64,000 bases of DNA, taken from Terramyces sp. JEL0728 (lineage: Eukaryota; Chytridiomycota; Chytridiomycetes; Rhizophydiales; Terramycetaceae). The notes beneath the pieces were generated by a model, which did not search any database, had not been told where the DNA came from, and was given only the letters and a program-made list of their open reading frames with translations. Shown here piece after piece: positions 1 to 64,000 of this stretch. How positions within the stretch are numbered: position 1 is the first letter of the stretch; each line of letters begins with the position of its first letter. A program made the translations under genes and the position numbers. The DNA is taken from contig JADIIU010000009.1 of the NCBI GenBank assembly GCA_027603945.1, positions 142,368 through 206,367 on the forward strand, in the 5' to 3' direction.

Positions 1-1
1 A

Positions 2-175
2 ATATTGCTAAATGTTCCAAATGTTGACCCGACTGATGTGAATGATTATTGCATCAAATCAGCAGTGCAGTTCCGACACGACAAAATAGTATCCCTTCTG
101 TTGCAGGACGGAAGGGCGAGGCAGCCCACAACTGCTTCGCTAGGCAGTCTGTTTGACTACCTCTTTGTAATATAA
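2..175 (+). CDS. Ankyrin-repeat-like protein, C-terminal end (partial at left edge)
   Basis: An open frame enters from the left edge and ends at TAA. The 57 residues contain a segment (VNDYCIKSAVQFRHDKIVSL, then LLQDGRARQ) with the helix-turn-helix feel of an ankyrin repeat (x-AVxxxxxxIVxLLLxxGA). The tail after it is short and ends in DYLFVI. Only the last repeat and the C-terminus are visible, so the function of the whole protein cannot be stated. It is convergent with the eS1 gene, with about 70 bp between their stops. The ankyrin assignment is by pattern only. Confidence 0.5.
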   Translation: MLLNVPNVDPTDVNDYCIKSAVQFRHDKIVSLLLQDGRARQPTTASLGSLFDYLFVI

Positions 176-243
176 GTTGGCTAAAAATATATACTGATAA
201 ATTTTTAGATTAAAATGAAAGCTTTTATTTCATTGAAATGCAA

Positions 244-1139
244 TTATACAGATTCCAAAATCTTTGGTTCCTTGTAGTCCTTTCCAACAACAACCTTGGT
301 ACCTTTATCTTCTCCAGATTCTCCGTGAAGTTCCAAAAGTTTACCCAAGTCGAATCTTGGTGCTTTAAGGATCTTTACTTTGCGGACATGAGCATGTTGA
401 AGTGGGTAAATTCCTTGGCATGACTTGGTAATATCAGTTCCGATAACTTCAGCGACAAACTTTTGGACGAGTTCCTTCAAGTCTGAGGTGGAAGCTTCCT
501 TTTGAATAATTTCAAACATCTTTTTACGGATAGCACGGATTTGAGCAGAGGTGGCATAGGTGGTCTTGCGAACTTGGTTCTTGCGTTTTTGGGTGAAGGC
601 AATGGTGAAGACACGGATCAAGTATCCATCGGTGGTTTTGACATCAACGAAAGCTTCGATAAGGGATTGCCATTTCTTGACCATGGAGCGGAGTTTATCG
701 GTGGTAAAGTCCATTCCGTGGAAGTTGGTGAGACAGTTCTTTCCTGAAATTTCTTGAACTTGAAGTCTAATTTTACGGAATTGGTTTTCTGGGTTGTTGC
801 TTAAATCACCCAATGAAACTTCGACAATTCTTCCCTTCAAGAAATCCTTGGAGTTTTCTATATTAACTAACGCTTACTCAAACCAGCAGTGCGGTTGACA
901 AGAGTCTTTCCAACGTTGCGGTTTTCAAAGTATGAAGGGGCTTTGATGTCGTACCAATCTTTACGTTGGAATGGATCAATGCTATCGTTAGACCTGCTAT
1001 TTTGATTCTTGATCCTGAATTCCAGAAATTAACAGGACCAAGTGCAATATTTTACTTACGTCTTCTTCTTGAGACCTTTCTTTCCTTTAGATAAACGCCT
1101 ATTTTAATGATTTAGTTACTTGTTCTTTCCTACAGCCAT
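244..1139 (-). CDS. RPS1: 40S ribosomal protein eS1 (S3a/RPS1), four exons
   Basis: Cytosolic small-subunit ribosomal protein. The spliced start [19 protein letters not shown] and the segment [18 protein letters not shown], then [11 protein letters not shown], are family signatures; the C-terminal exon ends in a basic and acidic tail as usual. The ATG at 1139 is chosen because it begins the canonical N-terminus. Introns restore this sequence at 1099-1119 (21 nt), 982-1059 (78 nt) and 858-877 (20 nt). The 78-nt intron is about four times the local norm and is the longest I mapped. The gene is divergent from spermidine synthase, with about 146 bp between start codons. Identification is near certain; only the intron borders are inferred. 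Confidence 0.95.
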
Positions 1140-1285
1140 GATTAAAGGAGGATGTAAATGTGAAAGAAAAACTGCAGAGGTTTTTTCTTTCCTTCAATTT
1201 TGGGTGTTTTTCATTGGTCGCTGAAAAAATCACCGACTATGGCTGGAATTGTGGCAAGTGGGAAAAGTATTCCTCAAAAAAAATT

Positions 1286-2180
1286 ATGACATCACACCCA
1301 AACATTTCAAACGGCTGGTTCAAGGAAACCACTGCGCTGTGGCCTGGACAGGCAATGACCTTGGAAGTAAAGGAAGTATTGCACCATGAAAAATCAAAAT
1401 ATCAAGATGTGCTTGTCTTCCAGTCTGCAAACCACGGAAACTGTTTGGTTCTCGATGGTGTTATTCAATGTACCGAAAGAGACGAATTTGCATATCAAGA
1501 AATGATTGCCCACATCCCACTAAACGCTCACCCTAACCCAAAGAAAGTGCTTGTTGTTGGAGGAGGCGATGGTGGTGTTTTACGCGAAGTCGTCAAGCAC
1601 GAGTGTGTTGAAGAAGTTACTTTGGTTGAAATTGACGAAGTTGTAGTCAAAGTTGCCAAAAAGTTCTTGCCAGCCATGGCTGCTGGGTTCCAACATCCAA
1701 AAGTTAAAGTTGTTATCGGGGATGGATTTGAATATTTGAAAAACAACGTTGGATCATACGATGTTATTATTACCGATTCCTCAGACCCAGTTGGTCCTGC
1801 TGAAGCCCTGTTTACTGAAAACTTTTATGATTTGATGCGCAAGGCATTGTTGCCAGGAGGCATCATTTGCACCCAAGGTAATGCTTTTTCTAATTGTAGG
1901 TGAATGCCAATGGTTGCATTTGAACCTCATCAAGACTGTTTTGGACAATTCAAAGAAACTCTACCCAGTTGTGGAATACGCTTGGGCTTCTGTCCCAACC
2001 TATCCAAGTGGTCAAATTGGGTTTGTTTTGTGCTGTAACGAAGCTGGAAGAACCTTGAAAGCCCCAGTCAGACAATTCACCAAAGAGTTTGAACGTGCTA
2101 AACTTCGCTATTACAACAGCGATGTTCATACTGCTGCATTCGTCCTCCCGCAATTTGCTCGCAATGTCTTGGACAAATAA
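1286..2180 (+). CDS. SPE3: Spermidine synthase, two exons
   Basis: Transfers an aminopropyl group from decarboxylated S-adenosylmethionine to putrescine in the cytosol. The N-terminus [20 protein letters not shown], the Rossmann motif [15 protein letters not shown], the acidic VEIDE, and the catalytic-loop [13 protein letters not shown] are all present. The ATG at 1286 is preferred because [12 protein letters not shown] matches the usual start; the frame is open further upstream, but only from a GTG. A 22-nt intron at 1878-1899 joins GIICTQ to GECQWLHL, exactly the family sequence. Total length of about 290 residues is normal. Downstream it is convergent with a kinase gene, about 60 bp away. 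Confidence 0.96.
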
Positions 2181-2241
2181 GCTCATTTTTTATTCTAATA
2201 ACACCATATCTACACTTTTTAGTAATTTATTATAGCGATTA

Positions 2242-3516
2242 TCATTTTGGAGTATATTTGGTTTTCGGTTTTGCAGCAGTTCTTTCAACGAATGTCGCAG
2301 TTCTGAACCAGGACGCGATTCTATTTACTTTGGCGGTAAATTTGGCCTTGTTCTGATCAACTGCTTGTGGTTTTGAGCATACAGTCTCTACACTGATATT
2401 TGAGTCAATGTCCATTTTCGGTTGGAACGGTTTGACTTTGTGCTTTGGAATAATAGTCGGAACCTATAATTAACTGTGACAAACCTTGATTGATTTGCCT
2501 GGGTTGCGGTAGATGGTTGTAGCTGGGATTCCATGAGGAGGTAATTTCGATGCGATATCCATAGTAGGAATATATCTCTGTGAATAGCAATTTTCAACAA
2601 TGAACGGATGTTGCAGAGCTTCTGCCGCGGTCCATCTGAGTTTAGGTTCAACAATGAGCAATTTACAAATAAAATCTTTGGCTGAAATTAATCACAGGAA
2701 CCTTTTTCCGAAATGTTATCCCACCACGGTCTATCAAACTGGAATCGACCAGCCATTATTTTTTTGAATAGCTCGGAATTACTGCTATCAAAAAATGGAG
2801 GGTAGCCACATAGCAATATATAAGTAATTACACCTAGTGACCACATATCTACTTGGGGGCCATAACCGCGTTTTTTAAGAATTTCCGGCGCTGGAATTAA
2901 ATTTGTTATACCGACGTATCCAGGAGTGCCACAAGCAGTTTTTAGTATATCCTGATCCTTGAAAATCTTTGAAAGACCGAAATCGCTGATCTTTACTCTT
3001 GGGTTTCTGCTTCTGTCGGACAACAGCAGATTTTCAGGCTTGATTAACCTTTCAATTACTTTTAAATCCCGATGAACTATGCCCATTTCATGCAAGTATT
3101 TGATTGCGCTTAGAATCTTTTGAACGATTGCAGCTGCATCGCGTTCATTGAAGGTTCCCCTTTGCGTGATTTCATCAAACAGCTCTCCTCCAGTAACCCT
3201 ATCTTAGAATATTTGTACAATTCCATAACGAGATATATTTTGCCATTGAATTCAAACATTTCATACAACTGAATTATATTTTCGTGTTTGATCATTTTCA
3301 ATATCCTGACTTCTGTCTCGATCATGTCTTCCTTGCCCTTGCATTTGGACCGATCGATGATCTTTATTGCAAATTGGTGCCCGGTATATCTTTCAATCCC
3401 AACTCGCACTTCAGAAAAAGCACCACTGGCATTAATCTAGCTTACCATCCAATTATTTCTCGAAGTTCATATTTTGCATTAAATATGGATTCGATTGCCT
3501 GTGATTGGTTCTGCAT
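2242..3516 (-). CDS. CaMK-like serine/threonine protein kinase 1, seven exons
   Basis: Spliced product of about 380 residues with a full kinase domain: glycine loop GCGAFSEVRVG, VAIK-type lysine in FAIKIIDRSK, catalytic HRDLKPENLLLS, DFGLSK, GYVAPEIL, and WSLGVITYILLCGYPPFF, which is typical of the CAMK group (CaMKI/PSKH-like). A basic tail follows, with KVNRIASWFRTATF shared with the paralogue at 4892-6190. Introns at 3426-3445, 3199-3218, 3039-3059, 2891-2911, 2682-2701 and 2464-2484 (20-21 nt each) are needed to restore these motifs. The start at 3516 gives a short leader before the domain. I see no obvious calmodulin-binding helix, but the C-terminal basic stretch could serve. The substrate is unknown. 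Confidence 0.88.
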
Positions 3517-3684
3517 ATTTAGAGAAGTGGATGGAAATAGTTTTATTTTATTTTCCTTGCAAATCCATGATACTGACCCTGCTCGCTCTTTGTTGACAGG
3601 ATGCAATACGACCAAACAAACCACTCCACCCCAAAAATCCTCACATCATGTGCATTAGATCGTAATAACCAGAGGCGATGATAT

Positions 3685-4847
3685 TTATTTGTAAAAGTGC
3701 ACAGTATTTGGCCCGGCGGAAATTTGAGATTTATACAATGATTTGGAATCTGATATCTCTCCACTGATAACTCCATATGGTTTATGAATGCTCTTTCCAA
3801 ATACAGAGACAAGCACTCCTCCGACAACACTTTCTACATCATAAAACCCTTCGAAACCAAACTAACGTTATCTTGATTTACCACGCGATTATCTATCACC
3901 CCAGCATCGCAATACACATACGTGTCACTATTTCCACCCTTATATCCAGGCACAAGATCCAAGTCGATGTTTCCTGCGTCACTCCTCACTAAAAGCTCGT
4001 CATACTCTGCTATGCGACCAGTAATTAATCCTGCGTTTGATTGAACCTCTGCACTTCCGTAACGTGAATCTACAAAGTCCAGTGTGATATTTATTGGCCC
4101 CGCACTCGTTCGAGCGTATAGTGACGAACTGGCAATGAGATTGTGCAGGGTGAGATTACCCGAATCCACATTAAAATAGAACAGATCCGAGAAGGCATTC
4201 CACGTTAAAAAACCGTTACTTTTACCATAATGTCTCCTTGTAGTATCCTTGCCTCAACCATTCTTGTTCCTTTTCCAGCAACATTGTAAAATAAAGATCC
4301 GTTGTCTCCATCCATATTAAAATCGTACTCGTGATCCTTTGGAAACTTCAAATTGACAAGGAGCAACTGCTTGGGGTTGGTTGGCTTTTTGAATGACTGC
4401 AGACTAAAAAAATATCGTCCATTCCTGACCGTTTGACTAGTTACTGATAAATTACCTTATTTTCAAGTTGTTTGCCCCTATCAATTCTAGTGATTGAATC
4501 AAATAGTCCATCTTTATACCAGAACCCTCCCATTCTTCCACTGCAATAGCACATTTAATATCTCCCGTACAAGTGACGACAACTTGATCAATTTCAAAAT
4601 CAATTACAGATTGCATTTGGGCTAGATTGTACAAAGACAGATTCATGTTGGGGAATTCCGGTATCCTCCCCTGCTGTGGAGGATTAAATATTGTCGTTGG
4701 AACCGTGTATTGAACAGAGGGTTTGGTGAAATAAATCGTCAGAGCAATGGCGGCTGTAACTGCCATACCAACTACGTATATAAAATTATATCTTTTCGGT
4801 CCAGATCGACTGGGTTGACTCACCAGTGGTTGAGATTCATCCATCAA
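3685..4847 (-). CDS. Type II membrane protein with beta-helical (DUF4097/adhesin-like) ectodomain
   Basis: The N-terminus is cytoplasmic-looking (MMDESQPLVSQPSRSGPKR), then one membrane segment (YNFIYVVGMAVTAAIALTIY), then about 300 outside residues. The outer part has short repeats of the form SxAGxIxxxV (RTSAGPINITL, SNAGLITGRI, RSDAGNIDLDL, CDAGVIDNRV, GVISGEI), as in bacterial and fungal DUF4097-type beta-solenoids. Introns at 4437-4455 (19 nt) and 3862-3881 (20 nt) are well supported by frame. A third, about 35 nt near 4250-4285 and starting GTT, is needed between them and is less certain. It lies between two paralogous kinases on the same strand. The function is unknown; surface or wall contact is a guess from topology. 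Confidence 0.6.
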
Positions 4848-4891
4848 AAAGTTAAAATTGAAAATCGTCTTTATTACTTGTGCAACTACGC

Positions 4892-6190
4892 TTATTTTCT
4901 TTTTCTATCTGATATCGTTGCAGTGCGTAGCCAGGATGCTAGTCTATTAACCTTGTTTGAGAAGCGCTTGCTTGCAGAAGGTTCTCTAATCGCAGCTTTT
5001 GAAGAGAGTACTTCAGTGGATCGTGTGCAAACAGTTTCGTTACTCGCAACTGCTGCATCGTCTTTAGGCTTGCTTTCCAGTGGTTTTGGTTCAGGAATTC
5101 TTTCGACTTCTCTTGGTTGCTAATGTTAAATATTCTCTTACTGGAATTGGTGCAGCTCTAGGGATTGGCTCGGATTTCGGTGCAGCATTTGAAGCAGCTT
5201 CCTTGGCAGAGTTGGTGGAAGCGGTATTTTTTGAAGACTTTGAAGAGTCGACAGCCGATTGTCTTGGTGAAATTGTAAGAGAAACTGGCACTACTGGAAC
5301 TGGAGTAGCAACAGATTCGCCACAGTGATAGACAATGAATGGATGGTTTAGAGCCTCCTTTGCAGTATATCTCTTCTTAATATCGACAACTAGTAATCTA
5401 CGAACGAAATCCTTTGCTCTTTCAGAAATATGGTCCCACCATGGATGGTCAAATTGGTATTTACCAGCCATGATTTTCTTGAATAGCTCAGCATTCTTTT
5501 GGTCAAAGAAAGGGGGATATCCGCACAAGAGGATGTAGGTGATGACGCCTAAACTCCACAGGTCAACTTGGTTGCCGTAGCCTTGTCTTTTCAAAACTTC
5601 AGGAGCTTGCGATTAAACCCAGTCTTACCGACATATCCAGGAGTGCCGCATGCAGTTTTCATTACTTCTACTTCATTAAAGATCTTTGACAGGCCAAAGT
5701 CACTTATCTTGATTTCTGCTCTATTTGATTTTTCAGAAAGCAGGAGATTTTCAGGCTTTAGGTCTCTGTGGACAATTCCATTATCGTGCAGGTAGTTGAT
5801 AGCAAGGAGGATCTTTTTGACGAACTCTGCAGTTTCTTTTTCTTGGAAACAGCCGCGACCAACGATGAGATCAAATAATTCTCCTCCAGTAACACTATTG
5901 TTAATTTTACTTACAGTTCCATTACCAGGTAAATTTTCCCTTCAAACTCATACATTTCATATAATTTAACAATATTTGGATGGTCTATTCTCTGCAAAAT
6001 CTTCACTTCTGTCTCGATCATGTCTTCCTTTCCCTTGCATTTGGTTCTATCGATAATTTTGATTGCAAAGTGAACGCCAGTCTTTTTTTCGATGCCAAGC
6101 TTAACTTCAGAGAATGCCCCACTACGTTAGTTTTACTTACGTTCCTAGTTGGTGTTGCAGCTCATACTTTTCATTAAATGCTTGCTGCAT
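4892..6190 (-). CDS. CaMK-like serine/threonine protein kinase 2, five exons
   Basis: Paralogue of the kinase at 2242-3516. Spliced motifs are LGTGAFSEVKLG, FAIKIIDRTK, HRDLKPENLLLS, SDFGLSK, GYVAPEVLKRQ and WSLGVITYILLCGYPPFF. A Ser/Ala/Pro-rich linker follows (about 90 residues), then the shared C-terminal basic motif KVNRLASWLRTAT. Introns are at 6122-6140 (19 nt), 5895-5914, 5606-5628 and 5119-5140. Three of them sit at the same codons as in kinase 1 (glycine loop, MEL/VTGG, GYV/APE), so they predate the duplication. Kinase 2 lacks two catalytic-domain introns that kinase 1 has. The ATG at 6190 (MQQAFNEKYELQ) aligns with the kinase 1 start. The role is unassigned beyond CAMK-group kinase. 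Confidence 0.88.
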
Positions 6191-6499
6191 GAATAATTTT
6201 CTAATACTTGAAATGGGTCTTTCGCTTTATAAGCAACATCCATGGAGAACAGGAACAATGGCGAATTATTTTCTCATTTTGGTCCCTCGTCAAATCCCCC
6301 ATATAATCGCCATTGTTCAGGACAAAATTTGCACTCATTGGGTCCTTATCGTATGACTAACCGGCCTGCACCGCGTATTTCATTAATTCTGTTTTGGTTT
6401 GGTTTTGCTTTCAGATTATTCATAGTTATTAATGTTGATCATGTGTTGCGCCGTATTTAGCTGATCGTGGGGTGATAGTTTTTTAATTTCCAAACGAAA
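6191..6499. promoter_or_regulatory. Divergent intergenic region with a 12-bp inverted repeat
   Basis: This 309-bp stretch separates the start codons of kinase 2 (-) and homogentisate dioxygenase (+). No convincing coding frame starts here. It contains the perfect inverted repeat GAACAATGGCGA (6253-6264) and TCGCCATTGTTC (6307-6318), separated by 42 bp, with AT-rich flanks. It could be a paired protein-binding site for the divergent promoters; that is inference from position and symmetry. Confidence 0.35.
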
Positions 6500-7954
6500 A
6501 TGAAGTACAACTCTGGATTCGGGAGCCATTTCGCAACAGAATGTCTTGAAGGTGCATTACCAGTAGGTAGGGGTGGACTAACAAAGGCCAAAACTCTCCT
6601 CAACAATGCCCATACGGATTGTACGCAGAGCAGCTTTCTGGTACTGCATTTACAGTTCCAAGACATGACAATCAGCGCAGGTGTTTCGCTTTAACCGTAG
6701 TTGGCTATACAGGATCAGACCATGCGTAATGCATTCTCCCTTCAAAAGGATTGAATCCTCAAACCTTACTCGTCAATTTGGCGTTGAAAATGATCATGAC
6801 CCTAGCGCAGAATGCCACGCTACTCCAAACCAATTACGCTGGTCTCCATTTGAGATCCCTACTGATAAGGTGGATTTTGTTCAAGGACTTCACACAGTTT
6901 GTGGGCAAGGAAGTCCATCATCAAGGAACGGTTTAGCTATTCATGTATACGCCTGCAATACTGGTATGAAAAAGAAGGCATTCTACAATTCCGACGGTGA
7001 TTTGCTCATTGTTCCTCAAGATGGAGCTTTTATTTGCAAGACTGAGCTGGGAATTTTGGAAGTAAAACCAGGTGAAATTGTTGTTATTCCTGTAAGATCT
7101 TTCTAACGATAGCGAGGGTACATTTGCATTAATTAGAATCCGATTTGCAATTGACTTTGAGGACGGGCCAAGAAGAGGGTATGTTTGTGAAATCTATGAC
7201 CGTCATTTTGAAATTCCTGATTTAGGACCAATCGGAGCAAACGGATTAGCAAACCCAAGGGACTTTTTGTATCCAGTTGCAGCTTATGAAGATATTGAAG
7301 ATACCTATAAAATTGTAAACAAGTATCAGGGCCATCTATTCGTAGCGCAACAAGTATTTTACAGTTAATGCAGGGACACTCTCCATTTGATGTTGTAGCA
7401 TGGCACGGAAATTACGCACCATTCAAGTACGACTTGTCTCGTTTCAACGCAATGAATACAGTAACATTTGATCATCCTGATCCATCCATCTTTACTGTGC
7501 TAACTGTAAAGTCAGGAAACCCTGGAGTTGCGTTGCTCGACTTTGTAATCTTCCCACCTCGCTGGATGGTGCATATTTCTAATATTAGGTTGCTGAAAAC
7601 ACATTCAGACCGCCGTACTATCACCGAAACTGCATGTCTGAATTCATGGGGCTGATTTCTGGTGGATATGATGCAAAGAAGGAAGGGTTTGTCCCTGGTG
7701 GAGCCAGTTTGCATTCCACAATGACAGCACATGGCCCTGATGCCGAAGTTTTCGAAGCTGCATCCAACGAAGAATTGAAACCACTCAAGTTAAGACCAGA
7801 CGGACTCGCCTTCATGTTTGAATCTTATTTAATGCTCTCTGTCAGCAAATGGGCTCTCGAAAAATCTGAAAACTCTGGCGGTAAAGTTCTCCAGGAAGAC
7901 TACTACAAATGCTGGCAAGGACTCAAGAAGCACTTTAACCCTGCAAAGAAATAA
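6500..7954 (+). CDS. HGD: Homogentisate 1,2-dioxygenase, seven exons including a 5-nt exon
   Basis: Ring-opening iron dioxygenase of tyrosine/phenylalanine catabolism; it makes maleylacetoacetate. Start [46 protein letters not shown] and [16 protein letters not shown] carry the family signature and the iron-binding His/Glu region. Introns are 6567-6586, 6681-6700, 7092-7112 (21 nt), 7118-7136 (19 nt), 7354-7373 and 7569-7588. The pair at 7092-7136 encloses the exon CGAGG (7113-7117), which restores P-R-G-I-R-F, the expected sequence. About 440 residues, normal length. No other tyrosine-degradation gene is adjacent. Confidence 0.95.
7113..7117 (+). other. HGD: Five-nucleotide coding exon of the HGD gene
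   Basis: CCT is followed by a 21-nt GT-AG intron, then CGAGG, then a 19-nt GT-AG intron, then AATCCG. Joined, these read CCT CGA GGA ATC CGA, that is PRGIRF, matching the conserved RGIRF of homogentisate dioxygenases. Removing the region as one intron, or removing only one of the two, gives a stop or the wrong residues. Both introns carry the local consensus (GTA start; CTAAC or TTAAT near the end). Confidence 0.8.
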
Positions 7955-7989
7955 ATCCTATGTGTTTTTATTAAGTGAATTATCTGGTA

Positions 7990-8283
7990 TTAATCTTTAA
8001 CGTTCTTTGGCCAGTCTATAGGTAGCAGTCCATCCTTTTTCCAGCCATGTACCATAATTACAATTACAAACGACAGCGGAACATGCTTGATAAACTTCCT
8101 GCCGCTGACCATAAGTTCGTATATAGCATCGAAATGACACTCTTCCACATCCTGCAATAGCGGATTTTCTTTATAAGCGTCCATAGAACTCTTGTTTGGA
8201 CTGTATGGTATATTATTTTTCGTAAATTCTTTTCTCTGCTCTTCCCAATGTGATAGACCTACTTCCTTTCTGTCCTCCGCCAT
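7990..8283 (-). CDS. Small Gag1-like clamp (DUF4050-type) protein
   Basis: A 97-residue intronless protein. The core FDAIYELMVSGRKFIKHVPL followed by SFVIVIMVHGWKKDGLLP resembles the fungal Gag1-like clamp/DUF4050 domain (xIYxxLVxxxxxxxPIPLxxMxxxLxxGWxxDG). It has an N-terminal WEEQRKEF stretch and no signal peptide or membrane span. The ATG at 8283 begins a compact soluble protein. The biochemical role of the family is poorly known. It lies convergent with HGD, with 35 bp between stops. Confidence 0.55.
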   Translation of the reverse strand: MAEDRKEVGLSHWEEQRKEFTKNNIPYSPNKSSMDAYKENPLLQDVEECHFDAIYELMVSGRKFIKHVPLSFVIVIMVHGWKKDGLLPIDWPKNVKD

Positions 8284-8513
8284 CAGATTTGGTAAAAATT
8301 TGAAAAGCTAAAATAGGTTTCGTGTGACCAGATTGCAAAATCAACATTTACTGTAACGAGATAATTGTGCGGTGAGCTGGTTTATGCGGATGTAATTCAT
8401 GGATTCCAGCATATCGCTAGAGAACAGCGGGCATTCTAATGTGGATGCGAGTATTAGCATTCACATTATCTTTGGACACACGTCAAATCACAAATAGAAT
8501 ATATTGTATGTAT

Positions 8514-8825
8514 TTAAAAGTTGAAGAAAGTCAAGCCATGTTCATGGGCCTTCTTCTTGTCGATCCAGTCCATGCCTTTGGTTTCAACCAACTTGTCCAA
8601 CTCAGCACCCAAGAAACCAGCAAAGAGCTCCTTGGCAAGCGCATGGGATTGTGGTTTGCCCTGAGCGGCACAGTGCTGTTCGTACAAACGAGCAGCTTCA
8701 AACGCAGCAGCACCAGCAACTACTTCGTGGGTAAGGGAAGCTTTGTGGTGTGGTTCGAATTCGTTGGTTCCGTAAACCATAGCATTGTTGTTTTGGTGGC
8801 CAGACAAGAAATCGAGTAATCCCAT
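8514..8825 (-). CDS. CipC-like antibiotic/stress-response protein (DUF3759)
   Basis: A 103-residue soluble protein reading MGLLDFLSGHQNNN, then HKASLTHEVVAGAAAFEAAR, KPQSHALAKELFAGFLGAEL, and DKLVETKGMDWIDKKKAHEH. This is the fungal CipC/DUF3759 layout (HHKASxxHELIAGAAxFEAxKA, ending in D and K/H-rich). CipC was described in Aspergillus as induced by concanamycin; its mechanism is unknown. It is intronless and its codon use looks biased as in abundant proteins. About 280 bp of non-coding DNA follows upstream. Confidence 0.85.
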   Translation of the reverse strand: MGLLDFLSGHQNNNAMVYGTNEFEPHHKASLTHEVVAGAAAFEAARLYEQHCAAQGKPQSHALAKELFAGFLGAELDKLVETKGMDWIDKKKAHEHGLTFFNF

Positions 8826-9105
8826 TTTTTGGTTGGATTGCTGGAATATTCCGCGAATTTATATGCAACCTGACACGGTGGCTGTGAGCTAAATCAACCC
8901 CCCAGGGGTAAAGCAAACCAACCAAATGGAAAATAACAGAAATAAGGAGCACAGTAAATCAAACGCCTATTGCAAACCAGTCGCATTAGCGAAACAAAGC
9001 AGCTGGTCGTTTAGCGCAGCTGGAAAAACGACAGATGGACGGTTCAGTACTAATTCTGTTATTTGGTGATTGTTCCCAACACGTTTCAATTATACAATGG
9101 CTTTA

Positions 9106-9891
9106 TTATACTAAACAGAGCGCCATTAATAACCAGACAGGGCTAATCTTGACAGCACTACTTTGAAACATGAATTCTAGACCCTCTTGGAATGTAGAGT
9201 GCGGACTACAGATTCCAAGTGTATCCATTGTCACATCTGGATGGGATTGAGTTACAACGTTGGCATTTGCAGCGTTATCATCAAAGATTCCATTGCAGCC
9301 GCCTGCAGTTGAATAGCTAGTTCCTGATTTGTCAAGGAAAAAGTAGTATGTAGATCCAGGATTAAGCGAGCAGCTATCAAAGCTGACAGAAATAGATGTA
9401 GCAGAGTTGGTCAGGTCTCTTTTACGGAAATCTGGTTGGTAGTCGGCATAGTGCAAATCATTAGCGTGAATGAATTTAGCTTGGTTTTTAGATGATTTGG
9501 ACTGCAGATTAGAATCAATATTTCCCGAGTAGCTGCACATTATTGAAACGGTTGCTCCAGTGGAGGTCGAGTCCATTACCTTTCCCCGAACGATAGTACT
9601 TGCGCAATTCGAAAAACAACCGATATCGCTTTGTTGGCAATTATTGCAAGAACTTGATTTCTGCTTTGAGGGTGACTTACCAGCGAAATACTGTCCTTTG
9701 AGATACGATCCTGGGGTTTGGGCTTGTGGTTCTTGAGGTTCGTCTTCATAGTTATTCGACAGCCGCATTGGTTCGAAATGGTCGTCAGCTCCTTCCAAGT
9801 CCATTAAACCCTTGAATATAGCGAAAATTTCTGGATCTTGCTCCCCAGTGTATGTTGCAGATAATAGCGCTACCAGGAAGAATAGTTTCAT
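9106..9891 (-). CDS. Secreted, probably GPI-anchored protein with a Cys-rich segment
   Basis: The 261-residue product opens with a signal peptide (MKLFFLVALLSATYTG) and ends in a hydrophobic tail (ISPVWLLMALCLV) suited to GPI attachment. Between them are an acidic stretch, a short cysteine-rich block (CNNCQQSDIGCFSNCAS) and a beta-rich domain (KVMDSTSTGATVSIMCSYSG; ISVSFDSCSLNPGSTYYFFL). No family is recognised. A GT..AG string at 9661-9680 mimics an intron, but removing it brings a stop, so the gene is read as intronless. A TATTTAAA box lies about 25 bp upstream of the ATG. Probably a wall or surface protein. Confidence 0.7.
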   Translation of the reverse strand: MKLFFLVALLSATYTGEQDPEIFAIFKGLMDLEGADDHFEPMRLSNNYEDEPQEPQAQTPGSYLKGQYFAGKSPSKQKSSSCNNCQQSDIGCFSNCASTIVRGKVMDSTSTGATVSIMCSYSGNIDSNLQSKSSKNQAKFIHANDLHYADYQPDFRKRDLTNSATSISVSFDSCSLNPGSTYYFFLDKSGTSYSTAGGCNGIFDDNAANANVVTQSHPDVTMDTLGICSPHSTFQEGLEFMFQSSAVKISPVWLLMALCLV

Positions 9892-9978
9892 GGCTGTTTT
9901 TGTGTGGGTATCGAGTATTTAAAGAAACAAAAATGAAGGCTGGTGAAAAACTCTGCCGAATTCTGACACACAATTTTA

Positions 9979-11628
9979 TTATGGTTTAGCAAGTTGGTCT
10001 TTAACAATAACCCCGCTCTCTTTAATTACTCTGGCAAGCTCGCCTTTGAATTTTGGAGGTTTTTCTTTAACTTTGAGGCAAGCTCTGTTTTCGGTGTGCA
10101 AGGTCCAAACACCTGGTTCATAGTTGTAATCGGTTAGATCAGCAAGTGGACTGTCTTTTTCATACTTGCTAACTGCTATGCCACCATTGATCCAGATAGG
10201 CACACTGTTTTCATCAACGTGCATCAATTGTCGCGCACAAATTTCATATTTGTACTCGCCATCAACTTCATCAACCACACCAGCAGCACCAGGATATCTA
10301 GGATTGAAAATATACTTTTCTTCGATAGATTCAAATCCAACCCAGAATGTTTCCTTGTCGCCAAATACTCTTTTGTAAGCAATTTCTCTGTAATTATCCA
10401 CATTCAAAATGCAGGTAGCAAGAAGCCCCAGCATGTTTTCTCTCTTGTTGATCAAGACAACTCCGGATTCCTGTTCATGTGCAGTTGTGCCTTTGAACAC
10501 ACGGAGTTTGGAAGCATAGTTGGACATTGGATCAGGCATAAGCGCTTTAAACCAGTTGAGAGTTTCATCGCCGTGGCCGTAGAGTGACCTATCATGGAAA
10601 AATAGTGCGCCGTGCTCTTCAAACAATTTACCACCAAATAAAACATCGGGAGATTGGAGAAAAACAACATCAGCATCAATCAGCATGGCTTTATCAAATG
10701 ACGAGGCAAGCAATGCAAAAGATTTGATAGCCCATCCGCCAATCTTGATATGATTGTTATCCAAAATAGATTGAATGTCCACTGTCTTTGTATTCGGTAC
10801 CTTTTCAAACTTTTCCCTGTTTTCTTTTGATAAATCACCATTGCCGTTATAAAAAACTTCAAATGGAATCTTGCTGCCATGAACATCTCTGATCATTCGC
10901 AACGTAGAAATTGCTAAATTTGTTTGATGATTTCCAGCGCAGATTACTAGCCCAGTGCCTTCAAATGAATCACGAAGATCCATTGTAGATTTGAAACCTT
11001 TGATCCACGAAAACAGAGTCTTGTCCAATGATTTAGCTGCATCTATCATGGAATTCTTTTCAGATTTACTTGCCTTTCTGTATTGATCCCATAATTGCTC
11101 ATGATATTTCCTGTAGGTGCGGAGTTGCTGTCCAACCTTTTTAAAATCGATTGGATCATCGCCTTTTGGTGCGTAGGACATTATCTTTTCATCCTTTTCT
11201 GAAATATCCAAGTTAAAGTCTCCAGTGGTTGACCCTTTATCTGAATTGCCATCTGCTATTTTGCCATTGTTGTCTGCAGGCTTTGGTGCTGGCTGTTCGA
11301 CAGGTTTGTCTTCAGGTTTGGATTTTGACTTTTCAATAGGTTTGTCTTCAGGTTTGGATTTTTCCTTGTTGGAACTGTCCGTTCCTGCTATAATCTTTTC
11401 AACTTTGGGGATTGCATCATCATACATGGGATTAGCTGGTTTATCCAATTTCTCTTTCTGTGGTGCTGGAGGCTTTTCCACTATTGGCTGTTCAAGGTAT
11501 GGCTGATTTTGTTGGGAATAATACAAAGCAATAAAAAGGAGAATTGGGACGAGTAGAAGGACGATCCCTCTCTTTTTGAATCTGATTCTTGCGAGAAGGT
11601 TCATTGTGGAGCTGCGATACCTCGCCAT
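9979..11628 (-). CDS. GT71 (Mnn1/Mnt-type) alpha-1,3-mannosyltransferase, copy 1
   Basis: Type II Golgi glycosyltransferase of 549 residues: short basic N-terminus (MARYRSSTMNLLARIRFKKR), one membrane anchor (GIVLLLVPILLFIALYY), a long Pro/Lys/Glu stalk with SKPEDKP-type repeats, then the catalytic domain. Motifs are TGLVICAGNHQ, AMLIDADVVFLQSP (DxD), TAHEQESGVVLINK and IWINGGIAVSKYEKDSPL. The ATG at 11628 is used because the frame opens upstream only from a TTG. It probably extends mannan or O-mannosyl chains of wall and secreted proteins. It is a paralogue of the gene at 14666-16050 but has no intron. Confidence 0.85.
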   Translation of the reverse strand: MARYRSSTMNLLARIRFKKRGIVLLLVPILLFIALYYSQQNQPYLEQPIVEKPPAPQKEKLDKPANPMYDDAIPKVEKIIAGTDSSNKEKSKPEDKPIEKSKSKPEDKPVEQPAPKPADNNGKIADGNSDKGSTTGDFNLDISEKDEKIMSYAPKGDDPIDFKKVGQQLRTYRKYHEQLWDQYRKASKSEKNSMIDAAKSLDKTLFSWIKGFKSTMDLRDSFEGTGLVICAGNHQTNLAISTLRMIRDVHGSKIPFEVFYNGNGDLSKENREKFEKVPNTKTVDIQSILDNNHIKIGGWAIKSFALLASSFDKAMLIDADVVFLQSPDVLFGGKLFEEHGALFFHDRSLYGHGDETLNWFKALMPDPMSNYASKLRVFKGTTAHEQESGVVLINKRENMLGLLATCILNVDNYREIAYKRVFGDKETFWVGFESIEEKYIFNPRYPGAAGVVDEVDGEYKYEICARQLMHVDENSVPIWINGGIAVSKYEKDSPLADLTDYNYEPGVWTLHTENRACLKVKEKPPKFKGELARVIKESGVIVKDQLAKP

Positions 11629-11673
11629 TTTTTGCTTTTGATTTCGGAGAAAGATTTTCAAAAAAGTGGTCGG

Positions 11674-12570
11674 TTAAAGCAAGTTTAATAAAGTTAAAAT
11701 AAACCATGGGAGAGTACTAGTAACACTATTGCTAGTCGTAGTTGGATGAGATGTGGGCTGTTGATTCGGAGGGTCATAGGTAGAAGTGATCTGGGCAGTA
11801 CTGCTAGATTGCTGGTTACTAACGGCGGTACTGCCTGATTGCTGATTGCTAGGCGGGTTTTGCGCTCCTGGATTCCCACTTCTCAAGTTGCCAGCATTTC
11901 CTGGGGAGAGGTTTGGATTAATTTGGTTGCCATCTCCAGATGGACTGACAGGAGCATTTGTGGGCGTCCCCGGGAAATGCACTATGGCAGTACTGGCAGG
12001 ATCATTGTTTGGTCCAGGGCCACGGATAGGTATTTGAGAAATAGGAGTAGTTGTATTTGGCGTTGGCGTATTTGGAGTAACTATAATTAGCAAAGGGTAC
12101 TAATAAAACCACCACAGTCACCAGTCAAGCATTTTAAAAAGGCTTCACCCATATCACAGGTTCCAAGTGTGATGTTTGCAAACGGCATGACATAATGACG
12201 ACCGTTCAGGAAATGGTTGATGTCGAATGGAATTTTGGAAGCGTAGAAATGGTTGGTACCTTTGAAGCAGTATGGCGGCATGCACTTGGTTAATAGAAAG
12301 TACTTGTCCAGCAGAAGTTACATTTATGGCAATGACACCTAGAGGGTTGGTTATGTCATACAGACACAAGTTTTTCCCACAGGCATAATCGGTATTATTG
12401 GCAAAGTCCGAGGCGATTGTCATGTACTGGTGTTGAGTAGTGCTGGCAAAATAAACGTCGTTTGTGTTTACATCGTCCATTACCATTTTGTTGCAAATAT
12501 CTCCTGGCGACATGAAAATTTTATTGAATTGCCCCAAGGAGGGTTGAATGAAGAGGTGCAGCAGGAGCAT
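11674..12570 (-). CDS. Secreted, Pro/Thr/Ser-rich GPI-like protein, three exons
   Basis: Signal peptide MLLLHLFIQPSLGQ, then about 150 residues with paired cysteines (CGKNLCLYDITNP; CMPPYCFKGTNHFY; CDMGEAFLKCLTGDCGGF), then a long Pro/Asn/Thr/Ser-rich stalk and a C-terminal hydrophobic stretch (STLPWFILTLLNLL) that fits a GPI signal. Introns at 12285-12303 (19 nt) and 12081-12100 (20 nt) restore a continuous frame. I do not recognise the cysteine domain. The stalk would be a good O-mannosylation target, and a mannosyltransferase gene lies directly downstream on the same strand. Confidence 0.7.
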
Positions 12571-12679
12571 AATTGAAAGTCAACCTACGCACCTGCTTTG
12601 AATTCTGATCTTTTAAGGACCTCGAAAGTCGGGGTAGTTCCAGGATCAGCTGGAAAATTTTGAACACAGAAATATTTTG

Positions 12680-13822
12680 ATGATTAAAGTACAGGAAAAG
12701 GATGGAAATAGAGGGATATTTGCCACTAGTTTAACATCAAGGGGAACGGTGCTGTTCAAGGACAGCGCAATTGCGGTGGTCTCCAAAACACATTGCCAAT
12801 GGTGTCTCTCTAAAGCTGCAAAGAGGTGTGGCAAGTGTAAGCTCTATTATTGCAGTACAAGGTGCCAGAAAAATGACTGGGCATGCCATTCAAGGACCTG
12901 TGGGATGCAGGACGAAGAATTAGAAATGCTAGTGAAAGTTTGTCATTACCTACAAACTGATCCGCAAGACCATGTTGAAATAATGGACACTTCCAAGAAG
13001 GAGCTTTTCAAAAGTCTTGTTTCTCACGCCGACAAAATCAGTAAGGACGAATACAACGAAATACGACTGAAAGCAGAATATTCTCGGATAACTTCACATT
13101 CAATTGCCCAGCAAATTGAATTCATTTCGAAATTTAGGAGGAATAATTTTGGAATTTACGATTACAATTTATTTGATATTGCCAAGGGAGCTTTTTGTAT
13201 TGGATCGCTCCTAAACCACTCCTGTGTGCCAAACGCAATTATGATATTCAATAATAGAGAGATGAATGTGCTGGCACTAAGGGATATAAAGGAAAATGAA
13301 CAAATATTCATATCTTACATTGATCCAATTCATGATTATGCCAATAGATGCGTCCTATTGTCCAAATACTATTTCACTTGCACCTGCGAGAAATGCAGTC
13401 TCAAATTATACCAGCAAGTAGAAATCAAACAGGATACGAACAAATTTTTGGTGGATGGACTGCTTATCATCAAAGAATACAAAAATCACCGGCAAGTTTT
13501 GGACAAAGCCTCAGATTTCTACGCAGATTTGGATTCCTACAAGAATACATCCTCGTTGCTCAGCCAGTGTTTAGATGACGGTGATTTTGCAACATGTGCA
13601 CACCTCGCAGTGATTAAAATTGCGACTCTGATAATGCAGTACCCGCCCCACCATCCTCTAATTGGGCTAGAATGTTTACTTGGCGCTAAAATATGCTGGA
13701 ATAGCAATCAGGATGCTCTGGGTTTGCTATTTCTCGATATCGCCAATGAAACGCTTTCAATCTTCAAAGAGTTTAATGAAAACAAAGAACTAAATCAGTT
13801 AAACAAACTATACAATAAATAA
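12680..13822 (+). CDS. SET and MYND domain (SMYD-like) protein methyltransferase
   Basis: A 380-residue intronless protein. The MYND zinc finger lies at about residues 37-75 (CQWCLSKAAKRCGKC...YYCSTRCQ...CHSRTC), inserted in a split SET domain. The SET core has GSLLNHSCVPNA (cofactor/lysine-channel NHS motif) and ALRDIKENEQIFISYID (the catalytic Tyr region), then post-SET cysteines (CTCEKC) and a helical tail. Predicted S-adenosylmethionine-dependent lysine methyltransferase; substrate unknown. The ATG at 12680 begins just before the SET N-lobe (GNRGIFATSLTSRGTVLF). The upstream gene is divergent, about 110 bp away. Confidence 0.9.
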   Translation: MIKVQEKDGNRGIFATSLTSRGTVLFKDSAIAVVSKTHCQWCLSKAAKRCGKCKLYYCSTRCQKNDWACHSRTCGMQDEELEMLVKVCHYLQTDPQDHVEIMDTSKKELFKSLVSHADKISKDEYNEIRLKAEYSRITSHSIAQQIEFISKFRRNNFGIYDYNLFDIAKGAFCIGSLLNHSCVPNAIMIFNNREMNVLALRDIKENEQIFISYIDPIHDYANRCVLLSKYYFTCTCEKCSLKLYQQVEIKQDTNKFLVDGLLIIKEYKNHRQVLDKASDFYADLDSYKNTSSLLSQCLDDGDFATCAHLAVIKIATLIMQYPPHHPLIGLECLLGAKICWNSNQDALGLLFLDIANETLSIFKEFNENKELNQLNKLYNK

Positions 13823-13884
13823 AATTATTGCGAGAGTTCCTTGATAATAACCCCAGTGTAACTGCAAAAAAGTTCATTACAAAA

Positions 13885-14586
13885 ATGGAAGAAAAGCTTG
13901 AAATGTTCAGACATGGACGGCTCATTAATCTATCACTGGAAACAGACGATATCGCCCAAGGATTTGACGCACTAACAAAAAACCAATCGCTCCGTGGAAT
14001 CAGAGTTTCATCTGGGAATCAACAGTCAACGTTTTCCTACGCAAATTCCTTTACCAAAGCGCAAACAACTAATCATCCACAACGAATGATGAAACTGTGC
14101 CAAGTATTAACCCGCAATCAACTCATAAAGCGGCTGTACGTTGTAGGGCTGATCTATTGGACACCAGATTCACTAACCCGGTTTTGTGACTATATTTCAA
14201 AGACAACTTGTCAGCGGATTTCAATAGATGACAATGCAGTCTACAATAAAGTAATACGGGCGTTACAACAAAACTTTTATATCACGGAATTTGAATTTAC
14301 GAATTTGAAAGACGAAGCAATAAACCAATTGAATCTGCGGAATATACATTACAAGAGCGAGCGCTGTAAGCAGTTGATTAGCAGCCTGATATCCATTAGG
14401 GTATTGTTGCTGCCAGATGAATTGCTACAGATGGTCATGGAGAGTGCGTGCGTTGATTCCATGATCCTTGTGGATGAGCTCCATACAGTCTTGCGTGCTT
14501 ATATAGATATATCACTGATTGGAAAACGAATCGCAAAGACTCCATTCTCATTTTATGCCTGGTTTGATCATCTGCGCCAAATATAA
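13885..14586 (+). CDS. Unrecognised soluble protein (possible degenerate leucine-rich repeats)
   Basis: About 233 residues with no signal peptide or membrane span. Several segments read like weak LRRs or helical repeats (LTKNQSLRGIRVSS; LTRNQLIKRLYVVGLIYW; LQQNFYITEFEFTNL), followed by a helical C-terminus. I do not recognise the family. The start is uncertain: the frame is open from 13828 with a TTG, and the first ATG is at 13885. It follows the SMYD-like gene by about 60 bp on the same strand, so part of it could be an extra exon of that gene, although I find no tiny intron that joins them in frame. Confidence 0.5.
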   Translation: MEEKLEMFRHGRLINLSLETDDIAQGFDALTKNQSLRGIRVSSGNQQSTFSYANSFTKAQTTNHPQRMMKLCQVLTRNQLIKRLYVVGLIYWTPDSLTRFCDYISKTTCQRISIDDNAVYNKVIRALQQNFYITEFEFTNLKDEAINQLNLRNIHYKSERCKQLISSLISIRVLLLPDELLQMVMESACVDSMILVDELHTVLRAYIDISLIGKRIAKTPFSFYAWFDHLRQI

Positions 14587-14665
14587 TATCACATACCACT
14601 TATTTTATAATCTTTAATTGCAGATAAGTGAAATTTTGGCTATTTCAGCAATTTTTTTTCTGTTC

Positions 14666-16050
14666 ATGTCATCCCTTTTCCATTCAACTTTATCTAGAAA
14701 GACAAAGCAAGATATGAGAAGAAGATTTTTAGTTCATGGATTCCTAGTTGTACTTTTTTTATACTTGGTATTCTATCGAAAAGGACCGGCAGCTACTTTG
14801 GGCAAGCAATCGAAAGAAATTCCACAGGAGCATACAGGGATTTCAAACACTGATAAAGCAACTCTTTCAAAATATCATCCAACAGATGTCGCAGTCCTAG
14901 GAGAGCACTTGCGATTATTCAAAAAATACCACTCAATGAATCATGCAAGCCAATCTCCAGAATTTTACCATTTTAAAGGGTTGTTGGATGAAAAGCTATT
15001 TAATTGGATACAGCCATCATACTTGTCAACCATTGGCTTGCAAAATTCTTTTAATCGGACGGGAATAGTTCTGTGTGTGTATGATGCTTACGCGAAGCTT
15101 GCAATTTCAACCATGCAAATGATTCGGAAGGTTCACAAATGCAATATACCGTTTGAAGTATTTTTTATTGGGAATGACGATTTGTCTGTCGAGAACCAAA
15201 AACTAATTGAACAGATTCCATTTACAAACACCAGAGATATCACAAAAGTATTCAATAATGATATTTTGCAGCTGAAAGGGTATGTAAAAGTTAACTTAGA
15301 TGGGCAATAAAGCCGTTTGCGATGCTTGCTTCGTCCTTTGAAAATGCAATGCTGATTGATGCTGACGTTGTATTCCTGCAATCGCCAGAACAGCTATTTT
15401 CAAGCAAACTCTATAAAGAAAATGCAGCTCTATTTTATCATGATCGCAGTTTGTTCAAACCCAGCAAAGAAACCCTGGATTGGGTACGTAGTATCCTCCC
15501 GAAACCCTTATCGCCGTCGGTAGGAGAGCTGCGAATGTTTAACGAAAAGACTGGCCATGAAATGGAATCTGGTGTGGTTTTAATCAACAAAAAGGAAAGG
15601 CTTGTCGGATTGTTGGCTGTCGCTATTTTGAATGGCCAACTCTATCGAAAGCAGTCATATGAGCATTTCCACGGAGATAAGGAAACATTTTGGACAGGCT
15701 TTGAAGCTGTTGATGAAAAATACGCATTTAGTCCACACTTGCCCGGCATAACAGGAGTATCAAAGCAAGTAGAGGGAGAAACAGAAATCTGTGGAATGCA
15801 GCTGTTACATCTAGATGAAAGTAAAACACCAATGTGGATAAATGGTGGTTTGGCGGAGAGCAAGTATGATGATGATAGCCCTTTGGTGGAACTTAAAGAC
15901 TGGATGTCTGAGCCAGGAAGGTGGAAACTACGGCCTGGTAATCAAGCTTGCTTGTATAACACTGAACAGCCGTCAAAGTTCTCAATCAACATTCTCGATA
16001 CCATACTAAAGAGTGGGGACCTCTATTTGGCAATACGCAAAGGCGCCTGA
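14666..16050 (+). CDS. GT71 (Mnn1/Mnt-type) alpha-1,3-mannosyltransferase, copy 2, two exons
   Basis: Paralogue of the gene at 9979-11628 with a much shorter stalk. It has a basic start, a membrane anchor (FLVHGFLVVLFLYLVFY), GIVLCVYDAYAKLAIST, NAMLIDADVVFLQSPEQLF (DxD), HEMESGVVLINKKE, and WINGGLAESKYDDDSPLVEL. A 20-nt intron at 15280-15299 joins LKG to WAIKPFAMLASS; copy 1 has no intron there. The start could also be the ATG at 14714, which still keeps the anchor. Expected in the Golgi. The two copies flank a secreted-protein gene and two unrelated genes. Confidence 0.83.
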
Positions 16051-16467
16051 TTATCCATCCGACTACTTTTGTCGCAGAGCAGTGTTGGTAATTACACCCT
16101 ATCTACTCGATAAAAGCAATAAATACATAGTATTATAACGGAGCCATATACTTTAGATATTTCTCGGGTGGCAAAGTCAAATTTCAAGGGGCAGGCCTAT
16201 GGCGCAGCACTTTTGGATTGGCAAAGGAGGCACCTTCGGCCTTTAAATGAACACAAAGAAAGATAATCTGTATATTGCTAGACAGTTAAACTGCAATATG
16301 CCACAAGACTCTGCTACTACTGCAGCACTCTACCTTAATTGGGCACTCCCAAATACTACATGAAAAAGCGCAACAAATTTTTCAATTGTTTCACCAGGAA
16401 TTGGCGTCTATTCTGGGGCAACGGGGTCTAGGCACAAATAAATACGGATTAGATTCTACTTTTAGCC
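16051..16467. other. Intergenic region without a recognisable gene
   Basis: These 417 bp lie between the second mannosyltransferase and the first 7TM receptor gene. I see no open frame with protein-like composition, no tRNA-like cloverleaf and no repeat. The last 80 bp presumably hold the receptor promoter and 5' UTR. Confidence 0.4.
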
Positions 16468-18144
16468 ATGTTTGAATTTATATTGATTGCCGGAACAGCT
16501 GCCCAGCTTGCGCTAACTTCTCAGTGGAATACAGCCAATTCTTGCTCTGGCGCACCAAATGCAATGTACAGTTTCGATCTTTTGTCTCCAGATAGCAGAA
16601 CTGCGCCAGCAGGTGAGGTTTGGCCGGTAGGTTATAGCCAACAAGCAGTAGAACGAACATTATACTCTGGATGTCTTGGTGTGACGGTAAAAGTACCTTT
16701 TTCTGGGTCTTGCTGTGTATCATTTTTAAGTTCAAGCTCTATTTCTAGCGCATCAACAGTTTCCGTTCAAGATTCTGTTAAAACTGATGCACCAGCAAGT
16801 GCTAACGGCCAAAAGTACTGCTATCTTCAAGGGAATGGAAATAATACCGTTTTTGGATTTAACAGCGCATGGTACCTTGCTGATGGGTCTTGTTCACTTG
16901 CAGACAATGTATCTTGTTCAGAAAATGGTGTATTATCTGTTTACCCAAATCCGAATTGCCAAGGTGCTGCAAAAACATTCCAGCTGCCAGCTACTCCCAT
17001 AACCATATCATTTACAAAGGCACAGGACGTCCAAGGTTCACTTACAACAGTTTCTTCAGGGCAAACTGCAGTAGGATGGGTTGCCTCGGTGCCGCTGACT
17101 ATGATTGCACCAAATTTTACAAATCCAATCATACCTATATTCTTTGTCCTGATCATTGCTATCTTTTTCACCATGCTATACGGAACAAGATTCTTGTACA
17201 TGGAATACATGGAAAAACGGACGGGATACATGCTCGGATTGCTAATATGTCAAATAGCTTGGACTATCTCCATAGTAACTCTGACTATGGGTAAATTCCC
17301 GGCTTTCAATGGTACTTTTTTCACCGGGATTTCTTTTATTATTGTGGATATTGCTTCGCTGGTATCGGTAATCACAGTTTCATCGTTTCTGATGCAGTTT
17401 TTGGGATACAGCCAGAGAGCAAAGTGCATCCTTTACGCAGTAATTGTGTTGGTGAATCTAACTATGGGTGCAAGCAAGTACCTTTTCTTTATTCCAAACT
17501 TGCAGAACTCTGTCAGAATGAATAGAATTGCATTGGGCTGGATATTTGGATTTGCTTTCTATGATTGCTTCCCGCCTATCTATGTCTCACTAACACTGTT
17601 GAAAATCAATTCCGACTCTCTTTCCAAAAGATGTCGTAAATTGGCCAAATATGATCCATGGTTTTTCACCGCTATGTTTGCCCATATTTTCAATGTTCTA
17701 GTTTACATTGCGTTCACGATTGCAAGGGAATACACGGCAGTATTCAAATCAGATCAATTTTGGGTCCAGTTTGGAAATCTGTCTACACTAATACTTGGGG
17801 TCCACGCAATGCTTAATATCTATCTGATAATTAGGTTGCGAATATTTGTAAAGAAAAGAAGCATTTTCTCCAGCTCTGATGACTACCACTTGTCTGGATA
17901 CACCTCTGCAGCCTACACTTCACGAATTTCCACCTCATATGCTAAAAACTCTATGATGCTGAGTCCATTACCTCCATCAAAAGGCAATTCGAAACCATCG
18001 CATACCGATTCCTACTACCCTCCATCCGCGTCTCCGCTAGGAAATTCAAAGGCAAATGGATCTTACTTTGATTCGAAACTACCTTCTCCTAGAGCTGCAA
18101 ATCCAAAACCCCAGTACAATCAACTAAATATTTGGGAAAATTAG
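16468..18144 (+). CDS. Seven-transmembrane receptor-like protein A with Cys-rich ectodomain
   Basis: A 558-residue intronless protein. After a signal peptide, about 200 extracellular residues carry conserved cysteines and motifs (NSCSGAPNAMYSFDL, WPVGYSQQAVER, GCLGVTVKVPFSGSCC, YCYLQGN, VFGFNSAWYLADGSC, YPNPNCQG). Seven hydrophobic helices run from about residue 218 to 456, for example NPIIPIFFVLIIAIFFTMLY and STLILGVHAMLNIYLIIRL. A 100-residue Ser/Pro/Tyr-rich cytoplasmic tail starts IFSSSDDYHLSG and ends QLNIWEN. The layout is that of a GPCR, but I recognise no known GPCR class motif such as DRY or NPxxY. Paralogues are at 18555-20210 and 25456-26892. The ligand is unknown; the ectodomain might bind carbohydrate or protein. 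Confidence 0.75.
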   Translation: MFEFILIAGTAAQLALTSQWNTANSCSGAPNAMYSFDLLSPDSRTAPAGEVWPVGYSQQAVERTLYSGCLGVTVKVPFSGSCCVSFLSSSSISSASTVSVQDSVKTDAPASANGQKYCYLQGNGNNTVFGFNSAWYLADGSCSLADNVSCSENGVLSVYPNPNCQGAAKTFQLPATPITISFTKAQDVQGSLTTVSSGQTAVGWVASVPLTMIAPNFTNPIIPIFFVLIIAIFFTMLYGTRFLYMEYMEKRTGYMLGLLICQIAWTISIVTLTMGKFPAFNGTFFTGISFIIVDIASLVSVITVSSFLMQFLGYSQRAKCILYAVIVLVNLTMGASKYLFFIPNLQNSVRMNRIALGWIFGFAFYDCFPPIYVSLTLLKINSDSLSKRCRKLAKYDPWFFTAMFAHIFNVLVYIAFTIAREYTAVFKSDQFWVQFGNLSTLILGVHAMLNIYLIIRLRIFVKKRSIFSSSDDYHLSGYTSAAYTSRISTSYAKNSMMLSPLPPSKGNSKPSHTDSYYPPSASPLGNSKANGSYFDSKLPSPRAANPKPQYNQLNIWEN

Positions 18145-18163
18145 ATTGGATATTAATAATAAA

Positions 18164-18523
18164 TTAGAATGTATTACTCGGTAATTTTTGGTTATAATAA
18201 TCCAACGCACTATCTCGTTTACGGCATTGATTGGTGGTTTCATCTAAAGTAACGATAGGCCTTAGTTTGCAAGAGTAAGGCCGGACTATCCAAAATTGGA
18301 GATTTTTCATTTGTTGATTAACTGGCATTGTTTGCCGAATTGGACATCCAATTCCAATAAAACAAAGATAGAACCCAGAGACTGGAACTGTGTGTGCCAA
18401 ACCTGTTGTAATGCCACTATCTGTGCGATATCTGAATGAGTATTTACCTACTTGATTGATCGCCAAGAATAGAAGACCTCCGCAGTAACCTATATTTAGC
18501 CATTTCTGGGACCAACAGTACAT
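18164..18523 (-). CDS. Small hypothetical membrane protein
   Basis: A 119-residue frame starting MYCWSQKWLNIGYCGGLLFL with a second hydrophobic stretch (TGLAHTVPVSGFYLCFIGIG), then a basic, Cys-containing tail. The composition is protein-like and the ATG lies only 31 bp from the divergent start of the 7TM gene at 18555. I do not recognise the family. A GT..AG string at about codons 27-33 could be read as an intron but leads to a stop, so the frame is kept intact. It might be a small organellar inner-membrane protein; that is a guess. Confidence 0.45.
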   Translation of the reverse strand: MYCWSQKWLNIGYCGGLLFLAINQVGKYSFRYRTDSGITTGLAHTVPVSGFYLCFIGIGCPIRQTMPVNQQMKNLQFWIVRPYSCKLRPIVTLDETTNQCRKRDSALDYYNQKLPSNTF

Positions 18524-18554
18524 AAAAGCTACTTGGATCGTGGGCCAAAAGCAA

Positions 18555-20210
18555 ATGGAGTTGGTGTTTTTACTAACTGCTGTAGCTGCCAAATTAGCAC
18601 TAACTACCGAATGGACTGAACAGAATTCATGCAGCGGCCCTCCAAATTACATGTATCAATTCGATTTAAGGTCGCCAGATGCTTTTACTGCTCCTGTAGG
18701 TGAACAGTGGCCAGTTGGGTATATTCAGCAAGCAACCGAAAGGCCGATTTCAACTGGCTGTTTGGGGATAACTGTCAAAGTACCATTCGTTGGAGCATGC
18801 TGTGCGCAATTCCTCGGTGATATTCCTTCTACCGCCGGTACCTCAAGCAGTATAACAGAATACATCTCGGACACGCCTTCCTCAGCGGTACCTGAAAGCG
18901 CTACTGGAAACACATACTGCTATTTGCAAGGGAAAACATCAGCAAGTGTATTCGGGTTCAATGCTGTGTGGTATTTAGCAGATGGTACATGTGCCAAGGA
19001 CAGCTTGATTTGTACTCCAGAAGGAAACGTCTCAATCTTCCCGAATCTAAATTGCCAAGGAAATCCGCAAACATATAATTTGTCAGTTGCTCGATCAATT
19101 ACTGTCAAAAACAAGGTTGTCGGTGATGGCTCGCTGGTTACTTTTAACGGAACTGGTCTCGCTGTTGGATGGACGATATCGGTTCCTCTAAGTCAAATGT
19201 CCCCAGACTTTACCAACCCGTTAATCATTTTCACAGCATCTGTTTATTGCATGATATTCCTATTGATGGTGTATGGCATCTACTTTCTAGCAAAGGAATA
19301 TCTGACTAAACGAACCGGATACATGCTTGGATCGCTGGTTTGTCAAACAGCTTGGACGGCCACGCTAGTTTTGCTTGGCATGAACGACTTTCCAAAGTTT
19401 GAATATGACACATTCACTGCTTTGGCTTTCTGTACAATCAACATTGCGACCGTCATATCTGTAATCACCGTTACTGCTTTCCTGTTCCAATTTTTGGGTT
19501 ATTCGGATAGAGTAAAGTACGCTACTTATACGTGCATTATAGTTGTCAATGCCATAGCCGCGTCCAGTAGGTATTTGTTTTTCATCAAGAATTTTCCAAA
19601 TAGGGTGCTATTCAATCGCTTTAACATGCTGTGGTTCACATTCTTTGCTTTTTGGGACTGCTTTCCTCCAGTATATGTTTCGTTTTCGCTACTAAAGATC
19701 AATTCCGATTCTCTGTCAAAACGAGCACGCAAGCTGGTAAAATACGACCCGTGGTTCTTTGCAGTAATGCTGCTCAACTTGCTTTTAGTCGTAAGTTATA
19801 TCTGCTACGCATTTGTTCGCGAATACACTTCTGTTTTGAAAACTGATCGGAATTGGACAGAATTCCAAATGATTGCAATGTTTATCCTCAGTATTCACTG
19901 TATGCTCAATTTATATTTGATAATCCGGCTACGAATATTTGTTAAAAAACGTAGTATGTTTTCAAGTTCAGACGATTACCACTTGTCAGGGCCGCTACAC
20001 TCAACTTCACGAGTATCGCAATCTACATCAATCGTTTCCAAGAGTGCACTGCCAGCACCTCTACCTCTGGCTAGACCTAGCACTTTTAATTACTTTGATA
20101 GCACGCTAACCGCGATGGCTCCAACCCAGAAATCTCTTGTCGGATTTGATAGCTCCACTCGATCTTCGTCAAAAACCACGTACAGCCAAATTAACGTGTG
20201 GGCCAATTAG
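18555..20210 (+). CDS. Seven-transmembrane receptor-like protein B with Cys-rich ectodomain
   Basis: A 551-residue paralogue of protein A in direct tandem, intronless. The signal peptide (MELVFLLTAVAAKLALT) is followed by the same ectodomain pattern: NSCSGPPNYMYQFDL, WPVGYIQQATER, GCLGITVKVPFVGACC, YCYLQGK, VFGFNAVWYLADGTC, FPNLNCQG. The seven helices include RTGYMLGSLVCQTAWT and HCMLNLYLIIRLRIFVKKRS. The cytoplasmic tail begins MFSSSDDYHLSG and ends YSQINVWAN, the same ends as in A, while the tail middle has diverged. Loop motifs KINSDSLSK and KYDPWFF are identical to A, suggesting coupling surfaces under selection. Proposed to be a plasma-membrane sensor. Confidence 0.75.
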   Translation: MELVFLLTAVAAKLALTTEWTEQNSCSGPPNYMYQFDLRSPDAFTAPVGEQWPVGYIQQATERPISTGCLGITVKVPFVGACCAQFLGDIPSTAGTSSSITEYISDTPSSAVPESATGNTYCYLQGKTSASVFGFNAVWYLADGTCAKDSLICTPEGNVSIFPNLNCQGNPQTYNLSVARSITVKNKVVGDGSLVTFNGTGLAVGWTISVPLSQMSPDFTNPLIIFTASVYCMIFLLMVYGIYFLAKEYLTKRTGYMLGSLVCQTAWTATLVLLGMNDFPKFEYDTFTALAFCTINIATVISVITVTAFLFQFLGYSDRVKYATYTCIIVVNAIAASSRYLFFIKNFPNRVLFNRFNMLWFTFFAFWDCFPPVYVSFSLLKINSDSLSKRARKLVKYDPWFFAVMLLNLLLVVSYICYAFVREYTSVLKTDRNWTEFQMIAMFILSIHCMLNLYLIIRLRIFVKKRSMFSSSDDYHLSGPLHSTSRVSQSTSIVSKSALPAPLPLARPSTFNYFDSTLTAMAPTQKSLVGFDSSTRSSSKTTYSQINVWAN

Positions 20211-20535
20211 AATATATACATTTCATTTCACAAGGGTAGAGTTGCACCGACTGTAAACGCACCGTTAAATTCCAAATAGATGTTCTCTATCCCAAAGTAG
20301 TTGTCAATATCCATATTTCTTAATTCTCAAGTCACCACCAATTCTGTGGGAAATAAGGGTGCGCATTTCGTCAAACTAATGAGCTGATTCATAGCATCTG
20401 TTCCTTCAATGGCGGCACAAGACTCCACTAAACGTTTTGCAATTCCGATTTCGAGCCTCGTTCCTAGGCTCGAACAATGATTGGTTAATGAGCTCAGACT
20501 TACAAAAATTGTAGAGCAAAAAAAGTCTATCAAAA
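20211..20535. other. Intergenic region with an unresolved possible minus-strand gene
   Basis: These 325 bp separate 7TM gene B and the MFS gene. On the minus strand two adjacent segments look protein-like: about 20400-20460 (IGIAKRLVESCAAIEGTDAM) and about 20310-20370 (FDEMRTLISHRIGGDLRIKK). They are in different frames, and I could not find a GT-AG intron or an ATG that joins them. It may be a small gene with an unusual intron, or a relic. Confidence 0.25.
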
Positions 20536-22032
20536 ATGAACGACAGTCCAACCCCGCTACCCATAATTAAGATTGCCGTCATCTCAACTATAATATTTTG
20601 CAATACGTAACAAGATTACTAAAGATAGATTTATGGCAACTGTATTATTGCCTTTCCTGTCATTCATGATTTCAGATTTCAATGTAACTCCAAATCCAGA
20701 TGAAATCGGTAAATATTCCGGATATCTAGTCGGATCTTTTATGCTTGGGCAGCTAATATTTTCATACGTATGGGGCACTATAAGCGATCGTATTGGTAGA
20801 CGGCCAATATTAATTGTGGGATTGATTTTGACGGCATTTTCTTTCCTTTCGTTCGGATTCTCTACTTCATACACTATGGCGATTATCCTGAGATTAGTTA
20901 ACGGATCTGTAAATGGGATTGTTGGTGTGTGTAAAACTTATTTATCGGAAATCACAGACAGCACCAATCAAGCTAAAGGGTTTGCATTTTTAGGTGTGAT
21001 GCGTGGATTAGGAATGGTAATTGTTTTTAATATCAGATTGTCGGACCAATAGTTGGTGGGTTCCTTTGCTTGCCTGCCGAAAAGTACCCAAATGTCTTTC
21101 CAAAAGGTTCCTTGTTTGACATGTTTCCGTATGCTTTACCCTGCGTGGTTGGCTGGGGAATTGCTATGATTGGAACTCTGGTTGGATTCTTTGTTTTGGA
21201 GGAAACAAACCAAGCTGCTATGGCATCCAAGAGACGTACATTTTTCTATACATGGCTCAATAATAGACAAGAAACATCACCGCTATTACAAGACCAAGTC
21301 GATGATTCAATTACAGAAATCGAATCTGAACCACGGCTTTCGATTTGGCACCTGTGTTGCATCCCAAGAGTGCATTATTCATTCATATTGTATATGTTAA
21401 CTTCGTTTATCTATATCCAATATGACGAGCTATTTGCTTTGTGGTCACGCTTACCGATTGAAGAAGGCGGTTTGAACTTTTCCTCTTCTGATCAAGGTGC
21501 TGCATTTGCTATTGGGGGATTTATGCTCTTTTTTTACCAAATCTTTTTGTTTGCTCCAATTGAAAAGGCTTTGGGATGCTTAAAGACGTTTCAAACCGGC
21601 TTGTTGCTGTCCCTGCCTGCGTTTATTATCTTGCCGCTGATTGGAAAATATGGAATGTTGCACGAAGGAAGAGTTGAATATCTCATGTGGACTCTTGTTG
21701 GGGCATGTAATATCTTGAGAACTATTGGCGGTGTTCAGGCCTTTACTTCCACTTTCATCATGGTGTCCAACTCTGTTACTTCCAACTATAGAGGCCAAAT
21801 CAACGGATCTGCGCAATCGCTTGGTAGTATTGGAAGGTAGTCAGTAGTTAATTATAGAATGCTCGGCCCAATTTTTGCTGGCACATTATTCACTTGGTCG
21901 CTGGAGAGCAGTTTGCCATATCCATTTGATTATCACTTTGTGTTTAACCTTTTGGCTGTCATCATCTTTGTCGCTTATCTGATCTCTCTTAGAATGCCGA
22001 AAGATATTGATAACCGCCTAGAAGAAGACTAA
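20536..22032 (+). CDS. Major facilitator superfamily transporter (ZIFL/MFS-1 type), four exons
   Basis: About 475 residues, polytopic. The first helix (PIIKIAVISTIIFCNTFMAT) is split by the 22-nt intron 20607-20628. The MFS signature loop is WGTISDRIGRRPILIVGL, followed by GSVNGIVGVCKTYLSEI and MIVGPIVGGFLCLPAEKYPN, a pattern seen in fungal and plant zinc-induced-facilitator-like transporters. Introns 21017-21036 and 21837-21857 restore helices 5 and 11. The cytoplasmic central loop carries a TSPLLQ motif. It ends in an acidic C-terminus. Substrate unknown; export of a small organic compound or drug/proton antiport is the family norm. Confidence 0.85.
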
Positions 22033-22057
22033 TTGTATTTTAATAACTAATAAAACT

Positions 22058-22316
22058 TTATTCCTGTCCATTTTTCTCGGCTTCTTTCTGAACTTCCATA
22101 AACCTGCTGTTCAGCGATGTTGGTTTAGCGCTACATGAGTAAACTGTTACGATTTCATCAAATGGTTGCGCTTGGCTTCAATTTTCTGTGTCATTGGGGA
22201 AAACATGTTATCAGTTGGACTTTTAAGTACGCTTCATGAATCTAATCTTACCTCTTTGGTTTGCTTAACAAATTCTTGTTTACTAGCTGTGGTTGGTTGT
22301 CTTTGTCAGAGAGCAT
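22058..22316 (-). CDS. Spo12-like small nuclear protein, three exons
   Basis: Splicing two short introns (one of about 30 nt, one of 20 nt) gives a 68-residue protein with the core LLSKPKSPTDNMFSPMTQKI followed by EAKRNH. This resembles the Spo12 motif of fungal mitotic-exit regulators (SPTDxxxSPxTxKLxxxR). The remainder is polar and short. Spo12 proteins act in the FEAR pathway of Cdc14 release in yeast; transferring that role here is inference. The first intron is longer than usual, so its borders are tentative. Confidence 0.5.
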
Positions 22317-22386
22317 TTGCGATTGTCTGGACAAAAATTCAAAACTGGACAGCGTAAATGCATTATTTATTATACAAATATTAATA

Positions 22387-23101
22387 TTAAGAATTCCAGG
22401 TGTCGTCGAGTTCCTTTTCTCTCTTTTCCTTATCCCGCTTCACCCGCTCTTTCCTTTCTGCCGTTAGTAAATAGTACCTCTGGCGTTGTATAATTTAAGT
22501 TCATCAGACTGTTTTTCTTCTTGGGATTTCTTTGGCGGCCTCATTCCCAATGCCCCAGCAATTAGCCTCCTTGCGACCATATCTGTTGTCGTTGGCCTTA
22601 TGCTATTGGCATTGTGTGAATTCGAGGTTTGCACTGGTGTTTGGCAAGGTTTAATCTGCTGTTAGCAATTAAATACATTTGCTAAAGGGTATTGGCAAGT
22701 TGCAATGTATGCTCGTTTGGCTGGTTAGTGAATCGATTACCTAATTCTTGATTAGGAAATATTGCAATAGCTGATGTATCATTTATCCATTTCAATTTCA
22801 ATCCAGAGGTGTCCACACTCTTAAAAATTGCTATCACATCGTGGGTTTTAAAATGAGGCGGAAATCCAGAGACGTCCAGGCCAGTTGTGCTTTCAAAATC
22901 TACCTGCGGGGATTTTTCCTCTTGATCTTCAAGTTCCAACCTTTCCCACTCCTCTATACTATGAACTGAATTTGACCTGGTGCTTTTTTGGTCAGAATCG
23001 ACAGCAAGATCATTGATTTCTGGTAAAATATCCTCATTATTATTCTGGGTTTCAATTATATCCTTATTTCTATCATCCAAGCTCTCCTTGGACTTTGCCA
23101 T
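22387..23101 (-). CDS. R3HCC1L-like (growth inhibition and differentiation-related) protein, four exons
   Basis: About 220 residues: an acidic low-complexity N-terminus, an RRM-like segment (DVSGFPPHFKTHDVIAIFKS...GLKLKWINDTSAIAIF), then the diagnostic RPTTTDMVARRLIAGALGMR and a Lys/Glu/Arg helix ending REKELDDTWNS. This order matches the C-terminal half of animal R3HCC1L/R3HCC1 (TARRLVxGALGxR). Introns are 22721-22740, 22656-22676 and 22458-22477. No R3H domain is visible, so the protein is shorter than the animal form. The role is uncertain; possibly RNA-linked. Confidence 0.75.
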
Positions 23102-23277
23102 TTTAAGTATGACGGTGGTTGGAATTGGTGACTTGAATGATCCTCGCCCTTTCCTTGTCCTTTCCTTTGGGCTATTTACACTCTCATCACTCTTTGACTT
23201 TTCCTAAATTAACAATCGAGCACTCCTAAAGTAGCCATTTTGAAATTTGAAAAAGTTTCGCGCTAAAAAAATTTGAT

Positions 23278-25413
23278 ATGCCTCCAAAGAAGAAGGGAAA
23301 GAAAAAGGACTTGAACAGAGGTACGGATTATTAATAGTTAGAAAAAGAGCTGGAAGAGCAGCGCCGTATTGCTGAAGAAGGTAAATAGACGCGTAATCTA
23401 AAGAACAACGACTTCTGGAAGAGAAATTTAGAAAGGAAAAGGAGCTGCAGGAACAAAAGAATAGGGAATTTATTACCCAGTATTTGGAACAAGTATTTGG
23501 TAATTAACGAAAGGAAACTCCAAGATTTGAAGAAGAACTGGCTAAAGTTGCAGACGTCAAAAGCAAACATTTACAAGCGCTGAAGGATATTTTGGAAAAG
23601 AAACAAAGCATAGTAGATGTAAGATTGAACTAATATAGTGGAACAAATACTTGGAATGTAGTAAATTGCCCTCCACCAAAATTGAGCGAGATGTCAATAC
23701 TTATATTTTGCTGTGGGAACAAGAGCCTGTTGTATTGGAAGATCTCCAGCAGTCGATGGATTTGCTGTTGACGCAATTGCCAACTGCCAGAGAAGTAAGT
23801 TCCTCTTTATATTAGTTGGTATTGCTGTTGGAACAGGAACGATGTACATTCCTTGAAGATGACGACATGGCCAACTATGACAAGATTTCTCGTTATGTTT
23901 ACAAATTAAACCAAGTAATGTTCAAGAAAATTGAGCAAGTTTGCCAAAATATTTACCAAGTAAGTTTAGCTGACAACAGCACCTGGATTTATTTCAGAGA
24001 GAAAGCACAGACAATTTTCAATTCACTAGTGATCTTACCGACTACAAGATTGGTATTTGGGCAAACTTGACTAGGAATCCTAGACACAAGTTTATTGATT
24101 TTCCAGAAATCACAATGTCCTTTTCGCTTCCTAAGCCGTTGGCATTGGATAATGTTGGCATTCGAATGCTATTTAAAAGTGGTGATGGATCTGCTGCAAG
24201 TTATGAATCTACAAATGGAGGACCTTCTGTTGCTATAATCGGAGGAGCATTGCTGTTTGATTTGGTTGAACTGCCAGAAGCAGCTAGAAAAATAGATTCT
24301 TGGACCATTAGACCGGGTATATACATTTTAATTTAGTGCTGACTCAAGACGGCTCTTTCAAGAGGATTCCATATCCTACAAAAGCAGATAAGGAAGTGGC
24401 AGGCGATGAAGAGTCTCAAACAACTGATTTAGCAGTGTGGGCAACTCAGGTAACATTTACAATAATGCCACATTGCTTTATTGACAGCTCTGCTACTGTT
24501 ATGTTTTTCGACCCAGAACTAAAACAATGGAGTTCGGACGGAATCAAAGACGTCGAATACGACCAACAGTCAGGAAGAGTTAGGTTTAGAACAATGAGAT
24601 TCTTGGATACTGCATTGGTACAAAACAGATACCTGGAATATCCGCTTCAAGACTGGACTTTGGAACCGAAAGGTTACAATAGTGCAATTTTGACAATAAG
24701 AGGAAAAAACAATGAATTAAAAATTGAAATTGGAGAGGGTGAATGCAGAGTATTGAATATGGTGAATGATTATCACAGAAAAATGTTTAGTGATTGGCAC
24801 CCACCTGCATTACTGCTAAAGGTATTCGCTGCTCACGATAGAAATTATCTCAAATAGGACTGAACTTTATGGGGCCAAAGAGCATGAACAATATCGACAT
24901 TGGCGATTGGATCTTGAAAGTATTTTGTTTTTAATGGTAGCATCAAAAGTCGGAGGCAGTGTGTTTGGACGGGATCAGTCAGTTATGTGCAGCATACCAT
25001 ATTCGAAAAAGTCCACAAAATGGGGTTGAATCAACAACCAAATGTGTTTTCCAGTGCAAAGAAGTTGGAGCCGACCCAATAGTTACAGTCGACGAAAACG
25101 GTGCTGAAACTGCTACCGAGGATTGGAAATCAATCATTTATAATAACAACTACAAAGTTGGAGACAAAACATTCCAATTTTCATTCGTTACTTCCGGCAC
25201 TGACGTTACCGATGAAGCAAACTTTACAGTGGATAATGCCCCAAACTTGAAGGTAATCGGTGCTCACGTTAGACTGCTGCTGATGTGTATACACTAATGA
25301 AAGAAGGGCTGAAAAGGGAAAAGAATATCGAAAACTTCAAGGAGGCTTCACCTCTATTCAAACAGACAGTGCTGAAAGTCTTTAGACTGACAAGGATCTT
25401 GGTGTTTTCTTGA
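23278..25413 (+). CDS. DNAI7: Axonemal dynein inner-arm subunit DNAI7 (CASC1/IC97), eleven exons
   Basis: Component of the inner-arm I1 dynein complex of motile flagella. The start MPPKKKGKKKDLNR, then a charged helix (EKELEEQRRIAEEEQRLLEE) and VDWNKYLEC, are the classic CASC1 N-terminus. Later segments KIGIWANLTRNPRHKFIDF, FFDPELKQWSSDGI and the end TAADVYTLMKEGL...TVLKVFRLTRILVFS also fit. Ten introns of 20-23 nt are needed: 23321-23341, 23381-23403, 23493-23513, 23619-23638, 23795-23815, 23960-23979, 24317-24336, 24822-24841, 24920-24940, 25253-25272. Its presence implies a motile cilium or zoospore. It is the most intron-rich gene in this part of the window. Confidence 0.9.
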
Positions 25414-25455
25414 ATATTTTATTAGATAAATTAATAATTGACAAACAACGTATTA

Positions 25456-26892
25456 TTAAGCGTATAGCGGAGATAATGAGCCATATTTATCCTGAAGTTG
25501 CTGCAATTTCTCTGTTGCCTTTTTTGAAATGGATTGGATTCGCAAAAGGAGAATCACATTGAGGAATCCGTGGGTTGCCAGGATCACCGTAAAGAATCCG
25601 GCTATGGATTTCCAGTTTTTATCAGATCCAAGCCAAGAAGTAAAGGTAGTAATGTAGATGAGGGCAAAGAATGAGGCAAAATTAGCGAAATGCATCCCCA
25701 TCGACAGCAGGAATACAGTATCTAGATCGCGCAGCCGTTCCCACATTGTTTTTGGCCTTTCCGGGTCATGAGTGAACGAAAAGAATGCATAGATTGAAGG
25801 TATAATGTCGTATAATCCAAAAAAGATAAGCCAGATTTCAAACATAAGACTGAGAGCAGTGGATTTTATGAAAAATAGGTATTTGTTCAGACAAAATACC
25901 ACATTAATCAAAATTATAGTTCCCAATGCGATTATCCTTCCTTTGCTGCCAAGGTCGTGGAATTGCACCAAAATTAATGTAGCACCTAGTACGGATACAA
26001 GAGTAGCCACGGATACAAAAAAATTAACAGTGTAATGTAGATTTGATGGCGGATTCTTGGTGTAAAACTCTGCACACATCAAAATGGTGGTAATCAGGAA
26101 CAGAACTTCACTGGCGAGCATTGCAAGGAGAAATGGTGAGAGACTATGCATAAACTCTCTCGTCAAAGGTATAATTGCAACTGCTACCATGAATATTGAT
26201 CCTATTGTGAATATCGCCGAGAGAATATCTATCCAGCACATGAAATCTGGAGTCAAGTCGTTAAATGGTACAACTGCAATCCAGTTCATATCAACCTCTC
26301 CCCCTGATACTCCAATAAATGTGGCTGTTGCGTTTGCAAAAGTATTGGAGCTGATGATTTGGGCAGAATCTTGAAGTTGAAAGATTTGAGGATTTCCAGA
26401 ACAAAGTGCTCCTGGGAATACTTTCAGCACGCCATGCTCTGTACATATGATATTATCAATTGAATTGCAGCTATTGTCTGCTAGATACATTATGCTTGAA
26501 AATCCAAAAATATTCCCTTGAAGTGTGCAGTATTGATGGCTATTCGCTGTGCGAGGCATGGATTTCGTAACGTTATTGTTTGCCAGGACAGTCACTGCAC
26601 TCTGGATTCCAAAAGAGTTTGACAAGTCCAAACTGTTTACGCAACACCCACCAGATATTGGCACTTTTAACGCTCGTCCTCTACATTGATTTCCAATTGG
26701 TATTTCCTGTGCCTGAAAGATGTAGCTGTGGGGCCAAGTATCTCCAACCGGCTGCGATGTAGCTGTCGCTGAACTGATGTCAAATGTGTACATAACTTTT
26801 GGACTTCCATTACAATTTTCGCTGCCCCAAGATGATGAAAGCGCTAAGCTAGAAAAAACTGAATTCAAAAATACAAGCTGAAGGATATACAT
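25456..26892 (-). CDS. Seven-transmembrane receptor-like protein C with Cys-rich ectodomain
   Basis: A 478-residue intronless, more divergent member of the family at 16468-20210. The signal peptide MYILQLVFLNSVFSSLALSS is followed by NCNGSPKVMYTFDI, GDTWPHSYIFQAQE, CRGRALKVPISGGCC, YCTLQGNIFGFSSIMYLADN and FPGALCSGN. Seven helices follow (for example WIDILSAIFTIGSIFMVAVA and FLTTILM-type segments). The cytoplasmic tail is short and ends LQDKYGSLSPLYA, so the FSSSDDYHLSG and NxWxN motifs of A and B are missing. The ATG at 26892 is chosen because the upstream extension starts only at a TTG. Probably a receptor with different or no tail partners. Confidence 0.72.
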   Translation of the reverse strand: MYILQLVFLNSVFSSLALSSSWGSENCNGSPKVMYTFDISSATATSQPVGDTWPHSYIFQAQEIPIGNQCRGRALKVPISGGCCVNSLDLSNSFGIQSAVTVLANNNVTKSMPRTANSHQYCTLQGNIFGFSSIMYLADNSCNSIDNIICTEHGVLKVFPGALCSGNPQIFQLQDSAQIISSNTFANATATFIGVSGGEVDMNWIAVVPFNDLTPDFMCWIDILSAIFTIGSIFMVAVAIIPLTREFMHSLSPFLLAMLASEVLFLITTILMCAEFYTKNPPSNLHYTVNFFVSVATLVSVLGATLILVQFHDLGSKGRIIALGTIILINVVFCLNKYLFFIKSTALSLMFEIWLIFFGLYDIIPSIYAFFSFTHDPERPKTMWERLRDLDTVFLLSMGMHFANFASFFALIYITTFTSWLGSDKNWKSIAGFFTVILATHGFLNVILLLRIQSISKKATEKLQQLQDKYGSLSPLYA

Positions 26893-27063
26893 AACGGTTT
26901 TGCTTTTTTGTGTTGATTTTAAATCACTATTGGCTTTTACCAAGGCTTCGCCAAATTCCCCCAGTTTCAAAACACAGTGGTTAAGGCGAAGCAATCACAG
27001 ACATTGCATAATCGCATATTGCATAATCAAATTTTGGTGGTATTTCATCATTCTTTGACACGA
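26893..27063. promoter_or_regulatory. Divergent promoter region with direct and inverted repeats
   Basis: These 171 bp separate the 7TM gene C and the unrecognised gene at 27064. ATTGCATAATC occurs twice in tandem (27003-27013, 27018-27028; 15-bp period), and GCTTCGCC (26945-26952) pairs with GGCGAAGC (26985-26992). Such symmetry suggests transcription-factor sites shared by the two genes; this is inference. Confidence 0.3.
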
Positions 27064-27990
27064 ATGAAAATCTCCTTGCTGACCTGCGTTTACCCCTTGA
27101 CCTGCAATGCCTTGGCAATGCAAAACCTAACACAAATGGAGTACCTGAACCAAATGTTTCACACCAACTACCAGCAATCAATAGCAAATGTACATCTAGA
27201 TGAATCTGCGGTAATAATTGTCAATAGATCCAATATTATCTTGCTGGAATACCAACCAGAAGCGCCAATTAAAGGACAGACACCAATGGTTACCAATATA
27301 AATCCAAAACGTACTGAGATGCGGTTCCAGGATCCTCACTTTCACAATGTAAAGATTGCAGCCCATACCGTAGCATTAATCAGTATGGTAGGAAAATTAG
27401 AGTGGAATAGAGATAAAATAGAACAATTGAACTCGATTAAAACGGCAATTGAAAACAACCTTGATATTGAAGACGCGAAAGTACGGCTTATCTTTGACTG
27501 TTCCTTGGATCTGATTGAAAAATTGTTGTGCGGCCATAGAAACCTCTCTCTGGAGATTGGTTTGATTGAAATATACCTTGATACCGTGCGACCTATTTTG
27601 GAGAGCTTGATTTTGAATATTACGCGAGATAGTTTAAACAGTCTTCACCAAGTGGTTACCAGCCTCTTGCAACGAACATCCAAAGATACCAGTATTTACG
27701 CGGTATTTATTACTACTCACTACGCATCTCCATCCAATATTTATGGAGAGTATCTGCTGGCAATGCTCGATGAAATTGAAGTTGGGACTTCAGTCTTTGT
27801 GCTAGACTACGACACGGACGAACAAGGTGTAGTAGAATTTATAACTACCCATTTGGTCAATCAAGAATTGGGCGACGGTATCTTTCGTGATCAAAATAGA
27901 CTTCACATTGATGTACTGGGACCTGCAGGAAAAGTCGTTGTCCAAGAGATGGTGGAGGAAGGAAAACTTCCAATTAGAAAAAAGAATTAA
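27064..27990 (+). CDS. Unrecognised soluble protein, about 308 residues
   Basis: Intronless alpha/beta-looking protein with no clear membrane span. It contains VIIVNRSNIILLEYQPEAP, PHFHNVKIAAHTVALISMVG, a helical centre (ENNLDIEDAKVRLIFDCSLD; GLIEIYLDTVRPILESLILN) and TSIYAVFITTHYASPSN. The C-terminus is basic. I do not recognise a family or active site. The ATG at 27064 is the first in frame; a later one (about 27118, MQNLTQME) would also be possible, since the first 18 residues look weakly signal-like. It is divergent from 7TM gene C and convergent with the first S1/P1 nuclease. Confidence 0.6.
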   Translation: MKISLLTCVYPLTCNALAMQNLTQMEYLNQMFHTNYQQSIANVHLDESAVIIVNRSNIILLEYQPEAPIKGQTPMVTNINPKRTEMRFQDPHFHNVKIAAHTVALISMVGKLEWNRDKIEQLNSIKTAIENNLDIEDAKVRLIFDCSLDLIEKLLCGHRNLSLEIGLIEIYLDTVRPILESLILNITRDSLNSLHQVVTSLLQRTSKDTSIYAVFITTHYASPSNIYGEYLLAMLDEIEVGTSVFVLDYDTDEQGVVEFITTHLVNQELGDGIFRDQNRLHIDVLGPAGKVVVQEMVEEGKLPIRKKN

Positions 27991-28020
27991 AGACAGAGGA
28001 ATATATTTGTAGTTTCTAGT

Positions 28021-29073
28021 TTAGCAAGTTAATCCACAAACGGAAGCAACTCTAGCGACGCAGGTTTTTGCCCATCTCGTTCTTCCACAGTAAGCATCGT
28101 CTGCAATAATTTGATCGACACAAGAATCGCAGCCGGTGGCTAATCTAACACCTACAACACATTTATCGTGAGCACAGGTCGTTGCTGGAGTGGTTGCAGT
28201 TGGTCCAGCAGGAGGAACAGCAGTAGGTTTGGTAGGAGTGGTGCCTGCACATCCGGCGAAAGCAGCGTTTAGCTGGGCAGCAAGTCTGTATCCACCTTTT
28301 GCCAACTGCATGTCGATAATGGAAGCTGCCCCCTTGTAGTAAGCTCCAGAGAGGTCGGCACTTGGGTTTGCATCATAGTTTTTCCATGTGTATGAGCAAT
28401 CGAATTTATCAGAGTCTTTTGAGTAGTCAATGGAGGCCAGGTTGTTACCATATTGAGACTTTGCATTGTAAGCTTGAGAAGAAATCCAGGATGCAGCAAC
28501 AGAAGAGTAGTCGCCAGACTGGATTCTTTTGATCAAGGATTGAACATAAGTTGCTTGATTGGTATTGGCAGAGATTCTATCAATAACCATTTCAGAATCC
28601 CAGATGTGATGAAAGTTTGTAGAAGCACCATTGTAGGTGACTTTGTCAGAGTTGCCTCCTACATCTCTGTAAGAGTTGTGGAGAGGCTGAGTAACATCTC
28701 CAAAGAAGTGGATGAGGAATTTGAGAGCCATGGCATTTTGTGAAGCATCACACAGCTGCTCGGTGTAGGTTTGGATGGCAGTGTTAATACAAGCGGCTTT
28801 GGTACAGTCTCTGACTTCATTGAACCCGCAAGAAGTTGGAGGGCTATCTTGAATATCTACAAAATGTAGTGGTTTGGAAAAGGCTCCAGCACTAGTGTAC
28901 TTGTAAGTATCGGCCCAAGAGGCTACAGAAGCCATATCGCTACTTGACAAGATTTGGCTGACAAAGGATTGAGCGTTGGAATCCAGGAAGCTTTGGGCAA
29001 TAGATCCCACTATGGCGTGGCCTTCAACACCCCAGGCGTTTACAGGAGCGGCAGTGAATAAGAATTGAAACAT
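28021..29073 (-). CDS. Secreted S1/P1-type zinc nuclease A with one C-terminal Cys module
   Basis: A 350-residue intronless protein. The signal peptide is cut before WGVEGH, so the mature N-terminal Trp and His are zinc ligands as in nuclease P1. Further ligands: ASWADTYK (Asp), KPLHFVDIQD (His), FLIHFFGDVTQPLHNS (His, Asp, His) and FHHIWDSEMV (His, Asp). After a Thr/Pro linker comes one 50-residue cysteine module (CAHDKCVVG...CDSCVDQIIADDAYC...W...CVARVASVCGLTC). It cleaves single-stranded DNA/RNA and 3' nucleotide phosphates; here it is probably used for extracellular nutrient salvage. It is a tandem paralogue of 29510-30772. Confidence 0.92.
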   Translation of the reverse strand: MFQFLFTAAPVNAWGVEGHAIVGSIAQSFLDSNAQSFVSQILSSSDMASVASWADTYKYTSAGAFSKPLHFVDIQDSPPTSCGFNEVRDCTKAACINTAIQTYTEQLCDASQNAMALKFLIHFFGDVTQPLHNSYRDVGGNSDKVTYNGASTNFHHIWDSEMVIDRISANTNQATYVQSLIKRIQSGDYSSVAASWISSQAYNAKSQYGNNLASIDYSKDSDKFDCSYTWKNYDANPSADLSGAYYKGAASIIDMQLAKGGYRLAAQLNAAFAGCAGTTPTKPTAVPPAGPTATTPATTCAHDKCVVGVRLATGCDSCVDQIIADDAYCGRTRWAKTCVARVASVCGLTC

Positions 29074-29509
29074 TTATGCTTTCCACATGCTTCCTATCTG
29101 GTATTTAAATACTCAACGAGGTACCCGTCTTTTCCACACGAGGACAAAGTTTTTCGTTATTTCGAGGACAGCATGTGGTGTGGGTGCTGTTTTCGGCTAA
29201 AGTTACGACAAGCCCACCATTGGAACCGCCCAAGTATTTGCTGCAATATAGTAATACCCTTGGAACAATACTAAAAACTCACCCCGTAGCTGCTTTAAAT
29301 GGATGAATTGGACACGTTTTGATTTCCTGGTGCGGTTAACCTCACCGTGCACAAACGTTTTCCACGCAGATTTTTGAGTGTGTCAAGGTCGTTTGATCTT
29401 GAAACGGTAAGCGATAACTGAGATTAAAAGTTGCAGCGTATAACTTGAAATATGCCCGAGTCAAGTGCCATGTTGATAACGATATCTCATAAAATGTGTT
29501 TAATTTATT
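29074..29509. promoter_or_regulatory. Upstream region of nuclease A
   Basis: These 436 bp lie between the two nuclease genes, both on the minus strand. A GTATTTAAATAC palindromic TATA-like box sits at about 29099-29110, some 28 bp upstream of the ATG at 29073. No gene, tRNA or repeat is evident in the rest. Confidence 0.35.
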
Positions 29510-30772
29510 CTAGCAAGAGATTCCACAGACTGAATTCACCTCAGCAACACATCTAGAGTTCCAGCCTTTCTTTCCACAGTAGCTGTCCGAGGCAATAACT
29601 TGATCAGCGCAAGCATTGCAACCGGTTTGCAAGAAAGCGCCGGTAACACAAATATCATGCTTGCAACCAGTAGTAACAACGTCTGGAGAATCTTTTTGGC
29701 AATCGCCTAAACCGCAGACAGATTTTACTTCATCAACACAGTTTTGATCCCATTGAGTGGTGGAGCAGTAGCTATCAGCGGCGATAACTAAAGCGACACA
29801 GCTATCACATTTTTTAGACAATGGGCCACCGACAGAACATTTATCGTGAGCACATTTGGTAGGTGGGACAGGAACTTTTGTTGGGGTAGGACCAGCAGGG
29901 TTTGTGGTAACAGCTGGAACAGGTGGTGGAGTGCTGCCAGAGCATCCAGCGAATGCAGCGTTCAGCTGTTTAGCCAATCTGTAACCGCCTTTGGCCAATT
30001 GGATGTCAATGATTGGAGAAGCACCTTGATAGTAAGAGCCAGAGAAATCTTGGGATGGGTTGGCGTCGTATTTGGACCATACATAAGAGCATCCATACTT
30101 GTCGGAATCGACAGAGTAGTCAATGGATGCCAAATTGTTGCCATATTGAGATGCTGCGTTATATGGATGGGAAGAAATCCAGCTAGCAGCTTGTGATGCA
30201 TATTTGCCAGAAGAGATTCCTTGGATCAAACTGCTGACATAGGTAGATTGATCAGAGTTTGCAGCAATACGATCTTGGACCATTTCAGTGTCCCAGATAT
30301 GATGGAGATTGCTTTGCTTGCCATTGTAGCTGACCTTATCGCTGTTGCCACCTGTATCCCTGTTTGAGTTGTGAAGAGGTTGAGTGACATCCCCAAAAAA
30401 GTGGATCAAGAAGCGAAGGGCATCCAAGTTAGTTGAAGCGTCACAAAGCTGGCTTGTGTAAGTTTGGATGGCAGTATTGATACATCCGCCGTTTGGACAA
30501 TCTCTGCTTTCATCAAACCCGCAGGAAGTTGGAGGACTGTCTTGGATATCGACATAGTGCAAAGGCTTGGAGAATGCACCAGGAGCAGTGAATTTGTAGC
30601 TGTCAGCCCAAGTAGAGACAGATGCCATATCACCGTTCGACAAGATTTGACTGACAAAGGATTGAGCGTTGGAATCCAAGAAGCTTTGTGCAATAGATCC
30701 AACAATTTCATGTCCTTCTGTGCCCCAGGCGTTTACAGAAGAAGCCAAAAGCAATTGTACAATAGTATCCAT
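29510..30772 (-). CDS. Secreted S1/P1-type zinc nuclease B with two C-terminal Cys modules
   Basis: A 420-residue intronless paralogue of nuclease A. The signal peptide MDTIVQLLLASSVNA is followed by WGTEGHEIVGSIAQSFL; zinc ligands recur in STWADSYK, KPLHYVDIQD, FLIHFFGDVTQPLHNS and LHHIWDTEMV. After a Pro/Thr/Val linker there are two 50-residue cysteine modules (CAHDKCSVG...CDSCV...DSYC...WDQNCV, then CKHDICVTG...CNACADQVIASDSYC). The second-module gain is the main difference from A. The ATG at 30772 fits the signal peptide; the longer frame to 30862 begins with TTG. The modules may bind a wall or host polymer; this is inference. Confidence 0.92.
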   Translation of the reverse strand: MDTIVQLLLASSVNAWGTEGHEIVGSIAQSFLDSNAQSFVSQILSNGDMASVSTWADSYKFTAPGAFSKPLHYVDIQDSPPTSCGFDESRDCPNGGCINTAIQTYTSQLCDASTNLDALRFLIHFFGDVTQPLHNSNRDTGGNSDKVSYNGKQSNLHHIWDTEMVQDRIAANSDQSTYVSSLIQGISSGKYASQAASWISSHPYNAASQYGNNLASIDYSVDSDKYGCSYVWSKYDANPSQDFSGSYYQGASPIIDIQLAKGGYRLAKQLNAAFAGCSGSTPPPVPAVTTNPAGPTPTKVPVPPTKCAHDKCSVGGPLSKKCDSCVALVIAADSYCSTTQWDQNCVDEVKSVCGLGDCQKDSPDVVTTGCKHDICVTGAFLQTGCNACADQVIASDSYCGKKGWNSRCVAEVNSVCGISC

Positions 30773-31146
30773 ATATGATTTTGGAATTCGTTTTTCTTTA
30801 TATCCCCATTGAACACGTTCTTCGGTGCACCTGCTGTGTGACTTGAGCGAGAGGCAATGCACAAATCAATTCCCAAGCAGTCTCCAGCGTGGTCAACTTC
30901 TCGAAAGCTTGAAAGAAAATATTTTACGTTCTGATCAAAAACACAAACGACACTGTGTATTAACCAGTGTTTCTTTAATTTATCTGAGGTGCCAGGCTCA
31001 ATTTTCTCGTGGGGTCGTCGCCAAAAATGAACAAGAGCTGGGTAACAACGTGGTCAACAAAGAAAAATTCCCTAAACAATCAACACAAAGTAGTGATGGC
31101 CTTTCACAAAGCCTTGGAAATGCAGGGTAAGAGCAAGTACAGCATA
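30773..31146. promoter_or_regulatory. Upstream region of nuclease B, no gene seen
   Basis: A 374-bp stretch between nuclease B and the ADP-ribosylglycohydrolase gene, both on the minus strand. TTTATATCCCC lies about 25 bp upstream of the nuclease ATG and could be its TATA region. A 100-codon plus-strand frame at 30825-31130 lacks an ATG start and has no protein-like composition, so it is not called. Confidence 0.35.
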
Positions 31147-32457
31147 TTATTTTTTATTTGCAAGCAATAACGCTCTTAGAGCAATCGACCCTTTGTCCCA
31201 TTGTTCAACAGACTCGATTATTAGAGGATTAATGGCATGGTACCCGTAGAATGCACCAGATAGCTGACCAACGATAGCGGCGGTGGTATCGCAATCACCG
31301 CAATAATTGATTGCCTTTTCGATTGACTCATCAAATGAATTTGTATAATAGCAGCAATGTAGTGCGATCGCTAAAGCATCCATACAGAAAGACCCAAAAT
31401 ATCCCGCCGATACCGGATGTCCATTATAGCTCCGACCTCTAAGTTGGAGTGTGGTTGAAATTTGTATTGGCTTGTGCTTCCAATTCCAAACAGCTTCTGT
31501 GCTTTCAAGAGAACAGCTCGATTCGAGCAAGGAAACGAGCGCTAGTGTATCCTTGTCGTTATCAGAGATATATTCTGAAAGATATTCAGATATTGTCTGA
31601 TCAATCAAGGATTGCAACGTAATATTCGCTGGAGTGGGTACTGGCAATTGCAAAGCTTTTGTAATCAAGAAAGAATAGAATCCGCAGGTCTTTGTAGCTA
31701 ACTGACCTGGATGTGTGGTCAATGATTGTAATTCAGCATGTTTAATTGCATCCTGGATACTGTTTTGGAAGAAGATAGGAATTGGCGCTAAACGCATTAA
31801 ACTTCCATTTCCACTATCATTTGTTGGTTCCGGTGGGATATAAATTGGAGTTGGAACTTGATTGAAATTCAAACTTGATAACGATTTCTTGATATTCCCA
31901 CCTAGTCCTACTGAAAATTTGTTGTATCTTTCATCGTCATAATAGAAAGCGTTATTGTATCCATGAGCATACCAATTAAAGAATCTCGCTCTTAAATCCG
32001 ATCCATCGTAATTTTGCTTGCAAATCAGCGAATCTGCAATACATAGTGCCATTGAGGAATCATCAGTCCATTGACCTTTCTTTAGCTGAAAGGGATTATA
32101 GGGTTTATTCCATTGTAGATTTGCTCTGCTAGCCTCCGGTTTGAACGTAATAACCTCCCACATTGATTTTCCTTCATTTCCTTTTGGTAAATGAAACCTG
32201 GGGCTATTGGTTTCTGAACAAGGTTCAAATTCTAAAGGCGCTCCCATTGCATCTCCGCTAACAAGTCCCATCAAACTTCCAATTGATCTTGTTAATTCTG
32301 GCTTTTCTTTCAAAGCAGCATCAATTAATGTTTTGCTTTCTTGCAAAGTAATATCTCTGAATGGGTTGTAGATTTCTTGATGGCCTCCAACTACTGCAAG
32401 CTCCCGAATTTCAATTTTCAAAAGTGTTTCTTGCAGTAGTTTTTTGAATTCAGACAT
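31147..32457 (-). CDS. ADP-ribosylglycohydrolase family protein
   Basis: A 436-residue intronless protein. The family landmarks are GLVSGDAMGAPLEFEP, QWTDDSSMALCIADSL (metal-binding TDD), NGSLMRLAPI, LTTHPGQLA and YCGDCDTTAAIVGQLSGAFY (second metal site). Enzymes of this family remove ADP-ribose from proteins or small molecules; in bacteria DraG reactivates nitrogenase reductase, and in eukaryotes ARH1/ARH3 act on Arg or Ser. The sequence alone does not tell which linkage is cut. The N-terminal 50 residues precede the domain and are helical. TTTATAAATG at about 32478-32487 may be the TATA region. Confidence 0.9.
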   Translation of the reverse strand: MSEFKKLLQETLLKIEIRELAVVGGHQEIYNPFRDITLQESKTLIDAALKEKPELTRSIGSLMGLVSGDAMGAPLEFEPCSETNSPRFHLPKGNEGKSMWEVITFKPEASRANLQWNKPYNPFQLKKGQWTDDSSMALCIADSLICKQNYDGSDLRARFFNWYAHGYNNAFYYDDERYNKFSVGLGGNIKKSLSSLNFNQVPTPIYIPPEPTNDSGNGSLMRLAPIPIFFQNSIQDAIKHAELQSLTTHPGQLATKTCGFYSFLITKALQLPVPTPANITLQSLIDQTISEYLSEYISDNDKDTLALVSLLESSCSLESTEAVWNWKHKPIQISTTLQLRGRSYNGHPVSAGYFGSFCMDALAIALHCCYYTNSFDESIEKAINYCGDCDTTAAIVGQLSGAFYGYHAINPLIIESVEQWDKGSIALRALLLANKK

Positions 32458-32640
32458 AGTTTTTGGAGGAGGCGGTGGTTTATAAATGCCTGATGACTAA
32501 TATGATACGTGTACAATGTGCATACCGATCAACCTCCAATAAGTGCCGACTAGTGCAATCCACCAAATTACTATTATGCTACTATTTCTATTCGTGGAGA
32601 GCAATATCCACGCTCTAAACACAGCTACGAATTTGCCGTA

Positions 32641-34604
32641 ATGCCTGTAAATGCAGTCCAGTCAGTGGGTATTAGCTATTTAATACAGAAAAGGTCTCAT
32701 TATCTGCCAGTAGTGCAGCGCTGCCAAAGCTTGTGCCGCAGAAACAACCACAATTTGATTTTAATGGAATTGGAATATCTACAGTACCTATTGCAGGAAT
32801 AGAACGCCAAGCTCCTCGATCGCAATTGAGAGAACCACAAGTAAAACCAACTGCGGTACTAAAGCCCATCAGAAAAGCACCGTCGGCGTCAAATATTACA
32901 TCCACAGAATTGAAGAAGCCAGCAAGATTGGAGAAGAAGGCCTCAACGGGCCCTAGATTGGTGACTCCGACAGTTGTCGATAAACAAAAGATATATGCAG
33001 ATTCCAGTATGACAGCACTAATCAACAGAAAACAGAGTAAAAGAAATGCTGGAAAGGTACAAATCCTCAACGACACAAAAAGAGCAAGTTGTCAAAGCAA
33101 TCAAAAAGAAAAAGTTGGAGAAACCAGGCACTCCAGATTTGACAGTGACAGAAGGGCTGGATAAAATCAACGAACGACTAAAGGCGAATAACGGAATAGG
33201 TACCCTATAGTAATTCAGAAAAGCGAGCAGCGACGGTGCAAAATGCGCTATTGAAATTGATCAACTTGGACAATGATGAAATGTTTGCAAATGAAGTGGA
33301 CGAATTGGAAGACATGATGCCTGAGATCGAACATGAATTAAATGATCTATTCAGTTCAAAGGTAAATCCTGTGTTGCTTTCTTCAATGCCAAAACCAGAA
33401 CGGTTGCATCCTGGTCCAGATGCAAAGTTTGACGACGAAGAATTGAATCAACTTGCTTCCAAAATGCAACGAGCACAGAGCTACGATAAATTGATCTCAA
33501 CTGTTCAATTACCAAAGAAGACGCTCGTTCCGATTGGAAAAAGAAGAGGATGTACAAAATTATTTATCTAGTTTCTACCGCAAATATTATTGAAGAAGAA
33601 GAGAATAGTAATGTGAATATAGTTCCTCCAGAAATGAAATTTTACGAAGACTTTGAATATTTACTACAAAGACAAATGAAAGTGGAAAATATGGCTTTAT
33701 CGTCCCTGAGTAAGATGGACATGAACATTCAAACAAAAGACATTGCTAGATTTCCCCGCCATCAAATTATTACTTTAGTGTGGAATCTTTTTATACATCT
33801 GAAGCAGTCTAAAGATCGATTGATTGACGTTGCCTGGATCGGTAATGTAAAAGATGTTATGAGTAAGAAATGGCTGATATAGATGAAACGGCCGCTTTGG
33901 AGACTGAATATTCGCAAAATATAAAGCTTGCTTTGGGAAGGTTGAGTAGGAAACAGTTTATCAATCTAAAGGCAATTATTGGACACATGAAAAGGTAGAA
34001 ACCAACTGAAAATAGAATCATCGGCGTTTGCAGTGATCCGATCGCTGATTTGAAAAAATTAACTAAAGGGATGGCTTATTTATTTGGAACGCTAGTTTTT
34101 CGCCCGCCACTGAATGTTCCATATACCCCAAATATTGAAATCCAATTACCTTCAAGATGGCCAAAAATTAATTTGGAAGAAAGAAATTCGTTTGTTGTTG
34201 GTGGGCTGTCAAATAATACGTCTTCCAACGACCTATTAACCAACATGCACAAAAATGTGTCTTTCAAGGAGGTTATGCATATATTGAAGAAAACAAACTC
34301 TGAACCAATAGAAATGCCAGAAATCCCTCCATTTGTGCCTAACGAAGATTCCCTGCATTCCATGGTGGACATTACGTCGATAGACGACGTGGAAGAATCG
34401 TACGAGCTTTTCAAAAAAGCTGCAGATATAGACGAAACAGAAGAGTCCATATCCTATGGCTGGAATGTTAAATATGAACAACTGGAGACAGTTCTGTATG
34501 AGCAGCACTACCCGTTAACAGTGTACAGCCAAACAATCGACTTGCTCATCAGATTTTGGGATTTTGCTTTTGCAACATTTGAAGCAAAGAAATCTGGGGT
34601 ATAA
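32641..34604 (+). CDS. Coiled-coil protein, paralogue 1, seven exons
   Basis: About 610 residues after removing six introns of 19-28 nt (the first two near 32669-32688 and 33057-33084). The N-terminus is low complexity (Lys/Pro/Ser), then helical segments follow (LKLINLDNDEMFANEVDELE; YEDFEYLLQRQMKVENMALS; GHMKRIIGVCSDPIADLKKL). The C-terminal helix is QTIDLLIRFWDFAFATFEAK. The same order occurs in the downstream gene (FRDFQALLDRQHKLE; GHMKRTVGVCSESILG; ERALHIILLFWDSIFSL), so the two are tandem paralogues. The family is not recognised with confidence; a CCDC87-type flagellar protein is possible. Nearby DNAI7 and ARMC9 make a flagellar role plausible but unproven. Confidence 0.6.
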
Positions 34605-34687
34605 ATTTACTATATAATTAAATATATTGAATGGAATAATTTATTTTTGGGGTGGAGTAAATTTAATACAATCCATTTGAATTATTG

Positions 34688-37573
34688 ATGACTTCAGACT
34701 TTAATCAAGTTATTAAACGAAGATGGAAGTTTGAATTACCAGCACTGCCCATTAGTAGACCAGTAACACGTCAGATTCCAAAAACGCCAAAAATGGTTGG
34801 CGTATTCAGCGAATATATAATGAATGTACATGATTACAGTCGCCCTGTTACGCATCACCAAGTAAGAACACCTAAAAAACCAGCTACTGCGAAAATGAAA
34901 GTCTTCAATACTGGTGGAGTGGATGTTGTTGATTACCAGTTTTTGATACCTAAAAGATTTGAATCAGGAGATTACAAAGTATGTATTGGATATAATGTGC
35001 AAAATCCTCCGAAAAAAGCAGGATATATCCAAGACGGATACATCATTCCTTGGAAACCACCAGAAATCAAAGAAAACCCCAAATTTCAGTACCTAAAGAA
35101 AAAAAAGGAAATGCCAAGGCTGGTAAAGACTGCTGCGATAGTCGTGGACCAACCAGTTCCTCCTGAGCCGTCAGAACAGTCAAGCTATGGCCATGATATA
35201 GAACTACAACCTCAGCACCTGGAATTGCCAAAAACTCCAAACTTACCAAAAACTTCAAACTTACTAAAAACTCCTAAACCCCGGGAATCCCAAATAATCA
35301 GTCATCACGTTGAGTTTGATCTGTCGGAAGAGCAGTTTAGATCTGAAGACACATTCCTTCCATTAATCAAGCATGCATCTTCTGCGCCAGCACCGAAAAA
35401 GAGGGTACAGAGGAGAGCATCTACTCCTATCTTTGAAGATATAATTATTGACAAAAGCTTAGCAAGACGAAAAGCCAAAGAAATGGCAGAGAAGCAAAAA
35501 CAGTTGATTTCAAATGCATTAAAGTTCTATGGAGATTTGAAAAATCAAGGACTTTCTTTCAAAGACATGGATTTAATGGGCAGTCTAAATGGAAACCTTC
35601 AAGAAGCATTGATGAAAAACTTGGAACGCTGCAGTCCAAAGTCACGAACCTTTATTTTCAAATCTATTCTTGAGGGGCATGAATTGGAAGATATCATGAA
35701 TATTGCTCCTGAAATGGCCAGACCTATAGACGAATACGACGAAATGATGGCCAGAGATTCAGTAATTATGTATAAATTGCCAACCCCTAACCATGCTGAA
35801 GAAGTATTTATTCCTGAAACATACAGAAAATTAAGCTCAACCATCAAGATTCAGCACAAAACTCTTGTGCCTACCAGAAAGCAAATGAAAAGGGAAGAGG
35901 GCTTTGAAGAAGAACAAGGAAATATGAGTAAATTCTTTAGAGATTTTCAAGCATTGTTGGACAGACAACATAAACTGGAGAGAGAAGCTGTTGCAATGAT
36001 CGGCAATTTTCAAACGGACTTGGAAACAAGAACTATTGCCAGATACCCACTTGATGATTTGCTGAAATTAATTTGGAATCAATTCAACCACCTGAAAGAT
36101 TCATATGAAGATATAGTTCCTGCTGCTACCGTTCAAGCATTTTATGGCCGAATGCGTAATATATTATTAATTACAGATGGTTTTCCAAATGATGATGTGC
36201 AACATGCTGAATTCATCAAAGAACAGATCAAGTCTTTGGACCGCCGCTGCTATATATATTTGAAAGCGTTTACTGGACATATGAAAAGAACCGTTGGCGT
36301 ATGTAGCGAATCAATATTGGGTGGGCCGCACCGATTATGTCTTGGATTGTCAAAATTGTTTGGGAATTTAATTTTTAGAACTGCAATGCCCAAAACCGAT
36401 GATGTCTATGTTTTGCCCAGTTTAGCGATAAGGAAAATCGATTTCAGTGACGAAAATATAGGGTTATCTGCTGAAAACGAACTGGACAAGACTTTGAAAA
36501 AAGACAATTTCTGGGATGAAGATGATATTAAGGAAGGACCCACACCGCTGCTTGTAGAGAATCCTTTGCCTATAACGTCTGATTCAACAGCTGCACCAGA
36601 AATTGTTACAAAACCTGAAATTATTTCCAAACCACATCAAACAGTACCTAATTTGGAGCATCTAAAAGAACCTAAATCGGAACAAACAGACGACCCGTTA
36701 TTGCGAGAGATCCTACAGCAACATGGAGTGAATTTGGGTAATTTGAGCCAAAGTGAAAAGGCATTATTTAATCCTGAAGAAAAACGCGAACAAGAACCAG
36801 CTCCAACTCCAGCGTCTGCACTGGAACCATTATATGCAATAGAGCAAAAATCTGAAGAAGATCTACTCCATTTGAACACCAAGCTTGCAAATCCAAACAC
36901 AAAATCAATAGATCTAATTGAAAAGCACAAGGTCGAACTCGAGTTATTCGAATGGGATAAAATGGGCAAAGAAGAGTTATCATTACAGGTATTTCAAGAG
37001 GAATATTGCTTGAATGCCTATGAACGGGCATTGCATATAATTCTATTATTTTGGGATTCCATTTTCAGTTTAGACAGAGAGGATGATGGCAGACATAGCG
37101 GCAAAGTTTTGGAGAGACCAGTACTCCACAAAATGAAAACCTCAAAAGAAAACGAAAAACTTGCTGAAAAAAGTAATGGACACAGTGTGCCGGCATCTTC
37201 TGTGCAATTTGAGCAGGTTCTTGTGAATGGCAAAGAAATGATTGTGGAGAACTCGAATGAAAATCATGCTCATAGACCTAGATCAACACATAATCCTCGG
37301 CCCAAATCAACTAGAACTGCTCATTCGCATAGTGATCATGTGCATCTACCCCAGCTAATTGACAGCTTTCGTGTAAATAGCCCAAGGTCCACCAGGGCAC
37401 ATCAAAAGAGTGGACATGTAACATTAGAACAAATCAATCAACCATTTCTTGTAGTTGGCGACACGCTGCCAGTAATTGATGGCACCAGATCCCCAACATT
37501 GCGGCCAGGTTCTGTCAGGAGTGTTTCTCGAAGAATAGCACTGGAAATGAAAGACGAGGCGGTAAATTATTAA
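34688..37573 (+). CDS. Coiled-coil protein, paralogue 2, intronless, 961 residues
   Basis: A single open frame from the ATG at 34688. The N-terminus is basic (RRWKFELPALPISRPVTRQI); a Pro/Lys-rich linker follows with a LPKTPNLPKTSNLLKTPKP repeat, then helical segments shared with paralogue 1, a Pro/Glu-rich linker, and a His/Arg/Ser tail (HRPRSTHNPRPKSTRTAHSH). It is about 350 residues longer than paralogue 1 and has none of its introns. No catalytic motif is visible. Convergent with the Golgi membrane protein gene, 19 bp between stops. Likely a scaffold; flagellar association is only suggested by neighbours. Confidence 0.65.
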   Translation: MTSDFNQVIKRRWKFELPALPISRPVTRQIPKTPKMVGVFSEYIMNVHDYSRPVTHHQVRTPKKPATAKMKVFNTGGVDVVDYQFLIPKRFESGDYKVCIGYNVQNPPKKAGYIQDGYIIPWKPPEIKENPKFQYLKKKKEMPRLVKTAAIVVDQPVPPEPSEQSSYGHDIELQPQHLELPKTPNLPKTSNLLKTPKPRESQIISHHVEFDLSEEQFRSEDTFLPLIKHASSAPAPKKRVQRRASTPIFEDIIIDKSLARRKAKEMAEKQKQLISNALKFYGDLKNQGLSFKDMDLMGSLNGNLQEALMKNLERCSPKSRTFIFKSILEGHELEDIMNIAPEMARPIDEYDEMMARDSVIMYKLPTPNHAEEVFIPETYRKLSSTIKIQHKTLVPTRKQMKREEGFEEEQGNMSKFFRDFQALLDRQHKLEREAVAMIGNFQTDLETRTIARYPLDDLLKLIWNQFNHLKDSYEDIVPAATVQAFYGRMRNILLITDGFPNDDVQHAEFIKEQIKSLDRRCYIYLKAFTGHMKRTVGVCSESILGGPHRLCLGLSKLFGNLIFRTAMPKTDDVYVLPSLAIRKIDFSDENIGLSAENELDKTLKKDNFWDEDDIKEGPTPLLVENPLPITSDSTAAPEIVTKPEIISKPHQTVPNLEHLKEPKSEQTDDPLLREILQQHGVNLGNLSQSEKALFNPEEKREQEPAPTPASALEPLYAIEQKSEEDLLHLNTKLANPNTKSIDLIEKHKVELELFEWDKMGKEELSLQVFQEEYCLNAYERALHIILLFWDSIFSLDREDDGRHSGKVLERPVLHKMKTSKENEKLAEKSNGHSVPASSVQFEQVLVNGKEMIVENSNENHAHRPRSTHNPRPKSTRTAHSHSDHVHLPQLIDSFRVNSPRSTRAHQKSGHVTLEQINQPFLVVGDTLPVIDGTRSPTLRPGSVRSVSRRIALEMKDEAVNY

Positions 37574-37592
37574 ATTCCACTTAATACATTTA

Positions 37593-38891
37593 TTAATCAA
37601 GTTCAAATCTTTCTGCGACTACATTCAAAGCTTTTTCTTTGGCTGATTTAACAGGTTTCACGATTTCTGACAGTCCTCTGTTGAAATCTTTCAGCAGGAA
37701 TATGGACACAGTTAATGTCAAGAAAGAGCTCAACAACTGCACGGTTTCTAGGTTAGATATCAATTACCAAAAGTTGTCAGCCAGATTATGGTAGATTTAA
37801 AAGTGTCTTCCTTGGTGCCAAATGATTCGTAGTAGATGTAACAAATAACTGCAACATTTGCAGCTATAAAAACATAAAATACGGATATCTGTCGCATCGA
37901 GGCCAAAGTCGCTCCAAAATAGCCTGCCAAGTAATACATTGTGGTGGCTGCGACTACTATCAAAGCATATAAAGCGAGAATTCCAGCGGATAGCGGAGTC
38001 CCGTTTACTTTACGGTGGAAATAAAATGCTGTAAGAGCCTGGGTCATCAAACCAAGAAAGAAAAACGAATTGAGTTTCAGCAACAAAACGAAAATATGAT
38101 ATCTTTGCAGTATTTCTACGGTTAACGAAATCAACTCTTTTTGCCGATATCAGCTCCATGGGTTTCATACACTGACCATCCATGTTGCCGATAGCATTTG
38201 TACGAAAAATACATCCCGATAATATTGAACATGAACAACACTACAACAATTGCAATTTCCAGATAGAGCATGATGTCAAATAAATATAGTTTAGAGTCAA
38301 TGTCGGAAGATACATCTGCCAAAGACTTTGCTCCAACAACACTCCCATTATCCACCGGCTGGAAGTAACAGAAGGTTTTTAAATTTCCCAAAGCCGCTGT
38401 ATCTCCTGCTTTATAGTAATATTGGAATTTGTTGACACAGTCCCACAAATGGTTTGTCTGGTATATTTCTACATTAATGGCATGGTACGAATCAAAGAGT
38501 ATCCTAAATTCATTGTGTTGAATAGCGCAACAGCTAGTACTTGCATGGTGTTTAAATGCAGGTTGGCATCGTATGCCCCGATATATTGAAATGCCAGTCC
38601 AAATATGAATAAGCTGAAATAAACTATAATCATGGACGAAGCTCCAGATTTTTCTGTCTATTAAAATAACAAACCTGCTTCAAATGTTGCGTTTATGAAA
38701 TAAAGTGAATTTGCAATTACAATTCCTTCCAGCACAGTTCCAATTACGAATAGCAATAGCGATAATGTAACATTGTACTTGGCCCAGTTCCTCACTTTAT
38801 CCTCCGGCATCATCTTTTTAAATAATACAACCCCCATTGCAATTTTTAAAGTTTTTGGCGTGGAAGTTTTTTCGGAATTTACAAAAATCAT
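37593..38891 (-). CDS. Fungal UPF0658-like Golgi membrane protein, five exons
   Basis: A polytopic protein of about 405 residues with seven or more predicted helices (for example YNVTLSLLLFVIGTVLEGIV, IIVYFSLFIFGLAFQYIGAY, IAIVVVLFMFNIIGMYFSYK, LNSFFFLGLMTQALTAFYFH). The central motif HGWSVYETHGADIGKKEILQ followed by RYHIFVLLLK resembles the conserved GWSVYKxIGADxxxRxMYRxYQIFxxLLK of fungal UPF0658 Golgi proteins. Introns are 38654-38674, 38469-38488, 38116-38135 (GTTGAT start) and 37748-37767. Molecular function is unknown in the family. The C-terminus is cytoplasmic and basic. Confidence 0.75.
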
Positions 38892-38948
38892 GGAGCTTCA
38901 AACCACGAAATCAATTGGACAGACAGTTATCTTTGAATTTATTGAAAA

Positions 38949-39462
38949 TCATTCTGCTGGTTCATGTCTCAAGCTTGCTATTCGTTCTTTGGCATAATTT
39001 AGCCTGTCAGCGCGTAATGCTTCAGCAAGCTCCAACTTTAAATCAAGCTCATGCTTTGCAGCATGCGCAAGTGATTCTTCAAGCTTTTCGTCCATCTGTC
39101 TTCTTTCGCGAACAACTACTATAAAATATTCAATTACGCTCAACATCATAGTTAAAGTTTCTGGCGTGTTCTTTGACGTATTCAATTGAATCTTCCCTTC
39201 TAGCAGTTGCTCTGTTTTGCTTTGTGAACATTTCTTCATTCAGGGTTGCATTGGATTCTTGTTTTTCACGTTCAGATAGAAGCTGTCTGGTTTTTACAGC
39301 GTCAAAGTGATCACTATCCAACTTGATGTCTCTCAGCGATGCTCTTCTCTCTTGGGCTTTGTTTAATTTCTCATCAATTTCCTGTCGAAGCTTTTCAGCT
39401 TCCAATTCCCTGGTTTCGTCTCTTCGAGTGCGGTTTCCTGATGCAGATTCACCGTGTTCCAT
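38949..39462 (-). CDS. Stathmin-like charged coiled-coil protein, two exons
   Basis: About 163 residues, almost wholly helical and charged: RELEAEKLRQEIDEKLNKAQ followed by ERRASLRDIKL, then EMFTKQNRATARREDSIEYV, then RQMDEKLEESLAHAAKHELD. The pattern EKLxxAxERRxSL and the second, similar repeat resemble the tubulin-binding repeats of stathmin (KLEAAEERRKS). A 22-nt intron at 39116-39137 joins the two halves. Stathmins bind tubulin dimers and promote microtubule disassembly; the assignment rests on pattern, and a generic coiled coil is the alternative. Confidence 0.45.
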
Positions 39463-39627
39463 TTTAAAAGATACACCAACAGATTAGCTCCAAGTATACC
39501 TTTCTTTTCTTGCTCGTGATGATCCTTCATAGTTACTCAGGGTGGCAATAATTTCAATGACATTTTTATGCAAAAAAGGGGGTGGGTTTACAATCATTGT
39601 TCCGGTGAGCAAGCGCAGGAGGTGAAT

Positions 39628-41456
39628 TTATTTCCAAAGATGTTTTATAGTCAAGACACTGATAGATCCAACAACCCCAATAACAATATACAACACCCAG
39701 TCTCCGACAATAGGCGTGTATAATGGCGGACCCTTGACTTTAGCGCTCTTTACACAGTTAACAAGATACCCCCGAAGCATATCAAGCTCCAGAGGCTCAC
39801 ATCTCATCCCAATATATCCGTCTGGCCTGATCATTAAGAAACATTGACCCAACACCCCAAAGTTTTTGTAATCCTCCACCGCATCCTTCTTCACCACAAA
39901 ATAATCAGTTACGAGGCCTTTTGAAATTGATTTTGCAGTTTCGCCAAATTCTTGGCATTTCTCGTAAGATTTCTTTGAAGTGAGTGGGGTATTTCCATCA
40001 ATACCCTCAAAAATGAGCAGCTTGAACCCAGCTGTGCTCGATAAGAACTTGTCATGGACAGTTTGCATCATTTCTAGCCTGCATTTATCCCCGGCCTTGA
40101 TCCGTTTGGTAAGCAAACGAAGGATGTTTTGCCGTCTCCTCATAAAGAGGTATGGGAATACAAACGGCTTTCTCCAGTGCTCTTGAGACAATGATGAATC
40201 GTAACTGAAAATTGTGTCTCCAATAGTATTCGCAACAACCTCGACAAAGTATGGAAACGCGGTAAGAATAGGGAACGCATTGTTCCTAAGATGGTACACA
40301 ATTGGAGATCGATTTGAAGCTGCTTTTTGCAACCTTGTCGTGCCTTCCACCAGCAAATTCCCCAAGTTGCGTCTTTCTTTCTGATATGTTAGCAACAAGT
40401 CATGATAGCACTGTTCCTTGATGACCAAAGACATTTTCCATCCTAGGTTTACTGCATCTTGAATCCCAAAGTTCAATCCTAATATTAGAGTATTGTACCT
40501 TGCCCGCCTAGTGGTGTGTGCGAATGGCATGCATCTCCAGCCAAATACACCCGTTTATTGTCGCTATAAGCAGCCGCCAATCTCTGATTCACTCTAAAGT
40601 GCGAGTTCCAAATCATCTTTTCAATTTCAATGCCAGGGCCAAGCCTTTCTTGTAGCAGCTTTTCCATTGCATCCTGAGGGTATTCTTTTAGAATGGCTAA
40701 TCCATGAGCATCGACTTTATCGGATACAAACTTATCTTGTTCGGCAGTCAAGTCAACAGCTACGATCCATGAATTTTCGGGCATAGGTGCAGAAAAGGCA
40801 AATCCTTGCTTGAATAGGTATAAAGTGAGTGCAAGCGGGTTTAATGCTTCTGCGGGTTTCTTTGCAGTAAAGTGGCAGGCTACAAATCCTGTCTTCAGGA
40901 CTTCTCCAATAAATGGAATGTTTAGCTGCTTTCTAACCGTAGATTTTGCTCCATCCGCAGCAATAACGAATTGAGATTTGATTTGGATTCTTTCAACTTT
41001 GCCATCTTTAGCAGTTTCTAATTCCGAAATGGGATATCCTTCCTGGTTGTATACAATTTCCGTGACTTTGGTTGATCGAAGAACAGATATTCCGCGAGAT
41101 TCAATGTAGCTGTTAAGACACTTTTCGGTATACCATTGTTCACAGCTAATGAATTGATGTGAGGAGTGGACCTTTCCTTCCATTTCCACTTGGCCGATAA
41201 GCTGCCCCGGTGCCGAATAATTCCTGATCTTATTGAGTACATGCCCTCTCTTTTGAAGGTCGGAAACCACATTTTCGAAATTGCTTAGTACCTCCAAAGT
41301 GCGTGGGTTGATTAGAGAGCCTTTGGTTTGAATGAGCGGTTCCGAAAGTACATCACAGATGAGAATATTGGTGATACCTTGCCGAAGTAATTCACATGCA
41401 GCAGCTATGCCGGTTGGGCCTGCACCGATAATCAGCACGTCGATCTGCCTTGTCAT
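39628..41456 (-). CDS. Tail-anchored class A flavin monooxygenase (PHBH type), two exons
   Basis: About 600 residues. FAD-binding GxGxxG is in VLIIGAGPTGIAAACELLRQ; the DG motif is in SQFVIAADGAKSTVRKQL; and the GD motif is in RVYLAGDACHSHTPLGGQGL, completed by the 20-nt intron at 40479-40498. The C-terminal domain has a thioredoxin-like fold as in phenol hydroxylase-type enzymes (GVLGQCFLMIRPDGYIGMRC), then a membrane span (YIVIGVVGSISVLTIKHLW). Hydroxylates an aromatic substrate with NAD(P)H and oxygen; the substrate is not evident. The ATG at 41456 is used because the upstream frame begins with TTG. The membrane tail is uncommon in this family. Confidence 0.88.
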
Positions 41457-41716
41457 TGCTTTTTTGAAAATTGGGAAAGTTCCAAATATTAGCAAGCTTT
41501 AAAACCAAATTCAAGAAACAAATCGACTCTCATCCAGTATCACTCTAAAGTCTATGCCTCTGTACGAAGGAGACTTGGTTGCTCTCACATTAATTTCTCA
41601 AACCAAATAGTTGTGCCCACGGATATCCCTGTATAACATCAAGTACCATCATGCCTGTTTGAATCACCAATTGATGAAGGTGCTGTCCAAATGCGCGTTT
41701 GAAATTTTACTCTTGA

Positions 41717-43913
41717 ATGAACGCGATTGAGGAGACTGCTTCAATTATCCAATGCATTTACGAGGTAATTCAAATTTGAAAACAGTTTTTGAACTATACA
41801 GGATTTGAAGAAACCGTTTCTTCACTGCAGAAAGAGTGCGCAGCCAAGAGCGACTACTTGCCACCAATTACGCAGATAGACAACGTGAAGGTATTCAGGA
41901 AATAACGGCAGGGACAGGTTTTGTCTGCATTTGAAAAAGGCGATAGCGATATGTTTTTTGCTCTTTGGGATGATCATGTCAAACCAAAACTGGCGGTACA
42001 AAATCCACTAGAACTACTGTCATCCGTGTATTTTGCGATATATCCAATTCTAAATAATGACGTATTTGAATTTAATGGCAGGAATTGAATATTGAAGTGT
42101 CAATGAATAAATTCAAGGTGTTTTTACACACTAGAGGAGGAGATTGGGCTGGCCAACCAGATCTCTTACAATACTATGCGTTACCATACCTGCCAGATCC
42201 TATTTCTCACCCAACTTTTAGAGATTTATTTGAACCTGAATGGAAAACGATTTTGCAATCTAATTTGACAGAATTCATCGATGGGGTATTCCCATCAACT
42301 GTACCAACACTCGTCAATATAATGAATAATGCTCAAAGGAAGCCAGAGGTGCCAAAAGTTGTGGTAGATCACCAAAAAGAAGAAATGCTGGAGGAGAAAT
42401 TGCAAGAACTGAGGGTATTGCAAACCTAACCAAGAATGACTATCAACAATTGATCTCTGTTGCCTCAGAGCTAGTGTCGATGCTTACTGCTGCAATTAAC
42501 AAAGAAACTATTGCTCCAGCTTATTTGGGAGAAATTGTTAGACGACTGGGGAGTCTGAAAAAGAACGGAAAGGAAACCCACGCTCGCAAAGTATCCGTCA
42601 AAGAAAATGTACCACAGACAAGCCAGTCAAGCGTACATGAAAAGCCGTATGTTTATTGTAACCTAGTAATTTACCGCAAAAGCCAGTTATCCCCCCAGTA
42701 AAGGAAAACAGGAAAAAGAAACTGGTAGTTGAGAATATCAACTATAGAAAGCTTCGAGATGAAATCATTGCTCTAGCAGGAGAAAACAAGAAGGAAACCT
42801 CCAAGTTGATTTCTGCTCAGCGATCTGTAACAAGTTTTTATTCTAGGTTTTATTAAATGCGGTTTCACTGGAGAACAGACGAAATATTTTAGACTCTATG
42901 ATCACTTGTGATTTCCTAGGATTGATAGATCAAGTAGATATCCCTAACATAGACTCAGTTGCTATATAACCTGTTAAATCACCAAAATTCGACTATCAGA
43001 GAAGAAATTGCAAAGTTGCTGAATACCCTTGCAACAGATTGTGCAGGGAGAGAATACATATTGGTGAATGAAAGCACAATGGTTTATTCAATCATTGAAT
43101 CGTTAAAGGAAGAAAAGTTTGACAGCGTGTTTAGACAGAGCCTGCTTGGCACATTACAAAAACTGTCGCTTAGGAGACTGGCACAGTCAAAGATGAATCA
43201 TGCGGGAATGGTTTCATATTTGATCAATATGCTCCATGGTCTCAGTTCATTGTCGGAATATTCAATCGAGTACGGGACTGCCTTGTTCATGAATCTCTGT
43301 TTGAGATCTCAGGGCAAGCGAGAGGCATGCACTTCCCCAGAGCTTACACTTAAAGTCTTGACTGCGTTGATTGATCACAGCAACATTCAAGTCAAGACTT
43401 ATGTCAATGGCTGTCTCTATTCACTGTTTGCAGACCCAAAGATGAGAGAGTATGGACAGAGCATCGGCATGGAATCACAGCTGAAATGTTTGAAGCAAAC
43501 AGCAGACGAATCTTTGGGTAGACAGATTGACTTTGTAATCGAAAAGCTGCTTGGTACTTTATTTTAATGTAGATGAGGAAGTTGAAGAGGATTATGAGGA
43601 CTCTGAAGACGGAGAGGAAGAAGATGGGTTTGAAGATGACGAAGAGTTGATTGATGAAGAATCAAAGGAAGAAGCGCACAAGATCCAAAGCGTCTTGATC
43701 CCATTCTGTAATTCTAATCCTTCTACACCGGTTCCAAAGATACAAATCTCTCCCAAAAAGAGAATCGCAGGTATTGCTAGAGCGGCAGAAGTACGTGCTC
43801 AACCCCAAGAGGAGCTATCTCCAAAACACTTACTTTCAATGCAAATTCAACTTCCAATATTAGAAACAACAAAGAAAGGAAAGCTAAATCTACCAATTTC
43901 AAATGAAGAGTAA
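41717..43913 (+). CDS. ARMC9: ARMC9-like ciliary basal-body protein, nine exons
   Basis: LisH motif at the N-terminus (ASIIQCIYEFLNYTGFEETV), FFALWDDHVKPKL, the diagnostic QYYALPYLPDPISHPTFRDL, YQQLISVASELVSMLTAAI, then armadillo helices (LLNHQNSTIREEIAKLLNTL; FRQSLLGTLQKLSLRRLAQS; SIEYGTALFMNLCLRSQGKR) and a Glu/Asp-rich segment, in the same order as animal ARMC9. Eight introns of 19-21 nt were placed by frame, starting with 41765-41785. ARMC9 localises to basal bodies and daughter centrioles and is mutated in Joubert syndrome. It supports a flagellated life stage. The C-terminal tail is shorter than in vertebrates. Confidence 0.92.
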
Positions 43914-44051
43914 TATTAATTGACACTAGAAAGGAGGAATTCAATTTTGGTTTCTCAACTCGTCCTAAACTGCCAAGGACTCCTATCGCTAGCTAGCGCA
44001 CTATTCATGTAGAATTAATATAATTTACATAAATTTTGATTTTTTCACAAA

Positions 44052-44871
44052 ATGTACTGGTGCCATTCATGCGAAGTAAGGGTAATTAACAACAAGAGGG
44101 AAACCGTGGGCAACATAAATGACGAAGGAACAATAAAATGTCTTCACTGCGACTCGGAATTTGTCGAAGAGGTATGGAGAGGCTAAATCAAGATGGATCA
44201 TACGGAAGATTATCCAGGAGAGTTTATCCCAGGAAACCCAACAATTGTGGATTTTGGAGGATTTATATCAATACTGACTCAAGGACTTCGCCAAGCTCAA
44301 GCGGAATCCGAGCCAATGCGGGATATTCCTGGACCAATACCATTTGGACGAGATGCAAGAGCAAACGAAGTGAGGGATAGAATGCTGGAATCGCTTTTGC
44401 AACAGCTGCAGTCTTTGGATACAGGATTCACTCACTATCAGCAGCACACTGGAGGTACTTTTGAGATAATTTCAGACTATGCGCTTGGAAATACATTTGA
44501 TCAAATATTAACCAGGCTAATGGAAATGCACGAAGGTGAAAATAAACCGCCTGCGGCATCAGATAGCACACTGGATGCCCTGCCACGCATAAAATTCACT
44601 CCCCAGGAAGGTTGAGTTTAATTAATTTACAGAACACAAGGAATGTCCTGTTTGCCAAGATGATTATCAGCAAGATGAAGAGTTGATCAAATTGCCTTGT
44701 AAACACATTTTTCACCCCCATTGCATTATCAACTGGTTAAAATTGAATGGAACATGTCCTGTGTGTAGGTTCTCGCTGGTGGATAAAAATGAGGTTAGTC
44801 CTACTCAAAATAGTCAGCCCGAGCCGTCTATTAACACTCCGGGCCATCAGCGCTACCCGTCGGTTGATTAA
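44052..44871 (+). CDS. RING-H2 E3 ubiquitin ligase (RNF126/RNF115-like), three exons
   Basis: About 255 residues. N-terminal zinc ribbon (YWCHSCEVRV...IKCLHCDSEFVEE), as in the BCA2/RNF126 family, a central linker, and a C-terminal RING-H2 (CPVCQDDYQQDEELIKLPCK-HIFHPHCIINWLKLNGTCPVCR) with all eight ligands. Introns are 44172-44192 and 44611-44632. RNF126-type ligases ubiquitinate mislocalised proteins delivered by BAG6 and other targets; the exact substrate here is unknown. It is directly followed, 38 bp away, by the splicing factor gene on the same strand. Confidence 0.88.
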
Positions 44872-44909
44872 TATATTTTGTATTGTAATTTTTTTGTTGG
44901 AATTTCGAA

Positions 44910-46344
44910 ATGGAGGAAGACGATCTCTTGGCAGATTTGGAAGATTTGGGAGAAGATGAGCTGGAATACCAGGAAGAAGAAGAATTGGAAGACGAAACAG
45001 AGCAAATGCAGCATGATGAATATTCCTTGCATGCGATAACCAAAGTCCATAAATCAAAACTGCTGGCTGCAACAATTGAGAAAGTCAGAGAATTACAAAC
45101 AACCAAAATTGTTCTAAATTCGTCATTAGAATCGCACGCTGAATATAATGTAATCGTGCGAGCAAACTCACTCACAGCAGAATTGGCCCACGAAATTACT
45201 GCAGTCAACAACTACATCAAGGATCACTACAATCCATGTTTTCCAGAATTATCCCAGATTATTTTAAACCCCATTACTTATGCAAATGCAGTCAAGTTGA
45301 TTGGAAACAATATGGATTTGACCAAAGTTGATTTGAAATCGATATTATCCTCTCATGATGTTATGGCAGTTACAGTAACTGCAACCACTACAGCAGGGAG
45401 CGAAATCTCACCAGAAGAGCTGCAGCTGGTATTTACAGCATGCGATACGGCGCTGGCCATGGACATTCAACAAAAAACACTGCTAGCATATGTGGCATCT
45501 AGAATGAGCATTGTTGCGCCTAATTTAACTGTGCTCTTAGGCTCAGCGGTTGCTGCCAAGCTAATGGGTTTCGCCGGTGGCCTTTATTTACTTGCCAAAA
45601 TACCAGCCTGTAATTTGCTCGTGCTTGGACACCAGAAAAAAGGTATGATTGGTATGTCTTCGGTGTCGATGGGCAATCACGAAGGGTTTATATATGAATG
45701 TGATATGGTACAAGAAACTCCAAAACACGTTCGGAGGAAAGCTGCGCGGCTGTTATCTGCAAAATGTGCCCTGTCGGCAAGGATTGATATGGGGAGAGAG
45801 TACGAGGATGGCTCCATGGGAAGATCATATAGAGAAGAGGTGCAGAAAAAGATTAACCTGCTTGTTGAACCTCCGCCTGCAAAGAATATCAAGGCTCTTC
45901 CACTGCCCATTGAGTATAAAAAGAAAAGAGGCGGTAAAAGGTAATCGTTGGATTTACATTAGGGCACGCAGAGAAAAGGAAAGAAACGCACAGTCGGAAT
46001 TGTCGAAGGCGGCTAATCGTATGGCATTTGGCGAAGCTGAAGACGAAATAGGATTCTCTACTGGGGAATCCTTTGGCCTTGGAATGATAGGAAAGGGCAC
46101 TGGCAAAATCAGAGCTCCGCAAATCAACACTGCATATAAAGGTAAACTTTTACTTATGTTAGTTCAAGTATCGAAAAAGCATAAAGCTATGCAAAAGTTT
46201 TCCGCAAATACCAATGGCTTGGCTAGCAGCGTCGCTTTCACACCTGTGAAGGGCATTGAGCTGGGAAATCCTGATCGCCTCAAAAAGATTGCAGAAGTGA
46301 ATAGCAAATATTTTGGAGACTTGAAATTCAAAAAGAAGGAATAA
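44910..46344 (+). CDS. PRP31: U4/U6 snRNP protein Prp31, three exons
   Basis: About 463 residues. Acidic start (MEEDDLLADLEDLGEDELEY), Nop domain (NPITYANAVKLIGNN; APNLTVLLGSAVAAKLMGFA; GLYLLAKIPACNLLVLGHQK), then KAARLLSAKCALSARID and the Prp31 C-terminal block (LASSVAFTPVKGIELGNPDR). Introns are 45941-45962 and 46142-46162. Prp31 clamps U4 snRNA-bound Snu13 in the tri-snRNP and is required for spliceosome assembly. In a genome whose introns are about 20 nt this is a directly relevant component; no obvious truncation or rearrangement is seen. Confidence 0.96.
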
Positions 46345-46395
46345 ATTATGTAATTTGAATTTGAAAATTTTGAAATTGAAGACACATCTTGAAAA

Positions 46396-47858
46396 ATGGT
46401 AGCTTCAGCCGTGTTCATTCTCGATTTAAAAGGAAAAGTACTCGACATATAACCAAGGTGTTAATTTCTCGTAACTATCGCGGGGATATTCCAATGCCAG
46501 CGATTGACAAATTCATGACTTTGATTATACAAGGAGAGGAAAACGAAATCACACCAACACCGCTCTTGTCAACAGAGGATGGAATACACTTTTTATATAT
46601 TCGCCATAATAACCTGTATCGTAATACTGCACTAATCCCAGTTGTTGCCATGACTAAAAAGAACTCTAACGCTGCAATGATCCTACTTTTCTTGCATAAA
46701 TTATGCAGCGTAGGTTTGATTTTACCCTAGGTGTTTTCTGATTATTTCAAAGAGTTAGAAGAGGAATCCATTAGGGACAATTTTGTAATTATTTATGAAT
46801 TGCTGGATGAAATGATGGATTTTGGATACCCTCAAACTACAGAAACAAAGATTTTACAAGAATATATTACACAAGAGTCGTACAAGCTGGAAAAACAGGT
46901 TCGCCCGCCAATGGCTGTTACAAACGCGGTGAGTTGGAGATCAGAAGGGTTGAAATACAGAAAGAACGAAGTATTCTTGGATGTCGTTGAATCAGTCAAT
47001 TTAGTTGTAGGTTTAATGTAATTATAGGTAAATGCATCAGGAAATGTCGTCCGTAGTGAGATTTTAGGCGCAGTTAAAATGAGATGTTTCTTGTCTGGAA
47101 TGCCTGATGTTCGTTTGGGGTTGAACGACAAATTGATGTTTGAAAACACCGGAAGAAGTAAGATGGAGGATTTACAGTAGGTGCTGGTAAAGGAAAAGCG
47201 GTGGAAATGGAAGATGTAAAGTTCCACCAGTGTGTTCGTTTGTCTAGGTTTGAAAACGATCGCACAATCTCCTTCATCCCGCCCGATGGAGAATTCGAAC
47301 TTATGTCTTATCGCCTAAATACCGAAGTTAAGCCTTTGATTATAGCTGAAGTTGTAGTTGAATCTCATCCGGGATCGCGTATTGAATACATGATGAAAGT
47401 AAAAGATGCTTAATTCAGGCAAAAGCACAATTCAAAAGGAGATCTACGGCAAACAACGTTGAAATTATTGTACCTGTCCCTGAAGATGCAGATTCACCGA
47501 AATTCAAGACCAACATGGGTAGTGTAGAGTACGCGCCAGATAAAGGCGCATTTATATGGAAGATCAAATCGTTTGCTGGCGGAAAAGAATTCTTGTGCCG
47601 AGCTCATTTTGGTCTTCCATCGGTTAAAAATGAAGATCCAGACAAAAAACCCCCAGTTACAATCAAATTTGAAATCCCATACTTTACAGTTAGTGGTATA
47701 CAAGTGCGATACCTCAAAGTTGTTGATAAAAGCGGATATCAAGCCTTCCCCTGGGTTCGTTATATCACTCAAAATGGAGGTATGGCTGTACTAATGTAGA
47801 TTACTTTTTACGATTACCTCCGTTCCTTGTTGGGTCAAACAAGCTTGCTGAAATTTAA
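46396..47858 (+). CDS. APM1: AP-1 clathrin adaptor mu subunit, eight exons
   Basis: About 430 residues. Longin-like N-domain (SAVFILDLKGKVLISRNYRG), then FKELEEESIRDNFVIIYELL, DFGYPQTTETKILQEYITQE, NAVSWRSEGLKYRKNEVFLD, the mu-homology domain FHQCVRLSRFENDRTISFIP, and GIQVRYLKVVDKSGYQAFPW. The final exon gives NGDYFLRLPPF, close to the usual NGDYQLR end, with about 10 extra residues. Seven introns of 20-23 nt were placed by frame, the first at 46438-46457. Sorts cargo between trans-Golgi and endosomes by binding tyrosine signals. Confidence 0.95.
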
Positions 47859-47931
47859 TAAAGACATTAGCCTTTCAATTTGACTAATCTTTTCCACACT
47901 TTTTTTCTTTTCCGCAAATATTCTGTAAACA

Positions 47932-48165
47932 ATGGTTTCATTCACCACCGCACAAGTAAAGGAACACAACAAAAACAACGATGTCTGGATCGTCATCAAG
48001 AACAAAATCTACAACGTCACCAATTTCCTTTCTGAACACCCAGGTGGCGAAGAAGCTCTGATGAGTGTAGCCGGACGAGATGGAACCATCGACTTTGAAG
48101 ACATTGGCCATTCCAACGATGCCTTGGACGAGATGAAGAAACATTATATCGGAGATCTCGCTTGA
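47932..48165 (+). CDS. CYB5: Cytochrome b5 (soluble form)
   Basis: A 77-residue heme protein: FTTAQVKEHNKNNDVWIVIK, YNVTNFLSEHPGGEEALMSV, AGRDGTIDFEDIGHSNDALD. The two heme-ligand histidines lie in HPGG and GHS. There is no C-terminal membrane anchor, so it is either soluble or the electron carrier of an organelle. Intronless, 73 bp after the AP-1 mu stop, same strand. Confidence 0.93.
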   Translation: MVSFTTAQVKEHNKNNDVWIVIKNKIYNVTNFLSEHPGGEEALMSVAGRDGTIDFEDIGHSNDALDEMKKHYIGDLA

Positions 48166-48198
48166 TTACAATAAACCATTGATCGACAATTCATTTTA

Positions 48199-48801
48199 TT
48201 AAAGTAAAAGGATTAGGGCCAGCAGCCAGTTAAACGGGTTGCGTTGAGAATTAGATGTATTAGCATGATCGGGAGATTGCGACTCTTGTGGAGGGCATAC
48301 CAGCGTTAGGTTACTAAAGGAAAATATTTGGTTCCAAGGCTGCAAGCTTTCTATGCTGATTCCAATCAATTTTGGGAGTACGTCCTTTGGAATCGCAACT
48401 GTTATTGCATTCGACTGCCAAGCATTCATGGTAGAATTTACATTTACGTAGTTGTTGGTCTTGTTTGCTTTGCAGTTGGTTCCTGTCAATAAATCTAATC
48501 CCTGCGCAGTTTGGAAATTGATTGAAAACGAAGCTCCAGGCGGTGGAACTACTAGTAGCGAAAATGTAGTGTAGTTGTTGAGGGAATTGATTGGGCAGTA
48601 ACCGGCTTCATAGTAATAAGAGTTTTGGTTGAGTGCTACCACAGAAATCGAATGGTTTTGTACATTTGGGGTCAGCAGTGACATTGTGGAATCATCACCA
48701 GCTGTCCCGCCTATTAGATTCCTGGGATAATTTTGATAGTCGTCCAATAGTAATGAATTGAAGCAGACACTGAAAACCAAGTCTATTAGCAAGAACAGCA
48801 T
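48199..48801 (-). CDS. Secreted GPI-like beta-sandwich protein 1
   Basis: A 200-residue protein with a signal peptide (MLFLLIDLVFSVCFNSLLLD) and a C-terminal hydrophobic tail (NPFNWLLALILLL). The middle is beta-rich: DDYQNYPRNLIGGTAGDDST, YYYEAGYCPINSLNNYTTFS, KTNNYVNVNSTMNAWQSNAI, LTLVCPP. It shares all these positions with the next gene, so the two are tandem paralogues. The fold resembles fungal carbohydrate-binding or jelly-roll domains; I cannot name a family. Probably wall- or surface-attached. Confidence 0.7.
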   Translation of the reverse strand: MLFLLIDLVFSVCFNSLLLDDYQNYPRNLIGGTAGDDSTMSLLTPNVQNHSISVVALNQNSYYYEAGYCPINSLNNYTTFSLLVVPPPGASFSINFQTAQGLDLLTGTNCKANKTNNYVNVNSTMNAWQSNAITVAIPKDVLPKLIGISIESLQPWNQIFSFSNLTLVCPPQESQSPDHANTSNSQRNPFNWLLALILLL

Positions 48802-48979
48802 TCTAATTTAGGCAAGTTTTTGTGCGACATATTTCAAACGACTTCCTTTTGGACAACTAGAACAGTGCCAAGATTAATTGGTTATGATCACCACTGTGCT
48901 ACTCAAAGGCTTTTGATTTGCTAACGGGCTGCCTTACATCTTCAACATGAACGAAAATAGAGAAAACAAATCTTTATTA

Positions 48980-49579
48980 TTAGTATGCAAAAACTGTAGC
49001 AAGTAAAAGGAATGGGATTAAAGCAAAGTCAATTCTATCAGCAGAGTTACGTCCAGGAGTTCCAGTGGCAGCAGTAGCTGGGCTGCTGCATTGTAAAGTC
49101 ATAGCTGTGAAAGAAACAGCAGATTGATATGGTTGCAAGTTTTCAATAGTAACAGCGACAAGGTTAGAGTCCACAGCAGATGGGAGAGCAAAAGAAATAG
49201 TGTTCACTTGGTTTGGAATAAGTGTGGCATTAGTATTAACGTAGTTGTTGGTACGCATTCCGTCGCAGGATGCTGAAGTCTTGAAATTAATAAAGAATGA
49301 AGTGTTTGCAGCAGTTGGGACAACACCCATGGTGAAATAGGTGTAGGTTTGGTTTAATGAGCAGAATCCACTTTCGAAATAATATGATCCGGACCCGATG
49401 CCCACAAGCGTCAGCGAGGAATTTGCAGGAGTTGCAGTCATGGTAGACATTGTATTGTCAGAGGACGAATGTCCCCCGACGCTATTAGAAGTAGGGAAAT
49501 TTTGAAAGTTGTTGATAACTTGAGGCGTGGTACAAGTTGCAAGGACGGCGGGAAGAACAGAGAGCACTGCAGCGATCAT
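48980..49579 (-). CDS. Secreted GPI-like beta-sandwich protein 2
   Basis: A 199-residue paralogue of 48199-48801. The signal peptide is MIAAVLSVLPAVLATC; the shared core reads VINNFQNFPTSNSVGGHSSS, YYFESGFCSLNQTYTYFTMG, RTNNYVNTNATLIPNQVNTI, MTLQCSS. The C-terminus (IDFALIPFLLLATVFAY) fits a GPI signal. Codon use looks more biased than in paralogue 1, hinting at higher expression. No catalytic motif is visible. Confidence 0.7.
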   Translation of the reverse strand: MIAAVLSVLPAVLATCTTPQVINNFQNFPTSNSVGGHSSSDNTMSTMTATPANSSLTLVGIGSGSYYFESGFCSLNQTYTYFTMGVVPTAANTSFFINFKTSASCDGMRTNNYVNTNATLIPNQVNTISFALPSAVDSNLVAVTIENLQPYQSAVSFTAMTLQCSSPATAATGTPGRNSADRIDFALIPFLLLATVFAY

Positions 49580-49875
49580 TGTAGTTTAAAGTTCGGTTAA
49601 AGTTTTTTTGCATGCTCCTTGAAGGTCACTTCCTTTTCGGGAACCTATAAGCTTTAGATTTGGATGAAAGGATGGATTCCCAATCAGCAAATCCAGCACA
49701 AGCGAAAAAAGCTTTGCACGTACCACAGCTTGCCCACGGACCCAGATATTTTGTATCTGAGCAATGCTGGGACAAGTAGTGAAGATTGAATTCGGTGTTC
49801 TGAAACAGGAGATGAAACAAAAATTGCACAAAATAAAACTGCTTATCGAGCCTTGCTAATATCGAGAATACATAT

Positions 49876-50308
49876 TTATTTAATATTGAAGGAAATCTTA
49901 CACCCGCACGACGATTCCGCATTAGGATTATCAACAATTTGGAAACTGGATCCAATCAACTCCTCCAAATAATCCACCTATATTAACGATGATTACTGTA
50001 GATCCTTTGAGCATGTTTAGTGTCACTTCATCCACAACCACTCTGCTCTCTCCATTCTGAAAAAGGCTGCGTTAATTACTCTGTTACATGTCCTCATCTT
50101 CAACACTATCTGTTAAATCTAGTTTGTATTGAAATCCATGGCATCCTCCTGCATCAATTTGCACTCTTAAATAATCGCTGTTTTTTACTGTTTTTTTCAG
50201 TTGCTGCAGTCGACTTGCTGCCCTGTCTGATATTTTCAAATCCATAGGATTTCCGTTTGTTATTAGTCTCCTCTGCAATTGCATTATCCTGTTAATTCTT
50301 GGAAACAT
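49876..50308 (-). CDS. ISA2: Mitochondrial iron-sulfur assembly protein ISCA2 (A-type), three exons
   Basis: About 130 residues. A short basic mitochondrial leader ([15 protein letters not shown]) precedes [31 protein letters not shown] (first cysteine), [20 protein letters not shown], and [25 protein letters not shown] with the C-terminal CGC pair. The introns 50067-50087 and 49978-49996 (19 nt) are needed for this reading. It matures 4Fe-4S clusters together with ISCA1 and IBA57. The CHGFQY box, instead of the commoner CSGFQY, is conservative. Confidence 0.92.
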
Positions 50309-50352
50309 TACGATTGCCAAAAAACAAAAATTTTGGACCCAGCCGTTTTATT

Positions 50353-51274
50353 CTAAATTCTCTTCAAATAATTTGAAGGAGCAATACCAGTGGTAAAAGT
50401 CCCGTCATATTCTACCTTGATTACTTGCCACCACTTCCCTTTGGAATCAATGACTTCTAAAATTTCTCCTTTTTTCATTGAAATTTCATTTGGATCGGAT
50501 GGGTTGGCATTATCTACTGTTAACGAGCTCCTTACAGGTATACATTGCTTCGGCTTTGAATTCTACTACAGTGTCTTCGTGTCTAACTACAGAATTTCTA
50601 GTGTTTGGAATCACAGAGAATCTTGGGCTGGTCTGTGCAACTGGCGAGGGTGTTCTTGCATTCATTTGGAACCTTGGTTCATCTGGGGTAGGAGTGCTAG
50701 TTGCCTGGAACCCTGGTTCATCCGGGGATGTTCTATTTGCCATTTCGATATCCTTTTCTTTTGGAACATATGGTGCATCACGGTTTAATGCGTTGTTGTT
50801 TTTCGCTTCGTTCGAGAATGGATTATTTACCTGAGGCAATTTAAAGTCTCCAAACCCACCAGTCAAGGAAAATATTGGATCTTCCTCTGAACCAAAACAG
50901 AAAAACAGGTAAATCGCTGGGAACACAACTATAATCAATCCGAATGCACGGACTATGCTTCCAGATCGAACTGCACCGCTGAATGATGTGCTTCGAATTG
51001 CAGCGTCTAAATCAATTGGGAGTATTCCAAAAATGATGGTGGACATTCCTAAAAGTGCCCCTTTGTGATTCTTTACTTGTTCTGTATAGGTGTAATATGC
51101 AGTTACTCCAACAAAGAAGGAGTAAAATAGAAACAAGTACCATGAGAGGCCAAGCGGGTTAGGGATGTCAGAAACAATTGCTGCCTGAGCTACAATTAGC
51201 CCAACAAAGTCGAAAAACAATCCAATTGCGATTACCCCTAACACTGCGAACGTCTTTATATTAGTCTGGTCCAT
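50353..51274 (-). CDS. SHO1: Sho1-like osmosensor, copy 1, two exons
   Basis: About 300 residues with the Sho1 layout: four membrane helices ([80 protein letters not shown]), a Pro/Ser/Thr-rich linker with DEPGFQ/DEPRFQ repeats, and a C-terminal SH3 domain ([20 protein letters not shown], then [17 protein letters not shown]) restored by the 22-nt intron 50514-50535. In yeast Sho1 feeds the HOG pathway through Pbs2 binding by SH3. It is one of four tandem copies. Expected in the plasma membrane. Confidence 0.87.
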
Positions 51275-51499
51275 TTCTCTTTTCTAATTCGCAAAGAAAA
51301 TCCACTCGCTCTGTTTACTCATTTGGAATCGTGGCGCCTTGGAGTTTTTAGTCCCCGAGTTGATTCATCCAGCCCATCCGAATACTGAAAGACGACAGAA
51401 ATTTCCAAGTATGCCCAAGTGTATGCATGCATGCGGTTGGTATTAACGCTCTTACTTTAAATGTTTTGAAAGCCACGTTGTAAGCAATAAACAATTTAT

Positions 51500-52525
51500 T
51501 CAAAGAGGGGTGAGATAATTAGATGGGGCGATCCCAGTAGTAAACGAACCATCTGGTTCAGTCTTAACAACTTGCCACCTAGATTAATCCAGATTACCAC
51601 TTTCCAACGCTATCTACGACATCCATAATATCACCTTTTTGCAATGAGACTTGGTATGGGTTGCCGGGTTCAGGAGTAAATGAGTAGCGAGAACTTGCTT
51701 TGAATTGTGGGCGGATTGTACTGTTTCGAGGTATTGGGGATGGGAGAACAGTAAGATCTTGCGGTGGGAGAACTGGAGGAGATAACTCTGGTTCGTTGAT
51801 TGGGATTGATACAGCTTCAGTAGGTGGTGGGGGTAAATCCATGTCTCTTGGTAGTTGCTCGTGTTGATTTTGGCGATTTGGGCTAGTTGGGGGTGTATAT
51901 TCCTGTTCAGGGCTATGAGTATACTCTCGTTTTGACGAGTAGTGTTGCTGAGAACGCTCAAAGGCAGATCTTCTTTGGTCAGCGCTTTGTCTTTCATCTG
52001 GCTCTTGGTTTTCATAATGTTCGGGTTGCGGTTTAGTACACATTTCGCCAATGATGGGAACACGAAAAGTATTAAAGTAGCTGTTTTCGTCAGAGCCAAA
52101 GACAGCGAGAATAAGGAACTTGTTAGAAACAGCGTACCAATGCTACTGCCATAATGATCAGTCCAACTACTTTGACAGGATTGACATTTGAAAGAGAGTT
52201 GCTGACATCTACTTGCATATGAAGGGCGGTATCAATATCGAACGGGATGTAAGCCAACGAAAGTACAGTTGTGCCAAGCAACAGCATGCGATAAGTCTTG
52301 ACAGTGTCCGTGAACACAGTGCAATTGAACAAGATAATCAAAAAGAGATAAACAAACAAAAAGTACCATTGGAGCCCAATTGGATTGATTCGGCGGTATT
52401 GGATATCAGACTGTTCAAGCGCAATCCCAACCAAGTCCAAAATCCATCCAATCTGCGTTAATTTCCCTTACTTCAACGAATGCCAACCCAAAGTAAAGCC
52501 TTGGAGATTTGAAGTTGTTGTCCAT
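51500..52525 (-). CDS. SHO1: Sho1-like osmosensor, copy 2, four exons
   Basis: Four helices (YFGLAFVEIGWILDLVGIAL, WYFLFVYLFLIILFNCTVFT, LLLGTTVLSLAYIPFDIDTA, VVGLIIMAVALFLILAVFGS), then a long Gln/Glu/Pro linker and SH3 (FKASSRYSFTPEPGNPYQVS...GKWWQVVKTEPDG...GIAPSNYL). Three 19-nt introns (52453-52471, 52119-52137, 51579-51597) are required. The intron after FVE is in helix 1 and that before WWQVV is in SH3. The SH3 ALYxY box is altered to SRYSF, so ligand binding may differ. The linker is the longest of the four. Confidence 0.85.
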
Positions 52526-52613
52526 GAAAGAAAGTGGAAGTATCCAACGAATTTAAAGCGCATTGCGAGACACAGCATTGCATAAACAAAACATGGAATT
52601 TATTACGGGAAAT

Positions 52614-53452
52614 TTAAATCTTTTCCATATAGTTGGAAGGAGCAATACCAGTTGTGAATGTACCATCAGCTTCAGTTTTGACAACTTGCCACCTATGATT
52701 AAATAGCGCTTACCATCTGCCTTCGCTGTCAATTATTTCCAAAACCTCGCCTGCTTGGAAAGATATTTCATTTGGATCTGATTGGCTGGCTTTGTAAGAA
52801 TAAAGTGCCTTTGCTTTAAATTTCGTTATCAAGCTTTCGTGTTTAATCACACTGTTTCTAGCGACTGGTGTAGGGATTACGATTAGTTCGGAAGGAGGAA
52901 CACTTGGAGCTTCTGGTTCAACTCTTTCAATGACAACTGCAATTGTATCTTTTGCTTGCGCATCGTTGGCTTTTGGAGCTTGTGGGGCTGGCATAAACCC
53001 AAGATCGAATGTATTAACAAAGCTATTTTCTTCCGATCCCAACATAGCCGCGATTGCAATCTAACTAAGCAAAAAGTTACCATTGGGAAAACCATGATGA
53101 TTAGCCCTGCAATTCTTGTGCTGCTCCCGCCTGCCAAATTGGAAGCTGGAGCCAAATATGCAACATTGATTGCATTGTCAATATCAAATGGAAGAAAAGC
53201 CAAGGTCAAGGTGTTGAGATTTACAAGCAGGCCTTTGTAGGTTTTCAGCGAATCTGTGTATATCGTAAGTGTAAGTAGGATGATGAATGCCAAATATGCA
53301 AACAAAAAGTACCATTGTAAGCCTAGTGGGTTGTATTTTGAATAGGAAAGGTCAGATTGTGCAACGGCCACACCGATGAAATCCAGCAACCATCCAAGTT
53401 CAGCTACGAATAAAGCTAGAAATAGCCTAGGTGCCTTTTGAAAAGTTTCCAT
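52614..53452 (-). CDS. SHO1: Sho1-like osmosensor, copy 3, three exons
   Basis: Four helices (LFLALFVAELGWLLDFIGVA, WYFLFAYLAFIILLTLTIYT, LLVNLNTLTLAFLPFDIDNA, IAGLIIMVFPMIAIAAMLGS), a Pro/Glu/Ala linker, and a canonical SH3 (FKAKALYSYKASQSDPNEIS, then EGRWWQVV, GIAPSNYMEKI). Introns 53061-53080 (20 nt) and 52693-52713 (21 nt) lie at equivalent positions to two introns of copy 2; the helix-1 intron of copy 2 is absent. The closest of the copies to typical fungal Sho1. Confidence 0.88.
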
Positions 53453-53697
53453 CAAATCTTTGACCGTCAGTTTCGACTTTTATACATCCCTTTGGTGTGC
53501 GCCTCTATTGAAATTTTGACAGGAGAGGAATTGCAGTGGGAAGCCAAAGGAATCTCAAAAGTAGGAATATTTGGATCGGTATTCAAAGAAATATTAATCT
53601 TCCTGACGAAATAACAGTCATTTACAAGTTTATTCTACTTTTTTAAAATTGAGGCTCATCCACGGCGTCATTGTTGTCTCATCTGCGATCATCGTGA

Positions 53698-54596
53698 TTA
53701 AGCTTCAACCTTTTGCAAGTAATTCGAAGGAGCAATACCAACAGTGAATGTTCCGTCTTTTTCAAGTTTGACAATCTGCCACCATTTTCCTGAACTTTCC
53801 ACAATTTCGAATATTTCATTTTCATCAAAGGATACTTCATGGGGATCATCTTCATTAGCAGTGTACGAATACAATGCTTTGGCCTTGAACTCAATTACCA
53901 TATCTTCATCCCGGATCTTGCTGTTTCTGACATTTGCGTATCTCCTTCGGGGTATGGTTGATACCTGGGAATTGGCCTTGTTCAGAGTGTCAACTGTAGT
54001 TGAATTCAAGGTAGCATCCGGAATATTCACTTTGATTTCCGAATACATTGTGTCGTTAAGCTTTTCCACCGGAATTTTTGGCAACTCGGGGGATGGCGGA
54101 CTGATTACAGATGCAACCTTTTCACGCCGTTGGATTTCAAAGTTTGGAATGATATCTGTATGTACAAACGACTTTTCTCCAGACCCTAGCAAAATAAATA
54201 CGGCTATAAGAGGAAAGACAAGGATGACCAGTGCAGCAGCACGAATTCCGTTGCCGGCAGCAGTAGCGTTGTCATGCGAAGTTGAACCTTGCAAGGATCC
54301 ATTTAAATCGAATGGCAGGAACGTCAAAGCCAATGTCGTGACTTGAGTCAACAGTGCCTTGTATGTTGCAAACGTCTTGAAATAAATAGTAGAACCAAGA
54401 AGTAAGGCCCACAACAAATAAACAAAGAAAAAGTACCAACCTAAGCCTAGAGGGTTGACTTTTTCAAATGGTAGTGCAGACTGAGCAATGCAGATCCCAA
54501 GAAAGTTTAGCAAAGTCGCAATCTAGGTTAGAGGTGATATACGAGAGACACGGCAATACAGATAGAATATTTTGGTTGTTCTTTAAACAGGTCCAT
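53698..54596 (-). CDS. SHO1: Sho1-like osmosensor, copy 4, two exons
   Basis: About 290 residues. The helix-1 intron 54522-54541 joins AVSL to IATLLNFLGICIAQ. The other helices are WYFFFVYLLWALLLGSTIYF, LLTQVTTLALTFLPFDLNGS and AAALVILVFPLIAVFILLGS. A Pro/Ser/Thr linker leads into SH3 (FKAKALYSYTANEDDPHEVS, then [26 protein letters not shown]). Here the SH3 is not interrupted, unlike the other three copies. Its start ATG is 370 bp from the divergent mevalonate kinase gene. Confidence 0.88.
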
Positions 54597-54966
54597 TGAG
54601 CTTACAAGTTTTCTGCTAGCTTTATATTCTTCCATTAGGCTTGTTGGTCAGGGATTTGCCGGAACAGATATCTGATTAATCAAAATGCTGGGGTGGTTGA
54701 TTGAAAATAGTGAATCAGGCACACTTCACACCCCACTGCAATTTGATTACCTGATTGTCTCTTATGGTCTTTGGGTTAATTGAATTTGCAGTACACTATG
54801 GATCCCGCTACCAGAGCCCACCTTGTAACCTGGGATTCTTACGTCATTGTACTGCAGTTCCAAAATAAAGAAATGGGAATCTGTATGCTGAGATAGCCCA
54901 CTCCAAATGGGTGCTGAACTTTTATTTATATCCCCATAAGTTTGTGGGGAATTAAAGTTTAATTAA
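54597..54966. promoter_or_regulatory. Divergent promoter region, Sho1 copy 4 and mevalonate kinase
   Basis: These 370 bp hold no convincing frame. TTTATATCCCC lies about 35-45 bp upstream of the mevalonate kinase ATG and could be a TATA region; the same string occurs upstream of nuclease B. CAGTACACTATGG and TGTACTGCAG make a weak inverted repeat. No tRNA-like structure was recognised. Confidence 0.3.
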
Positions 54967-56078
54967 ATGGTAACTAATCACGAAAATTATGTAATTTCAG
55001 CACCTGGAAAAGTGATTTTATTTGGAGAGCATGCAGTCGTCTATAACCAAAAATGCATAGCTACAAGTCTGGATAAACGAACTTTTTGTGAAGCCAAACT
55101 GTCCCAACACATTATATTGAACTGTCCCGATATCAGCTTGTACTACAACAGCACTATCCAAACTGAATCAAATAATGCCCTCTTGGCATTTTTGAAGATG
55201 GCAGAGCTGACAGAGATAGATGGATGCGAAATTACAATTAGATCAGAAATTCCTGTTGGTGCTGGATTGGGATCATCAGCTTCGTTCTGTGTTTGTATAG
55301 CAGCAGGATTGTTATTGCTTAAAGGCGATATATCTCTTGATTTTAAAGAAAAGGACTTGAAGATGATCAATGAATTGGCTTTTGAAGGAGAGCGAGTGCT
55401 GCATGGATCGCCTAGCGGAGTCGATAACACTATCGCAACATATGGAGGAGCAAAAATATATCAAAAGAATTGTCCTTTGGAAGATTTAAAAGGATTCAAG
55501 GAGCTAGATATCCTATTGACAGACTCTAGAGTAGAAAAAAATACAAAAAGACAGGTAGAGATGTTTGGACAGCGCAATAGGAACGTAATCCTCGATTAAT
55601 AACAGTTTCCAGATATAATGGGCCACGTTATTCATGCGATTGGATCGATATCTGAATCTTGCGCAGAGTTATTCTCAAATACCAGCAAAGCCGAACAGAT
55701 ATATTCTGACCTTGCAGTAAAACTAGTTAATACAGGTCTTGGTCAACATGAACCAGCAGTTGCTTGTCTGTGCTGGCATGAGCCATCCTGTAATTGACAC
55801 GCTATGTGCTACTTCTGCCAGATACGGGTTAACGACCAAGCTGACTGGTGCTGGTGGCGGAGGATGCTGTCTTACTTTAATTGATAAAGGTATTGGTGCT
55901 AATGCTAGATGCGAGTCAAGAAAAGATCAACGGCTTGCTGAACGCCTTTACCAACTTGCAGGTAGACTCGTTCTACACAAAAGTAGGTGTTACTGGTGTT
56001 CAAGCGATTAAATCAGATTGTGCTGTGAAAATTACGGAAGCAGAGTTTGCGGATCTAAGGAATTTATTTTTGAAATGA
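54967..56078 (+). CDS. ERG12: Mevalonate kinase, four exons
   Basis: About 345 residues, GHMP kinase. Motif 1 is SAPGKVILFGEHAVVYNQ; motif 2 is SEIPVGAGLGSSASFCVCIA; motif 3 is TKLTGAGGGGCCLTLID. Also present is HGSPSGVDNTIATYGG. Introns are 55585-55605, 55727-55745 (19 nt) and 55890-55908 (19 nt). It phosphorylates mevalonate in the isoprenoid/sterol pathway. The presence of this pathway argues against an extremely reduced parasite such as a microsporidian. Its stop is 12 bp from the stop of the convergent ISWI gene. Confidence 0.95.
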
Positions 56079-56090
56079 ATTTTATTAAAT

Positions 56091-59000
56091 TTACTTCTTT
56101 TTCTTGGAAATTGCTTTAACATCTTCAATTAGCACTGCCTTTCTCTTTCTTCCGTCAGTTGTATCTACGCCAAATTCTTTTTCAATCAGCATGACCAATG
56201 TAGCACAACGTCTCTGGATTTCAATAGCATTGCGAGATTTGAAATACCAGTCAAACCGGAACAGCGGGGATTTCTTGATTTCAGCCCTAATTCGTTCGTA
56301 AATTTCGTCAGTTCCGTAACCAAACTTGTGCAGCATTACAAACTAGTATTAGTTGATATATACCAAGAATCTATCTTCTTCTTCTGTGTACATCTTACCC
56401 TTATTCTGCCCATAATTGAACTTGATTTGTTGCAAAGGTACTCTGTACAGCGCAATTTTTTGTGCAATAGCATTGTTGGTTTCGGTAATACGCTGTAAAC
56501 GAGTTTCAGCTCTTTCAATGTTTTGCAGTATTTTTTCGTGATCAGCCAGTTCTGTAAATCTCTTCCAGAAGACTTCAGAATACTGCTTGACTTCTTCGGG
56601 AGTCTTTCCTTCCACTTCATCCGTAATAGCTTCAATATTGTATCTGCCATGCTTTTCCTGCGCTTTAAGGAAATTGCTAAAGTCGCGCTTGTTCCAGTTT
56701 TCAAACCCTTGAGTAGAGAGCAACTCTTTTTCTGCAAGTTCCGCTTCAGTCAAAGGTTCAGCTGCAATTAGCCTATCAATTACCTTTGTCAATCAATTCT
56801 TGCTCTTGAGTCAGCCATTCAGTGTAATTTTCAACAGGGCAGTCATTGATGGTTAAAACAACACTGTTTTGCTTCCAGAAATGATATTTTTCTTTTTCTT
56901 GCAGTTCGTTGAGTCTTGGAGAATAGAACTGATGTTCATAACTAGAATTAATACCATGTTACATAATAACTCCCTTAGGTTTTGGAAGGCGATCTTTACG
57001 AAGATGAGGTGGCAAAAGACCACCACCACGACTAAAGTTGAGCGAATCATAATTTGACTTTCTTTCTCTTTTCGAAGGTCCAATCCAATTGATACCCTTC
57101 CCCTTCTTTTGTCCAAAATCGTGGCCTTCCCACTGATAAGTATTGGCTTCGGAAGTGAACTGTTGGAGATCGTCCAAACCCATATCCTTGTACTTTTCTT
57201 CTAATTTTTGTGTTTTCATTTCAGATCGAGTAAGAATTTCTTCAATATCATCTGTGTCGATAGTACTGTCAATAGATTGGAAAATACTATCGGCGCCATA
57301 TTGGATCATTGACACCAAATCGTCCTTGCTTTGCTGGGCGGTCTTGGCAGTGTGTCTTCCTTGCTGAATAACCAATTGATCCAATCTCAACTTTTGGGTA
57401 GCACGATCGATAACCTTTTCTTCAATAGCGTTCTAAATTAATTTAAAATCACTTCAGTGATAAATCTGAAAATAACCACTTGCTTCTTTTGTCCGATTCT
57501 ATGGGCACGATCTTCAGCTTGAAGATCGACTTGAGGATTCCAATCATTGTCATACATAATGACAGTGTCAGCAGTGGCAAGATTGATACCTAAACCGCCA
57601 GCACGAGTTGTCAATAGGAAAATAAACTTTTCACTTCCTTCTCGATTGAACTCATCAATGGATGATATACGATCTTCGTGAGCAGTTTGCCCGTCTAAAC
57701 GGCAATATTTGAATCCTTTCCAGTTGCAATAATCTTCCAAGATATCAATCATTCTAGACATTTGAGAGAAAAGCAAAACTCTTGAACCTTGCGCTTTTAA
57801 TCTGGCCAGTAGCCTGTCCAAAATAACAAGTTTACCACTGTTGTCCACAATATGCTGGTCGGTGGTGTATGGAGGTCCTTCTTCCGCACCGTCAAACAAA
57901 TATGGGTGATTACAGCATTTTCTTAATTGCATCACAATGTTTTGGAGTCTCTTTGAACCTCCAGATCTTTCAACCGCACCTAGCAATAAACTTGAATTTA
58001 CCATTGACGGCACTAATATCCTTTTCCAATAGCTTTTTGTACCATTTACGTTGCATAGAAGACATACCCACATACAAGTCAATACGTTTCTTTGGCAAAA
58101 GAGATTTCTCGACATCGGATTTAATACGACGGAGCAAGAAATGGCGCAAAACCTTGTGCAGTTGAGTAACAACCTTCTCCTGGTTCCCACCTTGGTCCGT
58201 GGTGAACCAAGCGTCGAAATCGGCTGCAGAACTGAAGATGTCTGGCAACAAAAAGTTTAAAAGAGCCCACAATTCATGAAGATCATTTTGCAAAGGAGTC
58301 CCAGTAATCAACAAACGATTTCTACAAGGCATAATTCTGACGATCTGTGATAGCGCAGAGTTTTCATTCTTGATACGATGAGCCTCATCAATAACAATGT
58401 ATGCCCATGAAAATTTTTTCAAAGAAGCTTTTTCTATCAAACACATTTCATACGAAGTAACACACACATCCCAGTTGGTGTCAAACATTTTATCCTTGAT
58501 AATATCAGCCTAAATTAAGCATGCTTTACCCTTTCGTCTTTAGATCCGTGGAATAATAAAGTCTTCAAAGATGGACACCATCTTTCAAATTCTTTAATCC
58601 AGTTGTGCAAAGTTGATTTTGGCACAATAACCAAATGCGGCCCATTAACACCTTCAAAATGCTTTAAATATCCCAAGAAAGAAATCGTTTGTAAAGTCTT
58701 ACCAAGCCCCTGAATTTAGGTCATTAGTACCATCTCGTCTGCCAAGATCCCATTGATGCCATTTTCATACAAGCTGATCATCCAATTCAAACCTTGAATC
58801 TGATAATCTCTGAGTGTCCCGCCCGTGATATCTAAATTAATTTGCAAGCACATTTTGGAGATTCTTCAAATGCAAATGGTGCTTCTTCCTGATCAGCATT
58901 TTCCAACATTTCTTCATCTTCTTCCTTTTCCGTCTTTCTAGTACGTCCAGTTTTGCTTGCCTTTGATATGGCATTATCAATATTAAAATCTGCAAATTGA

Positions 59001-59284
59001 GACTTGTCTGACGATTTCATTTTTGCCAGATTGATAAAGTGCGCTGAATTAGAGCGATCGTACAGAAAATATCCGTTTGTCCCAATAGATATGCATAGCG
59101 CTTTTTGGCATCAGTGGCCTTGAGGTTAATTTAAGGTACTTTGTTCTTGTTCAACTTTGCAGCTTGCTGGCTTAAATTGGTATGCTGGAATTAATTGAGA
59201 TCGGTACCTTTGAGAACGCAGCTTTCGTATAGTCGGTTGGTTCAGAATAATCTTCGTCCTACAATCAGAAAGTTTCAATACCAT
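56091..59284 (-). CDS. ISWI-family chromatin-remodelling ATPase, thirteen exons
   Basis: Order: acidic N-terminus with [15 protein letters not shown] (the AutoN-adjacent YLLxQTxxFxHF block), Snf2 ATPase ([53 protein letters not shown], a DEAH box), helicase C ([34 protein letters not shown]), then HAND-SANT-SLIDE ([45 protein letters not shown]...[16 protein letters not shown]). Twelve introns of 20-23 nt were placed. The start codon ATG (59282-59284) stands alone before the first intron, and the frame resumes DEDYSEP. It slides nucleosomes. The N-terminal exons are inferred from family match and frame. Confidence 0.93.
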
Positions 59285-59399
59285 ATTGTGATTACACTTA
59301 GATTAAAAAAACAGAAAGAATCGTCCAATAACACAGACCTTTTCAACATGAAAAATAAAGTTGATATATTAATGCTTAATCAAAGTGCGGATTCCAGCA

Positions 59400-61058
59400 T
59401 TACCATCGTGTAATTAGATAGTCTTTTAACAGGCAGCCATAGTGATAGTTGCCATCTCTAATACCCTGAAATACCGGATCTAAAACCCTCATTGCCCCAT
59501 CGAGTTCATCCAGCGGCAATCGTTCCCCTTGCTTTGTGCTGTTTTCGAAATATCTCTTTGGTCGTTCATCAGTGACCCAGCCAGTGTCTACAGCTGACAT
59601 GTAAATACCATCTTTGGCATAGTCAGCACCGCTAGTGCGGGTCATCATATTCAAAGCTGCTTTTGCCATGTTTGTGTGAGTGTGGTTTGCGGTCTTTGTT
59701 CTGTAGAAAGTGCCTTCCATTGCAGAAACATTAACAATATACCGGTCGGGATGTGGATCCGCCAACAACAATGGCTTGAGTTTGGAATTCAACAAAAATG
59801 GGACGGTAGCGTTGATGGTTTGGCATTCCAACATTTCAACCATGGGGATTTCGTCTAATTTCATTACCCAACTATTTTTTGCTCTCAAATCTAACTGCTG
59901 GCCAAACTGGTCGTATCTTCCTACTGGAAAATCAGACGAGTATATATCTTCATCTGCCAGCAGCGGTAGCTGGGACATTAGACTAGAGTGGGAAATTTCA
60001 TTGTTGTCTTTTGCATAAATCACTTGCTGAAAATTGGTATTGTTTACGGGAGCAGATAGTTTAAGAGTATGCAACTGTGCGTTTTCAAATTGAAGTATTG
60101 GCAACTGGTCAGTTTCTAGCTTTGCTCTTTCTCCATAAATCAAATGTCGGTAGAACTGTGGAGGTTTTCTAACTGTTTGGGCAGCATTGTTGATAATCAT
60201 ATTAAGGTGAGATTGGGTTGCAGATACTTTGTCAATGAATTCATTAACCATCGCAAGATCCCTAAAGTCAATTCCGTAGATCTGAAGGTTATCCTTCCAT
60301 CCGTCAAAATCAGGCTCCAGTGAATATCTTCGAACTGCATCTTTGGGGAATCTTGTTGTGCCAAGGACTATTGCACCACTCCTCAACAATTTCAGCCCAA
60401 TCTCATAACCAATTTTAACTCTAACACCGGTAACCAATGCGATTCTTTTTGGAATATATATACTTTGTGTTCTTTTCATCAAATTAAAGGCTGCACAAGG
60501 GGGACAGTAGAAGCAATACTGGTTGTCTATATCTGAATATCCTGCTCTACATATGGCGCAATCCCTAATAAACTTCTTGCGGTCTGATAAATCCAACTTT
60601 GTCAATGATTTCGTAGTGGACGAGACTATGTGTTGTAAATGACTCAGTTGCTGTTTTTCGTATTCCAGCAACTTGATGTTTGATGATTCATTTTCAGTCA
60701 GGGCAACTGCATTCTCTATATCGGTACTGGCCATGAAATCTCCTTTGATGGGCAAATCTGCTTCACTTTCCAGGTTCATGCTATTTAGATATTCTGTAAA
60801 ATTTCTAGTTTTATGATCCGTTGACTGCTTTCGATTCTTTCGCTCCATCCTTTTAGTGAGAATATCCTCTGTTGGCCCCCGTATTGCTTTCTTTACTTCA
60901 GAAAAGAAGGACATTATTTTCTTCAATTCTGCCGACTCTCCAATAACTTCCTTCAAATCAGGTATTTCCAGAATTTTATTCAATGTGCTTCTGGTGCAGT
61001 CAATCTCTTGCCTCGTTAGATAATTCAAAATGGCATCCTCTTCCAATGTTGTGTTCAT
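59400..61058 (-). CDS. Atypical SDR-family protein with N-terminal zinc ribbon, 552 residues
   Basis: The N-terminal 165 residues are helical and charged. A zinc-ribbon-like CAICRAGYSDIDNQYCFYCP with CPPC follows, then a Rossmann domain: ALVTGVRVKIGYEIGLKLLR, MIINNAAQTVRKPP, IVNVSAMEGTF. The usual catalytic YxxxK is replaced by THTNMAKAALNM, so the Tyr is missing while the Lys is kept. SDR function is therefore doubtful; binding or a modified chemistry is possible. I have not met this domain order often, though similar SDR proteins with a TGxRxKIG loop exist in several protists and fungi. The ATG at 61058 opens the frame; it is intronless. Confidence 0.8.
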   Translation of the reverse strand: MNTTLEEDAILNYLTRQEIDCTRSTLNKILEIPDLKEVIGESAELKKIMSFFSEVKKAIRGPTEDILTKRMERKNRKQSTDHKTRNFTEYLNSMNLESEADLPIKGDFMASTDIENAVALTENESSNIKLLEYEKQQLSHLQHIVSSTTKSLTKLDLSDRKKFIRDCAICRAGYSDIDNQYCFYCPPCAAFNLMKRTQSIYIPKRIALVTGVRVKIGYEIGLKLLRSGAIVLGTTRFPKDAVRRYSLEPDFDGWKDNLQIYGIDFRDLAMVNEFIDKVSATQSHLNMIINNAAQTVRKPPQFYRHLIYGERAKLETDQLPILQFENAQLHTLKLSAPVNNTNFQQVIYAKDNNEISHSSLMSQLPLLADEDIYSSDFPVGRYDQFGQQLDLRAKNSWVMKLDEIPMVEMLECQTINATVPFLLNSKLKPLLLADPHPDRYIVNVSAMEGTFYRTKTANHTHTNMAKAALNMMTRTSGADYAKDGIYMSAVDTGWVTDERPKRYFENSTKQGERLPLDELDGAMRVLDPVFQGIRDGNYHYGCLLKDYLITRW

Positions 61059-61520
61059 TTGGAGGTAAAAAAAAATATGGGGTTGGAGAAAAAAGTGGAC
61101 AGTTTGAAGTGGACTCCCGCCACAAACCAGCCACTGTCTACTTCCAACTGTCCACTTTTTTAATTAAAATTCTCTTAAACAATGAAAAGAGTAGACAAGA
61201 GAAGTAGACAAAAATCCAAGCATATTATTTTTGAAATACAAAAAAGCTTTGTGGAAATACAATTCATTAGTTATTGTTAGTTGAGTTCAGAATAAAGTTA
61301 GATTGGAAATTTACAGATATAGGGTTAGGATTAAAAGCATCATTATTTCTAAAATTCAGCGACTGTTTAGTATTTACAAATGAAACAGGATGCAAAGTAT
61401 CTGCAATGGATGTTATAAAGGGAAGTACAGCTTATAATAATTATACGCAATATCACCTAAACCTTCGCTAAAATGCTAGATAAAAGAATCAAGGCAAGTA
61501 TTTCAAACAAAATAAATCTT
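61059..61520. repeat. Inverted-repeat and repeated-motif cluster beside the transposon gene
   Basis: AAAAAAGTGGACAGTT (61089-61104) is matched by its exact complement AACTGTCCACTTTTTT (61146-61161), and the arms extend inward with two mismatches to about 25 bp. The decamer (A/G)AGT(A/G)GAC(A/T) occurs six times (near 61093, 61106, 61135 reversed, 61149 reversed, 61190, 61200). The remainder is AT-rich with no convincing gene. This could be the terminal inverted repeat and transposase-binding array of the Mutator-like element whose gene ends at 61521. It could also be a fold-back terminator or a MITE. Confidence 0.5.
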
Positions 61521-64000
61521 TTATTCGACTGACTTGAAATTTGTAACAACGTAGAATGCAACCGTCGCATAATCATTTCTACCTTCGAAACCTCTCGCTG
61601 TCTCTTGTAATTGAGCGTAACCCTTATTTGACATATCATCATACTTGTATACCCCATTGCTACGCAGAACTCTTGCACCAAAATGAGCACCATTTGGTTC
61701 GGTACTGTATATTCTAGCTACTAGTGTGTACTCAGTTGAGCCAATTACCAGCTTACTAGGGAAATAGAAATCTGAAGAATTGTTATTGTTTCCTTCCACA
61801 TCGGGTTCCAGTTCAAGTACAATGATGGAACTGGTGAATGAAAATCTCGATTTCGATATCAATAAAGACTTGCAGCGTAGACATTCTTTAGGTGTTTGAA
61901 ATTTGTAAGCATCTCCAGAGCATAAATTCAAAAGAATATCTTGAATATTTCCATATTCATCACCACTTGTCAAGGTACACTCCAAATGATTATTTGTCAA
62001 ACCCTAGATTAATGTATATTACTACAACCATGCATCTTTGTGGAGTCTTTTTATAGTAATAGCCACAATGGCATTCATAAATGATAGACTTTTCATTCAG
62101 AAATAAATAGGAAATTGGCCCCTTTCCTCTCAAGAGCTGTTCCAGAACAACTGTAGGGCTTCCATAAGCATTCAACGCATAACTAGTAGATTGTTCGATG
62201 AATTTCCAAAAATTATTTCTTCCTTCAGTTAAACACCTGGCCAGCTTGGAATTGTCTTTGCAAACATCCCTTTTATGAAAGTGACAAAGAAGTGAGTTCC
62301 ATGCAGTAGTATCGTTCAGTGAAATTAACCTGTCAATGCCAATAAATTTCTATGTTACCAAATTGTTACCGCAACAGAGTATAAACTTTCCAACAATGAT
62401 GTGTAATAGCAAGAATTCTGCTTATGTATATAGCTGGCGAATGTAATAAGAGGGTGCTTCAGGGCATTTTTTGACTTTGGAGGTCTCCCTGCTTTACGTT
62501 TCTTTGCAGGTATAGCTTCCACAAGCAATTCATCGGTTTTTTCCGGCGGCTTATAAGAGAAATCCGCTTCGGTTTTTAATTTTCGTTTATCTCTTGCTTT
62601 GATATTTTGCTTGATTCTGTCATTCGATCGATTTCCATAGTTTGACGTGTTAGGAAATAAATACCTTAATACCCTCCAAAGTCATATCATATTCAACTTC
62701 AAGGGCTTGACTGAAGAGCAATAGGCTCGATAATCCTTCGATAATTGTATTATTACGAGTGCCCAGTTGATAGTACACCCAATGTAAAGATTCTTGGGCG
62801 TTCGTAGTTCTTGGCAATTGACTACTAAGGTCTGAATCCATGGTTTGCATACATGGAAAAAGCATTTTGGCAATATCAGTATCTACCCACCACAGCAACC
62901 ACATCGCACAATTTGGGAAAGATTCCAAAATGTTTTTTACTTTATCATTAAAATCCTCCACTGGAATATCACCAAACAAGTCACCAATGAGTTTTTTGAA
63001 GATGTCAACCTCTTCAACTCGAACAACTATGCGATTTTGGAGAATTTTTTGAAGTGAATTTCGGAAGTGAACAGCACACCCTTTGAGCAATCCAGCTGCA
63101 TGAGCTCTTAATTCACTTCCTTCTTTGGTAGAATTTTGCTCCAGTTTTAGTTGCACATAGGCTTCAACAAATCCATTTCGCTGTGGCTTGGAATAGTCTA
63201 CAACCAATTGTTCGATAAAAGTACCTGTGCCAAAAGCATATCTTCTTCCTTAGGGCTTTGAGCAACGGCTGCAATTTCTTTGAGCAGACCAGCGAAATGG
63301 GCTCGGTAATGGTTTGTATCAATTTTGGCAACCCAAGTGAATAAAACCGGAACCCATCTCTTTGTAATCTGACAATAAACAGAGGATGAAACAAGATAGC
63401 CGTTACTAAAGTAGCTGTAAGTGGCATCAGTAAGAATACCGGGCAATCTATCTTCCAAAGTAGTCAACTTGTTTTTCATGAAGCCATTCATGATAGACAA
63501 ATGCATCTTACTTCCATCCAAACTACTGGATACATGCACGTCTCCAAACCGTTCGTAGAATAGGGGCAAACCTTGAATGGTGAGGTCTTGAAGACCTTTG
63601 TATTCCATTTTGCTGAGGACGACCTTTCGGTAATACGCTACTCTATCCCTGTTATGATAAGCACGGTGAACGTTTCGCACAGGCTGGAGGTGAATCGGCG
63701 CCGTAGCGTCAGCAGTACTACCAACTACGAGCTTCAAAGGTACCTTTTCTGGGTTGCTGATGATCACCTTTTTGAATTGTTGCCTAGAAACGTGATCTGG
63801 AAGTGTAATCGGAGGACATTCATGAGTGTGATATCCCCTATGACGATAGAGACACAGATCTTCTTCATAGTTAAAGTCAAACTTGACTGCTGCTGAACAT
63901 GGAAAGTAGATAATTTGGGACGCGCAAACTAGACACGTTAATGGATTTGGAAATACCTCCGGATTTTGATGTGGCCGCATTCGAACTTTGCACTGCTGGT
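61521..64000 (-). mobile_element. Mutator-like transposase fused to a ubiquitin-protease-like (C19) domain; partial
   Basis: The coding region enters from the right edge. First comes a Cys/His segment (CLVCASQIIYFPCSAAVKFD), then a MULE DDE-type transposase core (GILTDATYSYFSNGYLVSSS; RWVPVLFTWVAKIDTNHYRA; VVDYSKPQRNGFVEAYVQLK; TTNAQESLHWVYYQLGT). An AT-hook-like RKAGRPPKSKN follows, then NSCYYTSLLESLYSVA (Cys box) and GAHFGARVLRSNGVYKYDDM (His box), as in USP-type deubiquitinases. Two host-like introns are at 62350-62369 (20 nt) and 62004-62025 (22 nt). Near 63215 the frame shifts by one base between LLAQV and TFIEQLVVDYS, and a 19-nt intron at 62646-62664 ends CG rather than AG. It looks like a decaying copy. 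Confidence 0.7.

Follow-up and report, generated by a model that had tools for sequence, protein, structure and literature searches.

The region examined here, a 64,000-nucleotide stretch of the genome of the chytrid Terramyces sp. JEL0728 (hereafter the window), carries three genes, A, B and C, that encode proteins of one receptor-like family and are accompanied by genes of other kinds. The features concerned are:

14618 to 16047, plus strand: mannosyltransferase-like neighbour, outside the receptor-like family
16468 to 18144, plus strand: protein A (P0001, 558 aa), with a leader, an eight-cysteine ectodomain, seven helices and a Ser/Pro-rich tail
16525 to 17115, plus strand: ectodomain of A, residues 20-216, with cysteines 26, 69, 82, 83, 118, 142, 150 and 164
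17128 to 17853, plus strand: seven-helix part of A, residues 221-462, placed by averaged hydropathy and model
18555 to 20210, plus strand: protein B (P0004, 551 aa), architecture as in A, sister of A
20594 to 22032: transporter-like gene between B and C, assigned from reading of the frames
about 23816 to 25297, plus strand: CASC1-like gene between B and C (PF12366, 24.5 bits, under the cut-off of 26.2)
25456 to 26892, minus strand: protein C (P0003, 478 aa), architecture as in A, tail short

The interval between B and C is thus occupied by genes unrelated to the receptor-like family. The transporter-like gene gave no Pfam match on the frame examined, and CASC1 is presumably an axonemal protein. 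The first exon frame of the mannosyltransferase-like neighbour, taken alone, was also without a Pfam match. Elsewhere in the window, two adjoining S1/P1 nuclease genes lie on the minus strand at 28024 to 29073 and 29513 to 30865.

At these coordinates, A, B and C each consist of one intact open reading frame in a single exon, and their products can be aligned end to end except for the C-terminal tail, which is absent from C (identity 51% for A/B and 31% for A/C). The alignment, averaged hydropathy and structural models bear out the preliminary description of this DNA, according to which the three proteins join a cysteine-rich ectodomain to seven helices. Six conserved ectodomain blocks quoted there for all three proteins are present in full in A and B, while C retains three exactly (WPxxYxxQAxE, YCxLQG and FGFxxxxYLAD) and deviates in the others, with ENCNG instead of NSCxG, QCRG instead of GCxG and LCSG instead of NCQG. 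Local duplication, as suggested there, is borne out for A and B, which are sisters in the phylogenetic tree (support 0.999), but is much more weakly supported for C, which joins them at 0.455 only. Searching the genome with A recovered B (E 4.6e-170) and C (E 2.1e-66), and these values, together with the 55 places matched at E<=1, exclude chance similarity.

The receptor family proposed from these genes proved to be far larger than the window shows. When the 15.0-Mb genome was searched in six frames, A (at E<=1) and three divergent members (at E<=0.01) returned 55, 86, 62 and 90 matches, respectively, which merge into 109 non-overlapping places on 42 contigs; six of these read as second pieces of split genes, leaving about 103 loci, and all such search counts are lower bounds. 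The fetched stretches contain 56 full-length frames (>=430 aa from Met, including A, B and C), and at another 23 places, outside these stretches, the open-frame column shows stop-to-stop frames of >=430 aa free of internal stops, so that about 79 of the 103 loci (56 + 23) have frames of this length. The remaining loci are shorter, split or stop-bearing, through introns or decay. At 1.5 kb per locus, the family arithmetically takes up about 1% of the genome, and it outnumbers each of 7tm_1, 7tm_3, GOST and Dicty_CAR there. Many loci stand in tight arrays: among the full-length genes of the fetched stretches, 14 pairs are neighbours on the same strand, and 11 of these are separated by 63 to 276 bases. 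Joining of tandem neighbours by an intron was also considered and rejected, an in-frame fusion being possible in none of the 11 pairs examined.

Hydropathy averaged over the 56 members resolves seven segments (A residues 221-240, 261-273, 291-307, 320-337, 359-373, 401-417 and 440-452); single sequences are less clear, with seven segments in 4 members, six in 19, five in 17 and other numbers in 16. AlphaFold, run twice with seven sequences as input, gave poor models (pLDDT 46-48), in both of which seven long helices follow residue 220. Most of the ectodomain stays below pLDDT 50; in the model of A, a few of its blocks reach 50-66 and strands appear in it at low confidence. A fold search with the helix part of these poor models returned a weak resemblance to GPCR bundles. 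Basic residues cluster in inner loops 1 and 3 (ICL1 and ICL3) and in the tail, and N-glycosylation sequons exceed those of shuffled ectodomains; the basic-loop bias and the sequon excess both hold whether or not a member has a hydrophobic N-terminus. Charge bias, sequons and conserved cysteines together suggest that the N-terminus is outside and the C-terminus inside, and that the ectodomain is probably disulfide-bonded. The computed topology, with seven helices, N-out and C-in, is that of GPCRs.

How the ectodomain reaches the outside is less straightforward, as a simple hydropathy window, which is not a trained predictor, failed to register a signal-like N-terminus in 40 of the 56 members, and as the first 25 residues of 42 of the 53 full-length members from outside our window of DNA contain no signal-like segment. 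By eye, a leader is apparent in some members scored as leaderless (L021, L023, L025, L028), and two members (L035) are without the N-terminal part. In 27 of the 40 members scored leaderless, the first conserved cysteine is <=18 residues from Met, near the presumed end of the leader of A. A hidden leader exon was looked for in the 40 of the 42 members with enough upstream sequence and rejected, a GT-AG-joined hydrophobic exon occurring within 420 bases in 1 of the 40 against a shuffle mean of 3.75%; the tandem gaps of 63, 72, 95 and 102 bases offer little space for one. Either the ectodomain would be exported by helix 1, or the members may have atypical leaders that the simple window misses.

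The preliminary description had recognised neither the ectodomain nor the class of the seven helices, and library searches agree with it. Pfam-A scans with E limits of 10 for A, B and C, of 0.1 for 48 proteins including these (45 from Terramyces, 3 from Boothiomyces) and of 1 for L037 gave none of the 49 proteins a credible match (best E 0.012). A and B had no match at E up to 10 and C a single one (E 0.19, scoring 12 bits where the cut-off is 27); the 48 proteins gave six weak matches to unrelated families, one member each, and L037 two, both under their cut-offs. Neither class A 7tm_1 (PF00001) nor class C 7tm_3 (PF00003) matched any of the 49 proteins, and Dicty_CAR, Git3, Ste2/Ste3, 7tm_2, Frizzled, HlyIII/PAQR and Solute_trans_a were not returned by these scans. 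Among PDB sequences, the whole-family profile found two chance-level matches (E 1.5 and 8.9) and the ectodomain profile none. In Pfam and among the PDB sequences, no recognised GPCR or transporter family was strongly matched by the protein as a whole.

Comparison by hhalign of the helix profile with proteins of the same genome gave probabilities of <=1.28% for four class A and <=0.64% for four class C proteins, against up to 1.27% for reversed controls and 0.06% for a transporter, with scores of 19.9 for class A, 14.1 for reversed class A and 20.0 for reversed class C. By this measure, the helices appear to resemble the class A and C receptors of the genome no more than reversed controls do. 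A weak 7tm_1 row on C16 (19.3 bits, cut-off 30.5) that overlaps a family gene is read as out of register. In the genome as a whole, 32 of 39 rows for 7tm_1, 10 of 11 for 7tm_3, 5 of 5 for GOST (read as 2 genes) and 1 of 1 for Dicty_CAR exceed their cut-offs; as known receptor genes are recovered by the same profiles, the scans are effective here and the family is distinct from these receptors. Profile evidence supports an unrecognised cysteine-rich ectodomain joined to seven helices with receptor-like topology, for which the libraries searched offer no credible counterpart among the described classes.

Outside Terramyces only relatives from Boothiomyces were found, in searches that pick candidates by shared five-residue words and so have limited sensitivity; other chytrids may have the family. 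In a collection of 5.8 billion proteins, the queries A and A2, an alignment of 48 rows, led to an identical set of five proteins, B among them. A third search, in which a central paralogue was represented by its residues 6-120, examined 32 candidates and yielded only P0009 (HDV01_006685), a neighbouring paralogue of the same genome that is letter-identical to the frame L034:419-1861 on contig C69. The closest outside relatives are the Boothiomyces proteins P0005 (72%), P0006 (73%), P0007 (55%) and P0008 (55%). The gene model P0006 of Boothiomyces sp. JEL0866 combines a mannosyltransferase domain (PF11051) with an A-like protein in one fusion; P0007 bears the next locus number after P0006, on a contig of equal length. 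The neighbourhood is thus conserved between Terramyces and Boothiomyces.

Architecture, copy number, conservation, tandem arrays and the lack of a known-family match in the libraries searched are direct observations. The reading that we prefer, with a probability of roughly 0.55, is that of plasma-membrane receptors of GPCR-like topology, which make up a large family specific to this lineage and form a chemosensory repertoire signalling through G proteins. A disulfide-bonded, eight-cysteine ectodomain would stand outside the cell atop a seven-helix bundle, and contact of a ligand or surface with the ectodomain and helix bundle would be relayed to the basic loops ICL1 and ICL3 and from these, most likely, to heterotrimeric G proteins. 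The roughly 100 tandem copies would constitute the repertoire, plausibly serving swimming zoospores that seek substrate, a role suggested by chytrid biology and by how large and tandemly arranged the family is. The plasma-membrane location, the coupling to G proteins, the ligands and the life stage are our guesses, and the sensing role proposed in the preliminary description, for host recognition in particular, is likewise a hypothesis. A wider version of this reading is tentative: the family may represent a new eukaryotic chemoreceptor superfamily without sequence kinship to described classes, taking up about 1% of the genome, with a new eight-cysteine fold and with many members exporting a domain of about 185 residues by the first helix, with no cleavable signal peptide. 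To our knowledge, the receptor-level basis of food or host finding by the zoospores of early-diverging fungi is largely unexplained, and in the lineage of Terramyces sp. JEL0728, a soil chytrid that we take to be a saprobe, these roughly 100 receptor-like genes would be an obvious candidate set for zoospore sensing; if the eight-cysteine ectodomain is a new fold, it would add a new sensor module.

At least 12 G-alpha genes are present in the genome (rows merged by reading), of which 7 are on contig C65. About seven lie clustered there (C65:13519-15954 and 59944-66082), which is many for a fungus. RGS domains are also present, and an array of them on contig C2 (278513-281964) has four matches over the cut-off and one under it. 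No physical link of the G-alpha or RGS genes with the family was found in the genome, and a supposed G-alpha gene beside the C109 array reads as Arf-like.

The pattern of conservation bears on what the ectodomain may do. Each of its eight cysteines is kept in 89-100% of the 56 aligned members, and 49 members have all eight together; the ectodomain contains exactly eight cysteines in 47 members, nine in 4 and fewer in 5. Other conserved residues are P30 (95%), W204 (95%), P209 (91%), W358 (89%) and D429 (98%), an Asp in the loop that leads into helix 7. In an ectodomain alignment of 33 hand-chosen members, from which most of those with odd N-termini were left out, ten columns are invariant, and eight of these are cysteines. 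Over 1540 pairs, mean identity is 26.8% in the ectodomain versus 17.4% in the helices; among the six listed pairs of close or local members, the helices are slightly more alike than the ectodomains in two, and the two parts are equal in A/B. Since the ectodomain is on average the more conserved part, a shared structural or binding role is favoured for it, the helices being a possible seat of specificity, and the pattern does not fit a simple model in which the ectodomain alone discriminates many ligands. Stronger conservation of a domain rich in cysteines and sequons would also be expected of a surface adhesion or cell-wall/substrate-binding family, with the ectodomain binding polysaccharide or wall protein and the helices mainly acting as an anchor or assembly platform, but we consider this rather unlikely, because seven helices, the almost universal D429 and basic intracellular loops would all be superfluous for an anchor.

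Among the youngest gene copies, protein identity reaches 99% in the C24 pair (L048) and 97% in the C15 pair (L055/L057), and two C60 places have near-identical scores; judged from such near-identical members, duplication is shown to be recent or ongoing. Diverse tandem arrays with recent duplicates would suit receptors for self/non-self or mating recognition instead of environmental chemosensors, but this is improbable, as the recent pairs differ little, and the synonymous and non-synonymous codon differences in two of them (12:5 and 6:6) are too few for showing diversifying selection.

GOST proteins (GPR107/108, TMEM87, TMEM145, GPR180, Hi-GOLD) also have a domain directly ahead of seven helices, with GPR107/108 reported from the Golgi, nucleus and clathrin vesicles and GPR180 from the plasma membrane and vesicles (PMC12716839). 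It is quite improbable that the family consists of GOST/Wntless-type trafficking or chaperone proteins, with a lumenal domain and seven helices in the secretory pathway: the gross plan is the same and the low-confidence strands in the model of A would agree with it, but PF06814 is matched by none of the 49 proteins although the genome has recognisable GOST genes, and housekeeping proteins would hardly be expected in about a hundred copies. Large chemosensory expansions are typical of the insect OR/GR-GRL superfamily, and such repertoire-style growth, like the seven helices, could recall these proteins. Ligand-gated channels of this insect odorant/gustatory receptor-like (GRL) kind, of which one candidate is reported from each of two Spizellomyces chytrids, are nevertheless hardly credible here, as the N-terminus of GRLs is intracellular (PMC7746228) and the charge bias, sequons and cysteines of our family point computationally to the opposite topology.

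Seven-helix receptor-like expansions are already known, and in open-licence PMC papers, represented mainly by titles and abstract starts, we could not find this family or its ectodomain described. A 2025 survey of 1357 fungal genomes distinguishes 17 GPCR classes and proposes the DUF6534 proteins of Basidiomycota as new (PMC12842992); the family matches none of the Pfam profiles for the classes tabulated in that survey, which also reports clusters of seven-helix proteins mostly without Pfam domains, among which family members could sit unnamed. The Pth11-like/CFEM GPCRs of Pezizomycotina are likewise fungal and expanded, some with a cysteine-rich N-terminal domain before the seven helices, but according to that survey they are confined to Pezizomycotina (PMC12842992), and none of our 49 proteins matches CFEM (PF05730), a domain found in only some Pth11-like proteins and silent about the Pth11 helices. 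Class C (glutamate) GPCRs of early-diverging fungi, of which approximately 100 are reported from anaerobic gut fungi, also combine a big extracellular N-terminal domain with seven helices (PMC5168858), whereas the family is unmatched by 7tm_3 and has no profile similarity to the four same-genome class C proteins. The genome's own class A (7tm_1) receptors share both the seven helices and the tandem arrays, one of which is on contig C69 together with 9 family places; seven class A-like matches stand in tandem there (C69:57423-65046, part of it in L074), and more 7tm_1 rows are found on C85, C48, C17 and others. The four class A proteins that were read are 308-310 aa long and, unlike the family, begin without an ectodomain of about 200 residues.
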